This document shows positions 1 through 64,000 of a stretch of 64,000 nt of DNA, piece after piece; position 1 is the first letter of the stretch; every line of letters starts with the position of its first letter. The notes beneath the pieces were generated by a model that saw only the letters and a list, made by a program, of their open reading frames with translations, was not told where the DNA came from and searched no databases. This DNA comes from Gemmatimonadota bacterium (GTDB lineage Bacteria; Gemmatimonadota; Gemmatimonadetes; Gemmatimonadales; Gemmatimonadaceae). Both the position numbers and the translations under genes were made by a program. The DNA lies in NCBI GenBank assembly GCA_027622655.1, contig JAQBYI010000010.1:1-64000 (forward strand), in the 5' to 3' direction.

Positions 1-1
1 C

Positions 2-340
2 GCACTGATGACATTCGCGCCGATCTACTTCGCGTTCGACAAGTCGGTGCTGACCCAGACGGCCACAGACACGCTGGACGCCGTTGTGCGCTTCATGAAC
101 GCCAACCCGAACGCGAAGATCGAAGTGGTCGGGTATACGGACAACTTCGGACCGAACGAGTACAACACGCGCCTCGGCGCACGCCGCGCGATCGCGGCGC
201 GCGACTACATCATCTCCAAGGGAATCGCCGGAAGCAGAATAACAACGGTCACCCGCGGCGAGGATGACCCGGCTGCTGACAACACGACCGCGGCCGGACG
301 GGCGAAGAACCGCCGAGCGGTTGCCGTAGAGATCAGGTAG
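2..340 (+). CDS. OmpA-family C-terminal domain protein (5' end outside the window)
   Basis: Only the last ~112 codons are present; the frame is open to the left edge, so the methionine at position 8 is not necessarily the start. The visible part is an OmpA-like peptidoglycan-binding domain: a YFAFDKSVL strand, the GYTDNFGPNEYN segment and then RLGARRA, which carry the Asp and Arg that bind diaminopimelate in this family, and the closing NRRAVAVEI strand. Such proteins tether the outer membrane to the cell wall in the periplasm. What lies N-terminal (beta-barrel or lipoprotein anchor) cannot be seen. A strong hairpin terminator follows directly. Confidence 0.88.
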   Translation, partial: ALMTFAPIYFAFDKSVLTQTATDTLDAVVRFMNANPNAKIEVVGYTDNFGPNEYNTRLGARRAIAARDYIISKGIAGSRITTVTRGEDDPAADNTTAAGRAKNRRAVAVEIR

Positions 341-372
341 CGATTCGAAGGTCGTTCACTGCACGACAGGCG

Positions 373-410
373 CGGGGGTCGGAACAGGTGTTCCGGCCCC
401 CACGCGTCTT
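373..410 (+). terminator. Rho-independent terminator after the OmpA-like gene
   Basis: Inverted repeat with arms 374-386 and 389-401 (13 bp including one G-T pair, 2-nt apparent loop), followed by a short T-containing stretch. It lies 33 bp after the stop codon and before the polymerase gene. Confidence 0.75.
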
Positions 411-436
411 TCGCGGGTGTCCGCCATCTTTCACCA

Positions 437-1741
437 ATGACCGCGCAGATACTCCTGGCAGATGCTGACGCGTTCTTCGTCGCCGTTGCGCGTCGGGTGG
501 ATCCCGAAGGTGCTGGGCGGGCGAAGCTGCTGATCGTAGGCGGACGCCCGGGCTCACGCGGCGTGGTCTGCTCTGCGTCATACGAGACGCGGGAGTTCGG
601 CGTGCGATCGGCGATGCCCATCTCACGCGCGCTCCGGCTATGCCCCGACGCGATGTGCGTACCCGTTCCGCGCTACGCCTGCTCGGACGCAAGTCGGGCG
701 ATTCGCGCCGTACTCGGCCAGTTCACGCCCGCTGTGGAAGGGGCGAGCATCGACGAGTGGTACCTCGACCTGACCGGCACAGAGGCGCTGTACCGTCATG
801 CGCCGCTCGCCGAAACGGCGAAGACCATCCGGCGCGCGGTTCTCGACCAGACCGGCTATGCGCTTTCCATTGGTGGCGGCACGAACCGAATGATCGCAAA
901 GCTCGCCGCAGAGCGCGCGAAGCCGTCCCGAGCGCCCGAAGCGGGCGGCGTGCACATCGTGCCCGCAGGCGGTGAGCGCAAGTTCATGGCGACGCTGTCA
1001 CTCGCGGAGATTCCCGGCGTCGGTCCCAAGGCACAAGCGCGCCTTTCCGGTGTCGGCCTGATCAACGTAGCCGACGTACTCGGTCATGACATAGCCACGC
1101 TGACGCGCTGGCTCGATCGTTCGACGGCCGAGTGGCTGCATGCGAAGGCGAGGGGCGAAGCCCGCGGCGCCGTCGAGCCAAGAGCACCCGCGCGCCAGAT
1201 GAGCCGCGAAGAGACGTTTGACCGCGATCTCGTAAAGCAGGATGTACTCGAAGCGGAACTGCGCCATTTGGCGCGCAAAGTTGCCGCCGACATGCGCGAG
1301 GAAGGGCTGGCGGCCCGAACGATTACGGTGAAACTGAAATGCAACGACTTCGTTTCGCGGACGGCGAGCCGGACGCTGCCGGATGCGGTGGAGTCCGACC
1401 GCGCCGTGGTGGACACGGCCGTATCGCTTCTGGCGAAGCTGCGCATGGTGCAGAAGAAGCCAGCCCGGCTGGTCGGCGTTGCATTGTCGAACTTCAATGC
1501 CGGTCGAGACGCCGAGCAGTTGGCCATGGCGTTTGCGCCTCCCAGTCCGTCTGTGGCGGCGCCGCGCGGCACCGCCATGCACGCGACGGCGGTGGCGCCG
1601 CTCGTCGAAGAGCCGCGGGACCGTGACCTCTCGCGCGCAATCGACCGCGTACGTGAACGCTTCGGAGACGACGCGATTCGCGCCGGGAGGCCACGCGCGC
1701 GGCCGGTTGGAGAGAAGGGCGCGCGCAAGCCTCGCGAGTAG
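437..1741 (+). CDS. dinB: Y-family DNA polymerase (DinB/Pol IV type)
   Basis: A 434-aa translesion polymerase. Palm carboxylates are visible as the N-terminal LADADAFF (D9 with D11 beside it) and SIDEWYLD (D106, E107). The helix-hairpin-helix of the thumb region is seen in IPGVGPKAQARL around residues 192-203, and the little-finger region runs to about 355, with TITVKLK near 295. The residue after SIDE is Trp, where the family usually has a small residue (SIDEAYLD or SIDEVYLD), so this is a divergent DinB-like enzyme. The Ala/Pro-rich and basic C-terminal tail shows no clear beta-clamp motif. No Shine-Dalgarno is obvious before this ATG. It is followed 16 bp later by a DUF192 lipoprotein gene, probably in the same transcript. 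Expected role: cytosolic synthesis past damaged or mispaired DNA ends. Confidence 0.88.
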   Translation: MTAQILLADADAFFVAVARRVDPEGAGRAKLLIVGGRPGSRGVVCSASYETREFGVRSAMPISRALRLCPDAMCVPVPRYACSDASRAIRAVLGQFTPAVEGASIDEWYLDLTGTEALYRHAPLAETAKTIRRAVLDQTGYALSIGGGTNRMIAKLAAERAKPSRAPEAGGVHIVPAGGERKFMATLSLAEIPGVGPKAQARLSGVGLINVADVLGHDIATLTRWLDRSTAEWLHAKARGEARGAVEPRAPARQMSREETFDRDLVKQDVLEAELRHLARKVAADMREEGLAARTITVKLKCNDFVSRTASRTLPDAVESDRAVVDTAVSLLAKLRMVQKKPARLVGVALSNFNAGRDAEQLAMAFAPPSPSVAAPRGTAMHATAVAPLVEEPRDRDLSRAIDRVRERFGDDAIRAGRPRARPVGEKGARKPRE

Positions 1742-1757
1742 CGATAGCTTTCGGCAG

Positions 1758-2246
1758 ATGAAACGCGCGCTCCTGTTCGTAGCGAGTGTGGCGCTGCTGT
1801 CAGCGTGCGACTCCGCGCCCACCGGTCTCGATCCGGGTCCTGATCCGGCTGCCTCGCTGACGACCGTCAGCGTTGCCTTCACGGGTGGAGCAGTGAGCGC
1901 CGAGATCGCGGCGACGCAGGCTGGCCGCAGCATCGGCCTGATGAACCGCGCAACGATCGCAGCCGATAGCGGCATGTTGTTCGTGTGGCCGACCAATCAA
2001 AGCAATCAAGCCGTCGCGTTCCACATGCTGAACACGCACTTTGATCTCTCAATCGCGTTTCTCGACGCGAACCATGTAGTCCTCAATATCGAGGACATGG
2101 ACAAAGATACCGATACGTTTCACTTCGCCGTCGCACCATTCCGATATGCGCTCGAAGCGCCGCGCGGCTGGTTCGCCAGTCACGGCGTCACCGCGGGCGC
2201 GATTGCCACGTTCACTCTTCCGGCAGGAGTCATCATTGAGCCCTGA
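1758..2246 (+). CDS. DUF192 family lipoprotein
   Basis: A 162-aa exported protein. It starts with a short signal peptide ending in a lipobox (LLSAC, Cys about residue 17), followed by a Pro/Gly-rich linker. The rest matches the DUF192 fold: GLMNRATIAADSGMLFVW and then the segment ending in FDLSIAFLDANHVV, with LEAPRGWFASHGV near the end. The family is widespread and its biochemical role is unclear. The 3' end overlaps the TTG start proposed for the next peptidase gene, which suggests translational coupling. Confidence 0.85.
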   Translation: MKRALLFVASVALLSACDSAPTGLDPGPDPAASLTTVSVAFTGGAVSAEIAATQAGRSIGLMNRATIAADSGMLFVWPTNQSNQAVAFHMLNTHFDLSIAFLDANHVVLNIEDMDKDTDTFHFAVAPFRYALEAPRGWFASHGVTAGAIATFTLPAGVIIEP

Positions 2247-3927
2247 TCGTTCGCGCAGCACACAGCGGTTCGCCGAGTCCGCCACCCCGGTCGAGACCCT
2301 TTCCCGACGGTACGTCGCGTGCGCCGCGACCACGATTGCCCTCGTCATGACAGCGCTATCCATGGGCACCGGCCGCGCCCACGCACAAGGTGGCGCTACA
2401 GGCGCTCGCCCGCCCGCGTCCACCACTGTTCCCCGCCCCGACGCGCAGGCGTCCGCGGTCCGCAAATGGCGAGAGCAGCACGAGGTGGAGATCGTTCGGG
2501 AACTGACGACGCTGCTGGAGATTCCCAACCGTGCGACGGACCGGGCGAACATTCTTCGCAACGCGAACCTCATCAAGGCGATGCTCGAGCGTCGCGGACT
2601 CGCCGCGCAACTTCTCGAGAACGGAGAGTTTCCGCCGACCGTGTTTGGCGAACTGCGCGTGCCCGGTGCGACGCGTACGGTGATGTTCTATGCGCATTAC
2701 GACGGCCAGCCGGTGACGGTCTCGGAATGGGCAACGCCGGCCTACTCGCCGACGCTTCGCGCGCCACCGCAGGCGGACGGTTCCCTTGGCGCCGTACGGA
2801 CGGGACCGGTGAATGGCCGCTACAACGCCGAAGACCGCATCTACGCTCGCAGCGCGTCCGACGACAAATCGCCGATCGTGGCGCTGATGAGCGCGCTCGA
2901 CGCCATGCGCGCCACCGGGCAACTGCCGAGCGTGAACGTGAAGTTCTTTTTTGAGGGTGAAGAAGAGGCGGGCTCTGCCCACCTGTCCGAAATCCTCGCA
3001 AAGCACAAGGAACTGGTCGCCGCCGATGTCTGGCTCATCTGCGACGGACCAGCCCACCAGAGTCGCGACCTCCAGATCGTGTTCGGCGTGCGCGGCGTAA
3101 TGGGGTTTGATGCGACGGTCTATGGACCGGCGCGCGCGTTGCACAGTGGCCACTACGGAAACTGGGCTCCGAACCCCGCAATGCTGATCACTGAGTTGAT
3201 CGCGTCACTGCGGAACAGCGATGGCCGGATTCTCGTGGATCGATTCTACGATGACGTCGTTCCGCCCACCGCATCCGAGCTAGCCGCCGCACGGGCGCTC
3301 CCGCCAGTCGAGGCCGACATGCGTCGTGCCCTGCTCCTCGGCGCCAGCGAAGCTGGCAACGCGCCGATTGCCGAGCGCATCATGCTCCCTGCGCTGAACA
3401 TTCACGGGATCAAGGTCGGCGAGGTCGGTGAACTGTCGAACAATGCCATCCCCACGGAAGCCTAGGCGGCGTTCGACTTCCGGCTCGTCGCAAACCAGAC
3501 GCCGGAACGCATCCGTGAACTCGTTGAGGCGCATCTCACCGCGCGTGGATGGCACATCGTTCACGGCGCGCCGTCAGCGACGGACCGACTCACGCACGAA
3601 AAAGTGGTGCGCCTCGATTGGGGCGGTGGCTACCCCGCGTACCGCATGTCTATGGAAGAGCCGGTTGGTACGGCGCTGCGCAACGTTGTGTCCGGCACCA
3701 TCGGACGCGAAGTGCTCGTACTTCCGACTCTGGGTGGCAGCGTAAGCCTCGCTGAAATGTTCAGCGTCCTCAAAGTTCCACTCATCACGTTTCCCACGGT
3801 CAATCACGACAACAGTCAGCACGCCAAAGACGAAAACCTGCGACTGCAGAACCTGTGGGACACGATCGAAGTGTTCGCAGGCGTTATTGCGAAACTAGGA
3901 GGCGCCTGGGGGGCTGCGGTTCCGTAG
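2236..3927 (+). pseudogene. M20-family metallopeptidase interrupted by an in-frame amber stop
   Basis: The frame runs from a TTG at 2236 (AGGAG six bases upstream) through a signal peptide ending near GRAHAQ. The M20 core follows: AHYDGQPV (His and Asp metal ligands), SASDDKSP, FFEGEEEAGS (Glu general base/ligands) and ALHSGHYG in the lid. At 3463-3465 a TAG interrupts NAIPTEA, exactly where M20 proteins continue with an Arg/Ala-rich strand. The same frame then stays open for 153 codons with clear M20 sequence, including DFRLVANQTPE and SQHAKDEN, which holds the last metal-binding His. Product of the first part is 409 aa and would lack that ligand. This is either a recent nonsense mutation, a sequencing error or readthrough. 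Intact homologues are dipeptidase/carboxypeptidase-like secreted enzymes. Confidence 0.85.
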
Positions 3928-3938
3928 CGACCAGACCG

Positions 3939-6038
3939 CTAGCGAACCAGCCGCATCTCGATCGGCGCGCCGACGAATCCGAGTTTCACGAGCCGATACG
4001 GCGCAGCTTTTTCGATCCAGAACGTCAATGCCTGCTCGCCACCGGTGAGGTCGACCTTCCACGCGTCGAAACTTCCCGCCGGAACGGTAACTGTTTCTTC
4101 GCCGCCCACCGTGAGTGTCACCGGGCTTGCGCTTCCCTTGGCCGCCTGGAACCACAGCACAGAGAACTTCGCGCCCAGTACCCATCGGAACGCGCCAAGG
4201 AGCGGCGTGAGCATATTGTTGTCGATCGTGCCAGCCACGACCTCGGCGTCAAACTCAGTGGTCTTCAGGCCGCCGGTGAGCTGTGGCGCGGTCGCCGAGC
4301 CTTTCGCCCTTCCGCCTGCGTACGATACCGACGTCTTCGTCTCCAGCCCCTGCGCCTTCCCGTTCTGAGACAGCGTTGCCGGCACTAAATCGGCACCGAA
4401 AGTCACCGTGGTGGTTTGCTGGATGATCGGCCCGATCTGCACGTCTTCCGTGTAGGACCAGCCCGTTGGCGTCTTCTCGATCTTGCTTCGCTGAAAGCCG
4501 AACTGGTTCCCTTGCACGAATACCGCGAACGAATCGGCCCGCGTAGCGAGCCGTCCTGCATCCACATCGAGCGTAGCCGACTTCACGACCAGATCTTCCG
4601 CTGCGACGGACGCACCGTCAACGGAAACAATCCGCACGGGCGCAATGGCGCTGAGCTTGTCGTATAGCTTGGCACCATCGCCAACGACAATTACCACAGA
4701 GCGGTCGGGCTGAATCGCCGCAGCCGCCGCAGCCGTCGCCGACGCGGGCGTCACTGCGGCGAGTTTCTGCCGATACGTCTGCACGTAATCCGGTGCGAAA
4801 CCGAGGAGTTGCGCGCTCGACACCTGAGCGGCCACCTGCGCAGCGGTCTCGACCTCAAGCGGAAACCGGCCAACGAGCGCCGACATGGACGCGGAAAACT
4901 CGTCTACAGGAATCGGCTCCGAACGGATCCGGCGAAGCTGGGTCAGCATTTCCGTCAACGAAGAGTCGGTGACTTCCGTGCGAACTTCGGCCGACGCCGA
5001 GAAGTACCCCGGCCCCTGGAATCTGGTGAGCGCTGAATACGCGCCGTACGTCCATCCCTTCTGCTCGCGCAAGATCATGAAGAGCCGAGCGTCACCACCG
5101 CCGCCGAGTACGTGATTTGCGATGGTGGCGGCGTAGTTTCGCTGATCGGCAGGACCCCAGGTGAGGTTGCCGATCAGGACGTTGGACTGAACAGAGCCCG
5201 GTCGGTGCACGAGTACGATCTCGGTCGCCGCCCGGGCGGCCGGCGCTGCCGCTGCCGCGCTCTCGGTTGAAGCGGTGCCAGTCCAGCCGGCAAACGCAGC
5301 ATTCGCCATCGCGCGAGCCTGCGCGAGCGTGATGTCGCCGGCGAGGACGAGGAGGGCACCCGCGGGACGGAGCCGCGCGCGCTGAAATGCGAGAAGATCG
5401 TCGCGCGCGATCGCCTTCACGCTGGCCGGAGACGCCGCCTGCCCATACGGATGCGCGCCATAGAGTTCGCGCGCCAATGCACGCGCCGCGATAGACGCGG
5501 GCTGCGACTCCTCAAGCTGCAGGCTTGAGAGGCGTTGCGTACGGTCGAGTTCGACTTCCGAAGTATCGAACGACGGGCGCATGACAGCATCAGCGAGCAG
5601 TTCAATTCCGAGTCTTGAGTTCTCGGTGAGCAGTCCCAGATTGACGGTAAGGAAGTCGTTGCTCGCCGACGCGCCCATGGCACCGCCGACTCCTTCGATT
5701 GCTTCGGCAACTGCCTCAGCGTTCCTGGCACCCGCGCCCTTGGTGAGCAGCGCCGCCACCATGGCGGCAACGCCGGTCTTGCCGGGCGGATCGTACCGGC
5801 TGCCGGCTGAAAAGGCGAGCGACATGGACACGATCGGCTGCCTGTGGTTCGACACGACGAGCAGCTTCATTCCGTTGGCCAGCGTCGCCTGCTCGAACGG
5901 CGGAAACTGCGCGGCCCGTATCGGCATCGCCGGCGGTGGCGTCTTGGGAAACGTCTGCGCGACGAGCGTCGGCGCGAAGAACGTCGGCGCAACGAGGACT
6001 GCCGCGAACGCTCCTGTGACAATCGCGCGGGTCATCAC
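3939..6038 (-). CDS. M16-family peptidase-like protein, non-catalytic subunit, with C-terminal extra domain
   Basis: A 699-aa secreted protein (signal peptide to about residue 28). Residues ~45-460 form two M16 (insulinase/pitrilysin-like) halves: LANGMKLLVV, the inter-domain REQKGWTYGAYS, and an R/Y-bearing second half. Where active M16 proteins have HxxEH this one has TGVAAMVAALL, so zinc ligands are absent. Residues ~480-699 form an additional beta-rich domain of the type used as a small lipid-binding or DUF3108-like barrel; that assignment is tentative. The start ATG overlaps the stop of the active M16 gene upstream by the ATGA overlap, so the two probably form a heterodimeric protease in the periplasm, one subunit catalytic and one structural. 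Confidence 0.82.
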   Translation of the reverse strand: MMTRAIVTGAFAAVLVAPTFFAPTLVAQTFPKTPPPAMPIRAAQFPPFEQATLANGMKLLVVSNHRQPIVSMSLAFSAGSRYDPPGKTGVAAMVAALLTKGAGARNAEAVAEAIEGVGGAMGASASNDFLTVNLGLLTENSRLGIELLADAVMRPSFDTSEVELDRTQRLSSLQLEESQPASIAARALARELYGAHPYGQAASPASVKAIARDDLLAFQRARLRPAGALLVLAGDITLAQARAMANAAFAGWTGTASTESAAAAAPAARAATEIVLVHRPGSVQSNVLIGNLTWGPADQRNYAATIANHVLGGGGDARLFMILREQKGWTYGAYSALTRFQGPGYFSASAEVRTEVTDSSLTEMLTQLRRIRSEPIPVDEFSASMSALVGRFPLEVETAAQVAAQVSSAQLLGFAPDYVQTYRQKLAAVTPASATAAAAAAIQPDRSVVIVVGDGAKLYDKLSAIAPVRIVSVDGASVAAEDLVVKSATLDVDAGRLATRADSFAVFVQGNQFGFQRSKIEKTPTGWSYTEDVQIGPIIQQTTTVTFGADLVPATLSQNGKAQGLETKTSVSYAGGRAKGSATAPQLTGGLKTTEFDAEVVAGTIDNNMLTPLLGAFRWVLGAKFSVLWFQAAKGSASPVTLTVGGEETVTVPAGSFDAWKVDLTGGEQALTFWIEKAAPYRLVKLGFVGAPIEMRLVR

Positions 6039-7441
6039 TTGGCCTCCGGAACAATCGTGAGCATCATCGAGTTGGCCGGCACGAGATACGTCGCCGCGAC
6101 CCGCTTCACATCGGCGACGGTCACCTTCGCATACCGATCGAGGTCCGAGAAGACGGCGTCGGGCGACCCAAGGTAAAATGTCGCGTGCTGAATCGCCTCC
6201 GTCATATCAAAAACCTGTTGGCGTTCATTCACTTTCCCGGCGCGATACTGATTTTTGGCCTTTGCGAGTTCCGCCTCGGTTACGCCGTCCGATGCGACAA
6301 GCGCAAACTCAGCCTGCAGTCGCTGGTCGAGTGAGTCCGGCTCCACTCCCTGATTGGCGATCGCGAGCGCGAGGAAGAGGCCGGGGCCGCGCCGCGGACC
6401 AAACGGGTTGACCAGCACCTGTGCCCCGAGGGCGAGTTTGGTGTCGCGCGCCAGCACCTTGTTGAAGCGCGAGCTCTCGCCGATACCGAGAATAGACCCG
6501 AGAAGATCCAGTGCAGGTGTGTCGGCGTGGCCGGTGGCAGGAATGCGATAGATCGCGAGCACGGCGGGAAGTGTTGCCTTGTCGTCGGTGACGCGGGAAC
6601 GCATCGCACCGGGACTGAATTCCTGGTCGCAGGTCGGTTTCGGCTGGTCGGGCTGCCGCTTGATGGACCCGAAGTACTCGTTCACGAGCCGCTTCACCTC
6701 TGCGGACTGAAAATCTCCAGCTATCGTGAGAACTGCGTTGTTGGGCGTGTAGAACCGATCGAAAAACGCCTTGACGTCTGCAACCGACGCTGCGTTGAGG
6801 TCGTCCATGGATCCGATCAGCGAGTGCGCGTAGGCAAAGCACGACGTTGCGTCGAACGCCGGATACGTTCCGTCCCAAATCGCCTTGCCGTACGCCGCAT
6901 TGTCCACGCGCAGACGACGTTCTTCCTTCACCGCCTCGATCTGATTCTTGAGATTCTCCTCGTTCACCGTCAGTGACCGAAGTCGCTCGGCCTCGAGCCA
7001 GAGCGCAAGATTGAGGCGATTCGACGGTACCTGCTCGAAGTAACGCGTAATGTCGTACTGCGTATTCGCGTTGCTTCTCCCGCCCGCACGCTCGACGAGC
7101 TGCGAGTGCTCGGCTTTCCTGATGTTCGCCGACCCCTGGAACATCATGTGCTCGAACAGGTGCGCAAAGCCGGTCGTGCCCTTCACTTCGTCGCGCGCAC
7201 CTACATCGAACCAGAGCGAAATGGAGACCACCTGCGACGAGTGATCCTCAAGCAGCTGGAGACGCAGGCCATTCGTGAGCGTCATGCGCTCGATTGTCGG
7301 CTGGGCGGCGGGTGACGCGACACGCCGCGCTGCATTCTGCGCCGCATTCTGCGCCGCATTCTGCGCCGGTGCAACCGTCGACATCGCAGTGAGCACAGTA
7401 AACGCACCAGCAATGGCCCAGCGGCTCGACACGATACGCAT
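6035..7441 (-). CDS. M16-family zinc metallopeptidase, catalytic subunit
   Basis: A 468-aa secreted protease. After a signal peptide and a thrice-repeated AQNA segment comes the M16 domain with LTNGLRLQLLEDH, the inverted zinc motif HLFEH (H94, E97, H98) and the third-ligand Glu at about E173/E174 in VKEERRLR. The second half-domain follows (about 220-468). Preceded by AGAGGA eight bases from the ATG and only 17 bp from dut, and translationally coupled to the inactive M16 partner downstream. Expected to degrade short peptides in the periplasm together with that partner. Confidence 0.9.
   Translation of the reverse strand: MRIVSSRWAIAGAFTVLTAMSTVAPAQNAAQNAAQNAARRVASPAAQPTIERMTLTNGLRLQLLEDHSSQVVSISLWFDVGARDEVKGTTGFAHLFEHMMFQGSANIRKAEHSQLVERAGGRSNANTQYDITRYFEQVPSNRLNLALWLEAERLRSLTVNEENLKNQIEAVKEERRLRVDNAAYGKAIWDGTYPAFDATSCFAYAHSLIGSMDDLNAASVADVKAFFDRFYTPNNAVLTIAGDFQSAEVKRLVNEYFGSIKRQPDQPKPTCDQEFSPGAMRSRVTDDKATLPAVLAIYRIPATGHADTPALDLLGSILGIGESSRFNKVLARDTKLALGAQVLVNPFGPRRGPGLFLALAIANQGVEPDSLDQRLQAEFALVASDGVTEAELAKAKNQYRAGKVNERQQVFDMTEAIQHATFYLGSPDAVFSDLDRYAKVTVADVKRVAATYLVPANSMMLTIVPEAK
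7332..7367. repeat. 12-bp tandem repeat (3 units) in the M16 gene
   Basis: Three perfect copies of GCATTCTGCGCC (7332-7343, 7344-7355, 7356-7367). In the minus-strand frame they encode AQNA repeats directly after the signal peptide of the catalytic M16 subunit, so copy-number change keeps the frame. Confidence 0.95.
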
Positions 7442-7458
7442 ACGCAGATTCCTCTGGT

Positions 7459-8019
7459 TCAGTTGGTTCCGTTCGCCGACGATTTCGCAGTGCCAGTCAC
7501 AGTGCCAGTCACAGTGCCAGTCACAGTGCCAGTCGACCCAAATCCGCCATCGCGTTCAGTCGTGCGCTGCACGACACCTGCAGTGAACTCAAGCGATTCG
7601 AAGCGCGCGAACACGGCCTGCGCAATCCGATCACCGTGGCGAATCACGAGCGGTGCGGTCCCACCATTCTTGACCGGCACACACCACTCTTCGGCGTAGT
7701 CCGGATCGATGGTCCCGGGAGCGTTCACAATCACGAGATCGGTCTTGACGCTGGTTCCCGATCGCGGCCGGACCTGCCCCTCGACTCCGGCCGGAAGCTG
7801 GATTTTGAATCCGAGAGGGATCAAAGCCTTTTCTGCCGGCAGGAGCGTAAAGATTGGCGTTCCATCGTGAGTTTCTGACGCGCGTTCCGACGTAACGCCG
7901 TCCAGCCAGACCCGCACCGTGCGATTACGCAGGTACGCCGCGAGGTCGTATCCGGCGCTCGCAGACGTTCCGCGCGCCGGCACGGACACGTCGGGGTGAA
8001 GCGGTTCGAATATGATCAC
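7459..8019 (-). CDS. dut: dUTP diphosphatase (dUTPase)
   Basis: Hydrolyses dUTP to dUMP and pyrophosphate in the cytosol. The trimeric dUTPase motifs are visible in order: motif 1 GTSASAGYDLAA, motif 2 RPRSGTS, motif 3 GTIDPDYAEEW with its catalytic Asp, motif 4 GDRIAQAVF and motif 5 ERDGGFGSTG. Motif 5 is followed by a TVTG-repeat tail encoded by a 12-bp tandem array. A GTG start at 8019 gives 186 aa beginning at VIIFEPLHPD, the normal family N-terminus; an ATG at 8133 is in frame but adds an unrelated Gly/Pro-rich leader and abuts the divergent gene, leaving no room for promoters. First gene of a dut-M16-M16 transcript. Confidence 0.88.
   Translation of the reverse strand: MIIFEPLHPDVSVPARGTSASAGYDLAAYLRNRTVRVWLDGVTSERASETHDGTPIFTLLPAEKALIPLGFKIQLPAGVEGQVRPRSGTSVKTDLVIVNAPGTIDPDYAEEWCVPVKNGGTAPLVIRHGDRIAQAVFARFESLEFTAGVVQRTTERDGGFGSTGTVTGTVTGTVTGTAKSSANGTN
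7488..7535. repeat. 12-bp tandem repeat (4 units) at the 3' end of dut
   Basis: Four copies of CAGTGCCAGTCA (last one ending in G) at 7488-7499, 7500-7511, 7512-7523 and 7524-7535. They encode TGTV repeats beyond motif 5 of dUTPase, a disordered C-terminal extension. Confidence 0.95.
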
Positions 8020-8134
8020 GCCGTAAGATTGCCTCGCGCGCCTGCCGAGCACCACAGGGTCGCCGTTGAAATCGCCGGCTGGCGCTCCGGAGGGCGAATG
8101 ACCATTTATGGTTGTGCCGGGTAATACGACCATA

Positions 8135-9907
8135 ATGACATTCACGTTTCGCGTGGCTGCTGCCGCGTCGCTAATGATCGGGATCGCGGCGGGCGGGGTC
8201 GGTGCGCAAATCATCCGTTCGGCGACGACGCCTGATACCACGCGCGCCAAAGTGGTTGAACGGGAGCGCACGCCATACGAAGCGGCGCGCGCGGTGCAAG
8301 CCGACTTCGAGTTTTTTCGGAGCATGAACCTTCCGGCGTTTCGCGGTGGACGCCCCGGCAACTGCGACGAACGTGTTGGCCGGTTCTGTTATTGGTACGA
8401 CGAAACCGCCTCGGCTCCGCCCGAACTGAGCGCGGTAATCGACCGCCGCGCCGAACTCACGCGGGCGCTCGATTCGCTTGGGCGACGGGACGCCAACGAC
8501 ACCTGGATTCTCGCGCAGCGCGTGCGCTACCTCGTGGAGGATCAGCGTCCTGCAGAAGCACTTCAAGCCGCGCGCGAATGCACAACAGGCACGTGGTGGT
8601 GCGACGTGATGACGGGTTTTGCGCTTCATATGCTCGGCGAGTACGAGCGCGCCGACAGCGTGTACGCGGTCGGGCTCACCAAGATGCTTCCTCGCGACCG
8701 GTGTGCGTGGGACGACATTTCGCTGCTACTCGACAACGACGCCCTGCAGTCATACCGCAGGCTCCCGTGCGACGACCCAAAGCGCGCGGCGTATGAGGAC
8801 CGCGCGTGGTGGTACGCACGCACCCTGTACATGATGCATGGCAACGACTCGCGCACCGAACACTACGCGCGGATGACGATGGCTCTGATACTCACCGACG
8901 CCGCGACGCCGCACCAGTTCGGGTTCGACGACGACGAACGTGAACTGATGCTCCGATTCGGATGGTCCATCGCATGGATGCGTGCTCCGTCATCGAATCC
9001 CCGCGGCGCTCGGACGTTCGATATCATCAGCCACGAATCAGTGCCTGCGTATCGATACATCCCCGCCGGTTTTGTGCTCAATAACCCGGCGGTGTCGGAC
9101 TCGGCCGACTGGCGTCTGCAGTTGCCGCCCGTGATGGGACGCTACGCTCCGCCGTACGCCAAGACTGTGCGCGCGCTGCAGCACCAGAAGGCCATGTTTC
9201 GCCGCGGCGACACGGCGCTGGTTGTCGTCTCATACGACGCCAATGAGTTCGATGAGTTTCGCGGTACCAACCTCGAATCGGCAATCACGGTGTCCGCCGG
9301 AGGGGTCCCGCGCGCCTACCAGGCCCGGCGCTCGTCCACCAATCCGGCCGGGATTCTCACAGTACGCGCACCGTGGGGTCCGCTCATCATGAGCGCCGAA
9401 GTCGCCGCCCCCGAGAAATACGCCATCGCGCGCGCGCGTTACGGCATGAGCCCGCCGTACGCCGTCGGCACACGCGTGAGCCTCTCGGATCTCCTCTTCT
9501 TCAAGCCATACGGGTCGTTTCCCGCCAATGCGGACGAAGCCATTCCCCACGCGCTCCCCACCGAGCGCGTGATGGCGGATGAAAAACTGGGCGTGTTCTG
9601 GGAAGCGTACGGCACCGATCCGGCTGGCGAACGCATGACTATTTCGGTCACCGTCGAGCGCGAGGTCGAGGATGCCAGCAGCTTTCTGCGACGCGGGGCC
9701 CGCGTGTTCGGTTTGGGCCGCGAAGTAACGCCCGTGCGAGTCAGCGTGCAGGATATGTCTGCACGCGGCACGCCAACGTCCGCGCGAGCGCTCGAGCTCG
9801 ACATCTCGACTCTGCCGAGGGGCGCGTACGTGGTGAATCTCGAGGTCGAGGTGGCCGGGCAATACGTCATTCGTGCCGAACACCGCATCGAAATCGTCGG
9901 TCCTTAG
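8135..9907 (+). CDS. Secreted protein of unknown function
   Basis: A 590-aa protein with a signal peptide (MTFTFRVAAAAS... to about residue 25, GVGAQ). Residues ~35-260 are helical and contain Cys-bearing WWCDV and RCAWDD segments and an ALQAAREC/ALHMLGEYERADSVYA stretch that looks like tetratricopeptide-type helical hairpins. The C-terminal ~200 residues are beta-rich, ending in a strand pair (GAYVVNLEVEVAGQYVIRAEH) like an Ig-type domain. No catalytic motif is recognised. An upstream in-frame ATG at 8108 would overlap dut more; the one at 8135 gives the better signal peptide. Divergent from dut. Confidence 0.7.
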   Translation: MTFTFRVAAAASLMIGIAAGGVGAQIIRSATTPDTTRAKVVERERTPYEAARAVQADFEFFRSMNLPAFRGGRPGNCDERVGRFCYWYDETASAPPELSAVIDRRAELTRALDSLGRRDANDTWILAQRVRYLVEDQRPAEALQAARECTTGTWWCDVMTGFALHMLGEYERADSVYAVGLTKMLPRDRCAWDDISLLLDNDALQSYRRLPCDDPKRAAYEDRAWWYARTLYMMHGNDSRTEHYARMTMALILTDAATPHQFGFDDDERELMLRFGWSIAWMRAPSSNPRGARTFDIISHESVPAYRYIPAGFVLNNPAVSDSADWRLQLPPVMGRYAPPYAKTVRALQHQKAMFRRGDTALVVVSYDANEFDEFRGTNLESAITVSAGGVPRAYQARRSSTNPAGILTVRAPWGPLIMSAEVAAPEKYAIARARYGMSPPYAVGTRVSLSDLLFFKPYGSFPANADEAIPHALPTERVMADEKLGVFWEAYGTDPAGERMTISVTVEREVEDASSFLRRGARVFGLGREVTPVRVSVQDMSARGTPTSARALELDISTLPRGAYVVNLEVEVAGQYVIRAEHRIEIVGP

Positions 9908-9985
9908 TGACGCCGCGTACGCAGCGTACGCAGCGTCGCCGCGCCAACGCGGGCTGACCGCACGCGTTTCACTAATTTTCCGTCG

Positions 9986-11197
9986 ATGATAATTTCGTAC
10001 TGCTCCCCTGGGATTGTTTACCGTCATTCTCGGCGCGCCAGACTGGGTGTCGTGTTGTTGGCAGCGTGCTCGCTTTGGGCGTGCTCCGGCGACGCCGAAG
10101 CTGAGTCGAACGCGCAGGCGACGCTGGCTGCGGCCGCGAAGGCCACGGCTCTGTCCGATTCACTGGCCACAATACGATCCGCAGTGAGCGCAGCAGCCCG
10201 CGACTCAGCGACGGCGAGCGCGGTCCGCGATTCGGTCGCGAAGAGTCAGGCCCGCGATTCTGCCCCTGGCAGCACCGGGCCGGCAGCAGCGACCAGCGCG
10301 GTAATGCGCGACAGTCTGGGCAACCCGATCGCCCGTGTGACCGGCGGGAGCACGGCGGCAGCTCGTCGCGACTCGGTTCTCAACGCAATGTGGCCGGTGA
10401 AGGGTCCTGCCCCGCTCCCCGGATCGATTCTCCCGAACAAGCGCATCATCGCGTTCTACGGAAATCCACTCTCGAAACGGATGGGCGTGCTCGGCGAATA
10501 TGAGCCGGACGACATGCTCCGTCGTCTGGACGCCGAAGTTGCCGCGTGGGAAGAGGGCGACCCGTCAACGCCTGTGCAGCCGGCGCTCCACCTTATCGCC
10601 GTTGTGGCGCAGGCGGGCCCCGGTCGCGACGGAAAGTACCGTCTGAGGATGGATTCGGCGCTCATCGAGCGGGTCGCCGGCTGGGCCAAGCAGCGCGATG
10701 CGCTGGTGTTCCTCGACCTTCAGGTCGGCCTCTCGACGCTGCACGAGGAACTTCCCCGCCTCAGGGGATTTCTCTCGCGCCCGAACTTCCACCTCGGAAT
10801 CGATCCCGAGTTTTCAATGAAGAATGGCGGGCTACCGGGAAAGCGGGTCGGCACTTTTGACGCGACTGACGTGAACTACGCGTCGTCATTTCTCGCCGAT
10901 ATCGTGACGGAGTACAAGGTTCCGCCGAAGGTCTTCGTGATTCACCGCTACACCCAGCGGGGCCTCACGAATTCGAGCCAGATCACGCTCGACCCGCGCG
11001 TCCAGATCGTGATCCACATGGACGGCTTCGGGTCGCCGCGCCTGAAAAAGGGTACGTATACTGCCTATGTGAAATCCGAGCCCGTCCAGTTCGCGGGATG
11101 GAAACAGTTTTTCAAGGCAAGAAACGACAACCCGCGGACGACGATAGCCGAGATACTCAGGCTTTGGCCGCGCCCGCTGTACATACAGTATCAGTGA
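9986..11197 (+). CDS. Putative lipoprotein with Asp/Ser/Ala-rich linker and unknown C-terminal domain
   Basis: A 403-aa protein. A hydrophobic segment near residues 20-33 ends in a lipobox-like SLWAC. Residues ~35-130 are low-complexity with repeated ARDS/VRDS units, probably a flexible periplasmic linker. The globular part (about 135-403) alternates strands and helices (RIIAFYGNP, ALHLIAVVAQ, ALVFLDLQVG, HLGIDPEFS, PPKVFVIHRY, VQIVIHMDGFG), a pattern that suggests a TIM-barrel, possibly glycoside-hydrolase-like with acidic residues at strand ends. No family is recognised with certainty. Confidence 0.65.
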   Translation: MIISYCSPGIVYRHSRRARLGVVLLAACSLWACSGDAEAESNAQATLAAAAKATALSDSLATIRSAVSAAARDSATASAVRDSVAKSQARDSAPGSTGPAAATSAVMRDSLGNPIARVTGGSTAAARRDSVLNAMWPVKGPAPLPGSILPNKRIIAFYGNPLSKRMGVLGEYEPDDMLRRLDAEVAAWEEGDPSTPVQPALHLIAVVAQAGPGRDGKYRLRMDSALIERVAGWAKQRDALVFLDLQVGLSTLHEELPRLRGFLSRPNFHLGIDPEFSMKNGGLPGKRVGTFDATDVNYASSFLADIVTEYKVPPKVFVIHRYTQRGLTNSSQITLDPRVQIVIHMDGFGSPRLKKGTYTAYVKSEPVQFAGWKQFFKARNDNPRTTIAEILRLWPRPLYIQYQ

Positions 11198-11289
11198 GGA
11201 GTGCGAGTGAAGAGTGAGGTGGAAGAGACGGGTGAGGAGTGAGGTGAGCCCTGACTCTTCGCAGCGTCTCGTCACTCCTCACCCTTTGC
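11198..11289. repeat. Intergenic GTGAGGAGTGAGG direct and inverted repeats, likely bidirectional terminator
   Basis: The gap between two convergent genes is filled with variants of GTGAGGAGTGAGG and its complement. A perfect 13-bp inverted repeat pairs 11230-11242 with 11272-11284; GAGACG/CGTCTC and further partial copies lie inside and outside it, and copies continue into the 3' end of the methyltransferase gene. Position between convergent stops fits a transcription terminator, but the repetition is more than a simple hairpin needs. Confidence 0.6.
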
Positions 11290-12174
11290 TTACTCCTCAC
11301 TGCTTGCTTTCTCCTCACGCTTGGCTCGCCCGCCTCGCTTCGCCACGAATATCGCCCGGTTGCCGAATCGAAGGCGCATGACCCTTATCGCCTCCGGATT
11401 CGAGTCCACCAGCACCACCTCCCGGCCGTGGCGCTCCGCCGCATCGCCGAAACTCCCGCTCCCTGCGAAAAAATCGAGCAGGCGATCGCCGGGCGCGGTA
11501 TGCACCTTCACGATCCGTTCGAGAATTCCCAGCGGCTTCTGCGTCGGGTAGCCCGTCTTTTCACGTCCGGTCGGGCTGACGATGGTGTGCCACCACGTAT
11601 CCGTCGGCAGCTTGCCACGCGCCCGTTTCTCAGGTGACACCAGTCCGGGCGCCATGTACGGAAGACGGTCCGATTCCTGTGCCCGAAACGTGTAGCGCTC
11701 CGGGTCCATTACGTACCAGAGAATCGTGTCGTGCTTGGCGCTCCATCGCTTGGTCGTGCGCGCGCCGTAGTCGTACGCCCAGACGATCTCGTTCATGAAC
11801 GATTTGCGCCCGAACATCCCGTCGAGCATCACTTTCACGTAGTGAACCTCGCGTGAGTCGAGGTGCACCATGAGACCGCCGTGCGGCTTGAGCACGCGTC
11901 TGGCTTCGAGCAGGCGAGGCGCGAGAAACGCGGCGTAGTCGTCGAAGCGGTCTGCGAACGCCGAACTTCCGACTACCTCGTCGCTGTAGCGATGTCCGCC
12001 AAACCCGGTGCGGCTGCCCTCAGCGTCACGGCGCGTCCGCACACGCGTCCGCACACGCGTTCGCTTCTGCGCCCGCCCCGTATTGAACGGCGGGTCGATA
12101 TAAATGAAGTCGAAGGTCGCAGCCCGAAACCGGGCGAGGACGTCGAGGTTGTCGCCGCGATGGACCGTGATCAC
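11290..12174 (-). CDS. Site-specific DNA methyltransferase (beta-class N6/N4 amino-methylase), orphan
   Basis: A 294-aa methylase that transfers a methyl group from AdoMet to an exocyclic amino group in DNA. Catalytic motif IV is DPPFNTG near residue 27, placed before the AdoMet-binding motif I (DFFAGSGSFGDAA near 236), the order of the beta class. A RVRT repeat after motif IV is encoded by a 12-bp tandem repeat. GTG start. The target-recognition part lies around residues 110-210. No restriction endonuclease gene is adjacent, so it is probably an orphan methylase acting in regulation or repair. The 3' end reaches into the GTGAGGAG repeat region. Confidence 0.88.
   Translation of the reverse strand: MITVHRGDNLDVLARFRAATFDFIYIDPPFNTGRAQKRTRVRTRVRTRRDAEGSRTGFGGHRYSDEVVGSSAFADRFDDYAAFLAPRLLEARRVLKPHGGLMVHLDSREVHYVKVMLDGMFGRKSFMNEIVWAYDYGARTTKRWSAKHDTILWYVMDPERYTFRAQESDRLPYMAPGLVSPEKRARGKLPTDTWWHTIVSPTGREKTGYPTQKPLGILERIVKVHTAPGDRLLDFFAGSGSFGDAAERHGREVVLVDSNPEAIRVMRLRFGNRAIFVAKRGGRAKREEKASSEE
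12033..12064. repeat. 12-bp tandem repeat (about 2.7 units) in the methyltransferase gene
   Basis: GCGTCCGCACAC at 12033-12044 and 12045-12056 followed by a partial, slightly changed third copy. In the minus-strand frame it encodes RVRTRVRTR just after catalytic motif IV. Confidence 0.85.
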
Positions 12175-12190
12175 CGGTCCAATATGTCGG

Positions 12191-12679
12191 TCAGATCAGC
12201 GCTGCGGCGAGGATCCACGCGGCAATGACACATCCGGCTGCGACCTTGAACGCGGTCGCGATGACCCGGCCGATCGTCGCGCCCGTCGCGGCGCGGGTGG
12301 CGCCCTCGTGCGACGCGCCCACCGAATACTCCGCGACCAGCGCACCGGCGAAGCTGCCGACCAGCGCTCCGATCACCGATCCGATGATCGGAACCGGTAC
12401 TCCCACAATCGCGCCGACGATCCCGCCAAGCACTGCTCCCCACGCGCCGCGGTTGGATCCGCCGTACTTCTTTGTGTACTTCGCCGCCACGACGAAATCG
12501 AGCAGCTCCGACACGAGCGCAATCGCAGCGCAGCCAAGCACAACGAACCAGCCGATCTTTACTGCTGAACCCAGCAGAACGAGCGCTGTTGCGGTCGCCA
12601 CCATCAGCCAGATTCCGGGGAGGCCCAACGGAATGAGCAGGAGTGAGACGAGCAGGACGCCGGCGAGGAGCAGGATCAT
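12191..12679 (-). CDS. DUF456 family membrane protein
   Basis: A 162-aa integral membrane protein with five to six hydrophobic segments, including paired Gly-rich segments (GAVLGGIVGAIVGVPVPIIGSVIGALVGSFAG) typical of DUF456, and a loop AKYTKKYGGSNRGAWGA. Function unknown in the family. It sits 16 bp upstream of the methyltransferase on the same strand. Confidence 0.83.
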   Translation of the reverse strand: MILLLAGVLLVSLLLIPLGLPGIWLMVATATALVLLGSAVKIGWFVVLGCAAIALVSELLDFVVAAKYTKKYGGSNRGAWGAVLGGIVGAIVGVPVPIIGSVIGALVGSFAGALVAEYSVGASHEGATRAATGATIGRVIATAFKVAAGCVIAAWILAAALI

Positions 12680-12713
12680 TTCGGGTAGTCCCTATATGGC
12701 GGGTGTGCAGTCC

Positions 12714-13190
12714 TTACGGTCGGCGGCCAGCGGAGGTTCCAGTTGCGCGGCGGGCCATCGCAACCGCCGTGTCGGCGCACCCCGTTTTGAACTCCCACGT
12801 CTCCGCGATCGCCCGCGGAACCGACGACCTCTCCACCCGGGTGAAACCAAAACGCGGGAACCAGTCGCCGGCCGTGGTGGTGAGCAGGTAGACGCCCTCG
12901 TAACGTCGCCGATCGGCTTCCGCGAGCAGCTGCGTGACCATCGCCCGCCCCACCCCGGTCGACCGGCCGTTGCTGCGCACCACGACGCTGCGCAGCAGAG
13001 CGTCAGCTCCGGCGACCTCAATCGCAGCCGCGCCCACGATGCTCTCACCCTGAACGGCGACGACGACATCGCCCGGCGTGAGCGCCAGGATCCTCGCCAC
13101 GCCATCCGTCGGAAGAGCGGCCTCACGCAGCAACGCTTCTACTGCAGCAAGATCCTTGCCCGTCGCCGGCCTGATTGTCGTCCCGTCCAT
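12714..13190 (-). CDS. arsN2: GNAT acetyltransferase of the arsenic operon (ArsN2-like)
   Basis: A 158-aa single-domain GNAT: IRPATGKDLAAVEALL at the N-terminus, LRSVVVRSNGRSTGVGRAMV as the acetyl-CoA pyrophosphate-binding motif A, and the LTTTAGDWFPRFGFTRV beta-strand/helix near the C-terminus. Sequence shape and position as the last gene of an arsR-arsC-arsM cluster match ArsN2-type N-acetyltransferases, which in related operons modify arsenical or other toxic amines; its substrate here is inferred from context only. Starts 28 bp after arsM. Confidence 0.8.
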   Translation of the reverse strand: MDGTTIRPATGKDLAAVEALLREAALPTDGVARILALTPGDVVVAVQGESIVGAAAIEVAGADALLRSVVVRSNGRSTGVGRAMVTQLLAEADRRRYEGVYLLTTTAGDWFPRFGFTRVERSSVPRAIAETWEFKTGCADTAVAMARRATGTSAGRRP

Positions 13191-13218
13191 CGAACCCTCC
13201 GCTCAGAATTCCGGCTGC

Positions 13219-14121
13219 TCAGAATTCCAGGTGGTCGCCTGCCGCAGGCTTGGTCGCGCGTACGAACGCCGCCATGAATTTACCATCGATTGCCGCCAGA
13301 TCGCTCGCCAGTCCGGCCGCCTCGTCACCGAGCAGCGCCACGGCATCTTCGGCGTGGTAAACACGCGTGGGTTCCACCGACGGATTCGTGAATCCTGCGG
13401 CGCTGAGCAGAGTAACGAACTCGGTCTCGTCGAGCGCGCCGGCAACGCATCCGACCCACAGCTCCATGTTGCGGCGCAGCGCATCGCTGACTACGCCGCG
13501 CACGACGACGTCGCTCACGGCGAATCGCCCGCCGGGCTTCAGCACGCGGAACGCTTCTCGCAGCACCTGTGCCTTGTCGCCCGACAGATTGATCACGCAG
13601 TCGGAAATGATCACGTCAACCGAATTGTCGGGCAGCGGAATCGCCTCGATCTGCCCTTTCAGAAACTCGACGTTCGTTACGCCCGCCTCGGCGGCGTTTC
13701 GGCGCGAGAGAGCGAGCATGTCGTCTGTCATGTCGAGCCCGTACGCCTTGCCCGTGGCGCCAACGCGGCGCGCCGAGAGCAGGACATCAATCCCACCGCC
13801 TGATCCGAGATCGAGCACGACCTGCCCTGTCTCGAGACTGGCCAGGGCGACGGGATTCCCGCAGCCGAGCGATGCCAGCACGGCGGCCGACGGGAGCATG
13901 TCTGTCTCACCACGCACATATAGGTCTGACGTGATCGGATCGTTCTTTGCCGTCGGCTCACCACTCCCGCCGCCGCAACACGTGGGCCCGCAGCACGACG
14001 CCTGCTCGCCAGCTGCTGCGCGGCGCGCGGCCGCGCCGTACTTCTCGCGCACGATTGATGTCAGCGCCTCTCCCGTGGGGCGCGCACTGTCGGTGGGGTC
14101 CTGCGTCGTTGCCGTGGTCAT
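13219..14121 (-). CDS. arsM: Arsenite S-adenosylmethionine methyltransferase
   Basis: A 300-aa ArsM. The N-terminal CCGPTCC pair (C43, C44, C48, C49) precedes SLGCGNP (C87), the AdoMet-binding motif LDLGSGGGIDVLLSA, SDCVINLS (C175) and VGCVAGAL (C225). C87, C175 and C225 correspond to the three cysteines that hold As(III) in characterised ArsM enzymes. It methylates As(III) to mono-, di- and trimethyl species in the cytosol, using thiols and AdoMet. ATG overlaps the arsC stop by the ATGA overlap. The last codons plus stop are partly duplicated downstream (two GAATTCTGAGC copies). Confidence 0.94.
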   Translation of the reverse strand: MTTATTQDPTDSARPTGEALTSIVREKYGAAARRAAAGEQASCCGPTCCGGGSGEPTAKNDPITSDLYVRGETDMLPSAAVLASLGCGNPVALASLETGQVVLDLGSGGGIDVLLSARRVGATGKAYGLDMTDDMLALSRRNAAEAGVTNVEFLKGQIEAIPLPDNSVDVIISDCVINLSGDKAQVLREAFRVLKPGGRFAVSDVVVRGVVSDALRRNMELWVGCVAGALDETEFVTLLSAAGFTNPSVEPTRVYHAEDAVALLGDEAAGLASDLAAIDGKFMAAFVRATKPAAGDHLEF

Positions 14122-14588
14122 TGCCCTCTCCCTTGTGTCGTGATTCCCATTTCGGCGAGCAGGATGATCACCCGCCGTTCGATTTCATCCCTCACTGCCC
14201 GTACGCCGGCCGCGTCGAGGTCACGCGGATCGGGTAACGCCCAATCCTCTCGCCGCTCGGCAGGCACCCATGGGCAGACATCGCCGCATCCCATCGTGAC
14301 CACGCGGTCCCAGGCGCAGCCGCGCATCTCGTCGACGCTTTTCGATTCGTGAACGCTCAGATCGTATCCGCGTTCGACCATCGCCTCGATCGCCTTCATG
14401 TTCACCGTGCCAGACGGCCGGGAGCCCGCGCTCGCGGAGATAACGGCGTCGCCACCGTGCATGCGCGCGAAAGCCTCTGCCATCTGACTGCGATTGGCAT
14501 TCTCGACGCAGATGAACAACACGCGCGCACCCGATTTCGGCGTTTCATCGCCCCGTTCGGGCGAACCTGCCGACGCGTGGCCGGTCAT
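14118..14588 (-). CDS. arsC: Arsenate reductase, low-molecular-weight-phosphatase type
   Basis: A 156-aa enzyme reducing As(V) to As(III). The P-loop is CVENANRS (C27, R33; CX5R). Further cysteines at C91, C101 and C105 sit where thioredoxin-coupled ArsC enzymes keep the relay thiols, and WALPDP supplies the general-acid Asp. The ATG at 14588 overlaps the arsR stop by four bases. An N-terminal stretch of ~20 residues precedes the first strand. Feeds arsenite to ArsM in the next gene. Confidence 0.9.
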   Translation of the reverse strand: MTGHASAGSPERGDETPKSGARVLFICVENANRSQMAEAFARMHGGDAVISASAGSRPSGTVNMKAIEAMVERGYDLSVHESKSVDEMRGCAWDRVVTMGCGDVCPWVPAERREDWALPDPRDLDAAGVRAVRDEIERRVIILLAEMGITTQGRGQ

Positions 14589-14926
14589 CCGCAACATCCT
14601 CCAACGACCTTCAACCCACGACGCGCCGGCGGGGTCGCCAAGTCGCGCACGACATCGTGCGCAACCTGCAGCGCGTCTGGTGAAATGGAGTAGTAGGCCC
14701 AGCGCCCGTCGCGGCGGTCCGTCACCAGCCCGGCGTCTTTGAGTACGCGGAGGTGGAACGAGAGGCGCGACTGAGCGGCGCCCAGTTCGTCCTGCAGCTC
14801 GCACACGCACCGCTCGCCGTTTCGCAGCATCTGCATTGCGGCCACGCGCGTCTCGTCGGACAGCGCATGGAACAGCCGCGCCGCCTTGGCGGCGTCGGTG
14901 GGCTGAGTATCGGCAGCGGGCGTCAT
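14585..14926 (-). CDS. arsR: ArsR/SmtB-family arsenical-responsive repressor
   Basis: A 113-aa winged-helix repressor: ARLFHALSDETRVAAMQML, ERCVCELQDELG with the As(III)-sensing C40-x-C42 pair in the alpha3 helix, the recognition helix AAQSRLSFHLRVLKDAGLV, and DGRWAYYSI wing. A C-terminal CC pair (C111, C112) may provide a further ligand. Start chosen at ATG 14926; a longer frame upstream would cover the operator. First gene of arsR-arsC-arsM-arsN2 with overlapping stops and starts; represses its own promoter and is released by arsenite. Confidence 0.93.
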   Translation of the reverse strand: MTPAADTQPTDAAKAARLFHALSDETRVAAMQMLRNGERCVCELQDELGAAQSRLSFHLRVLKDAGLVTDRRDGRWAYYSISPDALQVAHDVVRDLATPPARRGLKVVGGCCG

Positions 14927-14933
14927 GGCCTGT

Positions 14934-14961
14934 AACGTATCAACATTTCTTGATATGTTAA
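14934..14961 (-). promoter_or_regulatory. ars promoter with ArsR operator between the -35 and -10 boxes
   Basis: On the minus strand a -35-like TTAACA (14956-14961) is separated by 16 bases from a -10-like TACGTT (14934-14939). Between them lies the inverted repeat ATCAA-N6-TTGAT (14939-14954), extended by one pair to 14938-14955, the classical ArsR-site layout. The transcript would begin about one base before the arsR ATG, so the message may be nearly leaderless. Confidence 0.75.
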
Positions 14962-15106
14962 CCGAGGAGCACCTCGGCGCGCCGACGCGCCTCGGGCCCG
15001 CGAATGATCGGGACACACCCTGACACCACGTGGGCGCTTCGCCTACACTCGTCCGCTCTCTTGCGTCGTATCCTCAGTTGGGAATCGGCCCCGACAGGAG
15101 GCACAC

Positions 15107-15580
15107 ATGACGAAGCTCAGCGATGTGATGTCCCGCGATCTGGTTGCATTCACACCGGAAACCAGCCTCGTCGACGCGATAGAACTCCTTGCCGAGCGGC
15201 ACATCAGCGGAGCTCCCGTGCTCCGGGGCGGTCGCGTCGTCGGAGTGCTGACCGCGAGCGACATATTGGAATTCGTCGCGACCAATCCCACGGCGCTCGC
15301 CGATTTCGGCGACTCGGATGGCAACGACGGGCGCAACGCGCTCGCCGGGCGGACCGTCGCCGAAGCGATGTCGGGCGGCCCTGCTTGCACGCTATCATCT
15401 GACGCGCCGGTTCAGGCGGCCGCAGACCTGATGCGCAAGGCCAACATTCATCGCGTGTTCGTCGTCGAGCACGGCCGCCTCATCGGCGTCGTGAGTTCAC
15501 TCGATATCACCCGGGCGCTCGCCGATCGGAAGATCGTGACGCGCACATTCGTTTTCCCGGGGCCAGCGCGTACCGACTGA
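15107..15580 (+). CDS. CBS-domain pair protein
   Basis: A 157-aa cytosolic protein made of two CBS motifs (about 5-60 and 85-140), each with the typical (D)VMS/(E)AMS entry, HISGAPVL / IHRVFVVE strand and GVLTASDIL / GVVSSLDIT exit. Stand-alone CBS pairs bind adenosine nucleotides and act as regulators of partner proteins; no partner is adjacent. AGGAGG seven bases from the ATG. Followed by a strong terminator. Confidence 0.9.
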   Translation: MTKLSDVMSRDLVAFTPETSLVDAIELLAERHISGAPVLRGGRVVGVLTASDILEFVATNPTALADFGDSDGNDGRNALAGRTVAEAMSGGPACTLSSDAPVQAAADLMRKANIHRVFVVEHGRLIGVVSSLDITRALADRKIVTRTFVFPGPARTD

Positions 15581-15626
15581 CGCGCGCCGCAGTGGTGCGC
15601 ATTTCCCCGGATAATCGTTGCAATCG

Positions 15627-15658
15627 GGCCGCGTCGTGGGAGGGCGACGCGGCCTTTT
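15627..15658 (+). terminator. Rho-independent terminator after the CBS gene
   Basis: Perfect 10-bp stem 15627-15636 / 15645-15654, 8-nt loop, then TTTT. Lies 47 bp after the CBS stop. Confidence 0.88.
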
Positions 15659-15777
15659 GATTCTCCACGCGTCGGGCGGTGCGAAACGAACCATGCGCTT
15701 CGTCGTAGTGTCGAACAGTGACAGTGCGAAACCGTGCGGCCCTTCCATGCCGGCTTCACTCCCCTCACTTTCGACGC

Positions 15778-16767
15778 ATGCGATTGATTCGACTTTCTTC
15801 GTCCGCGCCCCGACGACGGGCCCCGGCGGGCCCGATCATCACCGTTCTCGCGATCATGGCTACCGCGGCTGCGAGCTCATCACCGATGTATGCGCAAGCC
15901 GGCGGCCCACTCGCCCTGCTCGTTCCCGTCTCCGCGCGCGCCGCATCGCTCGGAAATGCGTGGGTAGCCGGGCGCGATGAGTACACGATCTTCTCCAATC
16001 CCGCGCTGATCACGCCGACCACAGGCTTTGGCCTGACTCTCGCTTCCCACGGATCGGACGGGCGCAGCATCGCCTCCGCGTCCGCGGCCACGGTCGGAGA
16101 GTACACATTCGGCTGGGGCGTGCATCTTCTGGATTTCTCCACCTCACGCTCAAACACGGCGTATCCGTACGCGCCAGCAGCGCTTGTCGGCAGTGGCGAC
16201 GCAGATTTGTTCAGCATGGTCGCCGTCGTCGCAGTCCGCCGCACGTACAAGGGATTCGGAATCGGGGTCGCGGCGAAGTACGCGCAGGATGTTGTGCCGC
16301 GGGAAACGGCGCAGAACGGCTTGCTCGTCGTGCCAACGCGCGGCGCCGCGCTTCTCGGTGATGTCGGCATCTCACACTCGCTCCTGGGCGGCACGGCCGG
16401 TCTTTCGGTGCAGAATATCAGCCAGCCCTATTCTGTCGGCCCGAACTCGTTCAGCGTTCCCACGCAGATCGCCGTCGGCTGGTCTGATCAGACACAATGG
16501 GGGCCACTCGACATCGGATACGTCACGCAGGTCACAGCGCGACGGGAAGGATGGGTCGCGCCAGGCGGCGGCGTTGAAGTCGGCTGGGCCTGGATTGACG
16601 GATACAGCGTTACCGGCCGCGTTGGCGCGCGGCGAACGGAAACCGACGATGAGAAACCAGTCGGTATCGGTGCGTCATTCCGCGCCGACCGGCTCAATAT
16701 CGAGTACGGCGTGAATTTCTACACCGGAAACGAAGCCTCCCACCGTCTGACCCTGAGGTGGCGATGA
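15778..16767 (+). CDS. PorV/PorQ-like outer-membrane protein
   Basis: A 329-aa exported protein. Start at ATG 15778 gives a basic n-region and hydrophobic segment ending near MYAQA. The mature protein begins LLVPVSARAASLGNAWVAGRDEYTIFSNPALI, the entry typical of PorV/PorQ-type beta-barrels of the FadL-like fold, followed by amphipathic strands every ~10 residues and a C-terminal barrel strand ending ASHRLTLRWR. In other phyla relatives assist type IX secretion, but no other secretion gene is here. The last bases overlap the next gene's ATG. Confidence 0.75.
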   Translation: MRLIRLSSSAPRRRAPAGPIITVLAIMATAAASSSPMYAQAGGPLALLVPVSARAASLGNAWVAGRDEYTIFSNPALITPTTGFGLTLASHGSDGRSIASASAATVGEYTFGWGVHLLDFSTSRSNTAYPYAPAALVGSGDADLFSMVAVVAVRRTYKGFGIGVAAKYAQDVVPRETAQNGLLVVPTRGAALLGDVGISHSLLGGTAGLSVQNISQPYSVGPNSFSVPTQIAVGWSDQTQWGPLDIGYVTQVTARREGWVAPGGGVEVGWAWIDGYSVTGRVGARRTETDDEKPVGIGASFRADRLNIEYGVNFYTGNEASHRLTLRWR

Positions 16768-18737
16768 ACGCGCCCTGCCAGCGGCTTGCGCGAGCAGCCA
16801 CACTCTGCGCAGCAATCACACTCGCCGCGTGCACGCAAGCGCTCAAGTTTTCGAAAGACGACTCGGCGACCGTGCTGTCGTACCAGACCATCAACGCGCC
16901 GAACCCCGCTGAACCGGGGTCGTTTGCAGTTCGCACGATGTACTACGGCTCCGGAACAGATCGGAATCGCCCGGAGTTCAAGGACTCGGTCGCGTACAAG
17001 ACCAAGTCGGTTGATGTGTCGCCCTACGCTTCCATTGCGCCGGCGCAGGCCGCCGACCGCAAGAAGTTCTGGGGCTTCGACCTCAAGGCCGCGCCCATAA
17101 ATGCGCGCGTCTGGTATCCGGAAGGGCCGGGTCCGTTTCCGCTCGTGCTCGTCGTGCATGGCAACCACAACCCACAGGACTTCTCCGACCCTGGGTACGA
17201 CTACCTCGGCGAGTTGTTGGCATCGCGCGGGTTCATTCTCGCGTCGCTCGACGAGAACTGGATCAACGGCGCCCTCCGCGGCGAGAATGAAGGGCGCGCC
17301 TGGGTGATGCTGAAACACCTCGAGTACTGGAAGCGGTGGAACGACTCCAGCGCCGGCCCGATGTCGCACAAGGTGGACATGACGAACATCGCGATGATGG
17401 GCCATTCGCGCGGTGGCGAGGCCGCAGCCATCTCCGCCGCGTTCAACAAGCTCAAGTACTACCCGGATGACGCCAAACAGAAATTCGATTTCAACTTTGC
17501 CATCAAGAGCGTCGTCGCCATCGCTCCCGTTGACGGCCAGTACACGCCGGCGTCCAAGCCGACGCCCGTTTCGAACGTGAACTACCTCCTCATGCACGGT
17601 TCGCACGACGGAGACGTCTCGACAGCTGTTGGCATGCGTCAGTACGATCGTCTTCAGTTCACCGATGGCCAGCCGCATTTCAAGGCGATGGTTTTCATGT
17701 ACCGCGCCAACCACGGACAGTGGAACACAGTGTGGCAGAACAAGGACAATGGTCCGCGCAGCGGGCGCAACCTCGAACTGCGCGCGCTCGTGCCCATTGA
17801 GGATCAGCGCACGATGGGCAAGTTGGTCATTTCGGGCTTTCTCGAAGCCACGCTCCACGGAAAGTCAGAGTACCTGCCGATGTTCCGCGATCATCGCACC
17901 GCGGGCCGCTGGTACCCGAAGTCGATGTACACCACGCGATTCCAGGAGAGCGGCTATCGCGCACTCGCCGAATACGAAGATGACGTGGATCTCACCTCCG
18001 GCCAGCCGGGCGTGACGATCGATAGCGACAGCCTTGCCAGCTGGAAGGAAAACGTGATCCCGTTTCGGGGGCGCGGCACAGACAACCAGCAGACCAACGC
18101 CGCCTGGATCGGGTGGAACAACCGCATCGCTGGGCCCGACACGATGCGCACCGGACGGCCGGCCAGCTACTCGCTCACGCTATCCGACTCACTCGTCCGC
18201 GCGCTCGCCCCCGGTGCTCGCTCCGCTGTGTATCTCTCGGTCGCACTGACCAAGGAAAAGCCGGGCCCGCGTGCCGTGCCGCGTGACACCGCCAAGCGCG
18301 ACACCTCGAAAGCGGCCGTGGAGGCGCGGCGTAAAGCCGCCGCCGATTCCGCCAAGCGCGCACCTAAGCCGCCGAAGCCGAACCCTGCAGCCGACACACT
18401 GCCGATCGATTTCAGCGTGGAGTTCGTCGATTCCGATGGTAACAGCGCGCGCATGCCGATCAGTCGCTATGGTGTCGTCCGTCGGCCGCTCGACGTCTAT
18501 CTCTACCGACGTGCAGGCCGCGACGAGCAACGCTTCCAGAACATTTTCGAATACGTCCCGCAGACGTTCGTCCTGCCGCTGGCCGATTTCAGTGGCGCCA
18601 CTGGTGGATTTCAGCCGTCGAAGTTGCGCGCGATCCGGCTGGTCTTCGACAAGACCGTGCGCGGCGCAATAATCCTGGACGACATCGGCATCTCGCCGAC
18701 GATGGATCCGATCTACCTCGCCGCTCCGGTTCCGTAG
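16764..18737 (+). CDS. Lipoprotein with alpha/beta-hydrolase domain
   Basis: A 657-aa lipoprotein (lipobox LAAC near residue 23). Residues ~100-380 form an alpha/beta-hydrolase fold: VLVVHGNHN (oxyanion region), nucleophile elbow MGHSRGG, and LMHGSHDGDV preceding a candidate Asp, with a His in RANHGQWNT. The C-terminal ~250 residues include a Lys/Ala/Pro-rich linker and a beta-rich region that may be a carbohydrate-binding-like domain (IRLVFDKTVRGAIILDDIGI). Probably a periplasmic or surface esterase; substrate unknown. GAGG precedes the ATG, which overlaps the PorV-like gene's stop. Confidence 0.75.
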   Translation: MNAPCQRLARAATLCAAITLAACTQALKFSKDDSATVLSYQTINAPNPAEPGSFAVRTMYYGSGTDRNRPEFKDSVAYKTKSVDVSPYASIAPAQAADRKKFWGFDLKAAPINARVWYPEGPGPFPLVLVVHGNHNPQDFSDPGYDYLGELLASRGFILASLDENWINGALRGENEGRAWVMLKHLEYWKRWNDSSAGPMSHKVDMTNIAMMGHSRGGEAAAISAAFNKLKYYPDDAKQKFDFNFAIKSVVAIAPVDGQYTPASKPTPVSNVNYLLMHGSHDGDVSTAVGMRQYDRLQFTDGQPHFKAMVFMYRANHGQWNTVWQNKDNGPRSGRNLELRALVPIEDQRTMGKLVISGFLEATLHGKSEYLPMFRDHRTAGRWYPKSMYTTRFQESGYRALAEYEDDVDLTSGQPGVTIDSDSLASWKENVIPFRGRGTDNQQTNAAWIGWNNRIAGPDTMRTGRPASYSLTLSDSLVRALAPGARSAVYLSVALTKEKPGPRAVPRDTAKRDTSKAAVEARRKAAADSAKRAPKPPKPNPAADTLPIDFSVEFVDSDGNSARMPISRYGVVRRPLDVYLYRRAGRDEQRFQNIFEYVPQTFVLPLADFSGATGGFQPSKLRAIRLVFDKTVRGAIILDDIGISPTMDPIYLAAPVP

Positions 18738-18767
18738 CGACCACGCGGCGAACACATTCTGCTGTCG

Positions 18768-18810
18768 AGCGGCCGTCGTAAGGAAAACCTCTACGACGGC
18801 CGCTTGCTTT
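18768..18810 (+). terminator. Rho-independent terminator after the hydrolase lipoprotein gene
   Basis: Perfect 13-bp inverted repeat 18768-18780 / 18792-18804 with an 11-nt loop, followed by a T-rich tail (TGCTTT). Confidence 0.85.
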
Positions 18811-18870
18811 GCCGGATTTGCGACTCCGCATCCCGGCGTAACCTGAATACAGCTTCACAGGGAGCGTCAT

Positions 18871-19437
18871 GTGCGAGTTCTTCATCGAGTCCTCATGGCC
18901 AGTGCTGCTACGTTTCTCGTCGCGGCATGCGCGCCATCAATCACCGTTGGCGTCAACACGGCGCCGGATCTACAGACGGCGGCGTACCGTACGTTCACGT
19001 GGGAACTTCCGGACCAGTTTCCGACAGGCGATCCGCGGCTCGACAACAATCCGTTCTTCGTGCGCGAGCTCCAGAACGCGGTAACTGTGGAATTGGCGGT
19101 CCGGGGTCTGCGCGAAGCGCAGGGCGAAACAGATCTTACTGTCCACTTTCACGCCACGGTCCGCGACCGCGTTGATGTGTACGAAACCGATCGCGTGGCG
19201 GGATACGATATGTCGGGCTACGCCACAAGCGCTCAGATCGTGCATTACGACGAGGGCATGGTGCTGGTGGACATCGCCGAGCGAACCACGAAACGCGTGA
19301 TCTGGCGTGGGTGGATGCAGACCGACTTGTCCGGGGCGATTGGCAACAGCGCCGTCTTGGGGGAGCGTGTGCGTCGAGGGATGAAAGAACTGTTCGAGGA
19401 ATTCCCTGAACACGTGATCGCGAAGGGCATGCAGTAG
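18871..19437 (+). CDS. DUF4136 family lipoprotein
   Basis: A 188-aa lipoprotein starting at GTG 18871 (AGGGAG seven bases upstream; an out-of-frame ATG overlaps it at 18869). Lipobox LVAAC near residue 20. The mature part matches DUF4136: YRTFTWELP, LDNNPFFVRELQNAVTVELAVRGL, DLTVHFHATVRDRV, GMVLVDIAERTTKRVIWRGW and a final helix. Periplasmic, function unknown in the family. Confidence 0.85.
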   Translation: MRVLHRVLMASAATFLVAACAPSITVGVNTAPDLQTAAYRTFTWELPDQFPTGDPRLDNNPFFVRELQNAVTVELAVRGLREAQGETDLTVHFHATVRDRVDVYETDRVAGYDMSGYATSAQIVHYDEGMVLVDIAERTTKRVIWRGWMQTDLSGAIGNSAVLGERVRRGMKELFEEFPEHVIAKGMQ

Positions 19438-19489
19438 CCTTGGGGAGCGTCGCGCTGGCAAATCGGCGCGACGTTCCTAGTTTCAGCTC

Positions 19490-20614
19490 ATGACTTGGGC
19501 TGCCATCACCGGTTGGGGCGCGTGCATGCCGCCCGCCGTCCTCACGAACGCCGACCTCTCGACTTTTCTCGAGACGTCGGACGAATGGATCACGTCCCGA
19601 ACCGGAATGCGCGAGCGTCGCGTTTCCCATGTGTCGGCGACTGAGCTGTCAACTGTAGCCGCGGCACGCGCGATCGCCTGCGCCGGCCTCAAGCCGGAAG
19701 ACATCGATCTCATCATCTACGGCAGTTGCAGCAACGAAGAAGCCGTTCCCAACAGTTCGTCAGGTGTTCAGGCGGCACTCGGCGCGACGCACGCCGCTGC
19801 GATCGACCTGAATACCGCGTGCACAAGTTTTCTCTATGGCCTCACGACAGCGACTGCGATGATCCGCACCGGCGTCGTGAAGAACGCTGTGGTGATCGGA
19901 GTGGAGCTGATCAGTCGCTACATGGACTGGAGCAATCGGAACGTTGCGGTGCTATTCGGTGATGGGGCGGCTGCCGTCGTGCTTCAGGCGTCGGAAACGG
20001 AGACCGGCGTAATCGGCAGCGTGCTCGGGTGTGACGTCGAAGCGCGCCCCGCACTCCGCATCCGCGGCATTGGCTGTGGCTACGCAGGCCGCGGCGTTTC
20101 GTTCGGAGACACACTGTGGGATTTTGACGGGCAGGTGATTTTCAAGCGCGCGGTGAAGGCGATGAGCGACGCGTCACTGCGCGTACTGCGTGAAGCAGGC
20201 GTGTCGGCAGAACAGGTCGATCTTGTCGTTCCGCACCAGGCGAACCTTCGCATCATTGAATCTGTCGCCAAGTACGCCGGCGTCCCGATGGACAAGGTGA
20301 TACTCACCGTGCAAAAGTACGGCAACATGAGCGCTGCGACGGTGCCGGTCGCGCTAGTGGAGGCGCTCGAGGCTGGACGCGTGAAACCGGGCGCCACGTT
20401 GCTCATGCCTGCGTTCGGCGGTGGGCTCACATGGTGCTCGTTGCTCGTGAAGTGGGGCGACCGCGTTACGCCGCTTGGTTCGAGCGATCGCGAGTTGCCG
20501 CCGTGTAACCAGACGGCGCTCGAACTGGTCAGTGCGATTCGCGCTGAGCAGGATCCGCACGGGCGGTCGGCAGCGGGACTGAAAGCTCCGGTGTTTTCTG
20601 AGGGGCAGGCCTAG
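19490..20614 (+). CDS. 3-oxoacyl-ACP synthase III-like ketosynthase
   Basis: A 374-aa KAS III. The catalytic triad is visible: C111 in NTACTSFLYGL, H249 in VVPHQANLRI and N279 in QKYGNMSAA; the C-terminal fold closes with MPAFGGGLTWCSLLVKWG. FabH enzymes condense acyl-CoA with malonyl-ACP. About 40 residues extend beyond the usual FabH end. It is isolated from other fatty-acid genes, so it may be an additional FabH with altered primer choice rather than the housekeeping copy. Confidence 0.88.
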   Translation: MTWAAITGWGACMPPAVLTNADLSTFLETSDEWITSRTGMRERRVSHVSATELSTVAAARAIACAGLKPEDIDLIIYGSCSNEEAVPNSSSGVQAALGATHAAAIDLNTACTSFLYGLTTATAMIRTGVVKNAVVIGVELISRYMDWSNRNVAVLFGDGAAAVVLQASETETGVIGSVLGCDVEARPALRIRGIGCGYAGRGVSFGDTLWDFDGQVIFKRAVKAMSDASLRVLREAGVSAEQVDLVVPHQANLRIIESVAKYAGVPMDKVILTVQKYGNMSAATVPVALVEALEAGRVKPGATLLMPAFGGGLTWCSLLVKWGDRVTPLGSSDRELPPCNQTALELVSAIRAEQDPHGRSAAGLKAPVFSEGQA

Positions 20615-20618
20615 GCGA

Positions 20619-21446
20619 CTACCGCCCGCCGAGCCCGTGTATCGCGCAGCTTCCCAGCCTAGGGTTCAAGAAGATCTTTTCGGCGACCAAAATGGCATCG
20701 TAGACTCTGGTGTCGAGTCCCGTGCCGTCGGATGGAATCCCGGACAGGACGGTACGCTCGATTAGATCGATCAGCGCGACCTCGGACGGAAAACGCCCAA
20801 CCTCATTCCGAACCCGGGCGAATGCGTCGCGGATGTCCTTGCGAGGGCCGAGTACGAGGTCTGCCACGGTGCTGCAGCCGCTGAAGGTCAGTGAGATGAG
20901 GGCTTCGATGCGCTCCGCACGCGACGTCACTGGGGAATTCACGATCTCCAAGAGTCGTTGCCGGTTGGCCCTCGGCTGCCCGTACGCGAAGGACCACGCA
21001 GGGGAAGGTACATCGGATTTCTGGGCCGTTTCGTTCGCCTCTGTGATCGCTGCCGCACGCGGGTCGTTGGTGGTCGTGTAATACTCGGTCAGTGCCGCAC
21101 GGCCGATGCCCACAATGACGTCGCCGATCAACTCGTCGATGATGAGCGATCCGTTGTCCTTGAGCACAAAACTGTAAGATATGATTCCTCGAAGCACGGC
21201 TTCCGCTTCGGCCCGCTGACCTAGCGCGAGGTAGTACGCGGCACGCGACGCACCGGCGTACGCCATTTCTTTCGTTGCGGCGAACTTGATCAACGGAAAC
21301 GAGTATACCCGCGCGTCCGGAGAAAACGGAAGCTGAAACCTCGCACCGATCAGGTCTACCGCGGGCGCCCGCGCGAGGATGTCGAATTCGACCCATACCG
21401 GCGCAGTCGCAATCGTCCTGAGAACCGCCATTTCTCTGGGAGACAA
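20619..21446 (-). CDS. Unknown helical protein, probably the 3' part of a split gene
   Basis: A 275-aa frame opening at TTG 21446, two codons after the stop of the upstream frame and in the same reading frame. It lacks a signal or membrane segment and contains a run of helices (AYAGASRAAYYLALGQRAEAEAVLRGI; VGIGRAALTEYYTTTNDP) and a Cys-containing SGCSTVADLVLG segment. The segment GLSPREMAVLRTIA reads as the continuation of a helix begun before the stop. No family recognised. Either a coupled second gene or, more likely, the periplasmic part of one ~446-aa membrane-anchored protein. Confidence 0.55.
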   Translation of the reverse strand: MSPREMAVLRTIATAPVWVEFDILARAPAVDLIGARFQLPFSPDARVYSFPLIKFAATKEMAYAGASRAAYYLALGQRAEAEAVLRGIISYSFVLKDNGSLIIDELIGDVIVGIGRAALTEYYTTTNDPRAAAITEANETAQKSDVPSPAWSFAYGQPRANRQRLLEIVNSPVTSRAERIEALISLTFSGCSTVADLVLGPRKDIRDAFARVRNEVGRFPSEVALIDLIERTVLSGIPSDGTGLDTRVYDAILVAEKIFLNPRLGSCAIHGLGGR

Positions 21447-21449
21447 CCC

Positions 21450-21959
21450 TTATGCGGCGGCCGTCAGCAGGCCCTGCGAACTTGGACCTCGGTATGCGTT
21501 GGGTCGCGCCGTCGGGAAGAGGCCGGGCGCGATGGTCATATCGCGCCACGGAATTTCGGGCCGAGAGTCCACCGTGCGACGCGGGAAATCGGCTGACGCT
21601 CGTTCCGGCGGCTGCATAGTGACGAACGCCAAGCCGGCGCGCTCCGGCGAGATCGTTGGATCCACCGGGAGCGCGTACGGGCGCATTACTTCGGCGATAA
21701 TGTTCTTCTGAATCGTGTTACCCATGTTGGGCGGGCGCGCCGTCATGCGATTCAGCCCGACCACTCCGAACGTAAGGGCGCCCCATCCCAGCACATACAT
21801 CACTCCCAAAGTCACCGCCGCAGTCTTGCACCAGCTAGCGAACGCCCTCCCTGCGCTGCGCGCCATCCCCCCGGGCTCATCCGCCACGGGCACGAGCGGT
21901 GCCGCGCCGGGAATCCCGGCCGACCGATACCTCGATTCCTGGGTCTTGGCGTCTTTCAT
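21450..21959 (-). CDS. Membrane-anchored protein of unknown function, probably the 5' part of a split gene
   Basis: A 169-aa frame with one transmembrane helix (about 48-70, AAVTLGVMYVLGWGALTFGVVGL) and a periplasmic tail ending LLTAAA before a TAA. The next codons in the same frame continue as GLSPREM and onward. Its Shine-Dalgarno GGAGG lies inside a palindrome GGAGGCGCCTCC (21961-21972) next to a 10-bp tandem array. Not recognised. Confidence 0.55.
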   Translation of the reverse strand: MKDAKTQESRYRSAGIPGAAPLVPVADEPGGMARSAGRAFASWCKTAAVTLGVMYVLGWGALTFGVVGLNRMTARPPNMGNTIQKNIIAEVMRPYALPVDPTISPERAGLAFVTMQPPERASADFPRRTVDSRPEIPWRDMTIAPGLFPTARPNAYRGPSSQGLLTAAA

Positions 21960-21970
21960 GGGAGGCGCCT

Positions 21971-22050
21971 CCAGCCGGCTCCAGGCGGCTCCAGGCGGCT
22001 CCAGGCGGCTCCGGGCGGCTCCGGGCGGCTCCGGGCGGCTCCGGGCGGCT
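21971..22050. repeat. 10-bp tandem array (8 units) in the 5' leader of the 21959 gene
   Basis: One imperfect (CCAGCCGGCT), three CCAGGCGGCT and four CCGGGCGGCT units in exact 10-base register, plus a partial ninth. It fills most of the space between the GNAT stop and the downstream start on the minus strand. The unit length is not a multiple of three and equals about one helical turn; each unit carries GGAG on the minus strand. Confidence 0.95.
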
Positions 22051-22101
22051 CCGGCCTAAGCTCGTGGCGCCCGAATATGCGGCGTAAGCTGATCCTTCGG
22101 C

Positions 22102-22794
22102 CTATTCCGTTGGTACATAGGGCCTGAACGCTGGGTTGGCCGTGCCATAATCCTCGGGCTTCGCGACCGCGGAGTTCAGCCATTGAATCGTCGCGGCGTA
22201 CCCGAGGCTTTCTTCGTCGTGGCGTAGATATCTGCCTACCACGTCAATGACGTGAAAACCGCGGCGAAGCTGGAAGCTGAGCGTCGGGTCGAACAGCTCG
22301 TTGCGGACCACCCTGAGCACATACGCTTCGGGTGTGAGTTCCTTGGCATAGGTACCGTAACCGCGAAGCCTCGAGCCGGCCCGGATGCGCAGCAGCCCGA
22401 GTCGTTCGACCACCTCGCGTCGAGCCTTGTACAGCGCCGTCCCGATCCCACGACCCTGGGCCGACGGCAGTGCCATCACCTCAGCGCCGTACAGCGTACG
22501 ACCGTACTCAGGATCGTGGTTGGTGAACATGCCACGGTCAGTGAAGCCACGCCATTCGCCCTGAGGTTCGTAGTCGTCCCAAAGGATGATGAGGCTCGCG
22601 GACATGCCCAGCATCTCGCCGCTCACCGCGTCGAGGGCCACGAACTGCCCCGCCGGAAATACGCGGTGGTGCGATGCGAGCTGCTCGGCAGTCCACGGAT
22701 GGTTGCTCGAATACACGGAGCGGCACATCTCGATTATCGCGTCGAAATCTTCCGGGCGCGTCTCGCGAACGATGACTGGGATGCGGTCGGCCAC
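22102..22794 (-). CDS. GNAT-family N-acetyltransferase
   Basis: A 230-aa protein with a single GNAT domain: VIVRETRPEDFDAIIEMC at the N-terminus, FVALDAVSGEMLGMSA, EVMALPSAQGRGIGTALYKARRE as the acetyl-CoA loop, and a long C-terminal part (GFHVIDVVGRYLRHDEES). GTG start at 22794 with GGAG upstream, 10 bp after the amidohydrolase stop. Substrate unknown; coupling suggests it acts with the amidohydrolase. Confidence 0.83.
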   Translation of the reverse strand: MADRIPVIVRETRPEDFDAIIEMCRSVYSSNHPWTAEQLASHHRVFPAGQFVALDAVSGEMLGMSASLIILWDDYEPQGEWRGFTDRGMFTNHDPEYGRTLYGAEVMALPSAQGRGIGTALYKARREVVERLGLLRIRAGSRLRGYGTYAKELTPEAYVLRVVRNELFDPTLSFQLRRGFHVIDVVGRYLRHDEESLGYAATIQWLNSAVAKPEDYGTANPAFRPYVPTE

Positions 22795-22804
22795 GATACT
22801 CCGG

Positions 22805-23647
22805 CTACCGCTTGGCGAAGAGAGAGCCGAGCGTGCTCGTTTCCGAGAAGCGCGGCAGCTTGAACAGATTCGCCGTGTTCTCCCACATGATGGCCTCACG
22901 TTCCTTCACGGGGATCTTGAGGTCTTCCATGAACTCCAGATACGACTCCATGGACGAGATGGGCCAGTCGGTACCGTAGAGCACGTTCGACGGATCCACC
23001 CCCCAGACGAGCAGGTCCTGCAGCTGGCGGCGCATGTATGCCTCGAACCGGTCCGTAAAATCACCGAGCACGAGGCCGGAAATGTCGGCGTACACGTTCG
23101 CATTCTTGTAGACGACTTCCATGCAATCGGTAAGCCACGGATTCCCGAGGTGGCAGATAACGAACTTCACGTCCGGGTGATCGACGGCGACTTCGTCGAC
23201 GTTGAGCGGGTGTGAGTACTTCACTTTTCCGCGCGGCGAGTACGTGTCGCCGCAGTGAATCATCACGGGCACGTCGTATTTCGCGGCCAGGTCGTACACC
23301 GGCTCGAGTTTGGGATCGCACGGATAGAAAGGCTCGTACCCGGGATACAGCTTGAGTCCTTTTAGCAAGCCAGCTGCGAGAAGGTCGTCGAGGTCCTCAA
23401 CGACGGCCGCGTCAACGGTTTCGTAGCTGATGCCGGCGACCACGTGCAGGCTCGGCGTGTCCTTCACCGCTTCCACCACCTGGCGCATAGACGGCCGCCC
23501 CGGTGAAACCTTGTACGACGTGAGAATGATCGACTGGTCCACGCGATTGCGCCGCATCGTTGCCAGCAGCTTCGAAAGACTCGTGCTCAGGCCGTCGAAT
23601 TCTTCGTCGGCGTAGTGGTTCAGGTGAACGTGACAGTCGATGATCAT
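22805..23647 (-). CDS. Amidohydrolase-2 family metal-dependent hydrolase/decarboxylase
   Basis: A 280-aa TIM-barrel enzyme beginning MIIDCHVHLNH (first metal-binding HxH, H6 and H8). Further ligands are visible in VMIHCGDTYSP, FVICHLGNPW and LYGTDWPIS (final Asp). Members of this family are hydrolases or non-oxidative decarboxylases of small acids (ACMSD-like). Strand order and length fit the family. In a minus-strand run with an MscS-like gene upstream (10 bp) and a GNAT downstream. Confidence 0.87.
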   Translation of the reverse strand: MIIDCHVHLNHYADEEFDGLSTSLSKLLATMRRNRVDQSIILTSYKVSPGRPSMRQVVEAVKDTPSLHVVAGISYETVDAAVVEDLDDLLAAGLLKGLKLYPGYEPFYPCDPKLEPVYDLAAKYDVPVMIHCGDTYSPRGKVKYSHPLNVDEVAVDHPDVKFVICHLGNPWLTDCMEVVYKNANVYADISGLVLGDFTDRFEAYMRRQLQDLLVWGVDPSNVLYGTDWPISSMESYLEFMEDLKIPVKEREAIMWENTANLFKLPRFSETSTLGSLFAKR

Positions 23648-23657
23648 CGTTGGTTGC

Positions 23658-24323
23658 TCAAACCTTCCAGAAACGGTCGAGGATGCGGCCGGCCCATTCG
23701 CGGCCGCCCAGCCCGAACGCCAGCGCGAGCGCAAGGCACACCGCCCCGAACGCGATCTGGAATCCGGACACCAGGATCTCACTCTTGAGCGCCAGTTGCT
23801 CCACGGCGATCGCGATCACGAATCCAAGCATCGCAAACCGGGCGGTCGCGGCAATTGCCGCCGCACCCTTGCTTCCCACGTTGTTGAGATAGGTGAACGT
23901 CACCGATCCGACGAACCGCGACGTGACCGTTCCAAAGATCAGCACGATCACCGCCACAAGCACATTCGGAATGAACAGCACGATCCGCTCGAGAAGCTCG
24001 ACGCCCGCCGGTACGGCGAGCGTATTGAGGAGCGCAACGAAGGTCAGGAAGAGTACGCCCCAGTAGATAGCGCCACCGAGCAACGTGACCGCAGTGAACT
24101 GGATGCCACCCTGCATCAGGAATCCTTCGATGCCGATGTTCTCGGCGAGAGTGTCCACGCGCAGAAGCCGAAACAACTTGATGGACCAGCGGCGCCCGAG
24201 GCGCGCGATCAGCCAGCCAACAAGGAGCAGCAACGCTGAGGCACCGATCGAGGGCAGGACGTTCACTATCTGCCCCCAGGTGGCGCCGAGCGAACTGATC
24301 ACATTACTCGTCTCTTGAACCAC
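23658..24323 (-). CDS. Small mechanosensitive-channel-like membrane protein
   Basis: A 221-aa protein with four or five transmembrane helices: ALLLLVGWLIARLGRRW, WGVLFLTFVALLNTLAV, IPNVLVAVIVLIFGTV and a last pair ending FGLGGREWAGRIL, the conserved TM-helix module of MscS-related proteins. The large cytosolic MscS domain is missing, so it belongs to the short pore-helix family. GTG start at 24323 has GGAGAG four bases upstream; a longer frame would run into the neighbouring hairpin. Confidence 0.78.
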   Translation of the reverse strand: MVQETSNVISSLGATWGQIVNVLPSIGASALLLLVGWLIARLGRRWSIKLFRLLRVDTLAENIGIEGFLMQGGIQFTAVTLLGGAIYWGVLFLTFVALLNTLAVPAGVELLERIVLFIPNVLVAVIVLIFGTVTSRFVGSVTFTYLNNVGSKGAAAIAATARFAMLGFVIAIAVEQLALKSEILVSGFQIAFGAVCLALALAFGLGGREWAGRILDRFWKV

Positions 24324-24431
24324 TGCGCTCTCCGATGTATCGGGTGAGTGCAACCCCGGCGGCGGCAGTAATAACCCGCGCGACCGTGACCTGTATTTTA
24401 GCGCGCCGACGCATTTCGTGCCGGACATGAA

Positions 24432-24467
24432 CAAGGCACCCCGGTTGAGTTGACCCAGGGTGCCTTG
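24432..24467 (-). terminator. Hairpin after the LVIVD-repeat gene
   Basis: Perfect 10-bp inverted repeat 24432-24441 / 24458-24467 with a 16-nt loop, about 55 bp beyond the minus-strand stop at 24522. The T-tract is weak, so the terminator call rests on the stem and position. Confidence 0.6.
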
Positions 24468-24521
24468 GTTCGCATTCAGTCGCGCGACGTTGTGATCGCA
24501 CCGCTCGCCGCGTTTTGCGTG

Positions 24522-26459
24522 CTACTTGGCGAGGTCTCCCACGGAGAACGCCAGCAGATGCGCCTTCGGAGCGTCGGACGAACCACGCGCATCGCCATGG
24601 AGCGCGGTGGCCATTTTGCCAAGCGCGTCCTTCTGCGCCTGCCCACTCAGCTTCTCGGCGGCAGCCAACTCGGCACGGATGGTCGCGACCTTCGCCGCCG
24701 AGTACCCGCGAGAACGCTCAAGCTGGTCTACGAAGGCACGCGACTTGGCAAAACTCGGCGGCCAGACCAACTGCGGCTGTTCCTGAGCGTTCAGGTACTC
24801 GAACTTGACCGTCTTCGCGGCGTCGATCTCATTCTGCGTCAGGAAGCCGCTCGGCTGTAGTTCAAAGATGTCGAGCCCTCGCGCGATTTCCGAACTCACG
24901 ATGTATCCGTTGTACCAGTAGACCGACCACGACCCGGCACTCATCATCCGCGCACCGTCTAGCGGACCGCGATCGTGGAAGGCGATCTCAAACGCGTTTG
25001 ACGGGTCCGTCCAATCGAAGACGGAAATCCCGCCCTGGTACCACCCCTGCACCATCACTTCCCGGCCGGGTATGGGAATGAGCGACCCGTTGTGCGCGAC
25101 ACAGTTCTCCTGGACGGTCTGCGCGGCCGGCATCTTGTAGTAGCCCTTGAATGCCATCTGCGCATTCTGGATCGAGAACATCGCGTTCCCGCCCCACTCG
25201 TACTTGTCCGTGGCACGGCACCGCGGCGCCCCGCCGCCGCCCCACTCGTCCGTGAACAGGACCTTCGATCCATCGTTGCTGAACGTCGCCGAATGCCAGA
25301 AGGCGAAGTTGGAATCCGAAACGGCAAAGACGCGACGCGGATTGGGAACGTCCTTGATGTCGAGCAGGAGCCCGTAGCCGCCGCAGGCACCTCCGGCATA
25401 GCCGATCGCCGGATACACCGTGATGTCGTGGCATTGCGACGGGCCAGTCCGAATCACCGGTGCGCCGCCCCGCCCACCTCGACCGCCAGCGGCACCCGCT
25501 GCGGGAGCAGCACCGGCACGCCCACCGCGACCGCGCGCGACGTTCTCTTCCTCGCTCACCGGTGGATCTGCGTGGCGCGTCACAGCCTCAAGCCCCTGAA
25601 AGATGCGCGGCGTGCTCACAATCGACGCGCGCGCAGGGTTCGCCACCGGGACCTTGATCACTTCGATCCGGAAGTTTTCGCCGGTTGGACTCGCGTCAGG
25701 TGCAAGATCCGAACAACCGGTCAGTTCACCTTCCGGTCGAACACGCGACGAACCGGAGATATAGATGTAGACGTTGTCCGGATCATTGATGTCGGGCACC
25801 ACCGTGTGCGTGTGTGATCCGCGGCAGGTCTGAACGTTTGTCAGGTACTTCGGATTGTTCATGTCCGTGATATCGAAAATCCGGATACCGCGGATGCGCT
25901 CCGTGCTGACACTGTCCTGAACGCCACCGGGACCGCAATCGAGCCTTGCCGATGCAGCCTCCGCAGACACGAAGAGGAGGTTCTTGTATACCGAGACGTC
26001 GCTCTGCGACGCCGGGCAATAGAACGCCGACGAGAGTTTCGGCGCGCTGGGATTGGAAATGTTCCAGACCATGTAGCCGCTGTAGTTCCCCTGAAATACG
26101 TACCCGCCTTTGAAGGCCAGGTCCGAGTTGGTCGAGCCGACGAAGCGCTCCGGAGTCGCCGAGTTTGAGAGGAGTCGCATGTTCCACGCCGCCTCCGCCG
26201 CCTTCGTCATGATTCGCCGCGTTGAATCAGCGCGCCCGGGGCGCAACCCAACCCGCGGATCGGGCATCGGTGGAGTGGTCCCCATATCAAGCGGCGGCGC
26301 GAGTTGCGCCGGCATCGAGGCCATCATCTCCGGCATCGCGGTCGTGCCTGACGAACTGACGCAGGCGGCCGCATACAGCGACGCCGAGGCGATGGTCAGC
26401 GTACTGAGCGTACTGAGCGTCGCGACGATCACGCGGCGGCGCTTCGAGTTGGTGGTCAT
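24522..26459 (-). CDS. Secreted LVIVD-repeat beta-propeller protein
   Basis: A 645-aa exported protein with a lipobox-like end to the signal sequence (LYAAAC). From residue ~105 it is built of propeller-type repeats such as DLAFKGGYVFQGNYSGYMVWNIS, DVSVYKNLLFVSAE and GIRIFDITDMNNPKYL, as in LVIVD-repeat proteins. A Gly/Arg/Ala-rich low-complexity loop interrupts at about 325-350. Cysteine pairs and HSATFSNDGSKVLFTDEWGGGG suggest a folded extracytoplasmic binding protein. It is downstream of a DUF305 gene on the same strand at the edge of the copper island, but its own ligand is unknown. Confidence 0.8.
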   Translation of the reverse strand: MTTNSKRRRVIVATLSTLSTLTIASASLYAAACVSSSGTTAMPEMMASMPAQLAPPLDMGTTPPMPDPRVGLRPGRADSTRRIMTKAAEAAWNMRLLSNSATPERFVGSTNSDLAFKGGYVFQGNYSGYMVWNISNPSAPKLSSAFYCPASQSDVSVYKNLLFVSAEAASARLDCGPGGVQDSVSTERIRGIRIFDITDMNNPKYLTNVQTCRGSHTHTVVPDINDPDNVYIYISGSSRVRPEGELTGCSDLAPDASPTGENFRIEVIKVPVANPARASIVSTPRIFQGLEAVTRHADPPVSEEENVARGRGGRAGAAPAAGAAGGRGGRGGAPVIRTGPSQCHDITVYPAIGYAGGACGGYGLLLDIKDVPNPRRVFAVSDSNFAFWHSATFSNDGSKVLFTDEWGGGGAPRCRATDKYEWGGNAMFSIQNAQMAFKGYYKMPAAQTVQENCVAHNGSLIPIPGREVMVQGWYQGGISVFDWTDPSNAFEIAFHDRGPLDGARMMSAGSWSVYWYNGYIVSSEIARGLDIFELQPSGFLTQNEIDAAKTVKFEYLNAQEQPQLVWPPSFAKSRAFVDQLERSRGYSAAKVATIRAELAAAEKLSGQAQKDALGKMATALHGDARGSSDAPKAHLLAFSVGDLAK

Positions 26460-26522
26460 TCGGGATCCGGAGGAAGGGGGAAGTTTGGCGTGCAGAGAAC
26501 GTGCGTACTGAGAGTACTGGTC

Positions 26523-27203
26523 CTACGGGCTTCGATCGCCGCCTCCGGGCAGGGCGGCCAGCATCTTCTGCATGAAGCCGATCTCGGTGGTCTGATCGGC
26601 ATACACATCCGATGCAAACCTGAACACGATTTCCTCTTGGCCGGCACCCGGGCTGTTGAACAACTCATCGACCATGATGATCGCGCCCTCGTGATGCCCG
26701 ATCATTCCATGGAGAAACAACCGATCAAAGTCCACGCCGCGTGCCTTGTCGAGCTGCGCCATTTGTTCGTCGCTGAGCATGCCCGGCATCAACATGTCGT
26801 GTTCCATGCCGTTCATGACCATCCGCATGCGCGTGGCCGTTGCGGACGGAACCGGCTCACGGCGGTCGCGTAACCAAGTCTGCATGAGCACGATTTCGTC
26901 GTTTTGCCCCACGACGATACGCTCGCAGAGGCGTCGGATGGCATCGCTGGCGCCGTGCGATACGGCCCACCCTGCCATCACGACGGCCTGAGCGTGATGA
27001 GCAATCATCCCGCTCATGAAGTGCACGTCGGCGGCGGTGTGGTCGTACATCGCGGCGCCCATTCCACCGGCAGCCGGAGCGGTGCGGGCTTCCTCAACCG
27101 AGATCACACCCGTTCCCGGGGCCAATTGCATCCCGCGGGCGCACGCGCCAAGCGCGGTGGCGGCCACGAGTGCTGCAGCAATGCGGTAATGCGGCGCTCT
27201 CAC
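26523..27203 (-). CDS. DUF305 family lipoprotein, probable copper-binding (CopM-like)
   Basis: A 226-aa protein starting at GTG 27203 with AGGAG eight bases upstream. Lipobox LGAC near residue 20. Two DUF305 halves are visible, each with the Met/His motif: DVHFMSGMIAHHAQAVVMA and DRLFLHGMIGHHEGAIIM, plus Met-rich MRMVMNGMEHDMLMPGM between them. These motifs bind Cu(I)/Ag(I) in the periplasm in CopM-type relatives. It lies at the edge of the metal island downstream of the copper-type two-component system. Confidence 0.87.
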   Translation of the reverse strand: MRAPHYRIAAALVAATALGACARGMQLAPGTGVISVEEARTAPAAGGMGAAMYDHTAADVHFMSGMIAHHAQAVVMAGWAVSHGASDAIRRLCERIVVGQNDEIVLMQTWLRDRREPVPSATATRMRMVMNGMEHDMLMPGMLSDEQMAQLDKARGVDFDRLFLHGMIGHHEGAIIMVDELFNSPGAGQEEIVFRFASDVYADQTTEIGFMQKMLAALPGGGDRSP

Positions 27204-27343
27204 TAATCGAACTCCTGGGCTCCATGTCGGCGCGGACGGCCGCCAGGCACTCTGGCGGCACGTGGCGATTCCCGAGTGTACGAATAACGTCGCTGCAGCG
27301 GAAGTCGCTGCGAGCGACGGGCGGCGTCCCGCGCCGCAGCTGT

Positions 27344-28006
27344 TCATCCGAATTTGACAGCCCTGTAGAGTGCCATCGTTCCGTACGCGGTGCTGAACGT
27401 TCGCCGTAGCGACACATCGGCAAAACCGGCGCCCTCGAACAGCGGGACGAGTCGGCCTGTAACGTTGTCCTGCGTGTTTTCGAATCCGTCCAGGAGCTGA
27501 ACGACAAGAAACAACCCGCGCATCACCACGTCGGTCGCGCGTCCCCAGTCAGCTACGTGTAATTCGCTGCCCGGCTTCATCACGCGGAACAGTTCCCGCG
27601 CCGTCAGCTGTTTGTTCTCCCACGATAAATGGTGAAAGAACAGGCTCGAGACAACGCGATCGAAATGGGCTGCGGGGTACGGCAGTTCGTGGGACAGCGC
27701 GTTGTCAAATCGTATGGCGACATCCGCTCGCTCTGCCTTGCGAGTCGCCAGCGCGAGGATCCGCAGATCGCCATCGACGCCTGTGACATCGGCCAGCGGT
27801 TCGCGTTGTTTGATCCTGACGGCGAGCGTGCCAGTACCGGATGCCAGGTCGAGCACACGGTGGCCCGGTGCGATTCCGGCCTGCTCAATCAAGGCTTGCT
27901 TGAAGGTACGTTCGCGCGTGGTTGCTGCCACGACGGAATCGTACAACGGGGTCAGCCAGTGAAAGCCGAGTGCCGGCACGTACTTCGATTCATGCGGCTG
28001 CCGCAA
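27344..28006 (-). CDS. Class I SAM-dependent methyltransferase
   Basis: A 220-aa UbiE/MenG-like methylase: LDLASGTGTLAVRI as motif I, VTGVDGDLRILALA motif II, FDRVVSSLFFHHL and LFRVMKPGSELHVADWG downstream motifs. TTG start at 28006 with GGAG five bases upstream, 12 bp after the histidine kinase stop, so it is co-transcribed with the two-component system. Substrate unknown; a role in quinone methylation or metal(loid) methylation is possible but not shown. Confidence 0.83.
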   Translation of the reverse strand: MRQPHESKYVPALGFHWLTPLYDSVVAATTRERTFKQALIEQAGIAPGHRVLDLASGTGTLAVRIKQREPLADVTGVDGDLRILALATRKAERADVAIRFDNALSHELPYPAAHFDRVVSSLFFHHLSWENKQLTARELFRVMKPGSELHVADWGRATDVVMRGLFLVVQLLDGFENTQDNVTGRLVPLFEGAGFADVSLRRTFSTAYGTMALYRAVKFG

Positions 28007-28018
28007 CGTCGCTCCGAA

Positions 28019-29470
28019 TCATGAGTCTGGCCTGTCACCGCGCGCATCGCTCGCCCGGCAGCGAACGACGATAGTCGTTCCGTTACCGTTACCGCCATCG
28101 CTGCGCAACTCGACGTCGCCGCCCATGGCCTCGATGATCGCACGCACGATCGCGAGACCGAGCCCGGATCCCGGCGTGATGCTGCGTCCGGCGTCGCCTC
28201 GGTAGAACCGTTCGAAGACCCGTGACTGTTCGTCCGGCGGAATGCCCCGTCCGTCGTCGCTCACGACCAACTCAACGCTACCGGTACCTGCCCCGCGCGC
28301 CACCAGTCTTACATGCGAGCCGCGGCCCGCGTATTTCACCGCGTTGTCGACCAGGTTGCTGAGTGCCCGCGCAAGGAGCACCCCATCGGCTCGGACGGAT
28401 AGGTCGTCTGGCGCATCCATGGTAAGCCGCACGTCAAGTCTCGACGCTGCGTTCTCAAACCGACGCACGAGCCCGGTGAATAGAAGCGCAACGGACACGG
28501 GCTCCAGTGACGTTCGCAGCGCGCCGCCGTTGTTGCGCGCCAATGTTATCAGGTCCTCGGCCAGCGCCGAAACTTCGCGAAGGTCGGCGAGCGATTGCTC
28601 AAGGACCTGCCGATACTCAGCCGCCGGACGGTCTTTGCGCAGAGCAACGTCCACGTCCCCACGCAGGACCGTCAACGGGGTCTTGATTGCATGCCCCGCA
28701 TCGGCGAGAAACCGTCGCTGACTCTCAAGCAACGCATCGATGCGGCCGAGCATGCCGTTCAGCACCGATACGAGGCGCTGGAGTTCCGCCGAGTCGGCCT
28801 CGACAGCTATCCGGTGGCCTGGAAGCGACGCCTCCATCGCCTCGGCTTCACCGATGATGGCCAGCACCGGCCGTACGGCGTACCCCGCCAGCCACCATCC
28901 GACGCTTCCACCGAGAATGAATCCGACGGCGACGAGTCCGGAGAGAAACACAACGATTCGGCCGAGCACGGCATCCGTCTCCGCCGTCGACGTGGCGACC
29001 TGCAGCAGATGCAGGCGGTGCTGAGGGCCAATGAGCCCGAGCGGGTAAAGCACCGATCGGTGTGCTTGCCCCTCAAACACGATCGCAAAGAGCTCCGGGG
29101 CTTCCGTGACGGATACGCGCGCGCGCACTCCGGCAGGGAGCGGGAGGTTCCGGACGCCAAGATTCCTGGTGCGCACGACGGGCTCACCGCTCAGCGTCCA
29201 GACCTCCGCGTAACGGACAAGCACGGAATCGTGGCCCACTCCGGCGCTCACCAACACTTCGTCGTGAAAATGCACACTCTCGTCGGGCGAGTCGGCCGTG
29301 GCAGCCGCTTCGATGCCCGCGAGGCGCAGGAGCACAGCGTCAAGGCGTTCATACAGGGTAGTGCGCAACGCCCAGTAGCCTGCGGCCGAGCCGAACACGA
29401 CGATGGCGCCGACTGCCGCCGCGATTCGCAGGGCGAGCCGTGCGCGGAATGAACGTGCGGGCCGCGTCAC
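28019..29470 (-). CDS. Sensor histidine kinase, CusS/CopS-like
   Basis: A 483-aa membrane kinase: TM1 about 12-35, a periplasmic sensor of ~135 residues (contains HFHDEV and QHRLHLL histidines), TM2 about 170-195, a HAMP linker, a DHp helix with the phospho-acceptor His in AGHAIKTP (near residue 260; the residues around it differ from the common SHELRTP), and an ATPase domain with LVDNAVKYA, DDGRGIPP and GSGLGLAIV. ATG overlaps the response-regulator stop. Likely senses periplasmic metal and controls the divergent copA operon. Confidence 0.87.
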   Translation of the reverse strand: MTRPARSFRARLALRIAAAVGAIVVFGSAAGYWALRTTLYERLDAVLLRLAGIEAAATADSPDESVHFHDEVLVSAGVGHDSVLVRYAEVWTLSGEPVVRTRNLGVRNLPLPAGVRARVSVTEAPELFAIVFEGQAHRSVLYPLGLIGPQHRLHLLQVATSTAETDAVLGRIVVFLSGLVAVGFILGGSVGWWLAGYAVRPVLAIIGEAEAMEASLPGHRIAVEADSAELQRLVSVLNGMLGRIDALLESQRRFLADAGHAIKTPLTVLRGDVDVALRKDRPAAEYRQVLEQSLADLREVSALAEDLITLARNNGGALRTSLEPVSVALLFTGLVRRFENAASRLDVRLTMDAPDDLSVRADGVLLARALSNLVDNAVKYAGRGSHVRLVARGAGTGSVELVVSDDGRGIPPDEQSRVFERFYRGDAGRSITPGSGLGLAIVRAIIEAMGGDVELRSDGGNGNGTTIVVRCRASDARGDRPDS

Positions 29471-30144
29471 GGTGCAGATCCGTCAAAACGAAATCCGACG
29501 CCCTTCACCGCCACGATGACGCGCCGCTGGCCCCGGTGCTCCAGCTTGTTTCGCAGGTTCGCGATGTGCACATCAATCAGCCCGGTTCCCGGATCGAACG
29601 TCATGCCCCAAACCCGTTCGAGCAGCTCAGCCCGCCCGACGGGCTCGCCGGACGCGCTCATCAACGATTCGAGCAACCGGTACTCGGTCGGCGTGACGTG
29701 TACCGGCGTTCCGCCGCGACGTACCTCGTGCCGCACACGGTCGAGTTCGACGTCACCCATATGCAGGGAAGACGTTGGAGTACCGGCCGCCCGCCGGCCG
29801 AGGGCGCGAACCCGCGCGACGAGCTCGCCGAAGTCGAACGGTTTGGTCATGTAGTCGTCCGCACCGACATCGAGCCCGCGTATGACATCCTCGGGGGCGT
29901 CGCGCGCAGTGAGCATCAGAATGGGAACCGCGCCACAATCAGCCCGAAGCGCTGACGTCACTCGAAACCCATCCGTGTCCGGCAGCTGAATGTCGAGAAT
30001 GACGACATCGTACCCGCCGGAACGCGCGCACACGAGCGCCGACGCGCCGTCGCCGGCGACGTCCACTTCGTGCCCCTCTTCGGTGAGACCTCGCTTTACG
30101 AAATCCGCGACTCGCGGTTCGTCCTCAACCAACAAGATCCTCAT
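29467..30144 (-). CDS. OmpR-family response regulator, CusR/CopR-like
   Basis: A 225-aa regulator. The receiver domain has VEDEP (D8), phospho-acceptor D51 in ILDIQLPD, and K101 in MTKPF; the C-terminal winged helix (about 128-225) has TPTEYRLLESLM and the recognition helix TGLIDVHIANLRNKLE. GAGGG precedes the ATG. Transcribed divergently from the multicopper oxidase gene across a 142-bp gap, the usual arrangement of copRS with copAB. Confidence 0.9.
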   Translation of the reverse strand: MRILLVEDEPRVADFVKRGLTEEGHEVDVAGDGASALVCARSGGYDVVILDIQLPDTDGFRVTSALRADCGAVPILMLTARDAPEDVIRGLDVGADDYMTKPFDFGELVARVRALGRRAAGTPTSSLHMGDVELDRVRHEVRRGGTPVHVTPTEYRLLESLMSASGEPVGRAELLERVWGMTFDPGTGLIDVHIANLRNKLEHRGQRRVIVAVKGVGFRFDGSAP

Positions 30145-30286
30145 CGGCCCTCGCGTGCTGCTGTCGCGTCCCGGAGGAAACTACACCGCGGTTGGGACGC
30201 TCCGCTCGACATCGCTTAAGAAATCTTGTGCTGGCGCTGCGCCATTCGCGGCGGCGTGAGGGATATACTCTGACGCTGAATCCCAA

Positions 30287-32047
30287 ATGACATCCATATA
30301 CATGACCAACGACCCGTTGCGGCCGACCCGCCGCGCGTTCGTACGCGCCTCCGCGTTTGCGGTTGGCGGACTCACTGGATTGAACCAGCTCCTCCCCGAC
30401 TTCTCGTTGGCGGCAGCCGGCTTGCTCAACGAAGGTCCGGGTAGAGACCGCTCAGCCGCCATTGACCTGACCGTCGGTCGCACCACCGTGCGGATCGGTG
30501 AGCGAAACGCCGCCGCGGTCACCGTCAACGGTTCCATTCCGGCTCCGCTGCTCCGCTTTCGTGAAGGCGACACCGCCACCATCAGGGTGATAAACACCCT
30601 CGGCGAGGACACGTCGATCCACTGGCACGGCATCATCCTGCCCAACGCGATGGACGGCGTTCCCAAAGTGACGTTCCCCGGTATCAAACCGGGCGAAACG
30701 TTTCAATACGATTTCCCGCTCCTCCAAAGCGGCACGTACTGGTACCACAGCCATTCGGGAATGCAAGAACAGCTTGGCGTTTACGGGCCATTGGTTATCG
30801 ACCCGCTCGAGCCGGACCCCTTCGGGTACGAGCGCGAACACATCATACAGCTCTCGGATTGGACGTTTGAGAATCCGCATCACGTGATGGCCAACCTGAA
30901 GAAAATGGGCGGCTACTACAATTATCAGCGCCGCACCGCGGCCGACATCTTTCGCGCTGGTGACGCCGGGCTCGCCGACCGGTCGGCCTGGGGCCGGATG
31001 CGCATGGATCCCACCGACATTGCAGACATCACCGGCGAGACGTACACCTATCTAATGAACGGCCGGCCGCCGGCCGCCGCGTGGACCGGACTTTTCCGGG
31101 CCGGCGAGCGGGTTCGCCTCCGGCTCATCAACAGCGGTGCCGCTACGTATTTCGACGTTCGTATCCCGGGGCTCGAGATGACGGTCGTACAGGCCGACGG
31201 CCAAAACGTGCAGCCGGTGACGGTCGATGAGCTTCGCATCGCGATCGCGGAAACGTACGACGTGATCGTTCAGCCCACGGAGGAGCGCGCGTATACTGTG
31301 TTTGCCGAGACGATCGATCGCAGCGGTTTTGCGATGGGCACACTCGCTCCACGTGAAGGGATGCGCGGGCCAACCCCGGAGCGTCGGCGCCGGCCGCTGC
31401 GTTCCATGGCCGATATGGGAATGGCTATGGGCGGCGGGGCGATGGCGGGAATGGACATGCCCGGGATGTCGCAGGCCGACCATGCCGGACACGTGATGAC
31501 ATCGGTCGACGCCGTGCCGCACGGGAAGGACGGGCACGGCCCGGGGAATTCGATGATTCCCGAGATGACGCAGCCACGGCTCGATGACCCGGGCACGGGG
31601 CTCGGCGAGGATGGCCGCCGGGTGCTTGCCTATCGCGATCTCAGAGGCCTTGTGGCGGCAACTGATGAGCGCGAGCCGGAGCGCGAGATCGAGCTTCACC
31701 TGACGGGCAATATGGAGCGCTATCTCTGGTCGTTTGACGGGAAAAAGTTCTCTGACGCCCCCGAACCGATTTCGATTGGCCTTGGCGAGCGCGTACGCGT
31801 CACGTTCGTCAACGACACGATGATGGAGCATCCGATCCATCTGCACGGCATGTGGATGCTGCTCGAAAACGGCGCGGCTGAGTTTCAGCCACGAAAACAC
31901 ACAGTAAACGTCAAACCCTCCGAGCGGCTGTCGGTAATAGTCGAGCCAGACGTCCCCGGAAAATGGGCCCTGCATTGTCACATCATGTATCACATGGATA
32001 GCGGGATGTTCCGGGTGGTTGACGTCAGCGGCCGCGCGGGGAACTGA
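30287..32047 (+). CDS. copA: Multicopper oxidase / copper-resistance protein CopA
   Basis: A 586-aa periplasmic oxidase with a Tat signal (PTRRAFVRASA). The four copper-site motifs are present: IHWHG, YWYHSHSG, HPIHLHG and the C-terminal HCHIMYHMD. A Met-rich stretch (MGMAMGGGAMAGMDMPGM) lies around residues 375-400, typical of cuprous-binding in CopA/CueO proteins. It oxidises Cu(I) to less toxic Cu(II) in the periplasm. Two in-frame ATGs (30287, 30302) are possible; the second also leaves the Tat motif intact. TATACT at 30264-30269 may be its -10 box. Confidence 0.93.
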   Translation: MTSIYMTNDPLRPTRRAFVRASAFAVGGLTGLNQLLPDFSLAAAGLLNEGPGRDRSAAIDLTVGRTTVRIGERNAAAVTVNGSIPAPLLRFREGDTATIRVINTLGEDTSIHWHGIILPNAMDGVPKVTFPGIKPGETFQYDFPLLQSGTYWYHSHSGMQEQLGVYGPLVIDPLEPDPFGYEREHIIQLSDWTFENPHHVMANLKKMGGYYNYQRRTAADIFRAGDAGLADRSAWGRMRMDPTDIADITGETYTYLMNGRPPAAAWTGLFRAGERVRLRLINSGAATYFDVRIPGLEMTVVQADGQNVQPVTVDELRIAIAETYDVIVQPTEERAYTVFAETIDRSGFAMGTLAPREGMRGPTPERRRRPLRSMADMGMAMGGGAMAGMDMPGMSQADHAGHVMTSVDAVPHGKDGHGPGNSMIPEMTQPRLDDPGTGLGEDGRRVLAYRDLRGLVAATDEREPEREIELHLTGNMERYLWSFDGKKFSDAPEPISIGLGERVRVTFVNDTMMEHPIHLHGMWMLLENGAAEFQPRKHTVNVKPSERLSVIVEPDVPGKWALHCHIMYHMDSGMFRVVDVSGRAGN

Positions 32048-32051
32048 CCAC

Positions 32052-32792
32052 ATGCGCATCCGAGTCCGCTGTTGCCTTTTGGCTCCGGCGTTGGCTGTTG
32101 CTAGCGCGCTGGGCGTTAGCACGCCGATCTCCGCTCAGGTCGCTGATAAAGCGATCCACACGTTCGTCCTCTTCGACCAGCTCGAACAGCGCAACATTCG
32201 TGGCGAACAGCCAGTCGCTTGGGACATGATCGGGTGGGTTGGCGGCGACTTCAATCGCGTCTGGATCAAGTCCAGCGGCTCCCGCGCCACGCGTGGCGGA
32301 GGTAGCGACGCCGAGTTGGAGGCGCTGTTCGGCCGCCTTATTTCGCCATTCTGGGATGCGCAAATTGGTGTGCGTCTTGACACGCGCGGCGATGGGGGCG
32401 CGCGCCACACACGCTTGAGCGCAGTCGCCGCGCTCGAAGGCCTCGCGCCGTACTGGTTCGAGATCGAACCGTCGCTCTTCATCAGCGATCGTGGCGACAT
32501 ATCGGCTGAGTTTACGGCCACGTACGACTTGTTCATCACACAGCGTTTGATCGCCCAGCCCCGCCTCGACCTGCGGGCGGCGATTCAGGAAGTTCGGGAA
32601 TTCGGCGTCGGCTCCGGGTTGAACGACGCTGGGATCGGCCTGCGCCTGCGCTATGAATTGCGGCGAAAGCTGGCGCCATATGTCGGCATTAGCTGGAACC
32701 GCAGCTTCGCGGGAACGGCTGATCTGGCGCGTGCCGGCGGTGAAGCCGTTTCCGCGACTGCCCTCGTTGGCGGGATGCGCCTGTGGTTCTGA
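32052..32792 (+). CDS. copB: Copper-resistance protein B (CopB), outer-membrane barrel
   Basis: A 246-aa exported protein with a signal peptide ending STPISAQ. The C-terminal ~200 residues match the CopB family: WDMIGWVGGDFNRVWIKSSG, PFWDAQIGVR, PYWFEIEPSLFISDRGDISAEF, RLRYELRRKLAPYVGI and a terminal barrel strand ending LWF. The usual N-terminal Met/His-rich domain is missing; the start follows copA after only 4 bp. CopB is thought to sequester or export copper at the outer membrane. Confidence 0.9.
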   Translation: MRIRVRCCLLAPALAVASALGVSTPISAQVADKAIHTFVLFDQLEQRNIRGEQPVAWDMIGWVGGDFNRVWIKSSGSRATRGGGSDAELEALFGRLISPFWDAQIGVRLDTRGDGGARHTRLSAVAALEGLAPYWFEIEPSLFISDRGDISAEFTATYDLFITQRLIAQPRLDLRAAIQEVREFGVGSGLNDAGIGLRLRYELRRKLAPYVGISWNRSFAGTADLARAGGEAVSATALVGGMRLWF

Positions 32793-32838
32793 GTACGCAG
32801 CGTTCGCATTTGCTCGTCCACGCACTGGAGGTACATGC

Positions 32839-33867
32839 ATGACCGAGGCCCGTTCCACTGCAACCCGCGGCGGCGCCATCGCCGAACGTCTGGCGCTTAG
32901 TGCGCTGGACTATCCGACCCCCGCGCGCGCCAACCGCTGGGATTTCATGCTCGGCGCGCTTACGCTGGTGTCGCTGGTCGTGCTGGCGCTCACCGGAATC
33001 GTACTGACGCAGTACTACAACCCTGCTCCGCTTTCCGCACACGATTCGCTGCTGTACATCATCAGCAACTCGCCGGCCGTCTCGCTGCTGCGCGATACCC
33101 ACGTCTGGGCCGCCTCGGCCGCGCTGGCCCTCGTGTTCGCTCACTTGGCCGCCGTGTTCTGGAGGCGAGGCTTTCGGAATCCGCGCGAAGGCATGTGGTG
33201 GAGTGGCGTCGTGTTGCTGATCCTGCTGTTTGGCCTCGCGTTCACCGGCACGGCCCTACGGGCCGATCAGGAAGCCGTCGAAGCGCTGGCCCATGCCGCT
33301 GCGGGAGCAAAGTTCGCCGGTGCGGCGGGCGCGTTGCTGAGCGCCGACTTCACACCGTCAACGCCGCTCCTTTCGCGACTCTATGCGTTTCACGTATCCA
33401 CGCTGCCGCTTGCCCTGATCGCGTTGATGGCGCTTCACCTGTGGCTCGTGCGCAATCTTGGCGTCAGCGCGGTGGGCCCCGAGCGTGTGCGCTTCACGTC
33501 TCACCTCCGACTGATCAGCGGGGCTGGATTCGTGCTGGTAGCGATCGTCGCGAGCGCCGCGTTGATCTGGCCCGCGGCACTCTCCGCGCCCGGAGTGGTC
33601 GGATTTGAAGTCACCAAGCCGTCTTGGCCGTTCCTATGGGTCTACGCTGCCGAGAACCTGTTCGGGATGGCGGGGATGCTCATCGCTCCAGCCGTCCTCT
33701 TCGGTTTTCTCGCCCTCGTACCGATCACCGACCGGCACGACGGGCGCGCCGCGCAAATCACGCGGGTTCTCGGCGCCGTACTTTTCGTCCTGATGATCGG
33801 TGCGATCATTTATGCCGCGATTGCACCGGGTCAGAGTCACCTCGGCATGGACATGGGAGGCGTTTGA
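32839..33867 (+). CDS. Cytochrome b (b6 plus subunit IV-like) with degenerate quinol motif
   Basis: A 342-aa integral membrane protein with about eight hydrophobic helices. Two pairs of haem-ligand histidines are spaced as in bc1/b6f cytochrome b: THVWAASAALALVFAH and AFHVSTLPLALIALMALH. The C-terminal part aligns with subunit IV (KPSWPFLWVYA...LVPITDR), but the PEWY quinol-oxidation motif reads PSWP and lacks the Glu. GGAGG seven bases before the ATG. No Rieske protein or cytochrome c is adjacent. Its place between copB and a Met-rich membrane protein suggests a redox partner of the copper system; that role is inference. Confidence 0.85.
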   Translation: MTEARSTATRGGAIAERLALSALDYPTPARANRWDFMLGALTLVSLVVLALTGIVLTQYYNPAPLSAHDSLLYIISNSPAVSLLRDTHVWAASAALALVFAHLAAVFWRRGFRNPREGMWWSGVVLLILLFGLAFTGTALRADQEAVEALAHAAAGAKFAGAAGALLSADFTPSTPLLSRLYAFHVSTLPLALIALMALHLWLVRNLGVSAVGPERVRFTSHLRLISGAGFVLVAIVASAALIWPAALSAPGVVGFEVTKPSWPFLWVYAAENLFGMAGMLIAPAVLFGFLALVPITDRHDGRAAQITRVLGAVLFVLMIGAIIYAAIAPGQSHLGMDMGGV

Positions 33868-33869
33868 AC

Positions 33870-34472
33870 ATGCACACTTTTCGGCACGGCTCATCTGCAC
33901 GGTGGATGCGCATTGGTGCGATTGCGCTCATCGCGCTTGTCCTGAGCGTTGCCGTCTACGGTAACGCCGAGGCACACGACCAGGGAACACTCAAGCTCGT
34001 GTCCAAGACCTTTCGTGCCGGCGATTCGCTGGTAGTTCTCGGCACGAAGTTCACGCCCGATGACGAAGTCACCTTGCTGCTGTTAGGCGTCTCGGGCCGT
34101 ATCACGTTGGCCAAAGTGCCGACTGACACCGCCGGCGGTTTCCGACGAGTGTTGCTCGTCCCGGCCTCAGTGGCGCCCGGACAGTATCGGCTTCTGGCGG
34201 AAGCGATTGACGGCGATGTGGTCGCGGGCCTCGATGTGATGGTTACGGCCGCGGCGGCGCCAATGGCGCCGATGGCGGGAGTGGCCAATATGGAGGGAAT
34301 GCCCGGACACGAAGGAATGGCGACGGACCCGACGGGCGAGGCTCTATCCATCGACCGGGAGCGAAGCACCGCGGTCACGGCGACAGCGATTCTGTTGATC
34401 ATTGCATGTGCAGCGGCCGGAGCGATGTTCCTCCGCGGCTCACATGCCAACCCTCTCGAGGAGCAGTCATGA
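33870..34472 (+). CDS. Membrane-anchored periplasmic protein with Met-rich segment
   Basis: A 200-aa protein with an N-terminal signal/anchor helix (about 13-35), an Ig-like domain (KLVSKTFRAGDSLVVLGTKFTPDDEVTLLLLG...), a Met/His stretch PMAPMAGVANMEGMPGHEGM near 135-155 that could bind Cu(I), and a C-terminal TM helix (about 170-192). GGGAGG precedes the ATG. Starts 2 bp after cytochrome b and overlaps the next gene's ATG. Not assigned to a named family; probably a metal chaperone or cytochrome-associated subunit. Confidence 0.7.
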   Translation: MHTFRHGSSARWMRIGAIALIALVLSVAVYGNAEAHDQGTLKLVSKTFRAGDSLVVLGTKFTPDDEVTLLLLGVSGRITLAKVPTDTAGGFRRVLLVPASVAPGQYRLLAEAIDGDVVAGLDVMVTAAAAPMAPMAGVANMEGMPGHEGMATDPTGEALSIDRERSTAVTATAILLIIACAAAGAMFLRGSHANPLEEQS

Positions 34473-35353
34473 ATACGATGAAACGTTCGCGCCGGTTGGG
34501 CGCGACAGTCGGCGGTGCGATTGCCGCAACGCTGGTCTCTGCCGCGGTGCTCGCGGCGCACGATTTCTGGCTCGTGCCGAACGCGTTGACGTTCGCACCG
34601 GGCGCGTCGGTTGAGGTACTCGGCCAGTCGGGCTCCCGGTTCCCCACAAGCGGCGGCCCGACGCAGCCGGCTCAGGTGGCCGAAGCTCGCATCGTCGGCA
34701 AGTCAAGCGACGTCAAGATCACCGATCTTTCGGTGAGCGGAAAATCGTTGATGTTGCGTAGCAAGCCCGGTGGCGCCGGCCAATACGTCGTGGCCGTATC
34801 ACTCACGGCCCGCAACGCGCGGGCGACGCCGGCCCGGCTCCAACGGTACATCGCGCTCGAGGGCGCGCCCGAACTCGCCGCACGGTACGAACAGGAAGGC
34901 AAGTACCCGAAGGCCGACAGCGTGACGCAGACGAGTGCGAAGTTCGCCAAAACGATCGTCGAAGTCGGTTCGAACGGTGCCCGCGCTTTCGACAAAGTTC
35001 TGGGACAGGCGCTCGAGCTCGTTCCGCTGGACGATCCGGCGCATACGCATGCCGGCGGATCGGTTCGCGTTCGCCTGCTCTTCCATGGCAAGCCGATCCC
35101 GAACGTACACCTTCGCGCTGGCTGGGGTTCGCCGGACGCCGTGAATTCCGAACCGCCCACCGGCGCGCCGGCCAAGCCCGATCAGATCGTCGTCACTGGC
35201 GCCGACGGTGTGGCCAGGATCGATATCACCGAACCGGGCCTGTGGAATGTTCGTACGCTCTACGCCGCAGCGATGCAGGGCATGCCGGAACACTGGGAAG
35301 TGTACTTCTCGACGATGGTGTTCAGCGTGAGCGGTGGGATGGGCGGGCCATGA
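34469..35353 (+). CDS. DUF4198 family periplasmic protein
   Basis: A 294-aa exported protein beginning after its signal peptide with AAHDFWLVPNALTFAPGASVEV, the typical DUF4198 entry with an N-terminal His. The middle has QALELVPLDDP and RVRLLFHGKPIPNVHLRA, and the end DGVARIDITEPGLWNVRTLYA. DUF4198 proteins occur near cobalt/nickel or copper transporters and are thought to bind metal in the periplasm. ATG overlaps the previous stop; GAGGAGC just upstream. One of three paralogues here and the most divergent. Confidence 0.82.
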   Translation: MNTMKRSRRLGATVGGAIAATLVSAAVLAAHDFWLVPNALTFAPGASVEVLGQSGSRFPTSGGPTQPAQVAEARIVGKSSDVKITDLSVSGKSLMLRSKPGGAGQYVVAVSLTARNARATPARLQRYIALEGAPELAARYEQEGKYPKADSVTQTSAKFAKTIVEVGSNGARAFDKVLGQALELVPLDDPAHTHAGGSVRVRLLFHGKPIPNVHLRAGWGSPDAVNSEPPTGAPAKPDQIVVTGADGVARIDITEPGLWNVRTLYAAAMQGMPEHWEVYFSTMVFSVSGGMGGP

Positions 35354-35393
35354 GACCCTGTCGGCCATCCTCCGCACCGCGCAGGGCGATGAT

Positions 35394-35804
35394 ATGGCGA
35401 TCGCTCGGGTCGGGGCGAAGCAGGGGGAGTATGGCGCCTACGAGTATGGCACGTCATATTTCAGGGACGAAAACGGCACGCCGTTCTTCCGGTACACGAC
35501 CCCGACCGGTAACGAGTACGGGTTCAGCGTTCCTGCGTGGAGAGCCTTCCTCGCAGAGATAAAGAAGCCGGCGACCGGAGTTATTCCCACCAAGTTCAAG
35601 GTGACTGCCAGTGGCAACGCCCCGTGGTTCGACCGACCGGAAGTCAACCGTGAAGCCCTCGATGCCCGTGCCGCCTACTGGGCAGACCGTGCCGGCGGGA
35701 CAGGCGAAGGGGCATCCACTCTTGCAGCGGCTGCTCAAGCAGAGGGGTCTGCCGATGGTGGTGGATCCGGCACCCCCTCAGGTGCCGCAGGCACGGCGCG
35801 CGCC
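35394..35804 (+). other. In-frame coding-like region upstream of the second DUF4198 gene
   Basis: The reading frame of the second DUF4198 gene is open from 35334 with an ATG at 35394. The residues it would add (about 137) do not look like the family: GEYGAYEYGTSYFRDENG, TPTGNEYGFSVPAWRAFLAE and then an Ala/Gly-rich linker. The AWRAFLAEIK segment faintly recalls DUF397 proteins of actinobacteria, only as a weak resemblance. It is either a short unknown protein, a remnant of inserted foreign DNA, or an N-terminal extension of the DUF4198 protein. Confidence 0.4.
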
Positions 35805-36680
35805 ATGACGTTCACTGCCGATCGTAGGTACGGAAAGCGGCCGGGGACACAGCCCGGCCGCCGGACGGCTGTGCGGGTCGCAGCTATGGTGGTTGCGCTG
35901 CTCGTGACGGTCACGGCGGGTGCCGCCGCACATGACCTGTTCATGCGGTCAAGAGCTTGGTTCGTGTCGCCGGGTGCTTCCGTTCGCGTCAACGTGCTGA
36001 ACGGTACGTTCTCGAAGAGCGAATCGCCGCTCACATTCGACCGGCTCACCGACCTCAGAATTGTCGGCCCCGGCGGGACGACGCGCCCCGACACCACTGC
36101 GTGGCGCGTCCACGGCGATTCCACCGATCTTGTCTGGACGGCCGGCGTGGCCGGAACGTATGTCGTGGGCGCCGCGGTTGCCCCGCGCGACAACCCCAAA
36201 CCGGCCGACGTTTTCAATGCCTATCTCAAGGCCGAAGGCAACCCCGACGAACTCGAACTGCGCCGCAAGAATGGTGAGCTCACCAAGGCCGTGCGCGAGC
36301 GTTACGGGAAAAACGTCAAGGCGCTTGTTCAGGTTGGCGAGGCCCGCACCGCCGAGTTCGCCACTGAGCTGGGGCACTCGGCGGAGCTCGTGCCGCAAGA
36401 GAATCCGTATTCGCTCCGCGCAGGTGCCGAGTTGCGAATCAGAGTCTTGGTCGATGGCAAGCCGGTCGCGAATCAGGTCGTGCTGTTCGGCGGCGTCGGA
36501 ACGGACGGCAAGACCATTGCCGAACTGGCGGTGCGATCCGGTACCGACGGCGTGGCGACGATCACGCCAGGCAAGCCGGGTAGCTGGTACGCGAAGTTCA
36601 TTTCTCTCAAGCGGGTGACCGACGACCCCGCCATCGACTACCAGTCGAAGTGGGCGACGCTGGCGTTTGGGGTGCGCTGA
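35805..36680 (+). CDS. DUF4198 family periplasmic protein, second copy
   Basis: A 291-aa protein with a basic n-region and signal segment (VAAMVVALLVTVTAGAAAHD). The mature part begins HDLFMRSRAWFVSPGASVRVNVLNGTF, then TYVVGAAVAPRDNPK, HSAELVPQENPYSL, ELRIRVLVDGKPVANQVVLFGG and a closing YQSKWATLAFGVR. It is clearly paralogous to the protein at 46702-47520. Start 35805 is chosen because the signal peptide follows it; the frame is open further upstream. Ends 12 bp before the P-type ATPase gene. Confidence 0.85.
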   Translation: MTFTADRRYGKRPGTQPGRRTAVRVAAMVVALLVTVTAGAAAHDLFMRSRAWFVSPGASVRVNVLNGTFSKSESPLTFDRLTDLRIVGPGGTTRPDTTAWRVHGDSTDLVWTAGVAGTYVVGAAVAPRDNPKPADVFNAYLKAEGNPDELELRRKNGELTKAVRERYGKNVKALVQVGEARTAEFATELGHSAELVPQENPYSLRAGAELRIRVLVDGKPVANQVVLFGGVGTDGKTIAELAVRSGTDGVATITPGKPGSWYAKFISLKRVTDDPAIDYQSKWATLAFGVR

Positions 36681-36692
36681 TACCGGCGGTGC

Positions 36693-39071
36693 GTGCAGCC
36701 GCGTAACGAACTGGAGCGACTGATCACAGACCCCGTGTGCGGCATGTCGGTCAAAGCGGACAGTCCGCATCGTCACACATTCGATGGCACGGAGTACGCG
36801 TTTTGCAGCACGAACTGCCGGGATCGCTTCGTGGCCGATCCCAGCGCGTTCATGAAGAAGTCGGCGACTCCAGTCGTGGCGCCCCCGGCTTCGTCGCCCT
36901 CAGCTTCGCCAGCGCCAGTAGCAACACCGGCAGCGCCACCCACGACCGGCTCGGCCGGCATCTGGACCTGCCCTATGCACCCCGAGATCGAGCGCGACGG
37001 TCCGGGATCGTGCCCCATCTGCGGCATGGCGCTCGAACCCAAAGACATCTCCCTGGGCGACGAGGACAACTCCGAACTGCGCGACATGTCGCGTCGCTTC
37101 TGGGGATCGGCAGCGCTCACTGCTCCGCTGCTGCTGATCGTGATGCGCGAAATGGTACCAGGACACTTCCTGGAAGACCTCCTGTCCGGCGCCACGCAGA
37201 CTTGGGTCGAGCTGCTCCTGGCCACACCAGTCTGCACCTGGGCCGCGTGGCCGTTCTACACGCGTGCCGTGGCGTCCGTCCGGAATCGAAGTCTCAACAT
37301 GTTCACGCTCATCGGCCTCGGCGTGTCGGTGGCGTACGGTTACAGTCTTGTGGCAGCGTTCGTCCCCGGGATCTTTCCGATGTCGTTTCGGGACGCCGAC
37401 GGCCAGGTCGCCGTCTATTTCGAGGCCGCAGGCGTCATCGTCACGCTGATCCTGCTTGGACAGGTTCTCGAATTGCGGGCGCGCAGCCAGACGAGCGCGG
37501 CAATCAAGAAGCTGCTCGGCATGGCGGCCAAGACCGCGCGCCGCATTCGGGACGATGGCAGCGACGAAGACGTTCCGCTTCACGCCGTACAGGTGGGCGA
37601 TCGGTTGCGCGTGAGGCCGGGCGAAAAGGTGCCGGTGGACGGTGTCGTGCTTGAGGGTACGAGCGTCATCGACGAATCGATGGTGAGCGGTGAGCCGATC
37701 CCCGTTGCAAAACAGCCCGATGACAAAGTCGTCGGGGCGACGGTGAACGGCACCGGATCGCTCGTGATGCGTGCCGAAAAGGTAGGGGCCGATATGCTCC
37801 TTTCGCGTATTGTGGCCATGGTCGCCGACGCGCAACGGAGCCGTGCGCCCATACAGAAGCTCGCTGATGTCGTGTCGGGCTACTTCGTGCCCATCGTGAT
37901 CGGGATCGCGCTCGTGACGTTCGGCGTCTGGGCGAGCGTCGGTCCAGACCCGAAAATGGCGCATGCGCTGATCAACGCCGTCGCCGTGCTTATCATTGCG
38001 TGCCCGTGCGCGCTGGGGCTCGCGACGCCCATGTCCATCATGGTCGCAACCGGAAAGGGCGCGTCTGCGGGTGTGCTCTTCCGAAATGCCGAAGCGATTG
38101 AAGTGATGCGCAAGGTCGATACGCTGGTCGTTGACAAGACCGGCACACTGACCGAGGGGAAGCCCAAACTCGTCTCGGTATTGCCGATCGCCGGATTGGA
38201 CGAGCAGGAGTTCCTGAGACTTGCCGCGAGCCTGGAGCGCGGCAGCGAGCATCCACTCGCCGAAGCCATCGTACGCGGCGCCGAATCGCGCTCCGTCGCG
38301 CTGGTCGAGGCAACCGAGTTCCAGAGTATCACCGGCAAGGGCATCCGCGGCAGCGTTGAAGGTCGCGCCGTGGCACTCGGCAACGCCGCACTGATGACCG
38401 ACATCGGAGTGGCCGCAGGAGATTTCGCTGACCGGGCAGAGTCGCTCCGCGCCGAGGGGCAGACGGTGATGCTCGTCGCCGTTGACGGCAAGTTTGCCGG
38501 CCTGCTCGGCGTCGCCGACCCGATCAAGGAGACGACGGCCGAAGCGATCGCCGCGCTGCATGAGGAGGGCATCCGCATCGTGATGCTCACCGGCGACAAC
38601 GCAACGACCGCCAACGCCGTGGCACGTCGCCTCGGAATCGACGACGTGGTCGCCGACGTCCTGCCGGATCAGAAGGTGGCTGCAGTCAAGCGCCTGCAGG
38701 CCGAAGGCCACGTAGTCGCGATGGCGGGCGATGGCATCAACGACGCTCCGGCGCTCGCCCAGGCGCAGGTTGGAGTCGCGATGGGAACGGGGACGGACGT
38801 CGCTATGGAGAGCGCATCGGTAACGCTCGTGAAGGGAGACCTGCGCGGAATCGTGCGCGCCCGCCGGCTCAGCAGGATGACGATGCGCAATATCCGGCAG
38901 AATCTCTTCTTCGCCTTCGCGTACAACGCCGCCGGCGTGCCGATTGCCGCTGGAGTCCTTTACCCATTCTTCGGGCTGCTGCTCAGTCCGATCATCGCTG
39001 CCGCCGCAATGAGCTTCAGCTCCGTATCGGTAATCGGCAATGCGCTCCGGCTCCGACGCGCGAAGATGTGA
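36693..39071 (+). CDS. Copper-translocating P1B-type ATPase with N-terminal YHS and CPxCG-type metal-binding domains
   Basis: A 792-aa inner-membrane pump. It begins with a YHS domain (DPVCGM near residue 11, then [12 protein letters not shown]) and continues with a heavy-metal-binding [20 protein letters not shown] segment near 92-120; the usual CxxC HMA domain is absent. Membrane helices follow, then the actuator VSGEP, transport motif C437-P-C439, phosphorylation motif DKTGT (D481), SEHPLAEA and [11 protein letters not shown] start. It exports Cu(I) or Ag(I) from cytosol to periplasm for the Cus pump and CopA to handle. Confidence 0.93.
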
Positions 39072-39089
39072 TGAACGAACCTGTGTTGC

Positions 39090-39623
39090 CTAGCGCTCCG
39101 CAAACGTCTTGAGCTCACCATTCCGGTCGAAACTCACGACGGTGTAGCGTACTGAAGGACCGTCCATTCCCGGGCTCCCCGTCGGCATCCCGGGCACGGC
39201 GATGCCCACAACGGGCGGCCGGTCGGTGAGAACCCGCAGAATGTCCGCTGCCGGAACGTGCCCTTCGACGACGTAGTCTCCGATCGTCGCGGTGTGGCAT
39301 GACACGGCCGAGTTCGGCACGCCGAGCCGCGACTTGATTGGCGACATATCCACGCGATCGACCACGTCTATGGTGAAGCCTTCCTTCCGCATGATCGCGA
39401 TCCACTTGCCGCAGCATTCGCACGTGGGGCTCTTGTACACCGTCATGGCAACATCGCCAAGCCCAGCCTCGGCAAGCGTAGCGTGTGTTCGCGACTGCTG
39501 CGTGCCCTGCCACACCGTCACACCCGCCAACAGCGCGAGTGCGAACAAGGCGGCACCGATGACAATGCCCCTACCATTTCCGCGCCGTGGCGGAGCTGCA
39601 AAATGTTTCTGCGATTTTGACAT
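39090..39623 (-). CDS. DUF411 family metal-binding protein
   Basis: A 177-aa protein with one N-terminal TM helix or signal anchor (about 20-40) and a DUF411 domain: YKSPTCECCGKW with a CxCC metal site, SAVSCHTATIGDYVVEGHVP and GIAVPGMPTGSPGM. These proteins sit in copper clusters and probably bind Cu in the periplasm. AAGGAGAG three bases before the ATG. Convergent with the ATPase and upstream neighbour of cusA on the same strand. Confidence 0.88.
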   Translation of the reverse strand: MSKSQKHFAAPPRRGNGRGIVIGAALFALALLAGVTVWQGTQQSRTHATLAEAGLGDVAMTVYKSPTCECCGKWIAIMRKEGFTIDVVDRVDMSPIKSRLGVPNSAVSCHTATIGDYVVEGHVPAADILRVLTDRPPVVGIAVPGMPTGSPGMDGPSVRYTVVSFDRNGELKTFAER

Positions 39624-39646
39624 TTTCTCTCCTTGAGATCGCGCTC

Positions 39647-42600
39647 TCAGAACGCGGGTTCGATTGCCGCAGACGGCGAGTTGATCGCGCCGGCCCGTGC
39701 CTCAGCGCGGACCACCTCCCGGCCCTTCCACAATGAGTAGATCGCCGGAATCACGACCAGCGTGAGAATCGTGCTGGTGACCATCCCGCCGATCATTGGC
39801 GCCGCGATGCGCCGCATCACGCTCGCGCCGGCGCCGCTCCCCCAGAGGATCGGGAGCAGGCCGCCCATGATCGCCACGGCGGTCATGAGTTTCGGCCGCA
39901 CGCGATTCACGGCACCTTCCATCACGGCATCGTACAGGTCGGCAGCCGACGGAATCCGCCCATCACGCCGCTTCGCCGCCCAGGCCTGGTCGAGATAGAC
40001 CAGCATGATGACGCCGGTTTCGGCCGCCACGCCGGCCAGCGCGATAAACCCGATCGCCACGGCCACCGACCGCTGGTAGCCGAGCGCCCAGATGAACCAG
40101 ATCCCGCCCACAAGCCCGAACGGAAGCGAGAGCATCACGATCAACGACTCGGTGACGTTCTTGAAGTTGAAGTAGAGGAGCAGGAAAATGATCGCAAGCG
40201 TCGCTGGAATGACTACTTTCATCCGCTCTTTGGCACGCTCCATGTACTCGTACTGGCCGCTCCATGTCATCGTGTAGCCTGCCGGGAGCGTTACCATCGC
40301 GTCGACCCTCGCGCGTGCCTCCTCGACGTAACTGCCGATGTCGCGGTCAACAACATCGACATACACCCACGCCGTCGGCTGCGCTCCTTCGGTGCGCACG
40401 ACCATCGGGCCGGCGACCTGCGTAATCGTGGCGATCTGGCCAAGCGGAACTTGGGCCGCAAAGCCGCCGCCACCGCCCATGCCGACTGCCGCGGCGCTGC
40501 CACCCGTCACTCCACCGCCCATACCGGCACTCATGGCCTGGCCTACGCCAGAGGAACCGCCGGTCCCGGTACCTCTCGTGTGCGCGACCGGGACCAGCAC
40601 ATTGGCAAGACGTTCCGGCGAATCCCGCAGTTCTTGCGGATAGCGCACACGCACAGCGTAGCGTTCGCGCCCTTCGACAGTCTGCGTGATCGTCATCCCA
40701 CCGATCGCAGTCGCAATGACGGCTTGCACGTCGCCGATATTCAAACCGTGACGCGCGGCCGCTCCGCGGTCGATGTTGATGTCGAGGTAGTAGCCCGATA
40801 CTGCGCGCTCGGCGAACGCGCTCCGGGTTCCCGGCACGTCGCGAACCGCCTGTTCCACTTCAATTCCGAGTCGCTCGAGTTCGGCCAAGTCAGGTCCAAA
40901 GATCTTGACACCGACTGGCGTACGAATCCCGGTCGCGAGCATGTCGATGCGCCCTTTGATCGGCATCGTCCACGCATTCGTGACGCCGGGAATGCGCACA
41001 GCGGAGTCCATCTGGACAATCAGCTGGTCGTACGTCAATCCGGGACGCCACTGGTCACGCGGCTTGAGCGTGATGGTCGTCTCGATCATGTCGAGCCCCG
41101 CGGGGTCGGTCGCAGTATTCGCGCGGCCGGCCTTACCCCACACGTGTTCGACCTCGGGGAACTGCTTGATGATGCTGTCCTGCAGCCGCAGGATCTCCCG
41201 GACCCGAGCCACACTGATTCCCGGGAGCGTCGTTGGCATGAAGAGGATCGTTCCCTCCTCGAGCGGCGGCATGAATTCGCTGCCGATTCCCTTCCACGGC
41301 ACCCACGTGAGAATGAGCACGACGCCGGCCGCGACGATCACCGACCAGCGGCGCCGCAGCACAAACGTGATGATTGGATGGTAGAACCACTGCATCGCGC
41401 GGTTCACGGGGTTGGACCGCTCAGGCCACAGCTTCCCACGAACGAAGAGCGACATCGTGACCGGCACCAGCGTCACGGAGAGGAGGCTCGCGGCCGCCAT
41501 CGCGAAAGTCTTGGTGAACGCGAGCGGAGTGAACAGGCGTCCCTCTTGCCCTTCCAGCGTGAAAACAGGAACGAACGAGACGGTAATGATGAGCAGTGAG
41601 AAAAAGAGCGCCGGGCCAACTTCCTGCGACGATTTGATGACGATGTTGAGCCGGTCGCGAGCCGACAGCACTCCCGTGTCAATGCGGCCCTGCCGATCAG
41701 GTTTTCCGCCGGCGGCGTCCACCGCGCGTTCGAGATGTTTGTGCATGTTCTCGATCATCACGATCGCAGCGTCGATCATTGCCCCGATGGCGATCGCGAT
41801 GCCACCGAGCGACATGATGTCGGCGCCTACTCCAATCGTTCGCATTGCAATGAACGCCATCAGGATCCCGACCGGCAGCGTGAGAATCGCCACGAGCGCC
41901 GACCGCGCGTGAAGAAGAAACAGGATGCACACGAGCGCGACGACGATGCTCTCTTCAACCAACTTGTCGCGAAGCGTGTCGATAGCCCGGTGAATCAGGT
42001 CACTGCGGTCATACATCGGCCGGATGATCACACCCTCGGGCAAACCGCGTTCAACTTCGGCGAGCTTCGCCTTGACGCGGTCGATCGTGGCGAGCGCGTT
42101 CTCGCCGAACCGCATCACTACTATTCCGCCGACGGCGTCCCCACGCCCGTCGAGATCGGCGATACCACGCCGAACGGCTGGCCCAATGGACACGCGGCCG
42201 AGGTCCGCCACGCGGATCGGCGTACCGGCCGCCGTCGCGCCGACGACGACGTTCTCGATGTCACCGATGGATTCCAGATAGCCTAGCCCGCGCACCATGT
42301 ATTCGCGCTCGGAGAGTTCCATCACCATCGCGCCAATGTCGGAGTTGGCGTTCTGGATCGCGCTCATTACGCGGGTGACCGGAACGCCGTACGCGAGCAG
42401 CTTGGCCGGATCAACGTCCACCTGATACTGCTTCTCGAATCCTCCTACCGACGCCACCTCGGCCACACCGGGTACGGCAGTGAATGCGTATCGCAGGAAC
42501 CAGTCCTGAATGCTCCTTAGCTCGGCGAGGTCGAGCCGGCCGGTTGTATCCTCGAGCGCGTACTGGTAAACCCAGCCCAGTCCGGTCGCGTCAGGGCCAA

Positions 42601-42985
42601 GCGTCGGCGAAACCGACGCCGGGAGCTTTCCCTTCAGGCCGTTGAGGTACTCCAGAACGCGCGAGCGGGCAAAGTAGAGATCGGTATCATCGTCGAAGAT
42701 GACGTAAACAAACGACACCCCGAAGAACGAGTAGCCGCGCACGACGCGTGCGCCTGACACTTTCAGCATCTCGGCCGCGATCGGGTACGTGACCTGATCC
42801 TCGACGATTCGCGGAGCCTGTTCGTTGTAGTCGGCCTGAATCACAACCTGCACGTCGCTGAGGTCCGGAAGAGCTTCGAGAGGTGTATTCCTGAGCGCCC
42901 AGACGCCACCGCCAATCGCGGCGACGGTGAACATCAGCACGAGCAGCGGGTTGCGGACCGACCACTCAATTATGCGCTTGAGCAT
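39647..42985 (-). CDS. cusA: Heavy-metal RND efflux transporter, CusA-type
   Basis: A 1112-aa inner-membrane proton antiporter with twelve TM helices and two large periplasmic loops. The TM4 region is GGIAIAIGAMIDAAIVMIEN, as in CusA-type copper/silver pumps. A Gly/Met-rich insertion (MSAGMGGG..VGMGGGGG) lies in the second periplasmic loop at about 803-843. Starts ATG 42985 with GGAG in the last codons of cusB. Works with CusB and CusC to move Cu(I)/Ag(I) from periplasm to outside. Confidence 0.93.
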   Translation of the reverse strand: MLKRIIEWSVRNPLLVLMFTVAAIGGGVWALRNTPLEALPDLSDVQVVIQADYNEQAPRIVEDQVTYPIAAEMLKVSGARVVRGYSFFGVSFVYVIFDDDTDLYFARSRVLEYLNGLKGKLPASVSPTLGPDATGLGWVYQYALEDTTGRLDLAELRSIQDWFLRYAFTAVPGVAEVASVGGFEKQYQVDVDPAKLLAYGVPVTRVMSAIQNANSDIGAMVMELSEREYMVRGLGYLESIGDIENVVVGATAAGTPIRVADLGRVSIGPAVRRGIADLDGRGDAVGGIVVMRFGENALATIDRVKAKLAEVERGLPEGVIIRPMYDRSDLIHRAIDTLRDKLVEESIVVALVCILFLLHARSALVAILTLPVGILMAFIAMRTIGVGADIMSLGGIAIAIGAMIDAAIVMIENMHKHLERAVDAAGGKPDRQGRIDTGVLSARDRLNIVIKSSQEVGPALFFSLLIITVSFVPVFTLEGQEGRLFTPLAFTKTFAMAAASLLSVTLVPVTMSLFVRGKLWPERSNPVNRAMQWFYHPIITFVLRRRWSVIVAAGVVLILTWVPWKGIGSEFMPPLEEGTILFMPTTLPGISVARVREILRLQDSIIKQFPEVEHVWGKAGRANTATDPAGLDMIETTITLKPRDQWRPGLTYDQLIVQMDSAVRIPGVTNAWTMPIKGRIDMLATGIRTPVGVKIFGPDLAELERLGIEVEQAVRDVPGTRSAFAERAVSGYYLDINIDRGAAARHGLNIGDVQAVIATAIGGMTITQTVEGRERYAVRVRYPQELRDSPERLANVLVPVAHTRGTGTGGSSGVGQAMSAGMGGGVTGGSAAAVGMGGGGGFAAQVPLGQIATITQVAGPMVVRTEGAQPTAWVYVDVVDRDIGSYVEEARARVDAMVTLPAGYTMTWSGQYEYMERAKERMKVVIPATLAIIFLLLYFNFKNVTESLIVMLSLPFGLVGGIWFIWALGYQRSVAVAIGFIALAGVAAETGVIMLVYLDQAWAAKRRDGRIPSAADLYDAVMEGAVNRVRPKLMTAVAIMGGLLPILWGSGAGASVMRRIAAPMIGGMVTSTILTLVVIPAIYSLWKGREVVRAEARAGAINSPSAAIEPAF

Positions 42986-42989
42986 GGCG

Positions 42990-44261
42990 CTACTCCTGCG
43001 GCGGCTTGGCGCCGACCGGAGCCGACATATCCATTCCCGGCATGCTTCCCATGCCGCCCATCAGCGTATTGAGATTCGACTCGGAGTCCACCAGGAACGT
43101 CCCCGAGGCAACCACCACGTCGCCGGCCTTTACGCCGCGGATGATTTCGATGCGACCATCATTCGCCGCGCCGAGCACCACGAGGTGCGGCTCGAGCATC
43201 GCGTCCGGTCGCTTTACGAAAACGATGCTTCGCTCTCCCGTCGTCAGTACGGCCGATCGCGGAACCGTGAGCACTCCCTGCCTGGCTTCGCTGTTCAGCC
43301 GCAGCGTCGCATACATCCCCGGCATGAGGCGTAGGCGCGGATTCGCCAGTTCGATGCGCACGCGCGCGGTGCGCGTATCGGCGTTGACCGTGGGATAGAT
43401 GTAGGAGATGCGTCCGCGCCACGATTCACCCGGAAACGCATCAATCTCTGCGGTGACGGAAAGCCCCAGTCGCATCGCGCGAAGGTCCTGCTCGAACACT
43501 TCGCCCTCGACCCAGACGACGCTCAGGTCGGCGATTTTGAACAGAGCATCGCCGGGCATGATCCGCTGGCCCTGAAATACCGCCTTCTCAACGACGACAC
43601 CCTGCGTTCCCGCACGCAACGTGAGCGTGCGCTCCACGACACCAGTCCGTTCGATCCGGGCGATGTCGGCCTCGGGAATATCCCAGTAGGTGAGACGGCG
43701 CCTCGCTGACGCGGCCAGTTCATCAGCGCCGCGCCGCGCATCGGGTGAGCCATCCTTGACGTCCGCCACGAGACGCGTGGCGAGGAGGAGCTCTTCCTGC
43801 GCAGCGACGAGCATTGGCGCGTACACGGAAAGCAGTGGTTCGCCTGCCTGAACTGCGCGGCCTGTGAAGTCCACGAAGAGCTGTTCAACCCATCCGTCAA
43901 TCTTCGGAGCGATCGTCGTGACCCGCGTTTCGTCGTACTTGACCTGTCCCACCGTCCGGATTTCGCGCGCGAACGACCCCTGCGTGACGGTTGCGTATGT
44001 GATCCCGATCCGTCGGGCACCGTCGTCCGTCAGCATGACAGTGTTGAGCCCTTCGCTCTTCGCCGGCGTTGAGTCCGGTCCGGGCGTTCCCGCCATGCCC
44101 GCCATTCCAGAGTGGTCTTGCGGGTCCGCCGCAATCGGAACGGACTCCGGGCTGCGGGTCATGAACCACGCAGCGAACACGGCGGCGCCGAGCACAGCCA
44201 CGCCGAGGGTTATGCCGAGTGCGCGCCGCATTGTCGAGGGCGGGTTGGTTGGGTCGGTCAT
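42990..44261 (-). CDS. cusB: RND periplasmic adaptor, CusB-type
   Basis: A 423-aa membrane-fusion protein with an N-terminal anchor (about 15-35) and Met/His-rich linker (DHSGMAGMAG), then DDGARRIGITYATVTQG, lipoyl-like TTIAPKIDGWVEQLFVDFTG, a helical hairpin and the beta-barrel domain ending VVASGTFLVDSESNL. The Met-rich start fits CusB, which passes Cu(I) to CusA. Start overlaps cusC stop by four bases with GGAG before it. Confidence 0.91.
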   Translation of the reverse strand: MTDPTNPPSTMRRALGITLGVAVLGAAVFAAWFMTRSPESVPIAADPQDHSGMAGMAGTPGPDSTPAKSEGLNTVMLTDDGARRIGITYATVTQGSFAREIRTVGQVKYDETRVTTIAPKIDGWVEQLFVDFTGRAVQAGEPLLSVYAPMLVAAQEELLLATRLVADVKDGSPDARRGADELAASARRRLTYWDIPEADIARIERTGVVERTLTLRAGTQGVVVEKAVFQGQRIMPGDALFKIADLSVVWVEGEVFEQDLRAMRLGLSVTAEIDAFPGESWRGRISYIYPTVNADTRTARVRIELANPRLRLMPGMYATLRLNSEARQGVLTVPRSAVLTTGERSIVFVKRPDAMLEPHLVVLGAANDGRIEIIRGVKAGDVVVASGTFLVDSESNLNTLMGGMGSMPGMDMSAPVGAKPPQE

Positions 44262-45652
44262 CGGGTAGCTCCGGAAGCATCGGCGTCACGCGCCGAGGAG
44301 TTGGCGGAAAGGAGTTCACGTCCGAGCAGCATCTCGAGGTCGGCCCAGTCCTGCCCTTCCTCGGCTTCGAGTGCGGCCAGTTCCTGGCGGAATCGGTTCA
44401 CCGCCATCTGATTGTCGAGCAGCGTCATGAAGTTCACGCGCCCCACACGGTACGCCGCGAGCGCCGACGTAACGGCCGCCTGCGCCTGTGGCAGAATCGT
44501 CGTGCGGTAGAGAACGGCCAGGCGCCGGGCCCGAATGAGATCGGCGTGGACTGCGGCCACACGCGCCCGTGTGTCGGCGCGCACCGCGGCCAAGTCGGCG
44601 GCGGCCACCTGCCGCATCGCGGCGGCCTCGTCGCGCATCTTGAACTGGCGGTCGCGTGCAAAGATCGGGAGGCTCGCCCCAACCATCAGGCTCCCCATTC
44701 GTTCGGTCCCCATCTCACCGCCGCGCTGCGCGTATTGAATGCCCACCTGCAGGTCGGGCCAGAGGTCGCGGCGAGCCAGTTCCTCGCCCGTGACGGCTGC
44801 GTCGAGCGCCCGTTCGCCCGAGCGCACCATCGGGCGTTCGGCTTCCGCACTGGAGATAAGCGACGCGAGCGTCGGTACTTCGGCCGGGAAGGTCGGCAGC
44901 TCCGGCATTCCGACCGGTCCGTCAGGCGCGAGATCGGCAAGTGAATTCAGTCGGGACGCGGCCGCCGTGCGCATCGCACCCATGCGCACCGTGTCTTCGG
45001 TCATCTTCGCGACCTCCACCTGCGCACGCAGCACGTCGGCCTGCTGGCTCTCGCCCACACGGTACATCGCCTCGGACATGCGCTGGAGATCGAGGAGCAG
45101 CCGCAGTGTCTCGCGTGCAACACCAAGCGAGACGTCGGTCTTGTACACTTCATAAAACGCCATGGCGCTCTGCGCGCGCACCGCCCACGCGACTTCGCGT
45201 GCCATCTCCGTCTCGCCTTCAGCGCGTGTTGACGCGATGCGTCCTGCGAGGCCCAGTTTGCCCGCGACCGGCACCATCTGCATCAGTTGCAACGTGGTCA
45301 TGCCGAGGGTCTTCATCGGCGCGAGCTGTGGGAGCATGTAATCCATGAGCCCCAGTTGCAGTTGGGGGTCGGGCATGCGCCGGGCGCCCGGCACGACCGC
45401 AGCTTTCGCGTCCGCCATTGCACGTGCGGCAGCCGCGCGCGGATTGTCGCGCGCGACGGCAGCATAAACCGAACGGAGCTGGAGCGCCGTCGTATCGGAG
45501 GCGGAGAGCGACTGAGAATTGGCGACGCCAAGCGGCGCCACGGATATCAGCAGCGCGGCGCATACGGCAACCGGCAGGACAGAACAATGCTCGGTAGGCT
45601 TGGCGAACACGCCGACGCCCATGCGCGAACATGGCATTGATCGAAAGAACAC
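44258..45652 (-). CDS. cusC: TolC-family outer-membrane factor, CusC-type
   Basis: A 464-aa efflux channel. After a hydrophobic export segment (VLPVAVCAALLISVAPLGVA) the protein is mostly long helices with two OEP repeats (RSVYAAVARDNPRAAAARAMADAK; PTLASLISSAEAERPMVRSGERALD), a QYAQRGGEMG loop, and a final NFMTLLDNQMAVNRFRQELAAL helix. Several starts are possible (GTG 45652, ATG 45637, ATG 45622). No clear lipobox. First RND gene; a palindrome lies just upstream. Confidence 0.88.
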   Translation of the reverse strand: MFFRSMPCSRMGVGVFAKPTEHCSVLPVAVCAALLISVAPLGVANSQSLSASDTTALQLRSVYAAVARDNPRAAAARAMADAKAAVVPGARRMPDPQLQLGLMDYMLPQLAPMKTLGMTTLQLMQMVPVAGKLGLAGRIASTRAEGETEMAREVAWAVRAQSAMAFYEVYKTDVSLGVARETLRLLLDLQRMSEAMYRVGESQQADVLRAQVEVAKMTEDTVRMGAMRTAAASRLNSLADLAPDGPVGMPELPTFPAEVPTLASLISSAEAERPMVRSGERALDAAVTGEELARRDLWPDLQVGIQYAQRGGEMGTERMGSLMVGASLPIFARDRQFKMRDEAAAMRQVAAADLAAVRADTRARVAAVHADLIRARRLAVLYRTTILPQAQAAVTSALAAYRVGRVNFMTLLDNQMAVNRFRQELAALEAEEGQDWADLEMLLGRELLSANSSARDADASGATR

Positions 45653-45670
45653 GGATTACTCCACGGTTGT

Positions 45671-45691
45671 GTGGCGGCAGACTGCCGCCAC
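45671..45691. promoter_or_regulatory. 21-bp palindrome upstream of cusC
   Basis: A perfect inverted repeat GTGGCGGCAG-A-CTGCCGCCAC, 10-bp arms with a single central base, 19 bp before the upstream-most cusC start. Shape and position fit a dyad operator for a dimeric metal regulator, or a hairpin in the cusC leader. Confidence 0.5.
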
Positions 45692-45756
45692 GGGCGGACC
45701 TCCCCTCCGGCACGCGAGCGCGTTGGCGCTACGAGCGTGCGATGATCAGAGGACGG

Positions 45757-46152
45757 TCAGCTGCGTGGAGGGGGTGGTTCCGGCCGGAGCGGCCCAGTGC
45801 CGAGCCCGACCTGATGGCGCCACACCGCGAGGTCAACAGCGGCGGCGGCAACAGGCTGCGCCGACGACGGTGTAACGGTGACGAATGCCACGCCGCAGGG
45901 AACCGACGCCTGACAACCGTGCCGGGACCCCGGCGAGCTGTCGCACGGACCGCCGTCGTGGCCATTCTGATCCGCGCCGGCCTCTTGTGCGCACAGAGCC
46001 GATTCGTCGTCCATCGGCATCCCCATCCCCGCTTCCATTTCCATCATGGACGCTGTCATCGAATCGCCCAGTGGCCCACAACTGGCCCACTGCGCCGCAT
46101 CCGCAAGCGGAAGCAGCAGCACAAACACGGCAGCGATGATTCGGCGAGTCAT
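45757..46152 (-). CDS. Small secreted Met/Cys/His-rich putative copper-binding protein
   Basis: A 131-aa exported protein: signal peptide to about residue 20 (LLLPLADAAQ), then a Met-rich MMEMEAGMGMPMDD stretch and Cys/His-rich CGPL...CAQEAG..GHDGGPCDSS..HGCQASVPCG. Pairs of cysteines and the Met cluster suggest a periplasmic Cu(I) buffer. Located immediately upstream of cusC on the same strand. No named family recognised. Confidence 0.65.
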   Translation of the reverse strand: MTRRIIAAVFVLLLPLADAAQWASCGPLGDSMTASMMEMEAGMGMPMDDESALCAQEAGADQNGHDGGPCDSSPGSRHGCQASVPCGVAFVTVTPSSAQPVAAAAVDLAVWRHQVGLGTGPLRPEPPPPRS

Positions 46153-46372
46153 TCCGGACGAAGATTCCGTGGGATGATGGTGGTTACCTACGAGAACTGA
46201 TGTAAGCCTACGGGCGGCGACGATCTACCACAACGGGGCGATCTGCCGATGCCGTGTAGGGATTATACCGACGTCGCATGCGCGTTTCCCCTCTGCTCAC
46301 CGGTTACCCATCCACCGAGACTGAGTCATCGGCGTCGCTTGATGCGCGGCCGTACCTGAGCAAGGAGTGCCG

Positions 46373-46651
46373 GTGCCACGAATTCTCGTCATTGATGACG
46401 ATCCAAAGGTCACGAGTGTTGTCCGCCGCGGACTGGCGTTGGAGGGCTACACGGTTGACGTCGCCGGCAGTGGCCCAGATGGCCTTTCGATCGCGCGCGA
46501 CCACACGCCGGACCTTGTGTGTGGCATGACGCTCAACGAGAAGGACGCTGCGGCAACGGCCTCATTCGAAGGCACGGAGTACTACTTCTGCAGCCAGGGC
46601 TGCCATGCAGCCTTCATGGCAGATCCCAAGCAGTACGCCGGCAAACAATGA
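46373..46651 (+). CDS. Chimera of truncated response-regulator receiver and YHS domain
   Basis: A 92-aa protein starting at GTG 46373 with AAGGAG five bases upstream. Residues 1-47 are the start of an OmpR-type receiver: VPRILVIDDDPKVTSVVRRG and ARDHTPDLV, ending right before the strand that would carry the phospho-acceptor Asp. Residues 48-92 are a complete YHS domain: CGMTLNEKDAAATASFEG, YYFCSQGCHAAFMADP. The join falls where both parent families have a hydrophobic LV/PV residue, consistent with a recombination or deletion fusion. The receiver half cannot be phosphorylated; the YHS half keeps its metal-type Cys pattern. Confidence 0.8.
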   Translation: MPRILVIDDDPKVTSVVRRGLALEGYTVDVAGSGPDGLSIARDHTPDLVCGMTLNEKDAAATASFEGTEYYFCSQGCHAAFMADPKQYAGKQ

Positions 46652-46701
46652 TGCGGCCCGCTCCGTTCACCCGCATTGTGGTGCCGCTCACGCCCCCGTT
46701 G

Positions 46702-47520
46702 TCACCGCACCTGAAACGTCAACGTGGCCCACTTCGACTCGTAGTTCAGCCCCTCCGTACGCATGGCCGCCATATTGATGAACTTCACGTAGACCGCGCC
46801 CGCGTGTGCCAGCGGAATGCTGGCGACGCCCTCGGAGTTCGAACGCGTGCTCTTCTGCTCCACGGCAGCGTCCTTGTCGTTGGTACCGCCGTACAACACG
46901 AGCTGGTTCGCGACCGGTTTGCCGTCCACCAGCGCCCGGACACGGAGCGTTCCGCCAACGGCAAGCGAATACGGATTCTCGAGCGGAACGAGCTCGGCAG
47001 GGTAGCCCATGACGGTCGCATAGTGATCGCTCCGGGCGTTGCCGACCTGGATGAGCGTCTTGATGTGTTTCGCATACCGCTCGCGCACCGAGTCGGCCGA
47101 CTGGCCGGCACGCTTGCGCGCCGCGAGTACGTCGGGGATGCCGTCTTCCTGAAGGTAGAGGTCAAAATCTGCGCCGGTCATCGTCAGCGCGTTGGGCTTC
47201 GTCGACACGCCGACGACGTACGTTCCCGCGCCGCGAGTATGAATGTGAAACGTGCTCGTGTCGCCGACGACGCCCCATTCGGCGGTGTCGAGCGGCGACC
47301 GTCGCGTCGGTGACACGACACTCAGGTCGGCCAGCCGGTTGCGCGCAATGGAGTTCTCGCTGCGGGTGAACGTGCCGTTGAGCACGCGAATACGCACCTC
47401 GGTGTTTTCCGGTGCGAAATAGCGCGACGGCTTGAGGAACATGTCGTGCGCGGCGCCGATCGCCACGGCGCACAGCACAAACGCCGCGGCCAGCAGGGGA
47501 ACTCGTGTGATCTTCTTCAT
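46702..47520 (-). CDS. DUF4198 family periplasmic protein, third copy
   Basis: A 272-aa exported protein (signal peptide LLAAAFVLCAVAIGAAHD). Mature part HDMFLKPSRYFAPENTEVRIRVLNGTFTRSEN, AELVPLENPYSL, RVRALVDGKPVANQLVLYGG and YESKWATLTFQVR. Strongly paralogous to the second copy (35805-36680), with the same GKPVANQ and ESKWATL landmarks. ATG overlaps the stop of the membrane-anchor gene by four bases. It is the last gene of a HupE-anchor-DUF4198 transcript. Confidence 0.88.
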   Translation of the reverse strand: MKKITRVPLLAAAFVLCAVAIGAAHDMFLKPSRYFAPENTEVRIRVLNGTFTRSENSIARNRLADLSVVSPTRRSPLDTAEWGVVGDTSTFHIHTRGAGTYVVGVSTKPNALTMTGADFDLYLQEDGIPDVLAARKRAGQSADSVRERYAKHIKTLIQVGNARSDHYATVMGYPAELVPLENPYSLAVGGTLRVRALVDGKPVANQLVLYGGTNDKDAAVEQKSTRSNSEGVASIPLAHAGAVYVKFINMAAMRTEGLNYESKWATLTFQVR

Positions 47521-48218
47521 TTCACGTACCTCAATGATTGATAGTCGCCGCGCGTGGTCAGGGTCACGACGAGAGGTTCGGCCGTGCGATTGCGCCAATA
47601 CCAGCCGTGGCGTCCGTCAAATGCTGCCACGATCTCACCGGAGTCAGCCCGCACGGCGACACCCTTTCGATAACTGTGAAAGTCACCGTCCGGCGCATTG
47701 AGCGTGTCTCCGTGCAGGTCGTAGTTCACCACACCTCGATCGGTTGACCAGGCGAAAGTCGCGCGCGCACCCTTTCGCATGTCGAGCTTGATTTCTTTTC
47801 CTTCGCCCGCCTTCAGCTCGACTCGCTCAACGTGGCTGTTCGTGGATGTTCCCGGTGCAGTGGCAATCGCGGCGGGGACGGTCGCAGTTGCAGTTGCAAT
47901 TGCAGTTGTAGCGGTCGCCACGCTGTCTTCGCGGTCCGCCGCTGCGGCTGCCGCGGCGTCAGCCGAGTCATTGGCCGCGGCTTCCTTCGCCAGCCGCGCC
48001 TTGATCTCGCCCATCCGCGTCAGGCCAATCACGCTCCCGATCCGCGTCGGGTCGATCCCGTACTCGGCTGGCAACACCACGGTCACGAGAATCACAGCCG
48101 CGCTCACGATTGCGATGGCTGTCGATCGAAGCAACGCGCGTGACGACGGAAGCGTACCGTCAGGCGTCGCAGGTGATCCGGAGGTACCGGGCGCATTCGG
48201 AGTGTCGTCTGCCTTCAT
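47517..48218 (-). CDS. Transmembrane anchor protein associated with HupE/DUF4198
   Basis: A 233-aa single-pass protein: a cytosolic N-terminus, TM helix about 32-52, then IDPTRIGSVIGLTRMGEIKARL, an Ala/Thr-rich low-complexity stretch (ATATTAIATATAT) encoded by a 6-bp-type repeat, and a periplasmic beta domain with YDLHGDTLNAPDGDFHSYRKG and GWYWRNRTAEPLVVTLTTRG. Proteins of this layout regularly sit next to HupE/UreJ genes in metal clusters; their function is unknown. Start overlaps the HupE stop. Confidence 0.8.
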   Translation of the reverse strand: MKADDTPNAPGTSGSPATPDGTLPSSRALLRSTAIAIVSAAVILVTVVLPAEYGIDPTRIGSVIGLTRMGEIKARLAKEAAANDSADAAAAAAADREDSVATATTAIATATATVPAAIATAPGTSTNSHVERVELKAGEGKEIKLDMRKGARATFAWSTDRGVVNYDLHGDTLNAPDGDFHSYRKGVAVRADSGEIVAAFDGRHGWYWRNRTAEPLVVTLTTRGDYQSLRYVK

Positions 48219-48934
48219 ATGAAGTCCGGAAGAAAGTAGCCTGTGACTTGATAGCCCACGAGCACGAAGCCGGCGGTCATGATCCAGACATTCGCCGCGT
48301 ATGCGTGCCGCCCGAAGCTCCTGGTACGACGCCAGTATCCCATCGCGATCAATATCGCGCTCAGCGCGAGCAACTGGCCCATCTCCACACCAACGTTGAA
48401 CGCCACGAGATTCTGCACGAGCCCGTCAGGCGAAACCTCAAAGTCGAGAATCTTTGTCGCCAGCCCAAATCCGTGGAACAACCCAAAGATCAGCGTCGCA
48501 GCCTTGGTGCTCGGCTGGAATCCAAACCACCGCTGGAACGCGCCGAGGTTATCCAGCGCCTTGTACACAACGGAGAATCCGATGATCGCGTCAATGATGT
48601 ACGCGTTCACCTTCACCTCGGTCAGCACACCGGCGATCAGCGTAACGGAATGACCGACCGCGAAAAGCGTGACGTACAGTCCGACATCGCGAAGCCGATG
48701 CAGAAAGAAGATGACGCCGAGCAGGAAGAGGAGGTGGTCGTAGCCGGTGACCATGTGTTTGGCACCGAGGTACGCGAACGGCATCAACAGAACGCCGGAA
48801 ACTTCCTGGATCCATCCTTTGTCGCCGGCGGTCACGCCGTGCGCAAACGCATCAGCCGGAAAGGCGATCAGCGCGCAGATCGTTGATAACACGACGAACG
48901 CCCGCCACCGGTCAGTTGGGTTCCATTTGCTCAT
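48215..48934 (-). CDS. HupE/UreJ-family membrane protein
   Basis: A 239-aa membrane protein with a signal segment (ALIAFPADAFAHGV, His just after cleavage) and about six TM helices. Family landmarks: GYDHLLFLLGVIFFLHRLRD, HSVTLIAGVLTEVKVNAYIIDAIIGFSVVYKALDN, FGLFHGFGLATKI. HupE/UreJ proteins are nickel or cobalt permeases in characterised cases; the surrounding copper/zinc genes make the substrate here uncertain. Confidence 0.87.
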   Translation of the reverse strand: MSKWNPTDRWRAFVVLSTICALIAFPADAFAHGVTAGDKGWIQEVSGVLLMPFAYLGAKHMVTGYDHLLFLLGVIFFLHRLRDVGLYVTLFAVGHSVTLIAGVLTEVKVNAYIIDAIIGFSVVYKALDNLGAFQRWFGFQPSTKAATLIFGLFHGFGLATKILDFEVSPDGLVQNLVAFNVGVEMGQLLALSAILIAMGYWRRTRSFGRHAYAANVWIMTAGFVLVGYQVTGYFLPDFI

Positions 48935-48997
48935 GCTCAGATCTCATCCGAAGTGTGGAATCTCCGAGAATCTACCTCCAGTCAATGCGCTACGACG

Positions 48998-49026
48998 TTG
49001 TGCAGTCGCCGCGTGCCCGGTATACA
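48998..49026 (+). promoter_or_regulatory. Sigma70-type promoter before the His-rich gene
   Basis: TTGTGC (48998-49003), 17-bp spacer, TATACA (49021-49026). The expected start of transcription falls within about two bases of the ATG at 49035, so the mRNA may be almost leaderless. Confidence 0.6.
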
Positions 49027-49034
49027 TTTTGGTC

Positions 49035-49487
49035 ATGCTTCGCGCCACCGTGACTCGCGCCTCCATGCTGGCGCTTGCCTCAATCGTTGCGCTCGCTCCC
49101 GCCGGTACGGCGTGGGCGCACGCCGAAGCGCATCATGTGGCGTCGGAGCGCACACACGACTCTGGCGCGCACGAATCGCACGGACGCCGATCGCATGCAC
49201 ATGCTCCGCTCGATCACGCCGACGGAGCATCCGATGTCGGGCAGGCGCCGGACGTGACGTCCGTCTCTGCGCCGGGTGACAGAGATCACCACCATTCGAC
49301 GCTTTCCGAGGCCGCGCTCCCGCGACCGGATCGTGATGCGCCGCGCGACGGTCCCGCCGAGCCAGACCGCCTGACCGCGAGTGAGATACCGATGGCTGGC
49401 GCCGTCGTCGTGGAGGCCCGCACCACATACGCGGCCACTCACGGCAAAAGTCCTCCAGATCGACCGCGCGGCCCCCCGGCCAACTGA
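49035..49487 (+). CDS. Secreted His-rich putative metal-binding protein
   Basis: A 150-aa exported protein with a signal peptide ending AGTAWAHAEAHH. The mature protein is His/Asp-rich (SGAHESHGRRSHAHAPLDHAD; DRDHHHSTLSEA), a likely Zn/Co/Cu buffer in the periplasm, with a low-complexity Pro/Arg tail. Immediately precedes the Czc-type operon. No family recognised. Confidence 0.62.
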   Translation: MLRATVTRASMLALASIVALAPAGTAWAHAEAHHVASERTHDSGAHESHGRRSHAHAPLDHADGASDVGQAPDVTSVSAPGDRDHHHSTLSEAALPRPDRDAPRDGPAEPDRLTASEIPMAGAVVVEARTTYAATHGKSPPDRPRGPPAN

Positions 49488-49646
49488 TCAGCCGTAGCGC
49501 GCCGCGGGCATCCTGCCCGTGCGCTGCCCGCCACACACATCATACAGAGTCGCTGAACGCGCCCGGAGACTTCCGGGGGCGGCTTGGCAGCCGGCTGGCC
49601 GCACCGTTCAGTGCGCCGACCGGTGCACCAGCCGGTGGACCCGGGG

Positions 49647-51035
49647 ATGCATATGAATTCAATGAAGCAGGTCGGAATACTTGTTGCCGTCGCCGCGCTC
49701 GCTGGATGCGCGAGCGCACCATCACGCTCACCAATCGTCCAGCCGCGTGCACTCGGGCGGGACGTGCCGGTCTTTTGGCCCGTTCGCAATGACAGCGGGC
49801 GACCCGCAACGTCGGCACCAGTTGGCGCCAACGACTCCCTTGCATTGCGCGATGCGGTCGCGGCCGCGCTCCTTCACAGTCCGACGCTCGCTGGGTATGC
49901 GTGGGACGTGCGGGCACGCGAGGCACAACTGCTGCAAGTCACGAGATTCCCGAACCCGGTCGTGGGTTTCTTGGCCGAAGACGTCGGTGCCTCGCCGGTC
50001 GGAAGCGGAAATGCTGCTCAGCAGGTGATTGAGCCGCAGACGACAATTCAGCTGAGCCAACTGGTCGAGCTCCCCGGCAAGCGGTTGGCACGCCGAAGAA
50101 TGGCAACGGCCGACCGCGATCTCGCGGGTTGGGACTACGAGTCGGCCAGAATCGACCTCCTGACTCGCGTCACGCAAACGTTCGTTGACCTGCTTGCCGC
50201 GCAGGAGATGGTCGCCCTCACGACGCAAGCAACCGCGACCGCCGACCAGGTGCTGCAGAGCGTCGCCGCGCGCGTACAGGCTGGGGTAGCGTCGCCGATC
50301 GAAGCCACCAAGGCCGACATCGGGCTTGCATCTGCCCGCATCGAATCCGAGCGCGCGACGCAGCGACTAGACGTCGTTCGGCACAAGTTGGCGTCGGAAT
50401 GGGGTGCCGCAGCACCGGACTTCGCGGCAGTCAGAGGCGACCTCAGCACCGTAGCCGCGCCGCCAACCCATGCCGCGCTCGCGGCGCAACTCACGGAAAA
50501 CCCCGAACTCGCGCGATGGACTGCGGAGATCTCGCGGCGGCGGTCGGCACTTTCGTTCGAGTCCGCGAAGCGCCTCCCCGATGTTTCCGTGATCGCCGGC
50601 CAGCGCACGTTTACCGAACTCAACACCGACGCCTACGTGGTCGGTGCATCAATCGCCCTCCCACTGTTCGACCGCAATCAGGGCGGCACGGCCGAGGCAA
50701 AAAGTTTGCTCAACAAGTCGTATGAAGCCAGGCGGGCCGCGGAATTGCGCGTCGGGCTGGCCCTGACGACTGCACACAGCGCTCTCACAACGGCGTACCG
50801 GGAAGCGACCACGTTGCGCGAGACGATCCTGCCGCGATCCCAAGAGGCGTTCGATGCCGTTAGCGAGGGATACAGGCTCGGACGCTTCGGATTGCTCGAT
50901 GTGCTCGATGCGCAGCGCACGCTGACCTCGGCGCGCACGCAGGCGTTGAGGGCCGGCGGCGAGTATCACAAGGCCGTCGCCGAAGTCGAACGACTGATCG
51001 GAGCACCACTCCCCACTGTGACCCGAGAGCGGTAA
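49647..51035 (+). CDS. czcC: TolC-family outer-membrane factor, CzcC-type
   Basis: A 462-aa lipoprotein channel subunit (lipobox ALAGC near residue 21). Two OEP repeats (DAVAAALLHSPTLAGYAWDVRARE; LTENPELARWTAEISRRRS), TQTFVDLLAAQEMV helix and a final LLDVLDAQRTLTSARTQAL. Start uncertain among ATGs at 49647, 49653 and 49662. First gene of czcCBA, following a GC-rich leader with hairpins (49496-49525, 49562-49577) whose function is unknown. Confidence 0.87.
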   Translation: MHMNSMKQVGILVAVAALAGCASAPSRSPIVQPRALGRDVPVFWPVRNDSGRPATSAPVGANDSLALRDAVAAALLHSPTLAGYAWDVRAREAQLLQVTRFPNPVVGFLAEDVGASPVGSGNAAQQVIEPQTTIQLSQLVELPGKRLARRRMATADRDLAGWDYESARIDLLTRVTQTFVDLLAAQEMVALTTQATATADQVLQSVAARVQAGVASPIEATKADIGLASARIESERATQRLDVVRHKLASEWGAAAPDFAAVRGDLSTVAAPPTHAALAAQLTENPELARWTAEISRRRSALSFESAKRLPDVSVIAGQRTFTELNTDAYVVGASIALPLFDRNQGGTAEAKSLLNKSYEARRAAELRVGLALTTAHSALTTAYREATTLRETILPRSQEAFDAVSEGYRLGRFGLLDVLDAQRTLTSARTQALRAGGEYHKAVAEVERLIGAPLPTVTRER

Positions 51036-51041
51036 CCGCGA

Positions 51042-55722
<4,681 letters not shown>

Positions 55723-55799
55723 CTCCGATCCTGCCGTCCGGCGCCCGCCGTGGCGCCCCGCGCGGCCAGATCACTACTGTTTAGCACCATGATGAGCAG

Positions 55800-57590
55800 A
55801 TGGGTGACGCCGTGACCTGGACGCCGGCATACCGGCGGATCCCTGCCGCACTCCGCCTAGCGTTCGTCGCGGCGATCATCGCTGCGCTGGCCCCGACCGC
55901 GCAGATCGCAGCTCAAACCGTACTCCCGCCGGCACTGGTGCAGGCCCAGAGGATGTGCGACGGCGACACGATCACGACGATCGATATTCGGTCGCATCCT
56001 CCGTCTGGCGCGGGCTTGGCGGCGGCTACCGAGCAAGCAGCCACGAGTCGACTCGGGCTGACCTACGTTCCCACTCGGCACGCCGTGATCGCCGCGTACT
56101 TGCGCCTGACGAGCGGCACCGTGTGCACGGAATTCGATCGCAGCGAATCGGAACGCCTGCTCCGCGCGCAACCGTTCATCGCGTCGGCAACTATTCAGGC
56201 GATTCGCGAAGGCCCTGGACGTGCTCGGCTTCAGGTTGATGTCGTCGATGAACTACGGCTTGTCGCTGACGCCCGCACGCGGCACGGCACAGTCTCGGCG
56301 CTCAAGCTCGGCTCCGGAAACTTTTCGGGTCGCGGTCTCTCGCTCGTGGCGGGCGTGCGCCGCGGCTTCGCCTACCGCGGCGGGTTCAGCATCGACGCGG
56401 CCAAGTACGGTATGTTCGGGCGACCTGATGTCCTCACCGTCGCCGCGGAACGGCGCCCGGTCATCGGAGAGCGCCTCTCGTTCGAACTAGCCGAACCATT
56501 CCTCACCGATCTGCAGGTCCGTGCGTTTCATACACGCGCGCAACTCCTGAGCGGCTACGCCACGATCCTCCGGCCCGTCGGCGACGAAGCGTCGGTTTTC
56601 GTGCGCCGCACGTCGTACGACATCGGCGCGGTCTGGCGGCTCGGGCGCGCCGGCGGCAGCCGACCGGTTGGACTCGCCGGACTGGCGTTCATGGGCGAGG
56701 ACGTGCGGAGCGGCAATGACCTCGTGATTGTTGCCGACACTGGTCTCGTCGCTGGCCCCGTGAACGCGTTTGGTTCGAGATACGCCGACTTCAGCGTTAC
56801 GCGTCTGGCTGCCATCGGCGGTGTACGCGCGCTCCGCTTCACCACGGTCGCCGGGTTCGACGCCTTGACCGCCGAGCAGGACATGGGGATCGGTGTGCAG
56901 GTTGACGCGCTCGTTGGACCGAGCATCTACGCATCCGGGCATTCCGACGATATCCTCGTCGCGACGGACCTGTATGCAGGCATGGGAAACGCAACGTCGT
57001 TCTTCACGGCCCGCGCGCTCATGGAAGCGCGCAGTGGTCGCAGCAGACGCGAGTGGGACGGCGCGGTCATGAGTGGGCGACTTTCGTGGTACGGCAAGGA
57101 CGGCATCGAGCGCACCCACCTGGTGAGCCTCGACTTTTCGGCGGTGCACGCGCTGGTATTCCCCGCACAACTATCGCTTCGCGACCCCGAGGGAGGTCTC
57201 CCGGGCTACGCGGATGCGACGACGGCCGGTGGCCAGCGCGCCATAGTGCGCGTAGAGGAGCGGCGCGTCCTCCGATCGTTCGGCGCTCGCGGAGAACTCG
57301 CGGCGAGCGCATTCGTTGCCGCCGGAAAACTCTGGGCTAGCGACGTACCGTATGGCGCCATCACCGGTATCCTCGGGTCGGCGGGCGTGTCGCTGCTGGG
57401 AGCGTATCCCTCCGGCGGCAAACGCACATATCGGGTTGACCTCGTCCTGCCGTTCAATCCGGCGCGAGCCGGCACGCGCTTCGAGGTGCGCCTCTCCGTG
57501 AGTGATCGGACCCGCCTGTTCTGGCTTGAACCGCACGACGTCGCGCGCGCACGCAGCGGAGCGGTGCCGGTGAGCCTTATGAAGTGGTAG
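55800..57590 (+). CDS. Omp85/BamA-like outer-membrane protein with POTRA-like domain
   Basis: A 596-aa exported protein. After a signal peptide (AFVAAIIAALAPTAQIAAQT) come about 130 residues with a POTRA-like unit (SESERLLRAQPFIASATIQAIREGPGRARLQVDVVDE), then a beta-barrel of ~16 strands from residue ~170, ending in VRVEERRVLRSFGARGELAASAFVAAGKLW and a terminal Phe/Trp-containing strand. BamA/TamA-like fold; only one POTRA is visible, so not the housekeeping BamA. Start uncertain (ATG 55800 or GTG 55812). Confidence 0.68.
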   Translation: MGDAVTWTPAYRRIPAALRLAFVAAIIAALAPTAQIAAQTVLPPALVQAQRMCDGDTITTIDIRSHPPSGAGLAAATEQAATSRLGLTYVPTRHAVIAAYLRLTSGTVCTEFDRSESERLLRAQPFIASATIQAIREGPGRARLQVDVVDELRLVADARTRHGTVSALKLGSGNFSGRGLSLVAGVRRGFAYRGGFSIDAAKYGMFGRPDVLTVAAERRPVIGERLSFELAEPFLTDLQVRAFHTRAQLLSGYATILRPVGDEASVFVRRTSYDIGAVWRLGRAGGSRPVGLAGLAFMGEDVRSGNDLVIVADTGLVAGPVNAFGSRYADFSVTRLAAIGGVRALRFTTVAGFDALTAEQDMGIGVQVDALVGPSIYASGHSDDILVATDLYAGMGNATSFFTARALMEARSGRSRREWDGAVMSGRLSWYGKDGIERTHLVSLDFSAVHALVFPAQLSLRDPEGGLPGYADATTAGGQRAIVRVEERRVLRSFGARGELAASAFVAAGKLWASDVPYGAITGILGSAGVSLLGAYPSGGKRTYRVDLVLPFNPARAGTRFEVRLSVSDRTRLFWLEPHDVARARSGAVPVSLMKW

Positions 57591-57592
57591 CG

Positions 57593-57644
57593 GAGCCGGC
57601 CAGCGTTCCGGAAGTGGCGCCGCGCCGCCGCGCGGCTCACTTTT
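57593..57644 (+). terminator. Possible terminator after the Omp85-like gene
   Basis: GAGCCG (57593-57598) pairs with CGGCTC (57633-57638) enclosing a GC-rich inner stem, followed by TTTT at 57641-57644. Weak support. Confidence 0.35.
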
Positions 57645-57660
57645 CCCCGCCGGAGGGGGC

Positions 57661-58170
57661 ATGACGGTTTCGTACGACAACTCCAAGACGATCTTCGAAG
57701 GCATCAAGGCGGCCGGTATCCGGTCTGCGTCGGCGCTGCCCGAGACGTGGCTCGGCCTGCTGTTGCAACGCGCCGAAGACGATCCCGACTTCGACCTCGT
57801 GCAGGTGGCCAAGGAGGAAGAAGCGATCGGAATCGCCGCCGGCGCCCACTTCGCCGGAACGCCGCACGTGCTCCTCATGCAGAACCACGGATTCCTCGCC
57901 GCCATCAACGGCATCGTGTCGCTAGCCCAGCTCTACGGCTTGCCACTCTGCATGTTGATCGCATTTCGCGGCCATTGGGGCGAGCCGTATCCGTGGCACA
58001 CGCGCGGCGGCATCGTCACCGAGGAGGTTCTGCGTGCGCTCGGCATTCCGTTCGAATACGCCCGCGACCCGAATCAGGTCGCACGCCAGATTCGCGAGGC
58101 GTGGACGTTCTCGCAGAGTTCCCTCTCTCCCGTTGCGCTGTTGTTGACGCGCGAACTGATGGAGGACTGA
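57661..58170 (+). CDS. Sulfopyruvate/phosphonopyruvate decarboxylase-like, alpha (PYR) subunit
   Basis: A 169-aa ThDP-enzyme PYR domain of the ComD type: KEEEAIGIAAGAHFAGTPHVLLMQNHGFLAAINGIVSLAQLYGLPLCMLIAFRG, with the catalytic-Glu region near E51-E53. Split ComDE-type enzymes decarboxylate sulfopyruvate or similar 2-oxoacids. GGAGGGGG just before the ATG. Stop overlaps the beta-subunit ATG by one base, so subunits are coupled. Substrate here unknown. Confidence 0.86.
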   Translation: MTVSYDNSKTIFEGIKAAGIRSASALPETWLGLLLQRAEDDPDFDLVQVAKEEEAIGIAAGAHFAGTPHVLLMQNHGFLAAINGIVSLAQLYGLPLCMLIAFRGHWGEPYPWHTRGGIVTEEVLRALGIPFEYARDPNQVARQIREAWTFSQSSLSPVALLLTRELMED

Positions 58171-58760
58171 TGGAACGCGCCCGCTGCATCGAGATGATGT
58201 ACCCGGAACTCGAGGAGCCGCTCGTCGTGACCATCATGGGAGCGGCCGCTCAGGAACTCTACAACCTCGGACATCGCGAGAACTTCTTCTACCTCCAGCA
58301 CGCGATGGGACTTGCCTCATCCGTCGGACTCGGACTTGCGCTGCATCGCCCTGCAGAACGGGTGATCGTATTCGACGGCGACGGCTCGGTGATGATGAAC
58401 CTCGGGACTTTTGCCACGCTCGCCAGGTATCGGCCGAAGAACCTCATCCATATCGTGTTCGACAACGGCAGCCTCCTCTCGACCGGTGGATTCGATTCGC
58501 AAACCACGTCCGGAATCACGGACATCGCGGCCATCGCCCGCGGCGCGGGCGTTCAGGAGGTCGTCAGCGTTTCTGATCCCGTCGCGTTCGGCGAGGCGTT
58601 TGTCGCCGCTATGGAGCGTGACGATCTCAGCGTGATCGTCGCCAAGGTCTCTGCCGTCGGCCCTGAGGTATACGGAATGGACCTCCAACTTCGAGAGAAC
58701 GCATTCCGGTTCCGCCGCCACATTCAGGGCTTGGACCGTGGCGTGGGAGCGACACCCTGA
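58170..58760 (+). CDS. ThDP-dependent decarboxylase, beta (PP) subunit (ComE-like)
   Basis: A 196-aa PP domain with the ThDP/Mg motif GDGS at 70-73 and the closing Asn N99 in VFDNGSLLSTGGFDSQT. The N-terminal ENFFYLQHAMGLASSVGLGLALHRP fits ComE-like subunits. Pairs with the alpha subunit to give an alpha/beta decarboxylase in the cytosol. A 12-bp repeat block begins at the stop. Confidence 0.87.
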   Translation: MERARCIEMMYPELEEPLVVTIMGAAAQELYNLGHRENFFYLQHAMGLASSVGLGLALHRPAERVIVFDGDGSVMMNLGTFATLARYRPKNLIHIVFDNGSLLSTGGFDSQTTSGITDIAAIARGAGVQEVVSVSDPVAFGEAFVAAMERDDLSVIVAKVSAVGPEVYGMDLQLRENAFRFRRHIQGLDRGVGATP

Positions 58761-58834
58761 GCGACACCCTGAGCGGCGCGTTGAGCGGCGCGTTGAGCGG
58801 CGCGTTGAGCGGCGCGTTGAGCGGCGCGTTGAGC
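58751..58834. repeat. 12-bp tandem repeats at the ComE/aminotransferase junction
   Basis: Two copies of GACACCCTGAGC (58751-58762, 58763-58774) followed by five copies of GGCGCGTTGAGC (58775-58834). The second block encodes LSGA repeats and contains TTG codons that can serve as the aminotransferase start. Confidence 0.95.
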
Positions 58835-59992
58835 ACGCAGCAGCCGGCATACGATCTCAAGGCCTGGCGCGGGCGCATGCCGCTGCTCGCCAGGATGATC
58901 CCGATGAACAACTGTTCGCAGGCGCCCCAAACGGATGCCACGCGCGCCGCCGCGGAGCGCTATCTGGACACGTGGAACCGGCAGGGTATGGACTGGGACG
59001 CCTGGATGGCCGAGGCACAACTCGCCAAGCGGGCGTTCGCCGCGCTGATCAACGCGAGCGTGGACGAAATCGCCGTATTCAGTTCCGTCTCGGAAGCCAC
59101 CAGCGCCATCGCAAGCGCGCTGGACTTCACCGCTGGCCGAGCGACCGTCGTCGCAAGCGAAGCGGAGTTCCCCACCATCGGCCACGTCTGGCTTGCGCAG
59201 GAACCACGTGGAGCACAAATGACGTGGGTGCCCGTGCGCGACGGCTTAGTACACACGGCCGACTATGACGCGGCGATTACGGGCGACACGGCGATCGTCT
59301 CAGCGTGTCACGGCTTCTATATGAATGGCGGCACTCAGGATCTGGCAGCGCTCGCGGCGCGAGCCCACGCCGCCGGAGCCCTTCTATATGTAGACGCCTA
59401 CCAGACGCTGGGCGCCGTGCCGGTCGACGTGAAAGCGCTCGACGTGGACTTCCTTGCCTCCGGCAACCTCAAGTACCTCATGGGCGTGCCGGGAATAGCG
59501 TTCATGTACGTCAAGCGCGATCTGATCGAGCGCCTGCGTCCGACGGTTACCGGATGGTTTGGCCGTGCGAACCCGTTCGCATTCGACGCGAAGACGCTCG
59601 ACTGGTCCAACACAGCGAGCCGCTTCGACTCCGGGACGCCGCCGATCATGAACGCGTACATCGCACGCGCCGGGATGGAACTCATTCACGGGATTGGCGT
59701 GGGAGCCATTCGCGACTGGCACACCGTGCTTGCCCAGCGGCTCATTGACGGCGGCCGCGCCCGCGGACTCACGCTCCACGGTACAACGGACATCGCACAC
59801 AAGACGGCGAATACGGCGTTCGTTGTGCCCGACTCCCACGCCGTCGAAATGGCTATGCGAAAACGCGGCGTTCTCCCATCGGCGCGTGGTTCGGTGATCC
59901 GGCTGGCCCCGCATTTCTACAACACGATCGACGACGTTGACGCAGCGCTCGACGCCGTCGTTGGCGCGCTCGGCGACACCGGCGCACTCTGA
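58781..59992 (+). CDS. Class V aminotransferase-fold PLP enzyme
   Basis: A 403-aa fold-type I PLP enzyme of the class V group (cysteine desulfurase/isopenicillin-N epimerase-like). ASVDEIAVFSSVSEATSAIASAL, LYVDAYQTLGAVPVDVKALDVDFLASGNLKYLMGVPGIAF with the Schiff-base Lys at K231, and a C-terminal SVIRLAPHFYNTIDDVD domain. No ATG lies before YDLKAWRGRM; translation must begin at a TTG inside the 12-bp repeats, giving an LSGA-repeat N-terminus. In the operon it would convert an amino acid to the 2-oxoacid used by the decarboxylase (or act on the product); substrate unknown. Confidence 0.85.
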   Translation: MSGALSGALSGALSGALSTQQPAYDLKAWRGRMPLLARMIPMNNCSQAPQTDATRAAAERYLDTWNRQGMDWDAWMAEAQLAKRAFAALINASVDEIAVFSSVSEATSAIASALDFTAGRATVVASEAEFPTIGHVWLAQEPRGAQMTWVPVRDGLVHTADYDAAITGDTAIVSACHGFYMNGGTQDLAALAARAHAAGALLYVDAYQTLGAVPVDVKALDVDFLASGNLKYLMGVPGIAFMYVKRDLIERLRPTVTGWFGRANPFAFDAKTLDWSNTASRFDSGTPPIMNAYIARAGMELIHGIGVGAIRDWHTVLAQRLIDGGRARGLTLHGTTDIAHKTANTAFVVPDSHAVEMAMRKRGVLPSARGSVIRLAPHFYNTIDDVDAALDAVVGALGDTGAL

Positions 59993-60002
59993 GGGTGGCA
60001 CG

Positions 60003-61334
60003 TTGACGCGCGAAACGTTCGGCTCGCGCTTCGGCGCCCTGATGACCTTGGTTGGCGTCGCCGTCGGGCTCGGAAATGTATGGCGCTTCCCGTACATGGT
60101 CGGAAAGTTTGGCGGCTCCGCCTTTGTCCTCTTCTACATTCTTATTTCGGTCGTCATCGGCGTTCCCGCCCTGATGGCCGAGTTCGCGCTGGGGCGGAGT
60201 ACGCGGCGCGGCCCGGTTGGTGCATTTGCCGCCGGCGGATTGCCGTTTGGCAAACAGGTGGGGTGGTTCCTCTTCGCTGTCGTCATTGCGGCCACCGGCT
60301 ATTACTCCGCAGTGATCGGCTGGGTGCTCTACTACGCCATCGCACAGCTCGCCGTTCCGTTCGGCGTGGCGCTTGATGCCGGCGCGATTCTCCCGCCTGA
60401 TACCGGTTTCAACGCCAAGTCATTCGTTCTTCAGATGGCGTGCACCGGTGCAGTCACCCTCGCGTGCGCGGGTGTCATGCTCAAGGGTCTCCGGGGCGGT
60501 ATCGAACGCGCCAGCAAGGTGATCGTACCACTACTGGCCGTGATGATTGTCGTACTCCTCGTTCGCTCGCTGACCCTGCCGAATGCGATCGAAGGCGTGC
60601 GTTGGTACATCCTCAAGTTCCGACTGGAAGATCTCACGCCAGCCGTGATGGTCGGCGCGCTCGGCCAGATGATGTTCTCGCTCGCGCTCGGCGGCACGTT
60701 CATGGTGATCTACGGTTCGTATCTGAAAGCCGACGAGCCAACAACGCGCCCCGCAGTCTGGACCGTGATCGGCGACACGAGCGCGGCGCTCCTCGCAGGC
60801 CTGGCGATCATTCCGGCTGTCTTCGCGTTCGGCCTCGAACCGGCGTCGGGGCCTGGGTTGATCTTCTCCACCCTCCCCAAGGTGTTCGCGTCGCTGCCGG
60901 CCGGATGGGTATTTGGCACACTGTTCTTCGTCGGATTGCTCGGCGCCGGATATCTCTCGGCCGTCGGCTCATATGCCGTACTCGTCGCGGGAGTCACCGA
61001 CAACACGAGCATTGGCCGAAAGTCCGCGGTTTGGCTCCTCGCGGCCGCAGTATTTCTCATCGCGATTCCGCCTTCGCTCAACAACGGTATTTTCGTGCCC
61101 TGGGATCTGACGTTTGGCTCGGGCATGCAAACATTGGGGGCGTTGCTGGCCGTCATCACACTCGGATGGTGTATGAGCCGGTCGTCCGCGCTTGAGCGAA
61201 TCGGAGCCGAGGGTGGCACACCGGTTCCCACATGGCTCATTTACTGGATACGATTCGGCATTCCCGCTGCGATCCTGTCGGTCGGCATCTGGTGGCTCCT
61301 GACCAGCGTGCTCGGTACGGCCACAGCGGCATAG
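60003..61334 (+). CDS. Sodium-dependent transporter (NSS/SNF family)
   Basis: A 443-aa membrane transporter with eleven or twelve helices beginning FGSRFGALMTLVGVAVGLGNVWRFPYMVGKFGG, the NSS sodium-site signature, and later VIYGSYLKADEPTTRP. Bacterial NSS members take up amino acids with Na+. TTG start at 60003 with GAGGGTGG upstream; an upstream ATG would overlap the aminotransferase. Likely imports the substrate of this operon. Confidence 0.88.
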   Translation: MTRETFGSRFGALMTLVGVAVGLGNVWRFPYMVGKFGGSAFVLFYILISVVIGVPALMAEFALGRSTRRGPVGAFAAGGLPFGKQVGWFLFAVVIAATGYYSAVIGWVLYYAIAQLAVPFGVALDAGAILPPDTGFNAKSFVLQMACTGAVTLACAGVMLKGLRGGIERASKVIVPLLAVMIVVLLVRSLTLPNAIEGVRWYILKFRLEDLTPAVMVGALGQMMFSLALGGTFMVIYGSYLKADEPTTRPAVWTVIGDTSAALLAGLAIIPAVFAFGLEPASGPGLIFSTLPKVFASLPAGWVFGTLFFVGLLGAGYLSAVGSYAVLVAGVTDNTSIGRKSAVWLLAAAVFLIAIPPSLNNGIFVPWDLTFGSGMQTLGALLAVITLGWCMSRSSALERIGAEGGTPVPTWLIYWIRFGIPAAILSVGIWWLLTSVLGTATAA

Positions 61335-61397
61335 CTTCGATCGCGACCTCGCGCGTCTTCACGAACCAACCACCCAACATACCAACCAGGGCTGACC

Positions 61398-62174
61398 ATG
61401 TCCGTACTCAAGCAGCTCGTCGCCGAACTGAACTCCGGCGCACTGAAAGTCGTCGATCTCACGCAACCACTCGGCCCCGACACGCCGGTGATCGGGCTTC
61501 CGGAAATGTTCGGCGCGTCTCCCGGCGTGACGATGAAAGTAATTTCGCGCTTTGACGACAAGGGGCCGGCGTGGTACTGGAATACCATCTCCATGGGCGA
61601 GCACACCGGCACGCATTTCGACGCCCCCGTGCATTGGATCACCGGAAAGGATCTGCCTGACAACGCGTGCGACACCATTCCGGCAAAGCGCTTCGTTGGG
61701 CCGGCATGCGTGATTGATGTAACGGCCGACGTTGCGAAGGACGAAGATTTCCTCCTCACCCCCGCACGAATCGAAGCGTGGGAGAAGGAGCACGGGAAGA
61801 TTCCGGCCGGCGCGTGGGTTCTGCTTCGCACCGGATGGAACACGCGCACCGATCCGGCGAAGTTCCTGAATGTCGGAGAGAACGGCCCGCACAGCCCCGG
61901 ATTCCACGCCGATGCCTCGCGACTGCTCGCGAATGATCGCAACGTGCTCGGTGTGGGTGTCGAGACCGTTGGCACCGACGCAGGTCAGGCCGGCGGATTC
62001 GACCCGCCGTTCCCGAATCACACCATCATGCACGGCGCCGGGAAGTTCGGGCTCGCAAGCCTTCGCAACCTCGACCAGCTCCCGGCTACCGGGGCCGTGG
62101 TGATCGCCGCGCCGCTCAAGCTCGTGAACGGGAGCGGAAGTCCGCTGCGGGTGCTGGCGCTCGCGCCGGCGTAA
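61398..62174 (+). CDS. Cyclase-family metal-dependent hydrolase (kynurenine-formamidase-like)
   Basis: A 258-aa hydrolase with the metal-binding signature HTGTHFDAPVH (H69, H73, D75, H79), then an internal helix region and FPNHTIMHGAGKFGLASLRNLDQLP, which carries further ligand residues in this family (kynurenine formamidase, isatin hydrolase). Hydrolyses amides or cyclic imides/lactones. Last gene of the ThDP/PLP/transporter operon. Confidence 0.86.
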   Translation: MSVLKQLVAELNSGALKVVDLTQPLGPDTPVIGLPEMFGASPGVTMKVISRFDDKGPAWYWNTISMGEHTGTHFDAPVHWITGKDLPDNACDTIPAKRFVGPACVIDVTADVAKDEDFLLTPARIEAWEKEHGKIPAGAWVLLRTGWNTRTDPAKFLNVGENGPHSPGFHADASRLLANDRNVLGVGVETVGTDAGQAGGFDPPFPNHTIMHGAGKFGLASLRNLDQLPATGAVVIAAPLKLVNGSGSPLRVLALAPA

Positions 62175-62233
62175 CGGACGATCGCTGCGAGCTGCGACGA
62201 CAACTTCGACGCCAACCGCGACAGCCGACCCTC

Positions 62234-63169
62234 ATGATTTCCACGCGACGTGCGCTCGCCATTCTATTGTGCAGCGCGTTGTCGGCTCAAGCGCCTCTTC
62301 GCGCGCAGCGCACTGCCGCCACCGTACGAGCCGACGCCCTCTGGGCGGCGATGGCCGATTCCATCAACGCCATCACACGCGCTGTGGATGCGACGTTTGG
62401 CGTTTCCATCGTTGATCTGACTGACGGACGCTCGTTCGATGTGAATGGCGACTCGGTGTTCAAGACGGCGAGTACAATCAAGATCGCCATTCTCGCCGAA
62501 CTGTTCCGGCAAGACGGCGGCGGCTCGGCCCGACGCGACGTCCGCGGCGACGGCGCACCGCCAGCACGACTTGACGATCCCTACACGGTGGACCGGAAGG
62601 ACCTGGTAGGCGGTAGCGGCATCATGGGGCGGTTCTCGCCCGGCGTCACGCGACTGACCAATCGCGACCTCGCTGCCATGATGGTCTCGGTGAGCGACAA
62701 CTCCGCTACGAACATTCTTATCGAGCGTGTGGGCATGGAGAACGTGAACGCGCTGTTTTCCGCACGCGGATTGGCCGTCACGCGCCTCCGTCGGAACATG
62801 ATGGACACGAAGGCCGCCGAGGCGGGGCGCGAGAACACCGCGTCACCACGCGAGTTCTCGGCGTTCCTCGTCGCCCTCCATCGCGGCGACGTGCTCGGCA
62901 CGCCACTTACGGAAGAGTTCTTTCGGCTGCTCTCCCTCGGAAAGGCGAGCTACATCCCGCGGTTCATTCCCGGGAATGTTCGTATCGCGAACAAGCCTGG
63001 CGAACTCGGCGGTGTGCGCAACGACGCGGGCGTTGTTTTCGTCGCGGGGCGCCCATTCGCCATTTCGATGTTCACCATCAGAGCCAGCGATGAGCGCGCT
63101 GCTGAAAATGCCATCGCCCGGATTGCGTTCGAGGCATGGAAGTGCTTCGACACGCTCGCAAGGAACTAA
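62234..63169 (+). CDS. Class A beta-lactamase-like serine hydrolase
   Basis: A 311-aa secreted enzyme (signal to about residue 24). Active-site Ser in TASTIKIAIL (S80-T-I-K83), SDN loop S154-D155-N156 in VSVSDNSATN, and NKPGELGGVRND in place of the usual KTG. The omega-loop (MMDTKAAEAGRENTASP) is shortened and the usual Glu166 position is unclear. Could be a beta-lactamase or a related penicillin-interacting or DD-peptidase-like hydrolase. Convergent with the PLD gene. Confidence 0.8.
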   Translation: MISTRRALAILLCSALSAQAPLRAQRTAATVRADALWAAMADSINAITRAVDATFGVSIVDLTDGRSFDVNGDSVFKTASTIKIAILAELFRQDGGGSARRDVRGDGAPPARLDDPYTVDRKDLVGGSGIMGRFSPGVTRLTNRDLAAMMVSVSDNSATNILIERVGMENVNALFSARGLAVTRLRRNMMDTKAAEAGRENTASPREFSAFLVALHRGDVLGTPLTEEFFRLLSLGKASYIPRFIPGNVRIANKPGELGGVRNDAGVVFVAGRPFAISMFTIRASDERAAENAIARIAFEAWKCFDTLARN

Positions 63170-63204
63170 GAAACCCCGGGGCGAGCGGGCTTACGCGACG
63201 GCGA

Positions 63205-64000
63205 TCACAGATACGGAGAGAGGAGTCGCGCCGCGCCATCGCGCACGCGCACGGCGAACGACCGCCCATCGGCGTCGGCGAGCGTGAACGGTCGGCTCAC
63301 CGCGATGCGCTCGGTGACCAGATCGTCGATGCGCGCTGCGAACGTGGCATCGTGACATTCGATGTCGAGTTCGAAGTTGAGACGCAGGCTCCGCGGATCC
63401 CAGTTGCTCGAGCCGATCAGCGCCCACGACCGATCTATCACGAAGAGTTTGGAGTGATCGAACGGCAACGGCGAAAGAAAGACGCTACACCCGGGCCTGA
63501 GCACCTGCCAGAGCAGCGCAGTGGATGCCCACTGGGCGACGGGAATGTTCACCCGCGATGGCACTACGATATCCACCTGAACCCCGCGTAGCGCCGCTAC
63601 GCCAAGCGCAGCAAGCATGGGCTGGTCTGGGAGGAAGTACGGCGTAACGATGCGCACCGACTCGCGCGCGGAGCTCACCGCGCCGAGGATCACGCCGCGG
63701 AGGACGTCGAGATCGCCGTCCGGCCCGTCGGTGATGACGCGGGCAGAAGTCGAGCCGCAGGGCACGAGCTCGGGATACCAGCGCGTTCCCTCGAGCACTT
63801 CGCCGGTGACGAATCGCCAGTCGTCCACAAAGGAGTCGAGCAGTTGTGCCACCACCGGCCCCTCAATGCGAAAGTGCACCTCGCGCACGGCGCGGCGCGG
63901 CGGCGCGGTGGCGAGGTTCCGTTCGTGGATGTTCATACCGCCGGCGAACGCGATCCGCCCGTCCGTGATCAGCAGCTTGCGGTGATTGCGAAGATTGAAG
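63205..64000 (-). CDS. Phospholipase D/cardiolipin-synthase-like protein (5' end outside window)
   Basis: The frame is open to the right edge; at least 264 codons are visible and the annotated methionine inside is not the true start. Two HKD motifs are seen: NLRNHRKLLITDG at the edge and FDHSKLFVIDRSWALIGSSNWDPRS near the C-terminus, with VTPYFLPDQPMLAALGVAALRGVQVDIVVP between them. Typical of bacterial cardiolipin synthases, which transfer a phosphatidyl group at the inner membrane. Normal C-terminal end. Confidence 0.9.
   Translation of the reverse strand, partial: FNLRNHRKLLITDGRIAFAGGMNIHERNLATAPPRRAVREVHFRIEGPVVAQLLDSFVDDWRFVTGEVLEGTRWYPELVPCGSTSARVITDGPDGDLDVLRGVILGAVSSARESVRIVTPYFLPDQPMLAALGVAALRGVQVDIVVPSRVNIPVAQWASTALLWQVLRPGCSVFLSPLPFDHSKLFVIDRSWALIGSSNWDPRSLRLNFELDIECHDATFAARIDDLVTERIAVSRPFTLADADGRSFAVRVRDGAARLLSPYL

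Follow-up and report, generated by a model that had tools for sequence, protein, structure and literature searches.

The window, a stretch of 64,000 nt from a Gemmatimonadota genome assembled in 115 contigs, carries in a copper-resistance operon a cytochrome b of the fused b6/subunit-IV type that belongs to a distinct clade, widespread across phyla. Members of the clade share a set of invariant residues, are commonly encoded beside a small secreted partner and are enriched near copper genes. The best reading of these proteins, which we put forward tentatively, is that they move electrons across the membrane between quinone and periplasmic copper, in one direction or the other; a haem-based periplasmic cupric reductase is the more likely form. 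Dedicated bacterial cupric reductases are rare. A family of quinone-linked cytochromes b associated with copper loci in many phyla would connect respiration with the detoxification of copper, and would be an instance of the bc-complex core being re-used without Rieske protein and cytochrome c.

The cytochrome b gene and its operon

Positions 32839-34472 hold two genes, one for the cytochrome b (342 aa) and one for a Met-rich protein (200 aa), here called the partner. They lie in a run of genes on one strand (30287-39071) that encodes CopA, CopB, the cytochrome, the partner, two DUF4198 proteins and a Cu-ATPase (Table 1). The gaps between the first four genes are 4, 46 and 2 bp, and the partner gene is joined to the following DUF4198 gene by an ATGA overlap. 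The adjacent copA multicopper oxidase and copB genes identify a CopA-CopB copper resistance operon. The preliminary description had placed the cytochrome in such a setting, and this is borne out by CopA and CopB upstream and by the Met-rich membrane protein and the Cu-ATPase downstream. Homologues of the divergent two-component genes also flank L037, L046, L081 and other loci of the clade.

Table 1. Genes of the copper-resistance operon and the adjoining regulatory genes.
Feature	Position	Strand	Evidence
Divergent two-component system	histidine kinase 28019-29470; response regulator 29467-30144	-	PF00072/PF00486 for regulator
CopA-type multicopper oxidase	30287-32047	+	TIGR01480 794 bits, cut-off 479
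CopB outer-membrane copper resistance protein	32052-32792	+	PF05275 E 8.5e-77; start read from sequence
Cytochrome b, copper-linked clade, fused b6 + subunit IV type	32839-33867	+	PF00033 E 1.5e-21, PF13631 E 9.7e-21
Partner protein: signal peptide, Ig-like sandwich, variable Met/His linker, C-terminal membrane helix	33870-34472	+	
Secreted DUF4198 protein	34469-35353	+	PF10670 E 3e-30
Second DUF4198 protein; DUF4198 part = residues 197-421	35334-36680	+	PF10670 E 9e-29
YHS- and HMBD-domain Cu-type P1B ATPase	36693-39071	+	TIGR01511 604 bits, cut-off 397; PF04945, PF19335

The region of approximately 24.5-55.7 kb resembles a metal-resistance island. It includes two CusA-like RND pump genes (39647-42985 and 52513-55719) with apparent adaptor and outer-membrane partners, and genes for a CopM-like DUF305 protein (26523-27347) and a DUF411 protein (39090-39623) on the two sides of the operon. 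Both DUF4198 proteins (34469-36680) show an apparent His start after the signal peptide (AAHDFW, AAHDLF), so that the operon may encode three secreted N-terminal-His proteins. An unrelated N-terminal stretch (35334-35850) precedes the second DUF4198 domain and could be a small gene in its own right or reflect a misplaced start.

The cytochrome is the sole PF00033 match in the genome. A PF00355 search of the genome gave three Rieske matches, all on contigs other than that of the window and none in the cytochrome's own cluster; by eye, one resembles a dioxygenase-type protein and the other two are Rieske orphans, either secreted or lipoproteins. The CxxCH motif is absent from the gene models picked across the whole window, in agreement with the initial observation that neither a Rieske nor a cytochrome c gene is near. 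In addition, the genome encodes an NrfD protein resembling an Alternative Complex III subunit (partly by eye). With a single cytochrome b, the NrfD protein and Rieske matches on other contigs, the gene stands outside any recognisable bc1 complex in this genome.

Fold, conserved residues and phylogeny of the clade

The PF00033 match and four haem-ligand histidines place the window protein in the cytochrome b/b6 superfamily. The ligands are H88/H102, with 13 residues between them, and H185/H200, with 14 (the b6 spacing). A subunit-IV-like part, recognised as PF00032 in 10 of 46 relatives, continues after the b6 part. The fused architecture, the four retained histidines and the PSWP sequence at the PEWY position (P261-S-W-P264) are thus as the preliminary description gave them. 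The AlphaFold2 model of the cytochrome has a mean pLDDT of 94, and among solved structures it matches bc1 cytochromes b best (TMq up to 0.79). Cytochrome b6/subunit IV and bc1 cytochrome b have their fold and four haem ligands in common with the clade, which also shows the b6-like ligand spacing. Unlike the bc1 and b6f proteins, the window cytochrome has no adjoining Rieske gene; PEWY is lost, and the clade carries an invariant set of residues, E145/E148/H152/E272/H334.

Of 298 genomes of the phylum that were searched, 131 gave some cytochrome b match, and among these a separate group of close matches could be distinguished (43-70% identity, most of them full-length). Flanks were fetched for 13 full-length and two partial relatives from this search. 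A scan of a genome collection, in which candidates were selected by two family motifs, contributed 47 more loci, nine of which duplicate genomes of the phylum search. The scan loci are titled Gemmatimonadota, Chloroflexota, Actinomycetota, Bacillota, Desulfobacterota, Nitrospinota and Deinococcota, together with single MAGs from other phyla, and most relatives come from metagenome assemblies. The nine duplicates and four short or broken rows (L049, L053, L085 and L096) were left out before residues were counted. L049 and L053 are truncated cytochrome copies, possibly broken genes, that still lie inside copper gene clusters. As controls, 40 ordinary cytochromes b were used, all from Gemmatimonadota. 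In a maximum-likelihood tree the 50 family rows and the 40 controls are parted by one branch with a support of 100/100. At least five genomes (G016, G084, G092, G097 and G108) hold both a clade member and another cytochrome b match.

All 50 family rows, whose invariance is partly selected in the genome-collection rows because candidates there were picked by two family motifs, retain the four haem ligands and the same residues at five further positions; the same residues are invariant in a 14-row set obtained without motif selection. These are E145 (mostly K or W in the controls), E148 (W in 39 of 40 controls), H152 (mostly V or E), E272, which follows the former PEWY loop (L in 36 of 40), and H334 at the C-terminus (mixed in the controls). 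H222 is likewise found in 50 of 50 rows, and in 12 of 40 controls. Residues E145, E148 and H152 are located on the cd helix, at positions that, from work on bc1, presumably line the quinol-oxidation pocket; in an alignment with cytochrome b6, E145 and E148 stand for V and W of WDQVGYW. The subunit IV C-terminus, where H334 is found, we take to face the periplasm or lumen. Judged by homology, the quinol-oxidation pocket probably holds or adjoins all five residues; as a set they offer simple targets for mutagenesis.

An alignment of the PEWY region, which the preliminary description had proposed as a check, shows that the position of the PEWY Glu is S262 in the window and P, F, L, A or others in the family, with an acidic residue (D) in one of 46 rows; among the controls it is E in 21 of 40 and D in 8 of 40. 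By itself this variation leaves quinol chemistry possible. The E/E/H/E/H set is a strong clue. Attention had first been drawn to the absence of the PEWY Glu and to the partner's Met-rich stretch; these are weak clues, and loss of the Glu is retained here as a family trait only. In two Bacillota loci (L076 and L087) the cytochrome continues beyond the conserved terminal His into a helical C-terminal extension that bears an EEHVHEL/KEHVHEL motif.

Partner proteins and genomic neighbourhood

The partner forms an Ig-like sandwich followed in most rows by a C-terminal membrane helix; the mean pLDDT of its AlphaFold2 model is 87. Such a protein is encoded beside the cytochrome in all 13 full-length phylum loci and in 34 of 54 distinct loci, the window counted. 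With cleavage sites read by eye, a His occupies the apparent mature start in 39 of 39 Ig-like rows (31 distinct), and in about 10 rows it may be the second residue (AA/VH). In the window the codon of this His is at 33975-33977. The Met-rich linker varies between relatives and is not conserved, and it was rejected as a copper site.

CopC/YcnI-type copper proteins bear an N-terminal His. This feature they have in common with the apparent mature N-terminus of the partner, but the partner has no Pfam match to these families. Pfam CopC is absent among the 16 families matched by 28 partner rows (E up to 0.05), and CopC is also absent among the structural matches listed for the partner model, where the fold matches are MG2 and neocarzinostatin-like. 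Pfam accordingly lends no support to the partner being a CopC. Ten further loci, mostly from Actinomycetota and Bacillota, have instead a small helical secreted protein upstream of the cytochrome, and several of these proteins also start with His. On plasmids and at several loci from Chloroflexota and Actinomycetota, a small protein (about 75-105 aa) that seems by eye to have two membrane helices is encoded after the cytochrome.

Genes for a multicopper oxidase, CopB or a P-type ATPase occur within 5 kb of the cytochrome in 24 of 54 family loci, versus 2 of the 40 Gemmatimonadota controls. In this stricter count CusA was omitted as a copper marker, because it is also present in 3 of 40 controls; with RND pumps added, the numbers are 26 of 54 and 5 of 40 (Fisher p 3e-4). 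The density of copper genes is 8.2, 5.4, 4.8 and 0.9 per 100 kb at distances of 0-2, 2-4, 4-6 and 6-9 kb, respectively. Outside the Gemmatimonadota branch, copper genes are found within 5 kb in 14 of the 29 loci numbered L070-L100. The order copA-copB-cytochrome b-partner, sought in other genomes at the suggestion of the preliminary description, recurs in L037 and L046, which together with the window represent three Gemmatimonadota families. The neighbourhood is accordingly not unique to the window, and the separate clade speaks against a displaced bc1 component. The cross-phylum survey upholds the original proposal insofar as it concerns a dedicated electron-transfer module of non-bc1 character with a link to copper. 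This link is not exclusive; at 30 of 54 loci no gene for a multicopper oxidase, CopB or P-type ATPase lies within 5 kb. The Pfam scan of neighbours covered 129 of 196 listed proteins. No report on the clade was found in the literature searched, where broader queries were judged by titles and the beginnings of abstracts.

Proposed function, alternatives and plasmid copies

The copper binding, electron direction and activity that we infer for the cytochrome could be combined as follows. The protein would operate without the quinol-oxidation apparatus of bc complexes, having neither a linked Rieske partner nor the PEWY Glu. On the periplasmic side, E145/E148/H152/E272/H334 would form a putative redox or metal site, to which the secreted Ig-like partner, with the His at its mature N-terminus, may bring copper, or at which it may shield the metal. 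Through haems bL and bH, this site would be connected with a quinone site near the cytoplasmic face (invariant H222, R/K205). Electrons would most likely pass from quinol via bH and bL to Cu(II), and the resulting Cu(I) would go to efflux pumps and chaperones; this direction is favoured over the reverse since the reduction of Cu(II) by quinol should be downhill at the commonly quoted potentials. It is possible, if doubtful, that the quinol-oxidation pocket as such has been converted into a periplasmic copper redox site of these five residues, served by a secreted N-terminal-His protein, to give a quinone-linked copper reductase or oxidase that functions without Rieske protein in many phyla and on plasmids.

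The same anatomy would fit a Cu(I):quinone oxidoreductase, in which electrons from periplasmic Cu(I) pass through bL and bH to quinone, so that Cu(I) is detoxified and the respiratory chain is fed alongside multicopper oxidase. Genes for multicopper oxidases, which also oxidise Cu(I), lie near 10 of 54 loci, but the presence of an enzyme that already performs this oxidation, and the fact that passing electrons from Cu(I) to menaquinone is uphill in energy at usual potentials, make such an activity improbable. Alternatively, the cytochrome could be a general quinol-driven source of periplasmic electrons, for haem or thiol reduction in cytochrome c maturation or for small redox proteins, that came to be used at copper loci owing to the damage which copper stress does to these pathways. 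Ccm-type (cytochrome c maturation) genes are found near L041, L043 and L097 (partly by eye), a Ccm-related ABC gene near L044 and L078, TlpA-like proteins near L037, L041 and L100, and DsbD_TM in 3 of 76 scanned neighbours. Since several loci thus adjoin cytochrome c maturation or DsbD-like genes, the substrate may be other than copper; copper genes are, however, the commoner neighbours (24 of 54), and we consider a general electron source rather unlikely.

A module for the binding or sensing of copper or some other cation, with no net transfer of electrons, for example a haem-linked sensor or transporter accessory, would be in line with the presence of two-component genes in the vicinity of 12 of 54 loci and with the small membrane partners, but the retention of all four haem ligands in 50 of 50 rows renders it distinctly improbable. 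Hardly to be expected, finally, is a displaced respiratory bc1 or b6f cytochrome b that oxidises quinol with an unlinked Rieske protein. The bc1 fold and the two orphan Rieske proteins elsewhere in the genome are compatible with such a role, and PEWY variants occur in working bc complexes. Against this, the family forms a separate clade in the tree, at least five genomes hold cytochromes b of both types, the genome encodes an Alternative Complex III-type NrfD protein and the pocket residues are altered to E/E/H. The displaced-subunit explanation was rejected on the tree, the genomes with both types and the Qo residues.

Among known systems, ExtP (NF040969), the cytochrome b of the selenite/tellurite-reduction operon of Geobacter, gives the best NCBIfam score, with 125 bits for the window protein and matches in 46 of 46 rows. 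The window protein falls far below the cut-off of 290, and ExtP is a 23.2 kDa protein whose gene cluster also encodes ExtO, a Rieske protein, and multihaem cytochromes c (PMC5877670); membership of ExtP was rejected on the score and on this differing gene cluster. The membrane redox protein CcoG, which has an Ig-like periplasmic domain of unknown role, is reported to reduce Cu(II), and a review calls it the first specific bacterial cupric reductase, with an unknown electron donor (PMC7558416). CcoG is an iron-sulfur protein and the clade consists of cytochromes b; the likeness is at most one of working. PepSY_TM reductases (FoxB, CrpH) use His-ligated membrane haems for periplasmic reduction, and for CrpH the reduction of copper is proposed and not shown (PMC13038864). 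They constitute a different family, and Pfam searches of the window proteins and relatives gave no PepSY match. By analogy with these membrane redox proteins of other families, for which copper reduction is reported or proposed, a cupric reductase role for the clade would have parallels.

Plasmid copies of the cytochrome exist in cultured Streptomyces (Streptomyces sp. F2 and FR1, and S. mirabilis P16B-1 with two copies) and in Pseudarthrobacter defluvii, with 'cytochrome b N-terminal domain-containing protein' as their sole annotation. In four plasmid loci from Streptomyces and Pseudarthrobacter, read with 9 kb flanks, heavy-metal P-type ATPases are present in three and a metal-sensitive regulator in two. 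The passages on the P16B-1 plasmid in PMC9195940 give no role to the cytochrome. According to the same passages, curing S. mirabilis of the plasmid with the two copies hardly altered copper tolerance in its own host, a point against the copper reading, and transfer of the plasmid to S. lividans raised copper tolerance (PMC9195940).
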